30,787 nt of DNA from a virus: the IMG/VR virus record IMGVR_UViG_3300032322_001369, positions 1-30,787 of that record, one strand, 5' to 3'. Every line of letters starts with the position of its first letter. The stretch's first letter is position 1. A program made the position numbers and the translations under genes. Below, piece by piece: positions 1 to 30,787 of this stretch. The notes below the pieces were generated by a model. It had not been told where the DNA came from, did no database searches, and saw only the letters and a program-made list of their open reading frames with translations.

Positions 1-282
1 GAATACACATTCGATTTCGATGGTGTTAACACAGATGTAACCCTTACCGAAGTTAACTTTAACCTATTATATGCTCAACCCGGACTTGGATATAGTGGTT
101 CCGACACCCATAATATTAACATACCAGCAGGAACACCGGGACAGAGATTAGTCGTTGTTAATGTTTCTAACAACTGTACATTGACTATTAACGGCGGCCC
201 GCAAGTTACCGTTAGCAGCGGCCCAGCAGAATTTATCTATAGTGCTAATGACGATTGGATATCATTGTATGGCACGGTGTAA
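1..282 (+). CDS. C-terminal part of a structural protein (5' truncated)
   Basis: Frame 1 is open from the first base to a TAA at 280-282, giving the last 93 residues of a protein that begins outside the window. The visible part is rich in Thr, Asn, Val and Gly, with alternating hydrophobic residues and almost no Lys, as in beta-structured tail or fibre proteins. It ends in the residues DDWISLYGTV. The 314-904 gene follows in the same direction after 31 bases, and the next three genes are also structural, so a tail/baseplate or fibre role is likely. No domain family can be named from this fragment. Confidence 0.7.
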   Translation, partial: EYTFDFDGVNTDVTLTEVNFNLLYAQPGLGYSGSDTHNINIPAGTPGQRLVVVNVSNNCTLTINGGPQVTVSSGPAEFIYSANDDWISLYGTV

Positions 283-287
283 TAGAC

Positions 288-295
288 GGTAAATA
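288..295 (+). promoter_or_regulatory. Weak T4-type late promoter motif
   Basis: GGTAAATA sits in the 31-base gap before the structural gene at 314. It matches the TAAATA core of the T4 late -10 element but not the first two bases. If used, transcription would start near 301, leaving a short leader that contains AGAGAG. Confidence 0.3.
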
Positions 296-313
296 TACTA
301 AAGAGAGCGGATT

Positions 314-904
314 ATGGCCATACAAACAATCAATATAGGTAATGTAGTCAACGACGGATTAGGCGATGACCTACGAACTGCGTTTCAAAAAGTAAATGCA
401 AACTTCACTGCTCTGGATGCAGAATTAAGTGTAACGGGAAAAAATATACCCGAAACAGTAAATGGTGAAGGAATTTTCAAACAAAAAACAGGCTTAAATC
501 TAGAATTTAAAAAGCTAGTTGCAGGGAATAATAAAATCTTACTTTCTTCAACTAGTGATACAGTTTTAATTACAAATAATCAGCCCGATGCATTTACCAA
601 AGTAATAACAGAAAGCGGAATAGCATCTGCGGTACCTACGGGCACCAGTGTATCAGCTAATACTATATTAACTATGCAAGGGGGTAATAATCTTAGCGTT
701 ACCTCTACAAATAATGTCATAACCATAGATACAGATCTACCTGTTACAAATATCCTACGGAATATAGATTTTGGTCCAATATCTAACGATTTTGACAATG
801 CTGTTCAATTCAATATGTCTGCATCAAATATAGATTTTGGATCGATAACTATTCCTAGTAGAATATCCTTGGATGTTGGAACTATTCTGACACCGTCGAT
901 CTAA
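314..904 (+). CDS. Probable tail/baseplate or fibre structural protein
   Basis: A 196-aa protein. Residues about 5-35 carry the pattern NDGLGDDLRTAFQKVNANF, which recurs at the start of T4-like marine phage virion proteins and is thought to be an attachment module. The rest is Thr/Asn/Ser/Ile-rich with repeated short strands (for example two copies of NIDFG near the C-terminus), consistent with a beta-rich fibre or wedge component. It follows a truncated structural gene and precedes the 920-aa structural gene by 9 bases; the AAGGAG before that next ATG overlaps this stop codon. A related N-terminal pattern appears in the 3673-4287 product. Virion role is inferred from composition and context; the exact position in the particle is unknown. 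Confidence 0.65.
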   Translation: MAIQTINIGNVVNDGLGDDLRTAFQKVNANFTALDAELSVTGKNIPETVNGEGIFKQKTGLNLEFKKLVAGNNKILLSSTSDTVLITNNQPDAFTKVITESGIASAVPTGTSVSANTILTMQGGNNLSVTSTNNVITIDTDLPVTNILRNIDFGPISNDFDNAVQFNMSASNIDFGSITIPSRISLDVGTILTPSI

Positions 905-913
905 GGAGTTTGA

Positions 914-3676
914 ATGACTATATCCTGGGCTACGGCAGCTGGAAGTTTAGGAACTTTCCAAGAAAGACAAACTATATCTATACCAATTAGTGCTGCATCA
1001 GATATAGGTAGTGTAACCTACGAGATAATTTCGGGATCGCTGCCTCGAGGTTTAAGATTAGATGGTTCTTTTATAATAGGTACACCGACCGAAGTTAGAA
1101 AATATACAGAGAGTAGATTTGTCATAAGGGCCAAAGATACATCCGATCTCGAAGATCGAACATTTTCTATATCGATAGATGGATCAGATGCTCCTCGATG
1201 GATCACTGAAGAAGGATTTTTGCAGGTGGGCCAAGGTGAAGCTTATTATGCTCTGGATAATAGCTATATCGATTTTCAATTAGAAGCTAGAGATACAGAC
1301 GAGATAGCCGGGGATATCCTAGAATATTATCTTGTTCCCAACGGAGGCGAATTGCCTCCCGGGCTAACTCTTACTCCGCAAGGACGAATATACGGTTTTA
1401 CCGATCCTATTTTTGCTGTAGAATATAACGAGAATTCCACAGGTGCATATGATACTGGCGCATTTGATGTTTTACCATTAGACGTTCCTCAGGCTAGGTC
1501 TAACGGATTCGATAGTTATTTCTACGATGCCGTGACTTTTGACTACAATGAACCGGTCAGGTCTCCTAGAAGGCTTAGTCGCCCATATGCATTTGTAATT
1601 TCTGCCACAGACGGTAGAAATGAAATACGAAGACTTTTTAAGATTTATGTAGTCACTGAAGAATTTCTCAAAGCCGATAACAGCATAGTTCAAGTAGATA
1701 CTAATCTATTTAGAGCAGATTCATCGGGCGACAGAGTACCTCAATGGATCACTCCTGGATATCTGGGTCGAAGAAGAGCTAATAATTATCTAACTATATT
1801 TTTAGATGTATATGATCCTGCTGAATTTACCGGTACTATAGTTTACTATAAATCTGATACTAATCCAGGCAGTTATAAATTAAAAGAAACTGGAGAGATT
1901 ATTACAGATGGCAAATATGAAATATCAGATATATTGCCAAAATTTACCTATAACCTTCGAGGTAATTGGTCAAACGCTGTTAATTATAAAATAGGCGATG
2001 CTGTGATTTATAACAGATTAACCTGGGTCTGTATCGCAAATCATCTAAATCAAACTCCGGCGGAAAACTCTTATTGGTCAAACGAGTTGATTAACACACA
2101 GTTAGGACAATTTACTGCGCCCGATTCATCCTATTGGGAAGTGATAGAAAAGGAAACAGACAGCGTATTTCCACCGGGTCTAACCCTAGATAATCTTTCG
2201 GGTGATTTAGCCGGTAAAGTTCCTTATCAATCGGCAGTTACACAGACTTATAAATTTACAATGATCGCAGTAAACTTTCCTGCTGACCTCACGGAATCAA
2301 CTCTACGAGGAGATTGGAATTCAACTTCTACATATTTCGAAGGCGAATCTGTAAGATACGAAAGTTTTATATATGTAGCTATCGCAGATAATCAAAATCA
2401 AACACCGGATGTTTCAACTGACTATTGGAGACTAGGTGTTTCTACAGCAGAAAAAACATTCACTATAGATATTATAGGAGAAATAGAAAGTGCTATCGAA
2501 TGGGTCTCTGACAGTGATCTAGGCACTATAAAACCAAATCAACCTAGTAGAAAACAACTAGAAGCAAAAAGTTTATTATACGGAAATCTAGCGATTTACG
2601 AATTAGTAAGTGGCACACTGCCACCTGGATTAAGTTTATTAGGAACAGGCCTAATAGTTGGCAAAGTAAGACAGTTCGGCGATCTTAACGATGGCATTAT
2701 CGGTCTTACTAGATTTTACGAACGTACCGATAGTATAAATGCCAACGAAGACAGTTCTACAGGATCGCGTGCCTATACTACTACTTTTGACGACGACACA
2801 ACAACATTCGATAAAAAATTCACTTTCAGAGTTAAAGCCAGAGATACAGCTAATTATGCCGAATCTATCAAAGAATTTTCTATTACTGTTGTAACTGATA
2901 ATCAAAAAACCTTTGCTAATCTGTATATGGTTGCTTTGCAGTCCAAGTCAAATAGATTAAATTGGTTTAACTTTATTACAGATGCAAATATTTTCAAAAT
3001 AGAAGACATATACAGATATGGCGATTCTAATTTCGGTGTTCAATCAGAAATAAAAGTATTGGTTTTTGCAGGAATAGAAAGCGTAGATGCAGTAAAATTC
3101 GTGCAGGCTATGAGCAGAAATCATTATAGAAAACAGATTAGATTCGGTGAAATAAAGAAAGCACTGGCTAAAGATCCTATTACACAAGAAGTTGTTTATG
3201 AAGCAGTATATGTAGAGATCGTTGATGAATTCGAGACCAATGGCGTTAGTATCAGTGATACTATTAATCTACCTGATAATATAAACAGCAAAGTAATTAT
3301 CAGCTACGATGCTATTAAAGTAGACAGCGATATACCGTTTGCCAGCGACAGCGATCATCAGCGCATATTTCCAAATTCAATAAAAAATATGAGAAAACGT
3401 ATTAGGTCTATCGGGGATCGAGATAGAGATTTTCTACCTCTTTGGATGAGATCTACGCAGATTACTTCACCGGTAGAATTGGGTTACACCAAAGCATTAG
3501 TCCTTTGCTACGCCAAATCGGGCAAAGGAGATTATATTATCAGTAGGATTAAAGCCAGCGGTTTTGATTTCAAAAAAATAGATTTCACAGCAGATCGTTA
3601 TCTAATTGACGTTTTAGACGGTGAAATAGAGAATAAATACCTTGCGTTCCCACAACGCGGAGAAAAATTACCATGA
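914..3676 (+). CDS. Large tail/baseplate protein with Ig-like and CBM-like repeats
   Basis: A 920-aa protein. Four motifs of the putative-Ig (He_PIG) type are visible: LPRGLRLDGSFIIGTP near the N-terminus, LPPGLTLTPQGRIYG, FPPGLTLDNLSGDLAG and LPPGLSLLGTGLIVGK. Two copies of a roughly 40-residue module start at about residues 349 and 465. Each has the pattern RG(N/D)W, an aromatic-x-x-G(D/E) step, V-Y, an aromatic, then NQTP and a Tyr-Trp end, resembling carbohydrate-binding module 5/12. The C-terminal third is basic and less repetitive. Such modules on phage tails usually bind surface glycans, so a role in host adsorption is inferred. The start is preceded by AAGGAG, and the stop overlaps the next start as ATGA. 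Confidence 0.75.
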   Translation: MTISWATAAGSLGTFQERQTISIPISAASDIGSVTYEIISGSLPRGLRLDGSFIIGTPTEVRKYTESRFVIRAKDTSDLEDRTFSISIDGSDAPRWITEEGFLQVGQGEAYYALDNSYIDFQLEARDTDEIAGDILEYYLVPNGGELPPGLTLTPQGRIYGFTDPIFAVEYNENSTGAYDTGAFDVLPLDVPQARSNGFDSYFYDAVTFDYNEPVRSPRRLSRPYAFVISATDGRNEIRRLFKIYVVTEEFLKADNSIVQVDTNLFRADSSGDRVPQWITPGYLGRRRANNYLTIFLDVYDPAEFTGTIVYYKSDTNPGSYKLKETGEIITDGKYEISDILPKFTYNLRGNWSNAVNYKIGDAVIYNRLTWVCIANHLNQTPAENSYWSNELINTQLGQFTAPDSSYWEVIEKETDSVFPPGLTLDNLSGDLAGKVPYQSAVTQTYKFTMIAVNFPADLTESTLRGDWNSTSTYFEGESVRYESFIYVAIADNQNQTPDVSTDYWRLGVSTAEKTFTIDIIGEIESAIEWVSDSDLGTIKPNQPSRKQLEAKSLLYGNLAIYELVSGTLPPGLSLLGTGLIVGKVRQFGDLNDGIIGLTRFYERTDSINANEDSSTGSRAYTTTFDDDTTTFDKKFTFRVKARDTANYAESIKEFSITVVTDNQKTFANLYMVALQSKSNRLNWFNFITDANIFKIEDIYRYGDSNFGVQSEIKVLVFAGIESVDAVKFVQAMSRNHYRKQIRFGEIKKALAKDPITQEVVYEAVYVEIVDEFETNGVSISDTINLPDNINSKVIISYDAIKVDSDIPFASDSDHQRIFPNSIKNMRKRIRSIGDRDRDFLPLWMRSTQITSPVELGYTKALVLCYAKSGKGDYIISRIKASGFDFKKIDFTADRYLIDVLDGEIENKYLAFPQRGEKLP

Positions 3677-4287
3677 CAGAAAGACTAACAACCAGCAGAG
3701 TCATTTATAATATTGATGTGAATTTTCCTGTAGCAGGTCAGGATAATGATACACAGACATTTAGAGATAACTTTGACACCATTTATAATGGCCTCTACGA
3801 AGCTAACAGGGAGCTATCCGATCTGTTGGAAAATACGGCCAAAACAGATACCGATAACAGTTTTAATTATAAACTTCTAAACGAAGCTTATACACAGAAT
3901 TTTATCACAAGAAAACGACAGATAGTTGTAACATCAGCTAATAGAGAAATAGATTTTGAACAAGGGCAATATCAAATTGTAAGAATACAAGAAAATTCTA
4001 GTCTTGTGTTTAGAAATTTTCCTACGTTAGATGATCCAGATATCAACGTTGTATCGGGGGTTGGTAAAGTAACTTTAGAGATATACCTAGATACAGCAGC
4101 CACAGAAAACAAAACAATCGTCTTTACTACAGAAGGCGGTACTGTTTTTAAGAAAAATTCTACTTTTCCAGTAGTAGGCGCAAGTCCTCAAATCACTCTA
4201 ACTTCTAAGACCAATCCTATAATCGTAGAAGTTTGGCAGCACGATTCTGATAATATTTTCCTAAATTATTTGGGTAGCTTCAGCTAA
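3673..4287 (+). CDS. Probable virion structural protein
   Basis: A 204-aa protein whose start overlaps the stop of the 920-aa gene (ATGA), implying translational coupling. Residues about 13-50 (VNFPVAGQDNDTQTFRDNF, then a Tyr/Asn/Leu-rich helix) resemble the N-terminal attachment pattern of the 314-904 product. The C-terminal 120 residues are beta-rich, with many Thr, Val and Ile. This is the last of the four structural genes before the small-gene region. A tail or baseplate accessory role is likely from context. No catalytic motif is visible. Confidence 0.6.
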   Translation: MTERLTTSRVIYNIDVNFPVAGQDNDTQTFRDNFDTIYNGLYEANRELSDLLENTAKTDTDNSFNYKLLNEAYTQNFITRKRQIVVTSANREIDFEQGQYQIVRIQENSSLVFRNFPTLDDPDINVVSGVGKVTLEIYLDTAATENKTIVFTTEGGTVFKKNSTFPVVGASPQITLTSKTNPIIVEVWQHDSDNIFLNYLGSFS

Positions 4288-4521
4288 ATGTTTCATCCAT
4301 TTGTAAACGATCTATCTCATCTAAAAGATTCTGAAGTAGAATCTAAACTGCTGGAAGTTACCAAAAAATATCATGCGGCAGCAAGATTAGGTAAAACTGA
4401 ACTGTTGACACAATTAAGTACATTTGTTACAATATACAAAGAAGAAATGTCTAAGAGATATTTTAGAAAAAATCAAGGACAAACTGATACTGATTTGGAT
4501 CAACTGATCAATGTGGACTGA
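4288..4521 (+). CDS. Conserved small phage protein, function unknown
   Basis: A 77-aa, mostly helical, charged protein that starts immediately after the preceding stop codon. It begins MFHPFVNDLSHLKDSEVESK and ends in an acidic tail with the motif LDQLINVD. From memory, proteins of this shape (a helical DL-x-x-L segment and an LI-(N)-(I/V) end) recur in T4-like cyanophages and pelagiphages near structural genes. Its last 11 bases overlap the next gene. No domain is recognised. Confidence 0.6.
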   Translation: MFHPFVNDLSHLKDSEVESKLLEVTKKYHAAARLGKTELLTQLSTFVTIYKEEMSKRYFRKNQGQTDTDLDQLINVD

Positions 4522-4987
4522 AACTAATACTGAAGAACAATTAATAAAAGGCATTTTAAAACATGGTCCGGACATTCTGGATTATTGCCTATGTTCTGAT
4601 GATCTAACACAATACATAGATCGAGTAAATCTAGAACATCTAAATTATCCTGTACCCCCAAAAACCGTAAACAAAGACAATTGGTTTATTCCTAGAGAAT
4701 ATCAAGATATGGACATCGAAGGATTTTTAGTGAATCAATGTCCAGAAGAAAATTATGACAGATTAATCAAAGAAATAAATCTTTATAAAGAAAATAATCT
4801 TTTGTCCGTGCTAAAAACAGTTAAGTATATTGTTGACACACTAAGAAAAAATAATATAGTGTGGGGTGTGGGACGTGGAAGTTCAGTTGCAAGTTATGTG
4901 CTCTTTTTAATAGGAGTCCATAAAATAGATAGTGTTAAATATAATCTACCTATAGAGGAATTTTTTAAGGAGACTAAAAATGGGTAA
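4511..4987 (+). CDS. Stand-alone fragment resembling bacterial DNA polymerase III alpha (DnaE) palm
   Basis: A 158-aa protein. Its C-terminal half matches the segment leading into the DnaE active site: a helix RLIKEINLYKENN, then WGVGRGSSVASYVLFLIG, then a KYNLPIEEFF stretch. In DnaE the equivalent GPGRGSxAGSLVAY and LLFERFLNP segments come just before the catalytic PDxDxD motif. Here the protein stops before that motif, so it cannot be a polymerase by itself. The N-terminal 80 residues are unassigned. It overlaps both neighbours (11 bases upstream, 8 bases downstream), so it appears to be an intact small gene rather than debris. It may bind nucleotide or DNA, or interfere with the host replisome; the function is inference. 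Confidence 0.65.
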   Translation: MWTETNTEEQLIKGILKHGPDILDYCLCSDDLTQYIDRVNLEHLNYPVPPKTVNKDNWFIPREYQDMDIEGFLVNQCPEENYDRLIKEINLYKENNLLSVLKTVKYIVDTLRKNNIVWGVGRGSSVASYVLFLIGVHKIDSVKYNLPIEEFFKETKNG

Positions 4988-5210
4988 AACATACACAAGT
5001 ATGCGAGGTAAAGAGGTTGATCTAGAAAAACTGGCTCTTAAAAATGAAAAAGAACCTGCCGTGGGCAATGCCAAAATGAATGCTCGTGGAGATATCATCG
5101 GGACCGGCGGAAAGGTCGTTAAAACTAGAGAAGAGATCCTACAGGACTATTATAAAAATAATCCTAGAGCGATTAAGGAAGAATTAGGTTCTCGAGGTAA
5201 TAAGAGGTAA
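4980..5210 (+). CDS. Conserved small basic phage protein, function unknown
   Basis: A 76-aa, very hydrophilic, Lys/Glu/Arg-rich protein starting inside the end of the DnaE-like gene (8-base overlap). Notable stretches are MGKTYTSMRGKEVDLEKL, then NARGDIIGTGGKVVKTREE, ending with basic residues. No transmembrane segment, Cys pair or known motif is visible. It lies directly before the co-chaperonin gene (2-base gap), which it may be cotranslated with. Similar small proteins occur in T4-like marine phages. Confidence 0.6.
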   Translation: MGKTYTSMRGKEVDLEKLALKNEKEPAVGNAKMNARGDIIGTGGKVVKTREEILQDYYKNNPRAIKEELGSRGNKR

Positions 5211-5212
5211 TT

Positions 5213-5611
5213 ATGACAACTGCCTACGATGTAAAACATATAAAAATTCGTGCGTTACATGATGACGTGATTATCACAGATATGGATCTAGGAGAACAGG
5301 TAACTTCGGGCGGTATTGTAATTTTAAGTGATAACGGTAAAGCACACGGAGTTAAACCTAGATGGGGTAAGGTATACAAAGTAGGCCCCGAACAACAAGA
5401 CATCAAAGAAGGCCAGTGGATTCTAATAGAACATGGTCGCTGGACTCGAAAGATTAAAATCGACGACGGCGATGGCGAAAAAGAAATTCAAAAGGTTGAA
5501 GTTGCCAGCATATTAGCCATAGCTGATGAAAGGCCTAATGATGCTTACATAGGGCAAGAATTCGGTCACGGTTCGAGCACAACTATACGCCCAGAAGATT
5601 TTATAGGATAA
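5213..5611 (+). CDS. 31: GroES-like co-chaperonin (T4 gp31 type)
   Basis: A 132-aa protein, longer than bacterial GroES (about 97 aa) and close to T4 gp31 (111 aa). Residues about 10-20 (IKIRALHDDVII) match the first GroES strand. Residues about 24-46 form the mobile-loop region with GGIVI, the hydrophobic tripeptide that docks on GroEL. The segment WGKVYKVGP matches the GroES VGxG core strand. In T4, gp31 replaces host GroES so that the major capsid protein folds inside GroEL; the same role is inferred here. No GroEL gene is in the window, so it would work with host GroEL. The stop overlaps the next ATG by one base (TAATG). Confidence 0.85.
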   Translation: MTTAYDVKHIKIRALHDDVIITDMDLGEQVTSGGIVILSDNGKAHGVKPRWGKVYKVGPEQQDIKEGQWILIEHGRWTRKIKIDDGDGEKEIQKVEVASILAIADERPNDAYIGQEFGHGSSTTIRPEDFIG

Positions 5612-5850
5612 TGGGCTTTAAAAAAAATTGGGATTTGGCTGACATCGCCAATCAGATACATTCCCTATCAAGAGAATGCAACAGTCCATATAACGACGGG
5701 TTCACTTCTTTTGAATTCAAAAAAGAGTTATATCTTCTTAAAAATATCATAGACAATGCAATAAAAAACTCTCCGGATTTCGGAGAGTTGGAAAAAGACT
5801 GGTTGCAATCACAAGAAAAAAAACGTATTATTAATATTCTAAAGTCCTAA
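5611..5850 (+). CDS. Small hypothetical protein
   Basis: A 79-aa helical, charged protein that starts on the last base of the co-chaperonin stop codon, indicating coupled translation. It begins MGFKKNWDLADIANQIHSLS and ends QEKKRIINILKS. Composition and predicted helices suggest a small soluble protein. No catalytic motif or membrane segment is visible, and the family is not recognised. Confidence 0.6.
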   Translation: MGFKKNWDLADIANQIHSLSRECNSPYNDGFTSFEFKKELYLLKNIIDNAIKNSPDFGELEKDWLQSQEKKRIINILKS

Positions 5851-5859
5851 GGAGACACA

Positions 5860-6270
5860 ATGACCAACCCTTTTCGCGACCAAGAAAAGTTTATGCGGGC
5901 CTGCGATCAAAGCACAGAGCTCTTCAATCAAGATCAATTTAGAATGTACCTCAAGTTGATCGAAGAAGAAAACAGAGAATTATCCGTTGCAATCGATAAC
6001 AACGATAAAGTAGAATCTCTAGATGCATTAATAGACATTTTAGTTGTCACTATCGGAGCTATCCATAGTATGGGGGCTGACGCAGAAGGTGCTTGGAAAG
6101 AAGTTATGCGTACTAACTTTGCCAAGATTGACAAAGACACGGGCAAGGTTCGCAAGCGTGAAGACGGTAAGGTTCTTAAGCCGCTGGGTTGGGAACCTCC
6201 AAATTTAAAGCCTTTTGTCGCAAAAGATAACGGCAATGGCTGGATCTCTCCGGAAGTAGATGTGCTATGA
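5860..6270 (+). CDS. mazG: MazG-like nucleotide pyrophosphohydrolase
   Basis: A 136-aa protein with an AAGGAG ribosome-binding site upstream. Residues 36-40 (EENRE) and 52-55 (ESLD) give the EExxE...ExxD metal-binding arrangement of the all-alpha NTP pyrophosphohydrolase (MazG/PRA-PH) superfamily. Helices LDALIDILVVTIGAIHSM and AWKEVMRTNFAKID follow, as expected. The C-terminus (KVRKREDGKVLKPLGWEPPNL) matches phage members of this family. Such enzymes hydrolyse (d)NTPs to monophosphates and PPi; in marine phages they are proposed to affect nucleotide pools or host stringent signalling. The last 4 bases overlap the next gene. Confidence 0.8.
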   Translation: MTNPFRDQEKFMRACDQSTELFNQDQFRMYLKLIEEENRELSVAIDNNDKVESLDALIDILVVTIGAIHSMGADAEGAWKEVMRTNFAKIDKDTGKVRKREDGKVLKPLGWEPPNLKPFVAKDNGNGWISPEVDVL

Positions 6271-6701
6271 AGATAGGATTTACTTGCTCAACTTTTGATT
6301 TATTTCATGCAGGGCATCTTCTTATGCTAGAAGAAGCCAAAAAGAAATGTGATTATCTTATCGTAGGATTACAAACTGATCCCACTATCGATCGTCCGAA
6401 AGAAAAGAACAAACCTGTGCAAAGTGTGTTTGAGCGTTTTGTACAACTAAAGTCCTGCAAGTATATTGACGAAATCATCCCCTATGCTACAGAAAAAGAG
6501 TTAGTAGACATCTTGCTTTCTTATCCTATTAATGTTAGAATACTAGGAGATGAATATGAAGAAAAAGAATTCACAGGCAAGTACGAGTGCATTGCCAAAG
6601 GTATCGAATTTTATTTTAACAGGCGAGAACACAGCTTCTCCACAACCGAACTTCGAGGACGAGTCGTTGCCGCCGAAGTCGAAAAAGGATTGAAACAATG
6701 A
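6267..6701 (+). CDS. Cytidylyltransferase-family protein (TagD / glycerol-3-phosphate type)
   Basis: A 144-aa protein, the size of TagD-type glycerol-3-phosphate cytidylyltransferases (about 130 aa). The N-terminal Rossmann strand and motif GFTCSTFDLFHAGH contains the HxGH catalytic signature (His14, His17). The C-terminal signature FSTTELRGR (residues 124-132) corresponds to the ISSTxxR motif that binds the CTP phosphates. These enzymes join CTP to a phosphorylated alcohol or sugar; the actual substrate here cannot be read from sequence. It overlaps mazG upstream and a small membrane protein downstream by 4 bases each, so it is part of a tightly coupled operon. Confidence 0.8.
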   Translation: MKIGFTCSTFDLFHAGHLLMLEEAKKKCDYLIVGLQTDPTIDRPKEKNKPVQSVFERFVQLKSCKYIDEIIPYATEKELVDILLSYPINVRILGDEYEEKEFTGKYECIAKGIEFYFNRREHSFSTTELRGRVVAAEVEKGLKQ

Positions 6702-6886
6702 CAATAGACGTAGCGGCTGTATTTTTGGCCAGCAGTATTTTAGTAATGCTAGCTGCTATAGTATGGGTGGCGGCTATTTTAGTTGTTAACAATCTATTAC
6801 ACAAATATTGGAAACCTTTCAATATATATAGAATAGTTGACCCCGATGGACGATTTGAGAACAGAGATAAAAATGAAAGATCTTAA
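6698..6886 (+). CDS. Small single-pass membrane protein
   Basis: A 62-aa protein with one strongly hydrophobic segment, about residues 5-31 (VAAVFLASSILVMLAAIVWV and onward), followed by a hydrophilic, charged tail. Its start overlaps the cytidylyltransferase gene and has an AGGA site upstream. It probably sits in the inner membrane with a short N-terminal end. Function unknown; small membrane proteins of this kind are common in phage early regions. Confidence 0.6.
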   Translation: MTIDVAAVFLASSILVMLAAIVWVAAILVVNNLLHKYWKPFNIYRIVDPDGRFENRDKNERS

Positions 6887-7037
6887 ATTTATCACGGCCG
6901 GAGAATACATGAAGCAAGAAGAGGAACATAGAGAACCTCCAGAGGCTTGTTACATCATAGAAGGCGATTGGGCAGAAAACACAGAGGAAAAAAATGAAAG
7001 AACTATGGGTAGAGAAATACAGACCAAAAACAATTAA
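6873..7037 (+). CDS. Small acidic hypothetical protein nested between two genes
   Basis: A 54-aa frame starting at ATG 6873, chosen over upstream in-frame TTG 6837 and ATG 6846 because it limits the overlap with the previous gene to 14 bases. It overlaps the start of gp44 by 44 bases, which is long but seen in T4-like genomes. The protein is very acidic (MKDLKFITAGEYMKQEEEHR at the start). No motif is recognised. Weak Shine-Dalgarno support and the overlap make this call less certain than its neighbours. Confidence 0.45.
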   Translation: MKDLKFITAGEYMKQEEEHREPPEACYIIEGDWAENTEEKNERTMGREIQTKNN

Positions 7038-7911
7038 CGGTTATGTATTTAGAGACGAACATCAACGTAAACAAATAGAAACTTGGATCAAAGATAAAAG
7101 TATTCCTCATCTTTTGCTCAGTGGTTCGGCAGGCATAGGTAAAACTACCCTTGCTAAAATTCTTGTTCAAGAATTAGGAATCGAAGATTACGATGTTCTA
7201 GAAATCAACGCAAGCCGAACTAACTCAGTCGATGATGTTCGAGATAAAATTACAAACTTTGTCCAAATGATTCCGTTTGGACCTTTTAAGGTGGTGCTAT
7301 TAGATGAAGCTGATTATCTTAGTCCGAACGCTCAAGCAGCGTTACGTGGGGTCATGGAGGAATATCATGCAACTGCTCGTTTCATCCTCACCTGTAACTA
7401 CCCTAATCGTATTATCCCTGCTATACACTCACGATGTCAAGGATTTCACGTTGAGCGAACGGATCTTACTGAGTTTACCGCTCGTGTTGCTACTGTTCTT
7501 GTTGAAGAGGCTGTGGAATTCGATCTTGAGACGCTAGACAATTATGTTAAAGTTACCTATCCCGATCTTCGAAAGTGTATAAATCTTATACAACAGAACG
7601 TTCAAGACAATAAACTTGCGGCTCCGAATAAGGGAGATGCGGGGGAAGCTGATTGGAAATTCGATATGGTGAAGTTGTTTAAAGAAGGAAAAATCAACGA
7701 AGCTCGAAAAATGCTCTGTGGGAAATTAAGAGCAGAAGAAATGGAAGAAGTATTTGTTTGGTTATACAATAATCTGGATATTTTTGGTTCCGAAGAAAAT
7801 CAAGATAAAGCTATTTTAATAATTAAACAAGGTTTAGTAGATCATACCTTAATTGTAGATCCAGAAATTAATTTATCTGCTACTCTAGTCAAACTTGCAA
7901 GGATCGCCTAA
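6994..7911 (+). CDS. 44: Clamp-loader large subunit (T4 gp44), AAA+ ATPase
   Basis: A 305-aa protein (T4 gp44 is 319 aa). In order it shows WVEKYRP near the N-terminus, Walker A GSAGIGKT (44-51), Walker B LLDEAD (102-107), sensor 1 TCNYPNRI (133-140) and SRC (146-148) with the arginine finger, as in replication factor C-type loaders. With gp62 it uses ATP to open the gp45 clamp and load it on primer ends. A GAGG site lies 7 bases before the ATG. No gp62 gene is seen next to it, unlike T4, where 44 and 62 are adjacent; the ferredoxin gene follows instead, starting on the last base of this stop codon. Confidence 0.93.
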
Positions 7912-8234
7912 TGAGCTATTTGGTTACAGAAAATTGTATTAAATGTAAGCACACCGATTGTGTAGAAGTATGTCCGGTTGATTGTTTTTATGAAGGACCA
8001 AATTTCCTAGCTATTAACCCAGACGAATGTATCGATTGCGCTGTCTGTGTTCCGGAATGTCCTGTCAATGCTATTGTACCCGATAACGATAAAGACATCG
8101 ATGTAGTATTTTGGACAGATCTAAATCGTCGACTGAGTTCTAAATGGCCTAATATTACTAAAAAGAAAACTGCTCTGCCGGATGCAGAAGATTGGAATGG
8201 AAAACCTAATAAGTTGCCATTGTTAGAAGAATGA
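7911..8234 (+). CDS. fdxA: 7Fe-8S ferredoxin (Azotobacter FdI / FdxA type)
   Basis: A 107-aa full-length ferredoxin. Cysteines lie at 9, 12, 17, 21, 25, 40, 43, 46 and 50. By analogy with Azotobacter FdI (whose published numbering omits the initial Met), Cys9, 17 and 50 would hold a [3Fe-4S] cluster and Cys21, 40, 43 and 46 a [4Fe-4S] cluster. Segments [17 protein letters not shown] and WPNITKKK, plus a C-terminal PDAEDW, match FdI almost residue for residue from memory, including the long C-terminal extension. It would carry low-potential electrons to a host or phage oxidoreductase. The start overlaps the gp44 stop by one base, so it is embedded in a phage operon. A recent bacterial acquisition is likely. 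Confidence 0.93.
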
Positions 8235-8473
8235 AATATAGATATATGATAGTATCTTATATGAAAAAACCTAACGGCAAATGGGATGAGATCACTGATT
8301 TTAAAAATAGCCTAAAGACTCGTCATTATCAGACAGCCAAAGTTATTCTAGATTTTAAAGAGAAAAAATGCGTTATGAATTCTATCAATCCTCAAGCGGG
8401 ATTCGATGATATGTTAGAATTCTATAAAAGGTTACTAGGGGATCAATTGACCCCCTATCTCCCTAACGATTAG
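8231..8473 (+). CDS. Small conserved hypothetical protein
   Basis: An 80-aa protein overlapping the ferredoxin gene by 4 bases. It has a beta-strand start ([19 protein letters not shown]), a central strand [13 protein letters not shown] and a short helix near the C-terminus. Proteins of this layout recur in T4-like marine phages without known function. It ends tail to tail with phoH, the stop codons overlapping by 3-4 bases. Confidence 0.6.
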
Positions 8474-9204
8474 TCATCACCATATATTGCTAATATCTCC
8501 TTTACCGCCTCGTGGCGCTCAACGTCACCTACAGTGAAGTGACAGATATCTACATATCTGTGATTTGCAAAGTTGTTATACAACCCGAGGAACTCTAGCA
8601 GTCCGTTATTTGAAGGACGGTCTGCTTGTTGCAAATCTCCAGTAACGATCATCTTAGAACCCTGGCCTAACCTAGTAAGCAGCATCTTCATTTGACTAGG
8701 TGTAGCGTTCTGCATCTCATCTGCGATGATTACAGCATTTTTAAATGTTCGGCCTCTCATATACGCCAGAGGACTGGTTTCAATCACCCCCTCTTTTATC
8801 ATATTTTCGATTTCTCTGGCATTGTAATTTTCGGCAAACACATCCATAATTGGCTTTGTCCATGGTTCCATCTTTTGTTGTAGATCTCCTGGCAAAAATC
8901 CGTGTTGCTCATCTACTGAAACAGCTGGTCTAGTAATAATAATTTTTGTGGTTGACCCGTATTTCAACTGGTCTATAGCCCACTGTACAGCCAACATAGT
9001 TTTACCCGTGCCCGCTGGACCTATGGCAAAAATTATCATCTTTTGCTCATTGTTCAGTTTTAATAGGTAGTTTTCTTGATTAAGATTTTTCGGATATAGT
9101 TGGACTTTCGGACGCTTTTGATAATTTTTATCTACTAGCTTTATTACGTTAGACTCTTCTTGATAATTAGTAGCTTTCAGTACTGCTGCTCTTTTTCGCT
9201 TCAT
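8470..9204 (-). CDS. phoH: PhoH-like P-loop ATPase
   Basis: A 244-aa protein and the only minus-strand gene here. It has Walker A GPAGTGKT (62-69), the TRPAVSVDEQ-GFLPGD segment typical of PhoH, and Walker B VIIADEMQN (158-166), then TGDLQQAD. PhoH proteins are ATPases, some fused to RNase domains; in marine phages the gene is common and has been linked to phosphate stress and RNA metabolism, but its role is not settled. The N-terminal 45 residues are basic and variable. A GGAGG site lies about 11 bases before its ATG, and a perfect 7-bp hairpin sits further up its leader. Confidence 0.9.
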   Translation of the reverse strand: MKRKRAAVLKATNYQEESNVIKLVDKNYQKRPKVQLYPKNLNQENYLLKLNNEQKMIIFAIGPAGTGKTMLAVQWAIDQLKYGSTTKIIITRPAVSVDEQHGFLPGDLQQKMEPWTKPIMDVFAENYNAREIENMIKEGVIETSPLAYMRGRTFKNAVIIADEMQNATPSQMKMLLTRLGQGSKMIVTGDLQQADRPSNNGLLEFLGLYNNFANHRYVDICHFTVGDVERHEAVKEILAIYGDD

Positions 9205-9234
9205 ATAAGGTTAGCCCTCCTTTAAAATGCTAGG

Positions 9235-9262
9235 CACGGACCCTAAAACCGTAGTGTCCGTG
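9235..9262 (-). promoter_or_regulatory. Hairpin in the phoH leader
   Basis: CACGGAC at 9235-9241 pairs perfectly with GTCCGTG at 9256-9262 across a 14-base loop. On the minus strand it would form in the phoH 5' leader upstream of the GGAGG site. There is no T-tract, so it is not an obvious terminator. A -10-like TATAAT on the minus strand (9304 to 9299) lies upstream, without a clear -35. Function unknown. The rest of the 146-base divergent gap holds a late motif for the + strand. Confidence 0.45.
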
Positions 9263-9327
9263 ACCGAACACAAACATATTTAATCCGAAGCTGATTTTAT
9301 TATAAGTTATGTTTAAGTTTTAGGCGG

Positions 9328-9335
9328 AATAAATA
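9328..9335 (+). promoter_or_regulatory. T4-type late promoter motif
   Basis: AATAAATA in the divergent gap, 16 bases before the 9351 ATG. Transcription would begin near 9341, close to the GGGAG ribosome-binding site. It matches the T4 late -10 element TATAAATA except at the first base. Confidence 0.45.
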
Positions 9336-9350
9336 CATTGGGAGAACTCC

Positions 9351-9884
9351 ATGGCAGATATAAAAGATATTATAAGCAACATAGAACAAATCTACGGTTC
9401 TAATAACAGCTTAAATTTACTCAAAGACTTCGAACGTGTAATAGACGAGCTAGATACCTATGTCTACGATAACTGGTTAGACGGACAATTAGTAGCTGGG
9501 CCAACAGAACACAGATATTTTGTAGAATGTACCTTTATGTGGCCTAAAGAAAAAATGCCTGAACCTCAAGGCGGCCTAAGATTGTTAGATTACGGGTGCA
9601 AAGTTAAATTTGCAGAATCAACTCTAAAAAAAGTAAGAAAAATTAAAACTCCAGACGATATCCGTCCAGGAACACGAAAAGGTAAAATCGATATCGAAGA
9701 TATCTGGTTAGTTAAAATTTTGATGCCTAAAAAATTAATGCAAGATATCAATCGTGGATACAAGAATTTAGACAAAAATAAAGTAGAAGATATCATAAAT
9801 CAATTCGGTGCTGTTAATGCTAACGTTGATGCATCGGAAACACAAGTACAGGATCAAACTAATGCAGAACAACCAGCAGCTTAA
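9351..9884 (+). CDS. Conserved T4-like marine phage protein, function unknown
   Basis: A 177-aa protein with a GGGAG site 5 bases before the ATG. It begins MADIKDIISNIEQIYG. A central region has FERVIDELDTYVYDNWLDG and YFVECTFMWP followed by a Gly/Pro-rich turn, a pattern I recall from hypothetical proteins conserved in T4-like marine myoviruses. The C-terminal 25 residues are Gln/Ala/Asn-rich and probably disordered. It overlaps the next gene by 23 bases. The pairing with the 9862 gene suggests a joint function, but none can be named. Confidence 0.65.
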   Translation: MADIKDIISNIEQIYGSNNSLNLLKDFERVIDELDTYVYDNWLDGQLVAGPTEHRYFVECTFMWPKEKMPEPQGGLRLLDYGCKVKFAESTLKKVRKIKTPDDIRPGTRKGKIDIEDIWLVKILMPKKLMQDINRGYKNLDKNKVEDIINQFGAVNANVDASETQVQDQTNAEQPAA

Positions 9885-10608
9885 TGAGGGATTGAGATCA
9901 GAAGATCTTCTTAATCTAGTTCATCCTATTTTCGATATAGATACCTATAGATCAAAAATGGGGGAGGATCGAGACGTTTGTGTTCTTTCTTTCAAGGTTA
10001 AAGATAGAGCACCGGCAAAGGACCTAATGGAATTTGTCGAGAAAGGTTATTCTTTTGTTTTAGATGCTGATGTTAGCTCTGGCGAAAATGACCAGGGAGA
10101 ATATTTTGTTTTCATAGAACTTTCAAGAAACGAAAAGTTATCAGAAAACATAAAAGAACTTACCCACGGTATCAATAAACTTACAGGCAATGACAGATGG
10201 AAATTCAAATATCACAAAGATTCTTCTGTACATGAGGCCAATCAAGAAATGTTAAGAAAGATTGTTCCGGAAACTCCAATGGCTTACGAAGGTTTTATGA
10301 ATAAGGTAAAAATCGAAGGAATTAAAAAATTCTTTAACAAAACTCTTATGGATGATTTAGTTTTAGAAAATGATATCATTACAATTAAAAAACCCTTTAA
10401 TAAAATTGTCAAGTTGAAAATAATAGGCGAAGATAATACTCAAAGCATTTTAGAAAATACAGAAGATACTATTACAGTAGATCAAGGATCGACCAGCGAA
10501 GTTTTTTGGTTAACTAAAGTATTAGGGGATTACAACATTACTAAAATTGGCGAGAACTTTTTGTTTGACAACAAAGGGCAGGCCATGTTACTACAAAGGA
10601 TAGAATAA
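9862..10608 (+). CDS. Conserved T4-like marine phage protein, function unknown
   Basis: A 248-aa protein. I chose ATG 9862 (MQNNQQLNEGLRSEDLLNLV) over an upstream in-frame ATG at 9808 because it reduces the overlap with the previous gene to 23 bases and gives an ordinary N-terminus. Features include FDIDTYRSKMGEDRDVCVLS, a helix with DLMEFVEKGYSFVLDADVS, and a beta-rich C-terminal half. The pattern is familiar from marine T4-like phages as a paired hypothetical. The TAATG stop/start overlap couples it to the endolysin gene. Confidence 0.65.
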   Translation: MQNNQQLNEGLRSEDLLNLVHPIFDIDTYRSKMGEDRDVCVLSFKVKDRAPAKDLMEFVEKGYSFVLDADVSSGENDQGEYFVFIELSRNEKLSENIKELTHGINKLTGNDRWKFKYHKDSSVHEANQEMLRKIVPETPMAYEGFMNKVKIEGIKKFFNKTLMDDLVLENDIITIKKPFNKIVKLKIIGEDNTQSILENTEDTITVDQGSTSEVFWLTKVLGDYNITKIGENFLFDNKGQAMLLQRIE

Positions 10609-11237
10609 TGAGTTTTACATTTAATTTTACCAAAGATCAACTTAAAGAAATGATTCCAAAAAATCCATATTTGGATAATTGGTATAAGGCCATTTCTGAA
10701 ATCCTTCCGGAATACGAAATCAACACCCCCCAACGTGTCGCAGCATTCTTAGCACAGTGCGCTCACGAGAGCGGAGGTTTTATTTTCTTAAAAGAGAATC
10801 TAAATTACAAAGCAGCTAGCCTACGTAAAGTATTTCCTAAATACTTCCCAGACGATGCTACTGCGGCAGCATATGCCAACAAACCAGAAAAAATTGCCAA
10901 TAGAGTCTATGCTAATCGTATGGGCAACGGAGACGAATCTTCGGGCGATGGATGGCGTTATTGTGGAAGAGGATTGATCCAATTGACTGGTAAAGACAAC
11001 TACACATTTTTCGCAGCATCGTTAGATATTCCTGTTGAAGAAGCATCTGAATATCTGCAAACTTTTGAAGGCGCTGTACAATCAGCTTGTTTCTTCTGGG
11101 AACAAAATAAATTAAATCAATGGGCTGACAAAGGCGACATCCTAACATTGACTAAACGCATCAACGGTGGTACCATTGGCCTAGACGATCGTATCAAACA
11201 TTACAATCATGCTTTACATATCTTTGGAGCACATTAA
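10608..11237 (+). CDS. Endolysin, glycoside hydrolase family 19
   Basis: A 209-aa protein of the GH19 chitinase/lysozyme fold. CAHESGGF (51-58) carries the catalytic Glu54, and YCGRGLIQLTGKDNY is the conserved substrate-cleft segment. TKRINGG and the C-terminal region YNHALHIF fit the same family. In phages these enzymes cut the glycan strands of peptidoglycan. It has no signal peptide, so a holin is needed to release it. It heads a lysis block with spanins directly downstream, and starts on the last base of the previous stop. Confidence 0.9.
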   Translation: MSFTFNFTKDQLKEMIPKNPYLDNWYKAISEILPEYEINTPQRVAAFLAQCAHESGGFIFLKENLNYKAASLRKVFPKYFPDDATAAAYANKPEKIANRVYANRMGNGDESSGDGWRYCGRGLIQLTGKDNYTFFAASLDIPVEEASEYLQTFEGAVQSACFFWEQNKLNQWADKGDILTLTKRINGGTIGLDDRIKHYNHALHIFGAH

Positions 11238-11239
11238 CA

Positions 11240-11707
11240 ATGTGGCTAACTAGCTGGATGCTGAGTTTTATCCCAGATACATTTTTTGTTTGGGTGAGTT
11301 ATGTTCTGGTTGGTATAGGGGTAGCACTGTACATAATTAGTAAATTAGTACAATGGCTACCTTTTCTTAGCCGTTATAAATTTCCAGCAGAAATTATCGG
11401 TGTCTTATTATTAGTGATAGGCGCCTATGTTTTTGGCAGTTATGGTACAGAGATGGTATGGCGTGAACGTGTTCGCGAACTAGAAGAAAAAGTAGCTATC
11501 GCTGAACAAAAATCTAAAGAAAAAAATATAGAAATACGTACTAAGATTGTAGAAAAGATCAAAGAAGTAAAAGTAGTACAAGAAATAGTCAAGAACATTA
11601 TCGTTGAAAAAGAGAAAGTTATAGATGCACAGTGCAAGGTTGCACCAGAAGCTATCGATATTCTCAATCTCGCAGCCCAAGGACAGTTAAAGGAAGAAAA
11701 GAAATGA
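11240..11707 (+). CDS. Probable inner-membrane spanin (Rz-like)
   Basis: A 155-aa protein. Two hydrophobic segments lie at about residues 15-36 and 49-68, followed by a long charged coiled coil (WRERVRELEEKVAIAEQKSK, then alternating Lys/Glu/Ile/Val) and a short C-terminal Ala/Leu region. This membrane-plus-periplasmic-coiled-coil layout, right after the endolysin and overlapped by a lipoprotein gene, is the signature of an i-spanin. Two membrane segments are more than the usual one, so topology is uncertain. With the o-spanin it would fuse inner and outer membranes at lysis. Confidence 0.7.
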   Translation: MWLTSWMLSFIPDTFFVWVSYVLVGIGVALYIISKLVQWLPFLSRYKFPAEIIGVLLLVIGAYVFGSYGTEMVWRERVRELEEKVAIAEQKSKEKNIEIRTKIVEKIKEVKVVQEIVKNIIVEKEKVIDAQCKVAPEAIDILNLAAQGQLKEEKK

Positions 11708-11973
11708 AAAGACTGGCTCTAATTCTTCCAGTGTTTTTACTCACAGGATGTTTAGCAACAGCTCCTGTCAAGCGTAATTTCCCCGATGTACCAGAAGAGT
11801 TGATGAAGGCGTGTCCTGCACTGAAAACTGTGGCGCCAGGAACTGAACAGTTATCAAAGGTGATCAGTGTCGTAGCAGACAACTACGCACAGTATCACGA
11901 GTGCAAGATTAAAGTTGACGGTTGGATCGAGTGGTACAATGCGCAGAAAAAGATTTTTGACGAAGTAAAATGA
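11704..11973 (+). CDS. Outer-membrane lipoprotein, probable o-spanin (Rz1-like)
   Basis: An 89-aa protein. I start it at ATG 11704, which overlaps the i-spanin stop (ATGA); the longer upstream frame would lie inside the i-spanin. The N-terminus MKRLALILPVFLLTGC has a charged start, a hydrophobic core and a lipobox LTGC with Cys16 for lipid attachment. The mature part has Pro and two further Cys, and no further membrane segment. A lipoprotein coupled to an i-spanin implies a Gram-negative host. The stop overlaps the next ATG in the same way. Confidence 0.75.
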   Translation: MKRLALILPVFLLTGCLATAPVKRNFPDVPEELMKACPALKTVAPGTEQLSKVISVVADNYAQYHECKIKVDGWIEWYNAQKKIFDEVK

Positions 11974-12335
11974 GTCCAGTATTCGATACAGATAATGACG
12001 GTAAGATTGGGCGTAGAGATATCGAAGCCAGTGATCGTCTTCTAGAATTAGAACTTAGAGAAGAAAAAGCAGATAGCCAAAGAAGAATGGCTTGGGTAGC
12101 CATTGTCTCTATGATCGTGTTTACTGTGCTTCTGTTTAGTCCCGTTATATCAGATTCTAGAGTCGAAGCACTGGCAGATTTATTAGGATTGTTTTACATA
12201 GCCCAAGCAGGTGTAGTAGGTGCTTATATGGGGGTAACTGCTTGGATGAGTAAAGGGCAAAGCTCTGTAGTAAGTAGAATCTCCCCTTCGCCTACTCCAA
12301 AACGTGTGCCGCAACCAACAGAACCAGAATTATAA
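11970..12335 (+). CDS. Membrane protein with an N-terminal EF-hand loop, holin candidate
   Basis: A 121-aa protein coupled to the o-spanin by an ATGA overlap. Residues 6-17 (DTDNDGKIGRRD) form a canonical EF-hand loop with acidic ligands at positions 1, 3, 5 and 12, Gly at 6 and Ile at 8. A charged helix follows, then hydrophobic segments at about 41-60 and 70-92, and a Pro/Ser-rich tail. Position and topology fit a holin, the pore that frees the endolysin; the calcium-binding loop on such a protein is unusual. Holin identity is inference from context only. Confidence 0.6.
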   Translation: MSPVFDTDNDGKIGRRDIEASDRLLELELREEKADSQRRMAWVAIVSMIVFTVLLFSPVISDSRVEALADLLGLFYIAQAGVVGAYMGVTAWMSKGQSSVVSRISPSPTPKRVPQPTEPEL

Positions 12336-12373
12336 TAGCAGTTTATTCAAAATGATGTTTTACTACTTTTTTG

Positions 12374-12381
12374 GGTAAATA
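12374..12381 (+). promoter_or_regulatory. Weak T4-type late promoter motif
   Basis: GGTAAATA in the 80-base gap between 12335 and 12416, the same sequence as at 288-295. Transcription would begin near 12387, ahead of an AAAGGAGC ribosome-binding site for the 12416 gene. Confidence 0.35.
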
Positions 12382-12415
12382 ACATTGTGTTTTATGTTAG
12401 GACAAAAGGAGCGGT

Positions 12416-12691
12416 ATGAACAGTGATTTAAAATTATTTAAATGGGTGATTATTTTACTTGCCCTACCTTTAGGTCTAGCTATTTTTGGAGGAGACAGTT
12501 TCCGATACCCTTGTCAAGATCCGGCTAATTGGGATAAGGATATGTGTAAACTTCCGTTATGTGATGTAACAAGAACCTGTCCCGAGCATATTTTCAAAGG
12601 TCAACGAGATCCGAGATTAGGGCCACCGAAGGACGGAATTCCAGCTTCAATAGCTCAACCCCCTGTAGTTGATAATAAAGGATGCAGATGA
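12416..12691 (+). CDS. Small membrane-anchored Cys-rich protein
   Basis: A 91-aa protein with an AAAGGAG site. Residues about 9-25 are a membrane segment or uncleaved signal (KWVIILLALPLGLAIFGG). The periplasmic part has six Cys in an ordered pattern (YPCQDPANWDKDMCKLPLCD, then TRTC, and a final Cys), suggesting disulfide bonds or metal binding. A similar FRYPCQDPANW segment is familiar from T4-like marine phages. It overlaps the next gene by 4 bases. Function unknown. Confidence 0.65.
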   Translation: MNSDLKLFKWVIILLALPLGLAIFGGDSFRYPCQDPANWDKDMCKLPLCDVTRTCPEHIFKGQRDPRLGPPKDGIPASIAQPPVVDNKGCR

Positions 12692-13263
12692 TGGAAATTT
12701 TAACTAGATTTAAAAAAGAAGATAAAGAAACAGGAGAATACTTTATCTATACAGAAGAGCAGTTGATGGCTAGACTTAGATTTTTTATAGGTATCTGTTT
12801 AGCATTAACTCTAACAGGAATTGTTTTTGTTGTGTTATATTCAATTATTTTTGTAACACAGCCATTAAACGCTATTAGCCCAATTGATCAAAAGTTCTTT
12901 GAACTAATTATTCCGATCGCAACATTCTTGACAGGTACACTGTCGGGTATTATGTTAGCAGGTAATGATAAAGATGCTAAAATGAAAGCACTAGAAGCAG
13001 CCACTAAAGCTCCTACCGTAAGTCCTGCGCCTGGCGCAGGACCGAGTGGAGGGGGTTTCAGTGCATCGGCTAATATAGGCGGATTCAATGCAAGCTTTAG
13101 GTCGCCCACACCGGCATTCGGCGGAGGTGCACCCGTAGGAGGATTTGGCACCACAGCTCCCGGATTTGGTGCTGTACCACCTAGCAATTTTGGTGCGATG
13201 ACACCTTTAATGAGTAGTACTGGTAAGCCAATGCCAGAACAACCAGATCATCCAGAAATTTAA
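12688..13263 (+). CDS. Two-pass membrane protein with Gly/Pro-rich tail
   Basis: A 191-aa protein. The start at ATG 12688 makes an ATGA overlap with the previous stop; ATG 12682 and 12691 are also possible. After a charged N-terminus, hydrophobic segments lie at about 32-58 and 71-90. The C-terminal 85 residues are Gly/Ala/Pro/Phe-rich with repeated G-G-F and F-G units (for example VGGFGTTAPGFGAVPP) and are probably disordered. It shares an operon with the lysis block, so a role at the envelope is likely, but no function can be named. Confidence 0.6.
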   Translation: MMEILTRFKKEDKETGEYFIYTEEQLMARLRFFIGICLALTLTGIVFVVLYSIIFVTQPLNAISPIDQKFFELIIPIATFLTGTLSGIMLAGNDKDAKMKALEAATKAPTVSPAPGAGPSGGGFSASANIGGFNASFRSPTPAFGGGAPVGGFGTTAPGFGAVPPSNFGAMTPLMSSTGKPMPEQPDHPEI

Positions 13264-13273
13264 GGAGAACAAT

Positions 13274-13504
13274 ATGAAAAATATTATTTTTGTAGCAGGT
13301 CTAGCACTAGCCCTTTCTTATCCTGCTTATGCCGACAATCACGATAAGAAAGAACCAGAAACCAAAAAAGTCTGTGTAGATGCACAGGGTAAAGATGGCA
13401 AGCCTATTATGGATCCAAAAACCAATAAGCCTAAACAGAACTGTAAAGAAGTAAAGGTACACAAAAAGCACGAAGGTACCGCAGTTCCTGAAAAGAAAAA
13501 ATAA
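13274..13504 (+). CDS. Small secreted basic protein
   Basis: A 76-aa protein with AAGGAG before the ATG. The N-terminus MKNIIFVAGLALALSYPAYA is a clear Sec signal peptide with cleavage predicted after Ala20. The mature 56 residues are Lys-rich and hydrophilic, with two Cys (KKVCVDAQGKDGKP and KQNCKE) that could form a disulfide. It is the last gene before a strong terminator. Export to the periplasm is well supported; function is unknown, with superinfection exclusion or envelope modification as possibilities. Confidence 0.65.
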   Translation: MKNIIFVAGLALALSYPAYADNHDKKEPETKKVCVDAQGKDGKPIMDPKTNKPKQNCKEVKVHKKHEGTAVPEKKK

Positions 13505-13528
13505 TAGCTCAGCAACATCGAATTAAAT

Positions 13529-13557
13529 AATAGGACTATTTTTATAGTCCTATTTTT
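13529..13557 (+). terminator. Rho-independent terminator ending the lysis/envelope block
   Basis: AATAGGACTAT (13529-13539) pairs perfectly with ATAGTCCTATT (13544-13554) across a TTTT loop, followed by more T. An 11-bp stem with a U-tract is a strong intrinsic terminator. The next gene's ATG begins at 13558, directly after it. Confidence 0.9.
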
Positions 13558-14175
13558 ATGATCGCAGAAATTATTCCAATCTTTCCTACAGCAATTTATA
13601 AAGTTAAACTACGATCTCTCACTGTAGACGAAGAAGATGTAATAAGAACATCTAAAGTTCTTCCTAAAGAATTAGGAAACAGGACTTCGGCAAAGTCAAA
13701 CATTTTAGAAAATGATAAATTACAAGATTTAAAAAAAATATTTTCCGATAATATAAAGGTATATGCTGAAGAAATAATAAAGACTGATTGCGAATTATAT
13801 ATTACAAATTCTTGGAAGAACGAAAATCATTCAGGAGAACCGCATCTATTACATAATCACACTAACAGTATTATATCCGGCTGTTATTACGTAGACGTAG
13901 AAAATTCAGAAAATTCAATTTCCTTTCATAGAATGATGTTGCCATTTACTATGAATTTTAAAAGTAAAAAATATACCGAATTTAATTCAACAGAATGGAC
14001 TATTCCTATTGAAAATAATATGCTAATATTATTTCCATCTTCTTTGTATCATCAGGTAAGAATTAATCAAACAAATCATATAAGAACTAGTGTTGCATTT
14101 AATACGTTTGTCAAGGGAGGTTTCGACACTGAAACACAACTTGTAAATAATAATACTGCGATTTTTAAAATTTAA
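13558..14175 (+). CDS. 2OG-Fe(II) oxygenase family protein (first of three)
   Basis: A 205-aa protein. The N-terminus MIAEIIPIFPTAIYKV is typical of phage 2OG-Fe(II) oxygenases. Likely iron ligands are His99 and His101 (LHNHTNSIISGCYYV) and His165 (SLYHQV); Arg176 (HIRTSVAF) would bind 2-oxoglutarate. It resembles the 29198 product along its whole length. Substrate unknown; phage members may hydroxylate protein, nucleic acid or small molecules. The ATG lies right after a terminator with no Shine-Dalgarno, so it is either read from leaking transcripts or from an unseen start. This placement suggests an independently acquired gene. Confidence 0.8.
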   Translation: MIAEIIPIFPTAIYKVKLRSLTVDEEDVIRTSKVLPKELGNRTSAKSNILENDKLQDLKKIFSDNIKVYAEEIIKTDCELYITNSWKNENHSGEPHLLHNHTNSIISGCYYVDVENSENSISFHRMMLPFTMNFKSKKYTEFNSTEWTIPIENNMLILFPSSLYHQVRINQTNHIRTSVAFNTFVKGGFDTETQLVNNNTAIFKI

Positions 14176-14192
14176 ATTAGCGAATTACTATC

Positions 14193-15032
14193 ATGAATTA
14201 TTACGAAACATTAGGATTAAGACACGGGGCTGCTGATAACGAAATAAAAAAAGCATACCGAAGTTTAGCAATGAAACATCATCCGGACCGAGGTGGTGAT
14301 GAAAAAAAATTCAAAGAAATCGAAGAGGCATACAGAACTCTTAGCGATCCCGAGAAGAAGAGATTAGTAGACGCAGGAATTGACCCCAATTCTCAAGGCC
14401 AAGGTTCTACCTGGAATCAAGGACCTTTCGAATTTCATTTTGGGTCGGATAACATACACGATATTTTTAATCAATTCGGATTCGGTTTTAATCAAAGACC
14501 GATGAGAAGAAATAAATCTTTGAATATTACTATAGACATCACATTGGAAGATGTGTTATTAGGAAAAGAAATTAATGCAGAAGTAGGAATACCAGGTGGC
14601 AGAAAAAAAGTAATTAATATACAAATACCTCCCGGTATAGAAAACAATCAACAAATAAAATATTCTGGAATGGGGGACGATTCCATTCCAGATCTAAGAG
14701 CAGGCGATTTAATTGTTAATATAAGAGTCAAACCACATCCTGTTTTTAGAAGAGAAGGAGATGCATTAATTATTGAAAAAAGTATTAGTGTTTGGGATGC
14801 TATTCTCGGAACAAATTTAAATGTTTCAACTATAGACAATAAAGTAATTACAATAACCATTCCACCGGGAACACAGCCAGAAACTGTTCTGAGCTGCAGA
14901 GGCGAAGGTATACCTAATATGCGAACAAGACAACGAGGGAACTTATTAATGAAAATAAAAATAGATATTCCAAGAAATCTCGGAGATGCAGAAAAAAAAT
15001 TACTGGAAACAATAAGAAAAAATGGAATTTAA
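14193..15032 (+). CDS. dnaJ: DnaJ/CbpA-type J-domain co-chaperone
   Basis: A 279-aa protein. Residues 1-60 form a J domain with YYETLGL and the HPD motif at 30-32, required to stimulate DnaK ATPase. A Gly/Phe-containing linker (residues about 70-100) and two C-terminal peptide-binding domains follow, including IPPGIENNQQIKYSGMGDD and IPPGTQPETVLSCRGEG. No CxxCxGxG zinc repeats are present, so it is a type B protein like CbpA. It would steer host DnaK to chosen substrates. The last 11 bases overlap the deformylase gene. Confidence 0.92.
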   Translation: MNYYETLGLRHGAADNEIKKAYRSLAMKHHPDRGGDEKKFKEIEEAYRTLSDPEKKRLVDAGIDPNSQGQGSTWNQGPFEFHFGSDNIHDIFNQFGFGFNQRPMRRNKSLNITIDITLEDVLLGKEINAEVGIPGGRKKVINIQIPPGIENNQQIKYSGMGDDSIPDLRAGDLIVNIRVKPHPVFRREGDALIIEKSISVWDAILGTNLNVSTIDNKVITITIPPGTQPETVLSCRGEGIPNMRTRQRGNLLMKIKIDIPRNLGDAEKKLLETIRKNGI

Positions 15033-15516
15033 TCTAGGGGCACATAAAAGCCTAATTGAAAAAAGCACAGATTGGGATTTTAATTTAGATGAGGATCCTG
15101 AACTAGTCGAAAAGCATATGTGCGAATTTATGTTAGCCAATAATGGCATAGGACTTGCGGCCAATCAAATAAACATTACTAAAAGAGTATTTGTTATAGG
15201 CAGCAATAACATCCCAGGATTTCCGCAACCATTTGCTGTATTCAACCCTAAGATTCTAGAAGTTAGCAAAGAAGAGATATCAGACAAAGAAGGATGTTTG
15301 AGCTATCCTGGTCTGTTTTTAATGATAAAAAGACCAGAATGGATCATTGCTGAATATCAAGACAGCAAAGGAAATGTTAAAGAAATCAAAGTAGACGGTT
15401 ATCTGTCAAAATGTTTTCAGCACGAATACGATCATCTAGATGGCATTTGTTTCGTTGACAAAGTATCTCAATTAAAGTTACAATTAGCTATGAAGAAATT
15501 AAGGAAATTTAAATAA
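15022..15516 (+). CDS. def: Peptide deformylase
   Basis: A 164-aa protein (bacterial enzymes about 170 aa). All three signature motifs are intact: GIGLAANQ (42-49), EGCLS (90-94) with metal ligand Cys92, and HEYDH (134-138) with His134, Glu135 and His138. It removes the formyl group from new protein N-termini. Phage deformylases are known in marine T4-like phages, where they are proposed to speed processing of particular proteins. Here it sits between dnaJ and clpA with overlaps on both sides (11 bases and 1 base), so the three are cotranslated. Confidence 0.95.
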   Translation: MEFNLGAHKSLIEKSTDWDFNLDEDPELVEKHMCEFMLANNGIGLAANQINITKRVFVIGSNNIPGFPQPFAVFNPKILEVSKEEISDKEGCLSYPGLFLMIKRPEWIIAEYQDSKGNVKEIKVDGYLSKCFQHEYDHLDGICFVDKVSQLKLQLAMKKLRKFK

Positions 15517-17837
15517 TGATAGAACCGAGTAAGAGCCTTCAAAGTGTGTTCGAAACTGCTATTGATTTAGCTAAATCAAATCAGCACGAATATATAACAC
15601 TAGAACATCTTGTCTATAGTATAATGTTAGATGAAAATTCCTACAATCATCTAGAGCAATTTGGTGCTGACGTTAATTTTATTAAAAACAATCTAGAAAA
15701 TTATGTTATTAATAATCTTAATGACATTAAAACTGAAGACGAAAATCTAAGACCTAAAAAAACCAATTCAGTTGAAAGAGTACTGAACAGATGTTTCTCG
15801 CAGGTATTATTCAGCGGGAGACAAAAAATTGAAATTATTGACGTTATTCTAAGTATTCTTAATGAAAAAAATTCCTTTGCATTTTATTTTTTAAGCAAAG
15901 GCGGAGTTAGCAAAGAAAAATTCATCCAACACTTTCATGATCAACTTACAGGTGATGATGAAGAAAATGACAACGAGAACGCCGTAGTGAATCCAAATCA
16001 AATAGAAAAGATTATCAATCAATTTTGTACTAATTTAAGCCTATTAGCTAAACAACGTAAAATAGATCCTGTGATCGGTCGTGACGAAGAATTAGAAAAA
16101 ATCCAATTAATCCTAGCACGTAGAAACAAGTGCAATGTATTGATGGTCGGAGAGCCAGGTGTTGGTAAGACTGCTATCGCTGAAGGCCTTGCTAGAAAAA
16201 TAGTCGAAAAGAAAGTTCCTAAATTTATCCAAGATCATCAAGTATATACTTTAGATATTAGTTCTCTGTTAGCGGGTTCAAAGTATCGTGGCGATTTTGA
16301 AGAACGTATAAAAGCTGTGTTAACTGCATTAGAGAGAAAAGGCAAAATTATTCTTTTCATCGATGAAGCACATATGATGCAAGGTGCAGGTGCTGCTAAT
16401 CAATCAAGCAACGACCTAGCAAATATTCTTAAGCCAGTATTAACTAAAGGTGTGATCAAACTAATCGCATCAACTACTTGGGAAGAATATCGTAAACACT
16501 TCGAAAAAGATCGTGCATTGATGCGTCGATTCCAACGTGTTACTGTTGACGAACCAACTAGCGAAGTCACTGTTAAGATCATCAAGGGTATCAAGAAGTA
16601 CTACGAAAAGCATCATAATGTAAAAATTACAGAAGCAGCTATCGAGCAAGCAGTTAAGCTATCTGTGAAATATATGTCAGATAAAAAACTTCCGGATAAA
16701 GCCATCGATATCATCGATTGCGCATCTGCTAGATATAAACTTCGAGACGACGAAGCTATGGAAGGTGTTGAACAGATCGTTGACGTAGAACAAGTAACCT
16801 ACGAACTCAGCAAGATGATTAATATGCCGTTGGAAACTGTAGCTCAGAAAGAAAGTAAAAATCTTGCTGACCTGGAATCAGGAATGAAGGAAGTTGTTTA
16901 TGGTCAAGACGGTGCTGTAGATAATTTACTGGATAAAATTTTCGTAGCTCAGGCTGGTATGAAGTTACCTAATAAACCTATCGGTTGCTTCTTATTCGCA
17001 GGGCCTACAGGTTGTGGTAAAACAGAAACTGCTAAACAACTAAGTTTAAAAATGGGGTTACCGTTGATTAGATTTGATATGAGCGAATATCAAGAAAAAC
17101 ACAGCGTTGCTAAACTTATCGGGGCTCCTCCAGGTTATGTAGGCTATGAAGATAATGCTGGACAACTTATAACAAAATTACAAGAAACACCAAATTGTGT
17201 TTTGCTTTTAGACGAAATTGAAAAAGCCCATCCAGATGTTACTAACATTCTATTACAGTTTATGGATAACGGTTTTGTCACGGGTAGTAACGGTAAAGTC
17301 GCCGATGGAAGAAATACCATCTTAATTATGACCAGCAACTTAGGTGCTGCTGATAATGAGAGGAATACTATCGGGTTCGGAGATTTGTCTAGGGAAGGCG
17401 AGGATGATAAAGCAGTTAAAAAATTCTTCGCTCCCGAATTCCGTAATCGTTTAGATGCAACTATTAAGTTTACAAAGCTATCGCAAGAAACTGTACGTAA
17501 GATTGTTGATAAGTTTATCTCTGATCTAAATCAACAGGTTAAAGAAAAGAACATCGAGATCATTGCCGATCAATCTGTAATAAGTTGGCTAGCAGAAAAG
17601 GGTTACGACAGTAAAATGGGTGCAAGACCGTTAGCAAGACTGATCGATAATAAAATTAAATCTCCGTTAAGTAGACAGGTGCTGTTCGGCGAACTAAAGG
17701 AAGGCGGAAAAGCACTTATGAATTTAACCGGGGATGAAATTTCTTTTACATTTATTAAAAAAGAAGTAGTGCTAACTAAAGAACAGCGTAAGGCATTAAA
17801 GAGGGGCGAACCTTTACCCTTACTAGAAAATGGTTAA
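15516..17837 (+). CDS. clpA: ClpA-like AAA+ unfoldase with ClpP-docking IGF loop
   Basis: A 773-aa protein matching ClpA in length and order. It has a Clp N domain (1-145), an acidic linker, then AAA1 with Walker A GEPGVGKT (212-219) and Walker B ILFIDEAH (279-286), and AAA2 with Walker A GPTGCGKT (496-503) and Walker B LLLDEIEK (563-570). There is no ClpB-type middle coiled coil. Residues 619-621 read IGF, at the position of the ClpA IGL loop that docks on ClpP. It would therefore feed proteins to host ClpP; no phage clpP is in the window. It starts on the deformylase stop codon. Confidence 0.92.
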
Positions 17838-18504
17838 AATAAAATATACAAATAGAAAATTCTATAATAAATGGGTATACAAGGTATCTTTATTGATACC
17901 TGGTGCATCTGTAATGAGAATAAATTCTATTGAAAAATTAATAGACTTTGACAAAGAACTAATGCCCGAAGGGAACGGTTATAGGCAGAGCATACTTGCC
18001 AAGGCCTATGGTAATAAATCTTACATCAGTAGCCTGTCCCGTATTTTAAATTCGAATCACAAAGACTCCTACGCTAAAAGAATAGAGAGCAATAGAATCG
18101 ACATATACACAAACGATAAAAATATATGCGATACTATTGAAAAAGATCTATCAGATAAAATTGTCTATATTTCAGTTCCCGATAATAATCAATTAGATAT
18201 TTTAAACACAGGGTTAATACCCGTGCAAAAACTACCACACGGATGTTACAAATATAAAGTTTATCTACTACCTCATAAATTTAAAAATGATATCCCTGCT
18301 AAAAACAAATATCTATCTTGGTTAGACCAGCAAAGCCCTAAAATCTTAATATCTGAAAAAGTTAAAAAATGGTTTATAGATACTAATTGGAATTGGGATC
18401 GTAGATACATATACGTACAAGACGAAAACACGTTGCTACTGCTGAAATTGAGATCTAGCGAATCAATGGGCAGAGTATACGAATACAGCATAGTCGATAA
18501 ATAA
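17830..18504 (+). CDS. Unknown 224-aa protein at the end of the chaperone operon
   Basis: A 224-aa protein overlapping clpA by 8 bases, so it is translated with it. It begins [20 protein letters not shown] and has an even mix of predicted strands and helices, high Lys/Tyr/Asn/Ile, and segments HGCYKYKVYLLPHKF and NWNWDRRYIYVQDENTLLLL. No catalytic motif, membrane segment or known fold is recognised. Its place after dnaJ-def-clpA makes it a candidate substrate adaptor or partner of that module; this is only a context argument. Confidence 0.6.
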   Translation: MVKIKYTNRKFYNKWVYKVSLLIPGASVMRINSIEKLIDFDKELMPEGNGYRQSILAKAYGNKSYISSLSRILNSNHKDSYAKRIESNRIDIYTNDKNICDTIEKDLSDKIVYISVPDNNQLDILNTGLIPVQKLPHGCYKYKVYLLPHKFKNDIPAKNKYLSWLDQQSPKILISEKVKKWFIDTNWNWDRRYIYVQDENTLLLLKLRSSESMGRVYEYSIVDK

Positions 18505-18507
18505 TAG

Positions 18508-18882
18508 ATGTCCAACGAAAACACTATTTTATTGTCGTCTACATCTATCGAAACCTGGGATGGTACTTCAGGTATAGAATATCAATACAGCGATAAACAA
18601 AAGGCAGCAGGATATCACAAAAAATCCTCAGCTCTGCATACTGTCCTCTTTGAATTTGATAACTTTCTAGGCGATGTTAAAATACAGGCAACATTGGAAA
18701 CACACCCTTCTTCCGATGACTGGTTCGATATAGAGTACGACAATGGATCGGAAATACAGGCCTTAGACAGCACTCTGTTAATAACATCCGAAACCCGCAA
18801 TTTTACCGGTAATTTCGTATGGGTGCGAGCTGCATATAGACTGATGCAGGGCACTATCACACAAATTAGATATACTTACTAA
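18508..18882 (+). CDS. Beta-rich protein, possible virion component
   Basis: A 124-aa protein three bases after the previous stop. It is Thr/Ser/Asp-rich with alternating strands, for example HTVLFEFDNFLGDVKIQATL and NFVWVRAAYR. A small jelly-roll or Ig-like fold is plausible, as in head decoration or tail accessory proteins. No Cys, signal or membrane segment is present. The family is not recognised; virion association is a guess from composition. Confidence 0.5.
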   Translation: MSNENTILLSSTSIETWDGTSGIEYQYSDKQKAAGYHKKSSALHTVLFEFDNFLGDVKIQATLETHPSSDDWFDIEYDNGSEIQALDSTLLITSETRNFTGNFVWVRAAYRLMQGTITQIRYTY

Positions 18883-18894
18883 GACTTAAAGATC

Positions 18895-18902
18895 GATAAA
18901 TA
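18895..18902 (+). promoter_or_regulatory. T4-type late promoter motif before the capsid-cargo-like block
   Basis: GATAAATA matches the T4 late -10 element at seven of eight bases. Counting six bases downstream, as for T4 late promoters, puts the transcription start near 18908, inside the left arm of the hairpin at 18901-18929. Confidence 0.6.
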
Positions 18903-18929
18903 TAGTATCACCTTACGGAAGATACTATG
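18901..18929 (+). promoter_or_regulatory. Hairpin over the start codon of the 18927 gene
   Basis: ATAGTATC (18902-18909) pairs perfectly with GATACTAT (18921-18928), with a possible U-G pair outside; the 11-base loop holds the GGAA ribosome-binding region. The AUG at 18927 lies in the right arm. A transcript reading through from upstream would hide the start codon, while one starting at the late promoter near 18908 would lack most of the left arm and leave it open. This is the known arrangement of T4 genes such as e and soc. Confidence 0.6.
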
Positions 18930-19664
18930 AGAGACCTTTTATCTAAATTAGATGCAATTATAAACGAAGCAGAACTCAAAGACAAGGAAGATCTGCAGGC
19001 TAAACGCAAGGCCCTACAGGATCTACAAATGGATCCTACCGCTGCTAAAGATCCAGAAATTAAACAAGCAATCATTCAAAGAAAAGCCGCCCTAGAAAAA
19101 GAAGCCGAATCTAAGGGATTTTCTGAAGAGTTTAATATCGGAGACGACTTCGGAATCAGTTTTTCAGAAGATTTTGAAATTGGCGCAGAGATCGTAGGCT
19201 TTACCAATGATGGAATCGTTGTTGATTTAGACGAAACAGCATTAAACCATTTGCAAGAAAATGGTAGTATATTCCTAGACGGTGAGCTCACAGAAGGATT
19301 AAGAGACCCTAAAGACAATCCCTGTTGGAAAGGATATCATCCCGTAGGAACAAAAAAGAAAGGCGGCAAAACCGTACCCAACTGTGTTCCCAATGAAAGT
19401 ATTGAAGAAGAATCAGATGTAGACGAAGCCAAATATCAAGGCAAGGAAGTTCCCTTAGGTAAAAAATTACCAGGCGATGTTAAGAAATCAAAAGTATATG
19501 TACGCAAGCCCAACGGTAAAATCGTCAAGGTAAACTTTGGTGATAAGAAAATGCGTATTAAGAAATCTAATCCGGCACGTAGAAAATCTTTCCGTGCCCG
19601 TCATAATTGTAAAAATCCGGGGCCGCGTTGGAAAGCACGTTACTGGTCTTGCAGGAGCTGGTAA
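18927..19664 (+). CDS. Capsid-associated-type protein with T4 CTS-like N-terminus
   Basis: A 245-aa protein. The start MRDLLSKLDAIINEAELKD resembles a capsid-targeting leader, with INE-A as a possible gp21-type protease site ((L/I)xE). A helical, charged region follows, then an acidic beta segment, then NPCWKGYHPVGTKKKGGKTV and a basic C-terminus with KSFRARHNC and WKARYWSCRSW. The two C-terminal patterns recur in many marine phage proteins from memory, sometimes as separate genes, so this looks modular. Its start codon lies in a hairpin behind a late motif, suggesting strict late expression. Virion or head-internal location is inferred. Confidence 0.65.
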   Translation: MRDLLSKLDAIINEAELKDKEDLQAKRKALQDLQMDPTAAKDPEIKQAIIQRKAALEKEAESKGFSEEFNIGDDFGISFSEDFEIGAEIVGFTNDGIVVDLDETALNHLQENGSIFLDGELTEGLRDPKDNPCWKGYHPVGTKKKGGKTVPNCVPNESIEEESDVDEAKYQGKEVPLGKKLPGDVKKSKVYVRKPNGKIVKVNFGDKKMRIKKSNPARRKSFRARHNCKNPGPRWKARYWSCRSW

Positions 19665-20005
19665 TGTTATTAAGAGAAATGTTTAGTCCGATCGGTTCTC
19701 CGAACGAAAAAGAACAAGATATCAATTGGATAAATGATTTAAAATTCTATATCGATAACGACGATGAAATTCTCAGTAAGAATTTTTTTCCTGCTATAAA
19801 AAAACATAAAGATTATGTAGGTAATCCAAATGTCTACAAAATCTATATAAGACCAATCGAAAGCAGTTGCGAATCGTATTGCGAAAAATATCAAGTCGAC
19901 GAAAGAGAGAAAAAATTTCCGAAAGAAGATTTGATTGAGCTGGCTAAAAAATTTGCAGAAGAACAAGAAATACACATTAAAAATAAAAATTACGATCTCG
20001 AATGA
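19664..20005 (+). CDS. Small conserved phage protein
   Basis: A 113-aa protein. I use ATG 19664, which shares a base with the preceding TAA and has GGAG upstream, instead of an in-frame ATG at 19628. It begins MLLREMFSPIGSPNEKEQDI, a start I recall in other marine T4-like phage proteins. The rest is charged, with helices and two Cys (SSCESYCEKY). The last 4 bases overlap the next gene. Function unknown; its place in the block suggests the same destination as its neighbours. Confidence 0.6.
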   Translation: MLLREMFSPIGSPNEKEQDINWINDLKFYIDNDDEILSKNFFPAIKKHKDYVGNPNVYKIYIRPIESSCESYCEKYQVDEREKKFPKEDLIELAKKFAEEQEIHIKNKNYDLE

Positions 20006-21060
20006 AACTCTTAGAACTTTTTGAAGCAGAAACAAAACATATAACTTTCGTATTCGGAAGACTTAATCCTCCCACCATAGGACACAAACAGTTATTAGAT
20101 ACTGCTGCTAAAGTGGGGGGAGATTATAAAATATTTGTCAGCCCTAGCCAGGACAAAAAAGATAATCCATTAGATTACGCTACCAAAATTAAGTTTATCA
20201 AAGCAATGATACCAGAACACGCCGGTGCGATAGTCGAGGATCCAAGTCTTAACACTCCTGTTAAAATTGCCAGTTATCTATATGATCAAGGTTATAGAGC
20301 AGCAACCTTTGTAGCAGGAAGTGATAGATTAGAATCTATGAAGAAACTGCTAGAGATGTATAACGGAGTCGAAGGTAAAGCACACGGATACTATAAGTTC
20401 GATATGTTAGATTTTAAAAGCAGTGGAGAACGAGAAGATGGTGCTGAGGGAATCGCTGGGGTCAGTGCTAGTAGAGCGAGAGCTATGGCAGCAAACGGAG
20501 ATCTAGAAGGATTTGCAGAGGCCACAGGAGCAGGACAATATGCAGAAAAATTATACTCTGCTGTTCGTCGAGGTATGGGAATTAACGAAGACCTTGAAGA
20601 ACATATTGTTAAAGAAGGCAAATTTAGAAGTAGAGATATCGAAGATACAGTAATTCCAAATAAAAAATTAAATGATTTAAAAAGCAAATACATACCTGAT
20701 TGGGAAATGTTAGATCATAAAACACTACAGGCAAAGTATGTGGCAAAAGATCATAGACACGCCGAAGAATTTGTTTCCTATATAAACAAGGTCAGCGAAG
20801 AAATGGATCACTTCGCCGAAGTTACCCAAGACGTTGCCGAAGTTACTGTTAAGACTTCAACCTTTGATGTTAAAGGTTTAACAGTGTTAGATTTCAAGCT
20901 AGCATTAAAGGTTGACAAATATGCAGAATCCAATGATATCGAACAAGTTAGGATGAAGGGCAACTTTGGTATGCATGAATCTAACTATGGTCGATATTGG
21001 TGTTCTACTGATAAGAAATGGAAGACACGCAAAGGTCCTAAACAAAAGAGAGCATCATGA
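20002..21060 (+). CDS. NMN-adenylyltransferase-like nucleotidyltransferase with CTS-like N-terminus
   Basis: A 352-aa protein. After MKLLELFEAE, which looks like a head-targeting leader (LFE-A as a cleavage site), the nucleotidyltransferase domain begins: FVFGRLNPPTIGHKQLL (17-33) with TIGH in place of HxGH, and VSASRAR (154-160) as the ISxTxxR-type phosphate motif. This is the NadM/NMNAT-type fold. The C-terminal 170 residues are a separate region ending in a Tyr/Trp/Lys-rich tail (GRYWCSTDKKWKTRKGPK). It might make NAD or modify another nucleotide; loss of the first His of HxGH leaves activity uncertain. Neighbours overlap by 4 bases. Confidence 0.75.
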   Translation: MKLLELFEAETKHITFVFGRLNPPTIGHKQLLDTAAKVGGDYKIFVSPSQDKKDNPLDYATKIKFIKAMIPEHAGAIVEDPSLNTPVKIASYLYDQGYRAATFVAGSDRLESMKKLLEMYNGVEGKAHGYYKFDMLDFKSSGEREDGAEGIAGVSASRARAMAANGDLEGFAEATGAGQYAEKLYSAVRRGMGINEDLEEHIVKEGKFRSRDIEDTVIPNKKLNDLKSKYIPDWEMLDHKTLQAKYVAKDHRHAEEFVSYINKVSEEMDHFAEVTQDVAEVTVKTSTFDVKGLTVLDFKLALKVDKYAESNDIEQVRMKGNFGMHESNYGRYWCSTDKKWKTRKGPKQKRAS

Positions 21061-21497
21061 AAGCAAAAGAATTTATACCACAGAGTAAACCTCGTAACTT
21101 TGTTGCTAAGAATCAAAAGACAGCAGGTGCAGGCGCACACAAAGATAAAAAGAAAGCCGAGAAGCAAGGCGACTTTAAACACAAGAAAGAAAAATTTTCT
21201 ATGGACGAAGCAGGTTATTTTGGCGGTGGCGGAAGTTTTGGCAGAGGCTGGCAGGCGGGTAGTGGAAGAAACCGAGATCCAGAAGATTGGGACGAAGGCA
21301 ACACCGAACCTCCAAACAATTTTGCTATCTATATCAACGGTAAGAAGTGGAAAGTTTTTAAAGGTCGTGGGCAGTATGCCGACGATGCTAGAGAACAAGC
21401 ACACTATCGTCAATTACAAGATTGGGCTCGTAAAAAGTCAGAGGCCACTGGTAAGAAGTGGGAAGTTTCTATTACCGGCGAACCAGCTACAGAATAA
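21057..21497 (+). CDS. Basic, Gly-rich protein with CTS-like start
   Basis: A 146-aa protein. The start MKAKEFIPQSKPRNFVAKNQ is close to that of the 22050 product (MRAKEFI) and to T4 internal proteins (MKTYQEFI). A Lys-rich stretch, a Gly-rich linker (GYFGGGGSFGRGW) and a C-terminal KKWKVFKGRGQYADDARE region follow. The last part resembles a small beta-alpha nucleic-acid or protein-binding domain. It overlaps both neighbours. Head-internal location is inferred from the tag; function is unknown. Confidence 0.6.
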   Translation: MKAKEFIPQSKPRNFVAKNQKTAGAGAHKDKKKAEKQGDFKHKKEKFSMDEAGYFGGGGSFGRGWQAGSGRNRDPEDWDEGNTEPPNNFAIYINGKKWKVFKGRGQYADDAREQAHYRQLQDWARKKSEATGKKWEVSITGEPATE

Positions 21498-21712
21498 TGG
21501 AACTAAGCGAATTAAAAAAACTTGCAGGCATTACAGAATTCAAAGGCTACCAGCCCTATGGCGGTAGCAACATAAGTATCACTGGGAACGAAAAAGGTGA
21601 GCTTATGAAAAAGCACAATATTAAACCAGGAACACCTGAGTGGTTTCAATTGTGGTTCAGCTTACCTTATCTAACTGGCGAAAAACCCATAGGAGATAAT
21701 AATAATGGTTGA
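21497..21712 (+). CDS. Small protein with [11 protein letters not shown] leader
   Basis: A 71-aa protein. I start it at ATG 21497, overlapping the previous TAA (TAATG), rather than at the in-frame ATG 21458. It begins [20 protein letters not shown], a leader form common in marine phage small proteins. The body has [20 protein letters not shown] and a short polar tail. It overlaps the IscA gene by 8 bases. Function unknown. Confidence 0.5.
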
Positions 21713-22031
21713 GATAACAGAAGCCGCAAAACAGAAAGTCATAGACTTATTGATCGATGAAAACAATCCAAACCTTATGCTTCGTACCTTTGTTCAAGGC
21801 GGAGGGTGTTCTGGTTTTCAATATGGTTTTACATTTGACGAAGAAAAGAACGAAGATGACTTTGAAATCCCCTTAGGCGATCAATGGAAATTAGTTGTAG
21901 ACGCTATGAGTATGCAATATATAACAGGCGCTGTGATTGATTACACAGAAGATTTAACTGGATCAAGTTTTAGTATAAAAAATCCTAATGCACAGACTAC
22001 TTGCGGCTGCGGGTCTAGTTTTTCAGTATAA
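21705..22031 (+). CDS. iscA: A-type Fe-S cluster carrier (IscA/ErpA family)
   Basis: A 108-aa protein, full length for the family. The three cluster-binding Cys are at 35 ([11 protein letters not shown]), 100 and 102 (TTCGCGSSF). ITEAAKQKV at the N-terminus and [12 protein letters not shown] are typical too. These proteins take up Fe-S clusters and deliver them to apo-proteins. Unlike most genes of this block it has no head-targeting-like leader. It may serve the 7Fe-8S ferredoxin, a host enzyme, or an undiscovered phage Fe-S protein. Confidence 0.93.
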
Positions 22032-22049
22032 TTTGCACGGACAATATTA

Positions 22050-22355
22050 ATGAGAGCGAAAGAATTCATAATCGAAAAGAAAAGCAAACGTAAAAAACCT
22101 CGTTGGGCTGCTTACGGTCCAGGACCTTTTGGTGGTTATGGATTTGCTACTGGTTATAGTGGCGAGGGCGGAGTAGGTGAAAACTTTGCAGATGGTAAAA
22201 TTAAGGGCAAGAGTCGTCCGGGAAGAGTTAAAAAATCTGGGGCTAGCTGTTCTGGTTCTGTTACTGATCTAAGAAAACGTGCTAAAAATTCATCAGGCGA
22301 AAAAGCTAAAATGTATCACTGGTGCGCTAATATGAAATCTGGGCGTAATAAATAG
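22050..22355 (+). CDS. Small basic protein with CTS-like leader
   Basis: A 101-aa, strongly basic protein. The leader MRAKEFIIEKKSK has IIE-K as a possible gp21-type site. The body has a Gly/Tyr-rich stretch (YGPGPFGGYGFATGYSG) and a basic C-terminal motif with GKSRPGRVKKSGASC and MYHWCANMKSG, a block I recall in many marine phage proteins. Two Cys are conserved there. It could bind packaged DNA or be a structural additive. No Shine-Dalgarno is visible. Confidence 0.6.
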   Translation: MRAKEFIIEKKSKRKKPRWAAYGPGPFGGYGFATGYSGEGGVGENFADGKIKGKSRPGRVKKSGASCSGSVTDLRKRAKNSSGEKAKMYHWCANMKSGRNK

Positions 22356-22361
22356 TATACT

Positions 22362-22607
22362 ATGAAAATTTCAGAACTTTTTGAAACCGCGACCGCAGGC
22401 GCTACAAGTGCAGGTAATATTGCTACTGTAGCGAATCCTCACATCAGCCCAGGCCCTACAAGGGGTAAAAAAAGCTATACAGGAAGTCCCGGACAGTCCG
22501 GAACTAAATCTCCTAAACAACCTAAACCTAAAAAACAAAAACCCTCAGACAATGCATTAGACATGAAGACTAGTTTGTTTGGTGAAGGTAATTTCATACA
22601 GAGATAA
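22362..22607 (+). CDS. Small Gly/Ser/Lys-rich protein with CTS-like leader
   Basis: An 81-aa low-complexity protein. The leader MKISELFETATAG has LFE-T as a possible gp21-type site, matching the LFE of the 20002 product. The following ATSAGNIATVANPHISPGP pattern recurs in short proteins of marine phages. The basic Pro/Lys tail (PKQPKPKKQKP) could contact DNA. No catalytic motif is present. Confidence 0.55.
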   Translation: MKISELFETATAGATSAGNIATVANPHISPGPTRGKKSYTGSPGQSGTKSPKQPKPKKQKPSDNALDMKTSLFGEGNFIQR

Positions 22608-22614
22608 ATATAAT

Positions 22615-22923
22615 ATGGACCTCGAAAAACCGCAGTTTGATGATCACGAAGCAAAAATGGCAAAGGCTGACCTTTATAAGTTAGCTCAATATTCTGCCAA
22701 GTTATTCCGACTAATCGACGAAAATGAAGAATTAGATGGATGGGTACAAGCTAAGATCACTAAAGCTTCTGATTATATTTCTAGCGTATATCATTATTTA
22801 GAATATGAGAAAATGGCTAGAGAACAGGTCGAAGTAGGCCCTAGAGAATTCGAAGAAGCTGTTCAGGCTCAAATTAAAGATAGCCTAACAGAACAATGGT
22901 TAAACAAAAAACAAGGAAACTGA
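22615..22923 (+). CDS. Conserved helical T4-like marine phage protein
   Basis: A 102-aa helical protein. I start at ATG 22615, since the upstream in-frame ATG (22579) lies inside the previous gene. Segments EAKMAKADLYKLAQYSAKLF and WVQAKITKASDYISSVYHYL are highly typical of a hypothetical conserved in T4-like marine phages. It precedes the Lys/Glu-rich gene by one base. A virion or head-assembly role is possible but unproven. Confidence 0.65.
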   Translation: MDLEKPQFDDHEAKMAKADLYKLAQYSAKLFRLIDENEELDGWVQAKITKASDYISSVYHYLEYEKMAREQVEVGPREFEEAVQAQIKDSLTEQWLNKKQGN

Positions 22924-22924
22924 A

Positions 22925-23992
22925 ATGGATTTCAAATCACTTATTTCTAAAATTAGCTCGTTAGACACACAGGTCGAATCAAAACCTGTTGTAGCGCCAC
23001 AAGAAGTTCTAAGACTAGACGAGGATACAGAATTTAGAGTTCTGGCCGGTATTACTCCTCTCACTGAATCTTTAATTGCTGAAAAGAAATTAACTAAGGC
23101 AGAAAAAGAAAAGAAAGAAGAAGTAGTTAAGTCTATGAAAAAAGACAAAGAAGGATTTGAAAAGCGTTACGGTAAGCGTGGAGAGGAAGTTATGCATGCC
23201 ACTGCTACTAAAGTTGCTAAAAAGAAAGCAGAGTCCGCTGAGAGTGATGAAGAAGCCCTAAACGAATACGAATCAAAAGATGGAAAGTATGTCCATAAAG
23301 GCAAATATGGTTCAGACTACGATGGCAGCGATCATCAAGAAGAACCAAAGAAGAAAGAAAAATCCGGAATGACCGGAGCCGAAAGACGCGATCAAAAGGC
23401 CAAAGATAAAGAACAGGACAAGGCTTCTAAAGACTACGAAAAGAAACACGGAAAAGGTTCGGTAACTCGTCATAAGATGGAAGGTGCCGAATTAGACAAA
23501 GAAAATTTCCAAAAGAAATTTGATTCTATGGTAGAAGCCAAGAAAGACAAAATGTCTAAGAAAGACAAGAAGATGGAAGAAGGTTCTAAACCTGATTTCT
23601 TAGACCTCGACAAAGACGGCAACAAGAAAGAACCAATGAAGAAAGCCGCTGCCGATAAAGGCGGTGATAAGAAAGATGGCAAGAAAGGAATGAGTGCTGC
23701 TCAGGAAAAATACTTTGGCAAGAAGAATGAATCTGCAACAACTTCAAAGAAAGTCGTTGCTGAATCCATCGAAGCACCGTCTAACTTCCGCGAAATGATG
23801 AAGGTCGTTATTGAAAGCGGAGGTCAACAGGCCATCGATCCTTTAGACAAGGCATTGTTTGACTGGGCGACTCGCGTGGCACAGAAAAAATTTACCGAGG
23901 CAACCAAAGCCGAAGTTTATGCCGGCCTAGTCTACGAGAGAATGGGCGGACGTTTTGAAATGTACGATGTACTAAGCGAAGAACAAAAATAA
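22925..23992 (+). CDS. Lys/Glu-rich head-core-type protein
   Basis: A 355-aa protein. About 200 central residues are charged repeats of Lys, Glu and Asp with little hydrophobic content (for example KKDKMSKKDKKMEEGSK), as in phage scaffold or internal proteins. An EF-hand-like stretch, FLDLDKDGNKKEPMKKA, is familiar from marine phage proteins. The C-terminal 60 residues form a compact helical domain (ALFDWATRVAQKKFTEATKA). VAESIE-A could be a head-protease site. It closes the block and is followed by a strong terminator. Confidence 0.6.
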   Translation: MDFKSLISKISSLDTQVESKPVVAPQEVLRLDEDTEFRVLAGITPLTESLIAEKKLTKAEKEKKEEVVKSMKKDKEGFEKRYGKRGEEVMHATATKVAKKKAESAESDEEALNEYESKDGKYVHKGKYGSDYDGSDHQEEPKKKEKSGMTGAERRDQKAKDKEQDKASKDYEKKHGKGSVTRHKMEGAELDKENFQKKFDSMVEAKKDKMSKKDKKMEEGSKPDFLDLDKDGNKKEPMKKAAADKGGDKKDGKKGMSAAQEKYFGKKNESATTSKKVVAESIEAPSNFREMMKVVIESGGQQAIDPLDKALFDWATRVAQKKFTEATKAEVYAGLVYERMGGRFEMYDVLSEEQK

Positions 23993-24011
23993 AATTTGTT
24001 TCTTTAATAAG

Positions 24012-24041
24012 AAAGCCAGTTTTTTGACAACTGGCTTTTTT
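24012..24041 (+). terminator. Rho-independent terminator closing the 18927-23992 block
   Basis: AAAGCCAGTT (24012-24021) pairs perfectly with AACTGGCTTT (24029-24038) across a 7-base loop, followed by a T-run. The stem is 10 bp and lies 20 bases after the stop codon of the Lys/Glu-rich gene. Confidence 0.92.
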
Positions 24042-24060
24042 ATTGACTATATAAAAGACT

Positions 24061-24687
24061 ATGGCAACTTTTGAACCTTTTTTTAATTTTGGATATATCC
24101 AACATAAATTTACCGAGGACGAACTTCGTCCGTTGATCGCAGAAGTAAAAGAGATAAGTCAAGATTTTTCTAAAGCTGTTCCAGCTAATTCTCAGTTAGT
24201 AGGAAATATAAGAAATGAGTTTAGTTTGTTTAAATCTAAAGAACATTTAGAAAAATTATTATTTCCTTTTATCGATGCATACGAAAACAATTATAATTAT
24301 TTTAAAACTGTCGAAGTATTAACATCTAATCTTCCATTCACTTTAGATTCGGTATGGGTAAATTTTCAAAAAAAATATGAATTTAATCCTATGCATAATC
24401 ATTCCGGAGTAATGTCGTTTGTTATATGGATTAAAATTCCTTATTCTAGAGAATCGGAATATAAATTTGCACCAGGTTTCGCTAGCACACGAAACTGTTC
24501 AGGATCATTTGAATTTCAATTTACAAACATTCTAGGTCAAATAGGCGGACAGCTAATAGACTTAGATCAAAATTACGAAAACACAATGATAATGTTTCCT
24601 TCTAAACTAAATCATTGTGTATATCCGTTTTTTTCATCAGATGAATATAGGATAAGTGTAGCAGGAAATTTTTATTTAAAGAGTTGA
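24061..24687 (+). CDS. 2OG-Fe(II) oxygenase-like protein (second of three)
   Basis: A 208-aa protein. Likely ligands are His112 and His114 (NPMHNHSGVMSFVIWI), His185 (KLNHCVYPF) and Arg197 (EYRISVAGNF). It is more distant from the other two copies and lacks their IPxFP start. Like the first copy it lies directly behind a terminator and has no Shine-Dalgarno (ACT before the ATG). Substrate unknown. Its stop codon overlaps the -35 element of the dsbA promoter. Confidence 0.75.
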   Translation: MATFEPFFNFGYIQHKFTEDELRPLIAEVKEISQDFSKAVPANSQLVGNIRNEFSLFKSKEHLEKLLFPFIDAYENNYNYFKTVEVLTSNLPFTLDSVWVNFQKKYEFNPMHNHSGVMSFVIWIKIPYSRESEYKFAPGFASTRNCSGSFEFQFTNILGQIGGQLIDLDQNYENTMIMFPSKLNHCVYPFFSSDEYRISVAGNFYLKS

Positions 24688-24712
24688 TTTATCACAAAAA
24701 TTCTAGTATAAT
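24684..24712 (+). promoter_or_regulatory. Sigma70-type promoter for dsbA
   Basis: TTGATT (24684-24689) and TATAAT (24707-24712) are separated by 17 bases, near the ideal for host RNA polymerase with sigma70. The same pair and spacing occur before gp45 at 28044. It would drive dsbA, whose ATG is 20 bases after the -10, with AGGAGA between. Confidence 0.75.
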
Positions 24713-24731
24713 TAGTTGATAGGAGAATTAG

Positions 24732-24998
24732 ATGGCTAAAATGTATGGTCCGGAAGAAAAAGCTAAGTTAGAAAGACTTATTAATGAAGGCGGAAACGTT
24801 CTTCGTGAAATTGAAGATCTGCAAGAAGGTCTTAAAGAAACCGTAAAGGCAGTATCAGAAGAATTGCAAGTAAAGCCTAGCATTATCAATAAAGCGATCA
24901 AGATTGCACACAAAGACAATTGGAAGTCACACGAAGAAGAGTGGGATGAAATTGAAATGATCTTAGGTGTAACTAAGCGATTGCCCGAGAAAGATTAA
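24732..24998 (+). CDS. dsbA: DsbA-like late-transcription dsDNA-binding protein
   Basis: An 88-aa helical protein, the size of T4 DsbA (89 aa). The segment AIKIAHKDNWKSHEEEWDEI contains the HKDN motif shared with T4 DsbA. In T4 this protein binds double-stranded DNA near late promoters. A strong AGGAGA and a sigma70-type promoter precede it. Its last base is shared with the next ATG (TAATG). This is the phage DNA-binding protein, not the bacterial disulfide enzyme of the same name. Confidence 0.75.
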   Translation: MAKMYGPEEKAKLERLINEGGNVLREIEDLQEGLKETVKAVSEELQVKPSIINKAIKIAHKDNWKSHEEEWDEIEMILGVTKRLPEKD

Positions 24999-25285
24999 TG
25001 ATTAATGAACTTTTTAGACCAACACTCGAATGGATAAAGGATGATTGGCACAGTAACCCGTTCCGTTTTATGGTGGAGATTATCGCATGGGCTATTTCGA
25101 TTGGATGCTCCATTACGATGGCTCTCACGGTACCCAACCCTCCATTACTTATTTTATATCCTATCTGGATTGCTGGTTGTGCTATGTATGCTTGGGCTGC
25201 TCATACTAGGAAATCGTTTGGCATGTTGGCTAACTATCTACTATTGGTAACCATAGATACTGTCGGTCTAATCCGAATGTTATAA
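24998..25285 (+). CDS. Conserved multi-pass membrane protein of T4-like marine phages
   Basis: A 95-aa protein with three probable membrane segments: about residues 24-44 (FMVEIIAWAISIGCSITMAL), 48-66 and 76-93. The N-terminus TLEWIKDDWHSNPFRFMVE and the PNPPLLILYPIWIAGCAMYA part match a hypothetical found in many T4-like cyanophages and pelagiphages. It starts on the last base of the dsbA stop, and its own stop overlaps the late motif ahead of gp43. Function unknown. Confidence 0.7.
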   Translation: MINELFRPTLEWIKDDWHSNPFRFMVEIIAWAISIGCSITMALTVPNPPLLILYPIWIAGCAMYAWAAHTRKSFGMLANYLLLVTIDTVGLIRML

Positions 25286-25288
25286 ATA
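25281..25288 (+). promoter_or_regulatory. Perfect T4-type late promoter motif before gp43
   Basis: TATAAATA matches the T4 late -10 consensus exactly and overlaps the stop codon of the preceding gene. Transcription would start near 25294 and produce a 72-base leader that contains both hairpins described at 25307 and 25336. Late control of a polymerase gene would be unusual. Confidence 0.5.
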
Positions 25289-25306
25289 AAGATACAAAGA
25301 TGGTAG

Positions 25307-25323
25307 GCGTGGCCATAAACCGC
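25307..25323 (+). promoter_or_regulatory. Upstream copy of the gp43 leader hairpin
   Basis: GCG and G (25307-25309, 25311, with U25310 bulged) pair with CCGC (25320-25323) around the 8-base loop GCCATAAA. Loop and right arm repeat in the downstream hairpin: GCCATAAACCGCATA (25312-25326) matches 25341-25355 at 13 of 15 positions. It may be a second, weaker binding site for the same regulator. Confidence 0.4.
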
Positions 25324-25335
25324 ATACTTGGTATT

Positions 25336-25360
25336 TGCGAGCCCTAAATCGCATATGGAG
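25336..25360 (+). promoter_or_regulatory. gp43 leader hairpin beside the ribosome-binding site, likely translational operator
   Basis: TGCGA (25336-25340) and TCGCA (25349-25353) form a perfect 5-bp stem around the 8-base loop GCCCTAAA. The GGAG site (25357-25360) follows 3 bases later. T4 gp43 represses its own mRNA by binding a hairpin of the same shape (5-bp stem, 8-nt loop) at its ribosome-binding site, so autoregulation is inferred. The loop sequence differs from T4's. Confidence 0.6.
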
Positions 25361-25365
25361 AAAAA

Positions 25366-28035
25366 TTGAGTTACGTTGACGCATTCTATGATCGCAACGA
25401 CGACATTATTCGTGTCGTCGAAAGAGATAACAAAGGCAATAGACATTTTAAAGATTATCCTGCCAAACATCTCTTTTATTACAAAGATCCCAAAGGTAAA
25501 TTTACTTCTATATACGGAGAAACGTTAAACAGAGTTTTCTGTAAAAATGTTAAAGAACTCCGCAAAGAATTAGCTATCCATTCAAACAAAAAACTATACG
25601 AGAGCGATATCAATCCCATTTATCGATGTCTCGAAGATCAGTACTTGAATGTCGATGCACCTAAACTTAATGTAGCATTTTTCGATATTGAAGTAGACTT
25701 TGATCCGGAACGAGGCTATGCATCTCCCGAAGATGCTTTTATGCCTATTACTGCGATCGCTGTTCATCTTCAATGGTTAGATACTATGATCTGTTTAGCG
25801 ATTCCTCCTAAGACTCTGTCTTTAGAAGAAGCTAAGAAACAAGTCGAAGAGTTTCCTAATACTATGCTGTTTGATAACGAAGCAGATATGCTAGATACAT
25901 TCTTGGATCTCATAGAAGATGCAGATGTATTAAGTGGATGGAACTCGGAAGGATTCGATATTCCTTATACAGTTAATCGTGTTACAAAAGTTCTCAGCAA
26001 AGAAGATACTCGCAGATTCTGTCTCTGGGATCAATTTCCTAAGAAACGCGAATATGAAAAGTACGGCAAGGCTGCTGTTACTTACGATCTCATTGGTCGT
26101 GTACACCTAGACAGTCTCGAATTATATCGAAAATATACCTATGAAGAACGTCATACATATCGTCTAGACGCCATTGGAGAAATGGAGATCGGCGAAAACA
26201 AAACTGTCTACGAAGGCACACTGGATCAACTCTACAACAATGATTTCCGCAAGTTCATCGAATATAATCGTCAAGATTGTGCGCTGCTAGATAAACTTGA
26301 TAAAAAATTAAAATTTTTAGATCTTGCCAATAAGATCGCACACGAAAATACTGTGTTGCTACAGACTACTATGGGCGCAGTAGCAGTAACTGAACAGGCC
26401 ATTATCAATGAATCACATCGTAGAGGAATGATAGTTCCTAATCGTCCAAAAATGGACGATAGAGGAGATACACAGGCAGCAGGTGCTTATGTTGCCTATC
26501 CTAAGAAGGGCATTCACGAGTGGATCGGATCACTAGATATTAACTCACTATATCCGTCAGCGATTCGTGCCCTAAACATGGGGCCTGAAACTATCGTCGG
26601 TCAGTTGCGTCAAGATGGCACTAAAGCACACATCGAAAGTGAAATATCTAAAGGTAAATCATTTGCTTCTTCTTGGGAAGGAATGTTTGGTAGTTTAGAA
26701 TATTCTGCTGTAATGAATCGAGAAGTTGGGAGAGAGATAACCATAGATTGGGAAGGTGGCGGCAGCGACACCTTGAGTGCATCTCAAATTTACGATTTGA
26801 TTTTTGACAGTAATCAACCTTGGATATTATCTGCTAACGGTACTATCTTTACCTACGAAAAAGAAGGTATTATCCCTGGACTGTTGGCACGTTGGTATAA
26901 AGAACGTAAAGAAATGCAGGCCAAGTTAAAAGAATGTATCCAAGCCGGAAATAAAATTGAAGAAGAGTATTGGGACAAACGTCAATTGGTTAAGAAGATT
27001 AACCTAAACTCACTTTACGGTGCTATTCTTAATCCCGGCTGTAGATTCTTTGATAACAGGATCGGACAAAGTACAACTCTTACTGGACGTCAAATTGCCA
27101 AACATATGGCAAGTAAAGTTAATGAAATTATCACTGGAGAATATGATCACGTTGGTAAATCGATCATCTACGGTGACACAGACTCTTGTTACTTCTCTGC
27201 GTATAGTACGTTAAAGAAGGACATCGAGAAAGGCGCGATTCCTTGGACTAGGGAAAGCGTTATTGAACTTTACGACACTATAGGAGAAACTGTAAATGGT
27301 ACCTTTATCAGATTCATGCAAGACGCATTCCACGTCCCAAAAACTCGAGGAGAGGTCATTAAAGCAGGTCGCGAGATTGTTGCTTCCAAAGGATTATTCA
27401 TTACAAAAAAACGATATGCAGTTCTCTACTACGACAAAGAAGGGAAACGAACAGACGTCGACGGCAAGCCGGGAAAGATCAAAGCAATGGGGCTTGACCT
27501 CAAGCGGTCAGATACCCCGGTTGTTATCCAAGACTTCTTAAGTAATGTACTCGAAAGAGTTCTTACAGGACAAAGTAAAGAAGAAGTTTTAGAATACATT
27601 ACTGATTTTCGAACTGAGTTTAAAACTAGACCTGGTTGGGAGAAAGGTTCGCCCAAACGTGCTAATAATATCACAGAATATGCAGCCAAAGAGAAAAAAG
27701 CTGGTAAGGCCAATATGCCCGGACACGTTCGTGCTAGTCTTAATTGGAATACACTAAAGCGTATGATGGATGACAAATATTCTATGAACATCACAGACGG
27801 TGCTAAAGTTATCGTTTGTAAAATCAAAGACAATCCTATGGCATATACTTCAGTAGCATATCCTGTTGATGAACTGCGTTTACCTCAATGGTTCAAAGAC
27901 CTACCTTTCGACGATGCTGAAATGGAAACTACAGTCATCGACGAAAAATTAGAAAACCTTATTGGTGTTTTGGAATGGGACATCAGCTCGACAAGGTCGG
28001 ATAACACATTCAGCAAATTATTTGATTTTGAGTGA
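25366..28035 (+). CDS. 43: Family B DNA polymerase (T4 gp43)
   Basis: An 889-aa replicative polymerase (T4 gp43 is 898 aa) with 3'-5' exonuclease. Exo I is FFDIEVD (105-111; Asp107, Glu109), Exo II WNSEGFDIP (192-200) and Exo III YNRQD (300-304). Polymerase motif A is DINSLYPS (391-398), motif B KKINLNSLYG (543-552) and motif C YGDTDS (602-607). The C-terminus (TFSKLFDFE) is a likely clamp-binding peptide. The start is TTG 25366 with GGAG 5 bases upstream; SYVDAFYDRNDDIIRVVER matches the usual N-terminus of relatives. The weak start plus a leader hairpin suggest translational restraint. Confidence 0.97.
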   Translation: MSYVDAFYDRNDDIIRVVERDNKGNRHFKDYPAKHLFYYKDPKGKFTSIYGETLNRVFCKNVKELRKELAIHSNKKLYESDINPIYRCLEDQYLNVDAPKLNVAFFDIEVDFDPERGYASPEDAFMPITAIAVHLQWLDTMICLAIPPKTLSLEEAKKQVEEFPNTMLFDNEADMLDTFLDLIEDADVLSGWNSEGFDIPYTVNRVTKVLSKEDTRRFCLWDQFPKKREYEKYGKAAVTYDLIGRVHLDSLELYRKYTYEERHTYRLDAIGEMEIGENKTVYEGTLDQLYNNDFRKFIEYNRQDCALLDKLDKKLKFLDLANKIAHENTVLLQTTMGAVAVTEQAIINESHRRGMIVPNRPKMDDRGDTQAAGAYVAYPKKGIHEWIGSLDINSLYPSAIRALNMGPETIVGQLRQDGTKAHIESEISKGKSFASSWEGMFGSLEYSAVMNREVGREITIDWEGGGSDTLSASQIYDLIFDSNQPWILSANGTIFTYEKEGIIPGLLARWYKERKEMQAKLKECIQAGNKIEEEYWDKRQLVKKINLNSLYGAILNPGCRFFDNRIGQSTTLTGRQIAKHMASKVNEIITGEYDHVGKSIIYGDTDSCYFSAYSTLKKDIEKGAIPWTRESVIELYDTIGETVNGTFIRFMQDAFHVPKTRGEVIKAGREIVASKGLFITKKRYAVLYYDKEGKRTDVDGKPGKIKAMGLDLKRSDTPVVIQDFLSNVLERVLTGQSKEEVLEYITDFRTEFKTRPGWEKGSPKRANNITEYAAKEKKAGKANMPGHVRASLNWNTLKRMMDDKYSMNITDGAKVIVCKIKDNPMAYTSVAYPVDELRLPQWFKDLPFDDAEMETTVIDEKLENLIGVLEWDISSTRSDNTFSKLFDFE

Positions 28036-28043
28036 TTTCAGGG

Positions 28044-28072
28044 TTGATTTTTACTCAAGATCTAAATATAAT
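28044..28072 (+). promoter_or_regulatory. Sigma70-type promoter for gp45
   Basis: TTGATT (28044-28049) and TATAAT (28067-28072) with a 17-base spacer, identical in hexamers and spacing to the dsbA promoter. A TCTAAATA late-like motif (28061-28068) overlaps its -10. AAGGAG follows ahead of the gp45 ATG. Confidence 0.75.
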
Positions 28073-28095
28073 CTTAATATTAAGGAGAATTCTCA

Positions 28096-28833
28096 ATGAA
28101 AGATATTTTACAAGACATCGTAAGCCACACACAAAATCTAGGTTTCCTCACTACAGTTAAAGTCACAGGCTCTGAAGATAAAACACAGGTGTTTTCTATG
28201 GCTGATGATCGTTCAGTTATTATGGAGGGGGAGACTGCGAATCCCTATCCAGATATGCTAGGCACATTTGGTATGCCTCAACTGCAAAAACTAAAATTCT
28301 TGTTAGATGGCGCTGAATACAAAGACGATGCTAAAATCAATGTTACATTCGCAGAACGTAATGGTGAAACTATTCCTGTTGGCATCCATTTTGAAAACAA
28401 AGACGGCGACTTCAAGAACGACTATCGTTTTATGAATCAGGAAATCATCAACGAAAAGATGAAGACTGTTAAGTTCCGCGGTGTTAAGTGGGATGTAGAA
28501 ATTTCGCCTACTGTGGCTGCGGTACAGCGTTTCAACTTCCAGGCAGGTGCTAACAACGAACATCCAACATTCCTTGCCAAAACAGAAGGCGGTAATTTGA
28601 AGTTTATCTTTGGTGATGCTTCAACACACGGCGGTGAGTTTGTATTTGCACAGAATGTTGCAGGTAAACTTGATCGCGGTTGGACTTGGCCTGTACTTCC
28701 AATCTTGAGCATCCTTAAGATCGCTGATGTTAACAACACTAAGATGAGTTTGTCAAACGAAGGTGCTATCCAGATCACTCTAGACAGTGGTCTTGCTACT
28801 TACAAATATATCATTCCTGCACAGGCAGCTTGA
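28096..28833 (+). CDS. 45: Sliding clamp (gp45 type)
   Basis: A 245-aa protein (T4 gp45 is 228 aa) of the divergent form seen in marine T4-like phages. Recognisable segments are FGMPQLQKLKFLLD, PVGIHFENKDGDFKNDYRF, KTVKFRGVKWDVE, WTWPVLPILSILKI and the C-terminal ITLDSGLATYKYIIPAQ. The trimer encircles DNA and tethers gp43; in T4 it also activates late transcription. It follows gp43 by 60 bases with its own sigma70-type promoter and an AAGGAG site, so it can be expressed at higher level than the polymerase. Confidence 0.85.
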   Translation: MKDILQDIVSHTQNLGFLTTVKVTGSEDKTQVFSMADDRSVIMEGETANPYPDMLGTFGMPQLQKLKFLLDGAEYKDDAKINVTFAERNGETIPVGIHFENKDGDFKNDYRFMNQEIINEKMKTVKFRGVKWDVEISPTVAAVQRFNFQAGANNEHPTFLAKTEGGNLKFIFGDASTHGGEFVFAQNVAGKLDRGWTWPVLPILSILKIADVNNTKMSLSNEGAIQITLDSGLATYKYIIPAQAA

Positions 28834-29201
28834 TGATTAATTCTGTAAACAGTTCTAGCAAACATCTATATGCCGCAGGGGGTAGTTCTCTACCCTATGT
28901 GAGCTACAATCCTAGCAATCCTGCACAAGGTATGCTGCGATTAAATGGCAGTGATATGGAAGTGTTTGATGGTAATCAGTGGATGAAGATTTATGCTAGT
29001 TCTGCAAACGTAGGCCTAAATAGTGAAGCTGAAAGTGCTATCGATTGGGCTATTAAAAGACAGCAGCAAGAAAAAGAATGGTACGAATTAGCCTCTTCAA
29101 ATGAATCAGTTCGTATCGCACTAGAACAGTTAGAACAGTCGCGAACAAGAGTAGAACTTACAGCAATTTTAGCGAGATCTGAACAAGTACACCCACTATG
29201 A
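28833..29201 (+). CDS. Conserved T4-like marine phage protein, possibly virion-associated
   Basis: A 122-aa protein. I use ATG 28833, overlapping the gp45 stop (TGATG). The first half is Ser/Asn/Gly-rich with SYNPSNPAQGMLRLNGSDME and VFDGNQWMKI, a pattern seen at the ends of phage structural proteins. The second half is helical (SAIDWAIKRQQQEKEW). I recall relatives in marine T4-like phages labelled hypothetical. It overlaps the third oxygenase gene by 4 bases. Confidence 0.6.
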   Translation: MINSVNSSSKHLYAAGGSSLPYVSYNPSNPAQGMLRLNGSDMEVFDGNQWMKIYASSANVGLNSEAESAIDWAIKRQQQEKEWYELASSNESVRIALEQLEQSRTRVELTAILARSEQVHPL

Positions 29202-29890
29202 CAAGTAAATTTGATGTTATCCCATTATTTCCTTCTCCTTTATATGTTACAGAAATAGAAGGTTTCACCGATGACGAATTAAAATTTGTTCATAGAACTG
29301 ATCTATATTCAAAATATGAAAATACAGATGGTATTCTTGTAGGATCAGATAGGTTTGATATCTTACAATCACCAGAATTACATAGAATAAAATCCTTTAT
29401 AAAACATCATCTACAGAATTATGCTACTGATGTAATGTGTGTTGAAAACGAGCTGTTTCCAACTATAGCCTGGTTGAATAGAACAAAAAAAGGTGCATAT
29501 CATTATCAACATCATCATGTTAACAGTATTGCTAGTGGTGTTTTGTATTTTACTGAAGATCCTGCTCCTATCGAATTTCATACCGATCAAACGTGTTCCT
29601 GGTCGACTTTGAAAATATTTCCAAAAAAATATAATCAATTTAACACACACAGCAATATTATAGAAGTTAAAAAAGGCACCCTAATTATTTTTCCTTCCTA
29701 TCTAGAACATTCTGTGATTAGAACCTCTAATAATATCGATCGTATAAGCCTTTCTTTTAATTCTTGGATATCGGGAACTATAGGCCTTTTAAATCAAACA
29801 AGTTATTTGAATTTAGATTCTCCTACTTTAGAAAACGAAGAAAAAGATAATCTAAATATTCTAAAAGAAAGAAAAAAATTCCTTGACTAA
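29198..29890 (+). CDS. 2OG-Fe(II) oxygenase family protein (third of three)
   Basis: A 230-aa protein closely related to the 13558 product: the N-terminus has VIPLFPSPLYVTE (IIPIFPTAIYKV there), and the core has QHHHVNSIASGVLYF. Likely ligands are His105 and His107, His171 (YLEHSV) and Arg182 (DRISLSFN). It has an extra charged C-terminal tail of about 25 residues. No Shine-Dalgarno is visible; it overlaps the previous gene by 4 bases. The sigma70-type promoter for the dpdA-like gene begins inside its last codons. Confidence 0.8.
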   Translation: MTSKFDVIPLFPSPLYVTEIEGFTDDELKFVHRTDLYSKYENTDGILVGSDRFDILQSPELHRIKSFIKHHLQNYATDVMCVENELFPTIAWLNRTKKGAYHYQHHHVNSIASGVLYFTEDPAPIEFHTDQTCSWSTLKIFPKKYNQFNTHSNIIEVKKGTLIIFPSYLEHSVIRTSNNIDRISLSFNSWISGTIGLLNQTSYLNLDSPTLENEEKDNLNILKERKKFLD

Positions 29891-29911
29891 ACTAAATTTT
29901 ACACTTATAAT
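29883..29911 (+). promoter_or_regulatory. Sigma70-type promoter for the dpdA-like gene
   Basis: TTGACT (29883-29888) and TATAAT (29906-29911) with a 17-base spacer. The -10 ends 7 bases before the ATG at 29919, so the transcript would be leaderless or nearly so, and no Shine-Dalgarno is present. Confidence 0.65.
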
Positions 29912-29918
29912 ATAAAAT

Positions 29919-30787
29919 ATGAATAAAAATCCAATCGACTTAACTCCCTTACAGAAAGATTATGCGGTATACTTGCCTGCTATCAGTTCTTTCTATAGTA
30001 CATATGTAGATAAACAGCGGAAAGAAGAATTTGTACCTAAAGATCGAATCCCTGCAGGATTTGATCGCGGCATCGAAGGTATGAATTTCTTAAATCCTGA
30101 ACAAGGATATTTCTATTATAAAAATGCACTTTATTCTGCAGGCCACGCACAACTAGATATTGAAAAAAGTTTAGATCAAGAACTTATGATACAGGCTAGA
30201 GATCGTTCAAAGACAATGATCTTAGGCGATTCTGGTGGATATCAGATCGGTAAAGGTGTTATTAAATTTGACTGGCAGAACTTTGAAGGCCCGGCTGCTA
30301 ACAAAGTAAGAGAAAAAATTCTTACTTGGTTAGATGTTACTGCTGATTGGTCTATGATGTTAGACGTTCCGACTTGGGCCTGTGATAAAAATCATACTGA
30401 AAAAACAGGTTTAAAAACTTTCGAAGACTGTTTAGAAAAAACACAGTTCAACAACAAATATTTTATCGAAAATAGATTAGGTGCTGCTAACGGTGGTACT
30501 AAGTTCTTAAATGTTTTACAGGGTTCTAATTGGGAAACTGCCGAAGCTTGGTATCAAGGTGTTAAAGAATTTTCAGATTCTTCTGTTTGGGGAGATAAGG
30601 CTGCAGAAGGTTGGGCTATGGGTGGTGCCAATATGTGTAAAATGCCCGTGACTCTCAAGCGTCTTATCACTATGAAGTTTGACGGTATGCTAGAAGGCAA
30701 AGATTGGATGCACTTCTTGGGTACTGCACAGCTGGATTGGAGTTGTTATCTTACAAGTATCCAAAGACAAATTAGAAAGCACGTAAA
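29919..30787 (+). CDS. dpdA: TGT/DpdA-like 7-deazaguanine transglycosylase (3' truncated)
   Basis: The frame is open from ATG 29919 to the window end: 289 codons plus two bases. Motifs follow the tRNA-guanine transglycosylase order: GDSGGYQ (103-109; Asp104 matches the general acid/base Asp of TGT), WSMMLDVPT (144-152; Asp149), VLQG (199-202), GWAMGG (231-236, like the GLAVGG loop) and FLGTA (266-270). The segment that carries the nucleophilic Asp in TGT lies past the window end. Phage relatives (DpdA) insert 7-deazaguanines into DNA; a tRNA role is the alternative. No preQ0 pathway genes are in the window. Confidence 0.8.
   Translation, partial: MNKNPIDLTPLQKDYAVYLPAISSFYSTYVDKQRKEEFVPKDRIPAGFDRGIEGMNFLNPEQGYFYYKNALYSAGHAQLDIEKSLDQELMIQARDRSKTMILGDSGGYQIGKGVIKFDWQNFEGPAANKVREKILTWLDVTADWSMMLDVPTWACDKNHTEKTGLKTFEDCLEKTQFNNKYFIENRLGAANGGTKFLNVLQGSNWETAEAWYQGVKEFSDSSVWGDKAAEGWAMGGANMCKMPVTLKRLITMKFDGMLEGKDWMHFLGTAQLDWSCYLTSIQRQIRKHV

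Follow-up and report, generated by a model that had tools for sequence, protein, structure and literature searches.

The dnaJ(-def)-clpA-orphan block of this virus (IMG/VR record IMGVR_UViG_3300032322_001369; the window is the whole stretch of 30,787 nucleotides that was analyzed) is a predicted transcription unit. It probably serves host takeover as an early-type proteostasis unit in a lineage of T4-like aquatic phages, with a timing, partners, and function that we infer. The four open reading frames (ORFs) all lie on the plus strand and look intact (Table 1), and the overlaps of 11, 1, and 8 nt that a sequence-only reading had given for dnaJ/def, def/clpA, and clpA/orphan are borne out by the ORF coordinates. 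A literature search that reached few of the subscription papers found no description of the combined module.

Table 1. Features of the module and its borders, in window coordinates
Feature	Position	Strand	Detail
Intrinsic terminator upstream of module	13529..13554	+	hairpin and T tract
2OG-Fe(II) oxygenase, between terminator and dnaJ	13558..14175	+	not in conserved module
dnaJ	14193..15032	+	279 aa; ORF
def	15022..15516	+	164 aa; ORF
Putative internal sigma70-type promoter for clpA, TTGACA-18-TACAAT	15455..15484	+	inside def 3' end; 11/12 match
Probable Shine-Dalgarno AAGGAA for clpA, inside def	15501..15506	+	codon R161 AGG 98% conserved
clpA	15516..17837	+	773 aa; ORF
ClpP-docking loop TIGFG, residues 618-622	17367..17381	+	aligned with ClpA IGL
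Orphan	17830..18504	+	224 aa; ORF
T4-type late promoter GATAAATA on the orphan's last codons/stop codon	18496..18503	+	start of late block
Virion structural gene, module border	18508..18882	+	PHROG 14467 virion structural, PHROG 13657

The four-gene order extends beyond this genome. A search of other phages found it again in about 100 contig clusters, and the 11-nt dnaJ/def overlap is kept in 53 of the 76 loci that have both genes. In an independent sample of IMG/VR contigs picked by phoH, which lies outside the module, dnaJ and clpA were present in all 54 nonredundant loci, def in 45, and the orphan in 50 (one added on reading), leaving four that have clpA without the orphan. A chance arrangement is ruled out by the recurrence of the order, the retention of the overlap, and the constant presence of dnaJ and clpA. 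It is also very unlikely that the neighborhood is held by common descent alone and that its genes are functionally unlinked. All of the loci do belong to one related lineage, and T4-like phages generally conserve gene order, but here the order holds although orphan identity drops to ~20 to 25%, the unit is bounded by promoter signals, and dnaJ-clpA adjacency is seen also in phages PA5oct, Atu_ph07, and Phosso, whose ClpA proteins are just 40 to 43% identical. The gene def behaves differently: it is missing from 22 of 98 loci, the tree requires at least 14 changes, and its loss leaves remnants behind. The stable core consists of dnaJ, clpA, and the orphan, with def as a repeatedly lost passenger, and a module with optional def is shared by uncultured tailed phages of aquatic habitats that make up a large group. 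The earlier proposal of a module aimed at DnaK, nascent chains, and ClpP at once stands insofar as the module is compact and conserved and its motifs are intact; the "at once" is not quite right, since def is optional.

The three recognizable products carry the hallmarks of their families. The dnaJ product (Pfam DnaJ, 1.9e-21; DnaJ_C, 2.9e-41; best PDB match, Thermus DnaJ2) has a J domain with HPD and C-terminal substrate domains and is without a zinc finger, which makes it CbpA/class-B-like; the HPD motif occurs in 96 of 96 DnaJ relatives and zinc-finger CxxCxG pairs in 0 of 100. The motifs GIGLAANQ, EGCLS, and QHEYDH of the def product (Pfam Pep_deformylase, 3.4e-40) match the deformylase pattern GxGxAAxQ, EGCLS, HExxH, and all three are kept in 79 relatives with minor substitutions. 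The clpA product has the full ClpA/B architecture in Pfam, with a Clp N domain and two ATPase rings; its alignment with E. coli ClpA (1ksf) spans 12 to 745 (E, 7e-198), and the Walker A/B motifs and pore loops of both AAA+ modules are kept in 107 ClpA sequences. No ClpB-type coiled-coil M domain was seen in this full-length alignment, which has no large insert (773 versus 758 aa). The ClpP-docking loop, as [ILV]G[FL], is present in every uncultured relative tested and is altered only in the jumbo isolates 121Q, Vibrio 2.275.O, and SCTP-2. We discarded the idea that the lysine-rich C-terminal tail of ClpA tracks the orphan, as a similar tail is kept in the orphan-less L316.

Promoter signals define the unit. 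A sigma70 consensus match of at least 11/12 was found in 65 of 95 regions upstream of dnaJ versus 3 of 475 shuffles, and in 44 of 95 relatives the upstream terminator carries a -35-like TTGA in or at its loop. The best promoter score upstream of dnaJ in the window is 8/12; the oxygenase insertion, which was seen at this site in the window and L030 alone, displaced the dnaJ promoter. The strongest synonymous constraint in def falls at the internal promoter (V145 GTT, 98%; D146 GAC, 100%; Q154 CAA, 100%; L155 TTA, 100%), where GTT-GAC was observed in 55 of 56 cases versus 8 expected, and def-less genomes retain this promoter as remnants. The synonymous constraint and the post-loss remnants together show that a putative sigma70-type promoter in the 3' end of def serves clpA. 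Its retention after def loss is a clean case of regulatory DNA outliving its carrier gene.

At the other border, in 88 of 98 loci the gene that follows the orphan is preceded within 60 nt by NATAAATA, mostly 12 nt before the ATG, compared with one occurrence across 240 kb of clpA coding sequence; in orphan-less genomes the late promoter stays, after clpA. The homologue of the border gene in PA5oct is annotated as structural by ESI-MS/MS. Because the structural genes begin from a late promoter that sits on the orphan's stop codon, the orphan itself falls within the early-type unit. This bears on another explanation, in which the module is a virion-assembly chaperone set whose J protein with DnaK and whose ClpA ring would act on structural proteins by folding or remodeling them, with no host-takeover role. 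Structural genes flank the unit on both sides, folding and assembly roles have been proposed for phage DnaJ and ClpA by Iyer et al. (PMC7824862), and the phage has the GroES-type co-chaperonin gene that had been noticed elsewhere in the window (5213-5611; PHROG 931/3188). We nevertheless consider an assembly set unlikely, given that the late promoter precedes dnaJ in 0 of 98 loci and that the ClpP-docking loop is retained. Two observations count against takeover: the unit adjoins structural genes, and the window's own dnaJ promoter was lost to insertion. A sigma70-type promoter is also compatible with, and does not exclude, use throughout infection.

The orphan is, judging by its predicted structure, a two-domain ferredoxin-like protein of a new family. 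Its AlphaFold2 model (pLDDT, 93) has two ferredoxin-like halves; in a comparison of the protein with itself only a 15-residue motif aligns (hhalign P, 0.009), which is at most suggestive of an internal duplication. The window orphan has no significant match in Pfam, PHROGs, PDB, or INPHARED, and a search of 84,980 species genomes with one degenerate pattern found no homologue. Sporadic, weak matches led us to reject DUF1548, DIS3L2, and SOS as identities, and the HIV reverse transcriptase fold among the top Foldseek PDB matches is meaningless at a TM of 0.2 to 0.3. The suggestion that the orphan is a dedicated adaptor delivering substrates to phage ClpA and host ClpP, as ClpS or MecA do, now seems somewhat unlikely. 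The gene overlaps clpA and comes after it in 77 of 79 further loci (of the other two, one is at a contig edge and one has a clpA whose frame is broken), and strong purifying selection acts on it (dN/dS, ~0.05). Against this, no ClpS or MecA chain is among the fold matches listed, co-variation with the ClpA N domain shows no excess over other parts of ClpA, the orphan's rate of evolution is ~five times that of the ClpA ATPase rings, and some clpA loci do without it. As to independent occurrence, the orphan is tied to clpA and the early-type unit across the lineage, as would suit an adaptor, but probable, weak distant relatives in the jumbo isolates Phosso and Atu_ph07 are unlinked to clpA, and an adaptor role is therefore possible but unproven. 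Alternatively, the orphan may tentatively be seen as an RNA- or ribosome-binding early factor that merely shares the transcription unit. The protein is basic (pI 9.4 in the window; above 8.5 in 99% of the 89 members of the family alignment), and its halves weakly match EF-G, Csy4, and ribosomal S6-type domains; yet the ferredoxin-like fold is very common, the VIA fold matches reach a Z of at most 6.3 and cover single halves only, and no catalytic or RNA motif was recognized in the orphan.

In the host-takeover reading that we favor, host RNA polymerase, using the housekeeping sigma factor, would transcribe dnaJ(-def)-clpA-orphan soon after entry, and the internal promoter would additionally serve clpA and the orphan. 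The J protein would engage DnaK and the ClpA-like motor would dock on ClpP via its IGF loop, in each case the host's or, where present, the phage's own (among 12 long contigs, a strong ClpP match occurs in 4 and a full DnaK in 3). Together they would redirect folding and degradation so that selected proteins are removed or refolded, while a dispensable deformylase would trim nascent proteins. The orphan would most likely act with clpA, in specificity or in RNA/ribosome targeting, a role suggested by its position only. A more far-reaching proposal, which we regard as rather improbable, is that the orphan is a new class of phage-encoded ClpA partner, with an early ClpA-orphan complex taking ClpP as the J protein takes DnaK; if true, the two would form a dedicated system reprogramming host protein turnover. 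Chaperone and Clp genes of large phages are usually listed singly, with help in assembly or under stress as a loose explanation. In these phages they are joined in a single bounded unit that has early-type promoters and includes a conserved partner protein, and dnaJ and clpA are universal in the lineage sampled. The bounded unit points to host takeover rather than assembly, suggests that these phages may retool host protein quality control soon after infection, and makes the role of phage ClpA and DnaJ directly testable, with a new protein family defined for assay.

Known systems share parts of this arrangement. Genes 193 to 195 of Sinorhizobium phage Phosso encode a DnaJ-like protein, a peptide deformylase, and a Clp ATPase in the same order and orientation (identities to the window: ClpA, 43%; deformylase, 41%; DnaJ, 30%), with no orphan after clpA and a distant single-domain orphan relative ~100 kb away. 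Pseudomonas phage PA5oct has, in the same order, phoH, structural, hypothetical, DnaJ, ClpA, and structural protein genes (EST35_0294-0299), and its clpA is followed by a terminator and then GATAAATA, as here, but it is without deformylase and orphan. In Agrobacterium phage Atu_ph07, whose DnaJ and ClpA were named gp293 and gp292 (PMC6102473), the two genes are adjacent without a deformylase between them, and a 208-aa protein whose predicted fold resembles the orphan's is encoded far from clpA. As a precedent for the takeover reading, the J protein Rki of the T4-related phage RB43 is made early, binds DnaK, and aids phage growth (PMC3486835); unlike Rki, the J protein here has C-terminal substrate domains and its gene is coupled to clpA. 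Peptide deformylases of cyanophages and pelagimyophages have the same standard motifs, but their genes are placed alongside photosystem genes or within an operon for DNA metabolism (PMC7029224), whereas def here sits between dnaJ and clpA. Finally, the unfoldase resembles E. coli ClpA (PDB 1ksf/6w1z) in full-length alignment, ATPase rings, pore loops, and ClpP loop, but its N domain is diverged and its C-terminal tail is specific to the lineage.

The gene order dnaJ, def, clpA and orphan (the last encoding a 224-aa protein), followed by a virion structural gene, recurs throughout a first sample of 168 loci (107 clusters) collected with the orphan, ClpA, and DnaJ as queries, and the order picked out by the sequence-only reading is thus conserved beyond the window. 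The overlaps it gave among the four reading frames (11, 1, and 8 nt) were reproduced exactly, the 11-nt dnaJ/def overlap being found in 53 loci, and its GroES-like gene is real. The families are DnaJ (J domain and C-terminal domains), peptide deformylase, and a ClpA-type AAA+ unfoldase; the fourth protein gave no significant family match. Elsewhere, this 30.8-kb virus record has T4-like genes matching clamp loader, PhoH, endolysin, DNA polymerase, baseplate wedge, and tail fibre. To avoid selection bias by the module itself, a second sample was anchored on phoH, ~5 kb away; it comprised 56 loci of sufficient length, 54 of them non-redundant, with many on contigs common to the first sample. All carry both dnaJ and clpA; among the 54, def is present in 45 and the orphan detectable in 49, and individual reading of the other five revealed a divergent orphan in L333 and none in four. 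Among 79 further orphan loci, the structural gene is next in 79/79 and clpA directly before in 77, the exceptions being one contig edge and one clpA with a broken frame. In L150 and L134, clpA lies in two overlapping frames, possibly a sequencing error or a real frameshift.

The module is bounded by distinct promoter types. Upstream of dnaJ, 65 of 95 relatives have an 11-12/12 match to the sigma70 consensus, versus 3 of 475 shuffles; it most commonly ends 6 nt ahead of the dnaJ start codon, which may make the message leaderless. In 44 of the 95, a TTGA sits within or at the terminator loop of the preceding gene (e.g., AAAGGACTG-CTTGACA-CAGTCCTTTTTTT). Many relatives (e.g., L008, L114, and L127) have a terminator-promoter fusion, with the -35 inside the loop; in a clade further off, another hairpin (GGTATAGTATAAT...ACTATACC) overlaps the -10. 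In the window, a 2OG-Fe(II) oxygenase gene between terminator and dnaJ, found at this site elsewhere only in L030, has displaced the dnaJ promoter; the clpA promoter within def is intact. This oxygenase gene, one of three from PHROG 81 in the 31-kb fragment, looks like a recent insertion, with the terminator on one side and dnaJ on the other.

Features of the window
Feature	Position	Strand	Detail
GroES-like gene	5213-5611		
Oxygenase gene	13558-14175		PHROG 81
Module	14193-18504	+	dnaJ, def, clpA, orphan
clpA promoter	15455-15484		TTGACA-18-TACAAT; 3' end of def
Structural gene	18508-18882		
Protein after structural gene	18927-19664		
Oxygenase gene	24061-24687		PHROG 81
Oxygenase gene	29198-29890		PHROG 81
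ATAAATA motifs	3633, 9329, 18497, 18896, 22348, 22604, 25282	+	

At the other end, a T4-type late promoter (motif as in PMC2984593), usually CGATAAATA, overlaps the orphan stop codon 12 nt before the structural gene, and 88 of 98 loci carry NATAAATA. Across 240 kb of clpA coding sequence the motif turns up once, and the 60 nt upstream of dnaJ never contain it. Orphan-less L295, L317, and L322 keep it at the same boundary; in orphan-less L316, a terminator and a GATAAATA come after clpA. By these signals, the orphan closes an early-type unit, dnaJ(-def)-clpA-orphan, its timing being predicted from sequence. Early expression of the module is a clear, testable prediction. All seven ATAAATA copies in the window are on the + strand, against a chance expectation of 17 over the two strands, which points to selection acting on late promoters. 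Several PHROGs are matched by the C-terminal part of the protein encoded after the structural gene, and many loci have relatives of this protein at two positions or more.

The clpA promoter has left a mark on def. Among 120 degenerate columns tested, the most synonymously constrained include the -35 codons V145 GTT (98%, versus a median of 46% at four-fold sites) and D146 GAC (a minority codon, at 100%), the -10 codons Q154 CAA and L155 TTA (both 100%), and the AGG belonging to the ribosome site of clpA (98%). The pair GTT-GAC is found in 55 of 56 rows, versus 8 predicted from codon usage. This promoter is limited to the main clade and lacking in the distant one. The def gene itself is a passenger: 22 of 98 loci lack it, and its presence changes at least 14 times on a clpA tree, versus 3 for the orphan. 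Def-less genomes such as L140, L133, L012, L041, and L149 retain the promoter in 67-96 nt between dnaJ and clpA, and in L140 the C-terminus of the deformylase, HLDGICLVDKVSQLELNLDIKKLRKKK, is still encoded (translation read by eye); others (e.g., L132 and L143) have wholly lost the stretch. Six def-less contigs searched whole (50 to 327 kb, possibly incomplete) contain no deformylase elsewhere.

The proteins appear intact. Walker A/B motifs and pore loops are conserved in 107 ClpA sequences, and all uncultured relatives have [ILV]G[FL] at the ClpP loop, with departures only in three jumbo isolates (121Q, SIGM; Vibrio, SIGV; SCTP-2, SIGY). HPD is kept in 96/96 J proteins, zinc-finger motif pairs occur in none of 100, and deformylase motifs are kept. 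Between the window and the related locus L084, dN/dS is 0.045 (dnaJ), 0.11 (def), 0.015 (clpA), and 0.046 (orphan), values that are rough because dS is near saturation. Twelve long contigs include a strong ClpP match in four and full DnaK in three, so the remaining subunits of both machines may come from phage or host.

The orphan family numbers 89 proteins; outside the closest relatives of the window protein, identity to it is 19-49%, and the pI exceeds 8.5 in 99% of the family. It is the fastest evolving of the set (mean distance, 1.64, versus 0.25-0.33 for ClpA rings). Structural matches of the AlphaFold2 model (pLDDT 93) divide the protein into two ferredoxin-like halves. No PDB relative was found; BFVD matches were seven uncharacterised uncultured-phage proteins and Atu_ph07 A0A2L0UZ61. 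The latter is probably AUZ94826.1 (9284-9910), judging by length and motifs, a 208-aa frame with orphan-like motifs that is more than 200 kb away from clpA. In Phosso, gp314 is similar to the orphan's C-terminal half and is found ~100 kb from clpA. These distant links are weak, with low TM-scores and an E value of 1e-5 for one genome. The unlinked relatives are a caution against treating the orphan as a dedicated adaptor, the role the sequence-only reading had floated.

The module is an unusual, well-bounded assembly of ordinary parts whose function we infer, and it adds a new protein family, the orphan, to known phage chaperone/Clp gene sets. Among cultured isolates, Phosso has dnaJ-def-clpA as in the window, PA5oct and Atu_ph07 have dnaJ-clpA, and 121Q, Vibrio 2.275.O, SCTP-2, and XaC1 have clpA without an adjoining dnaJ.
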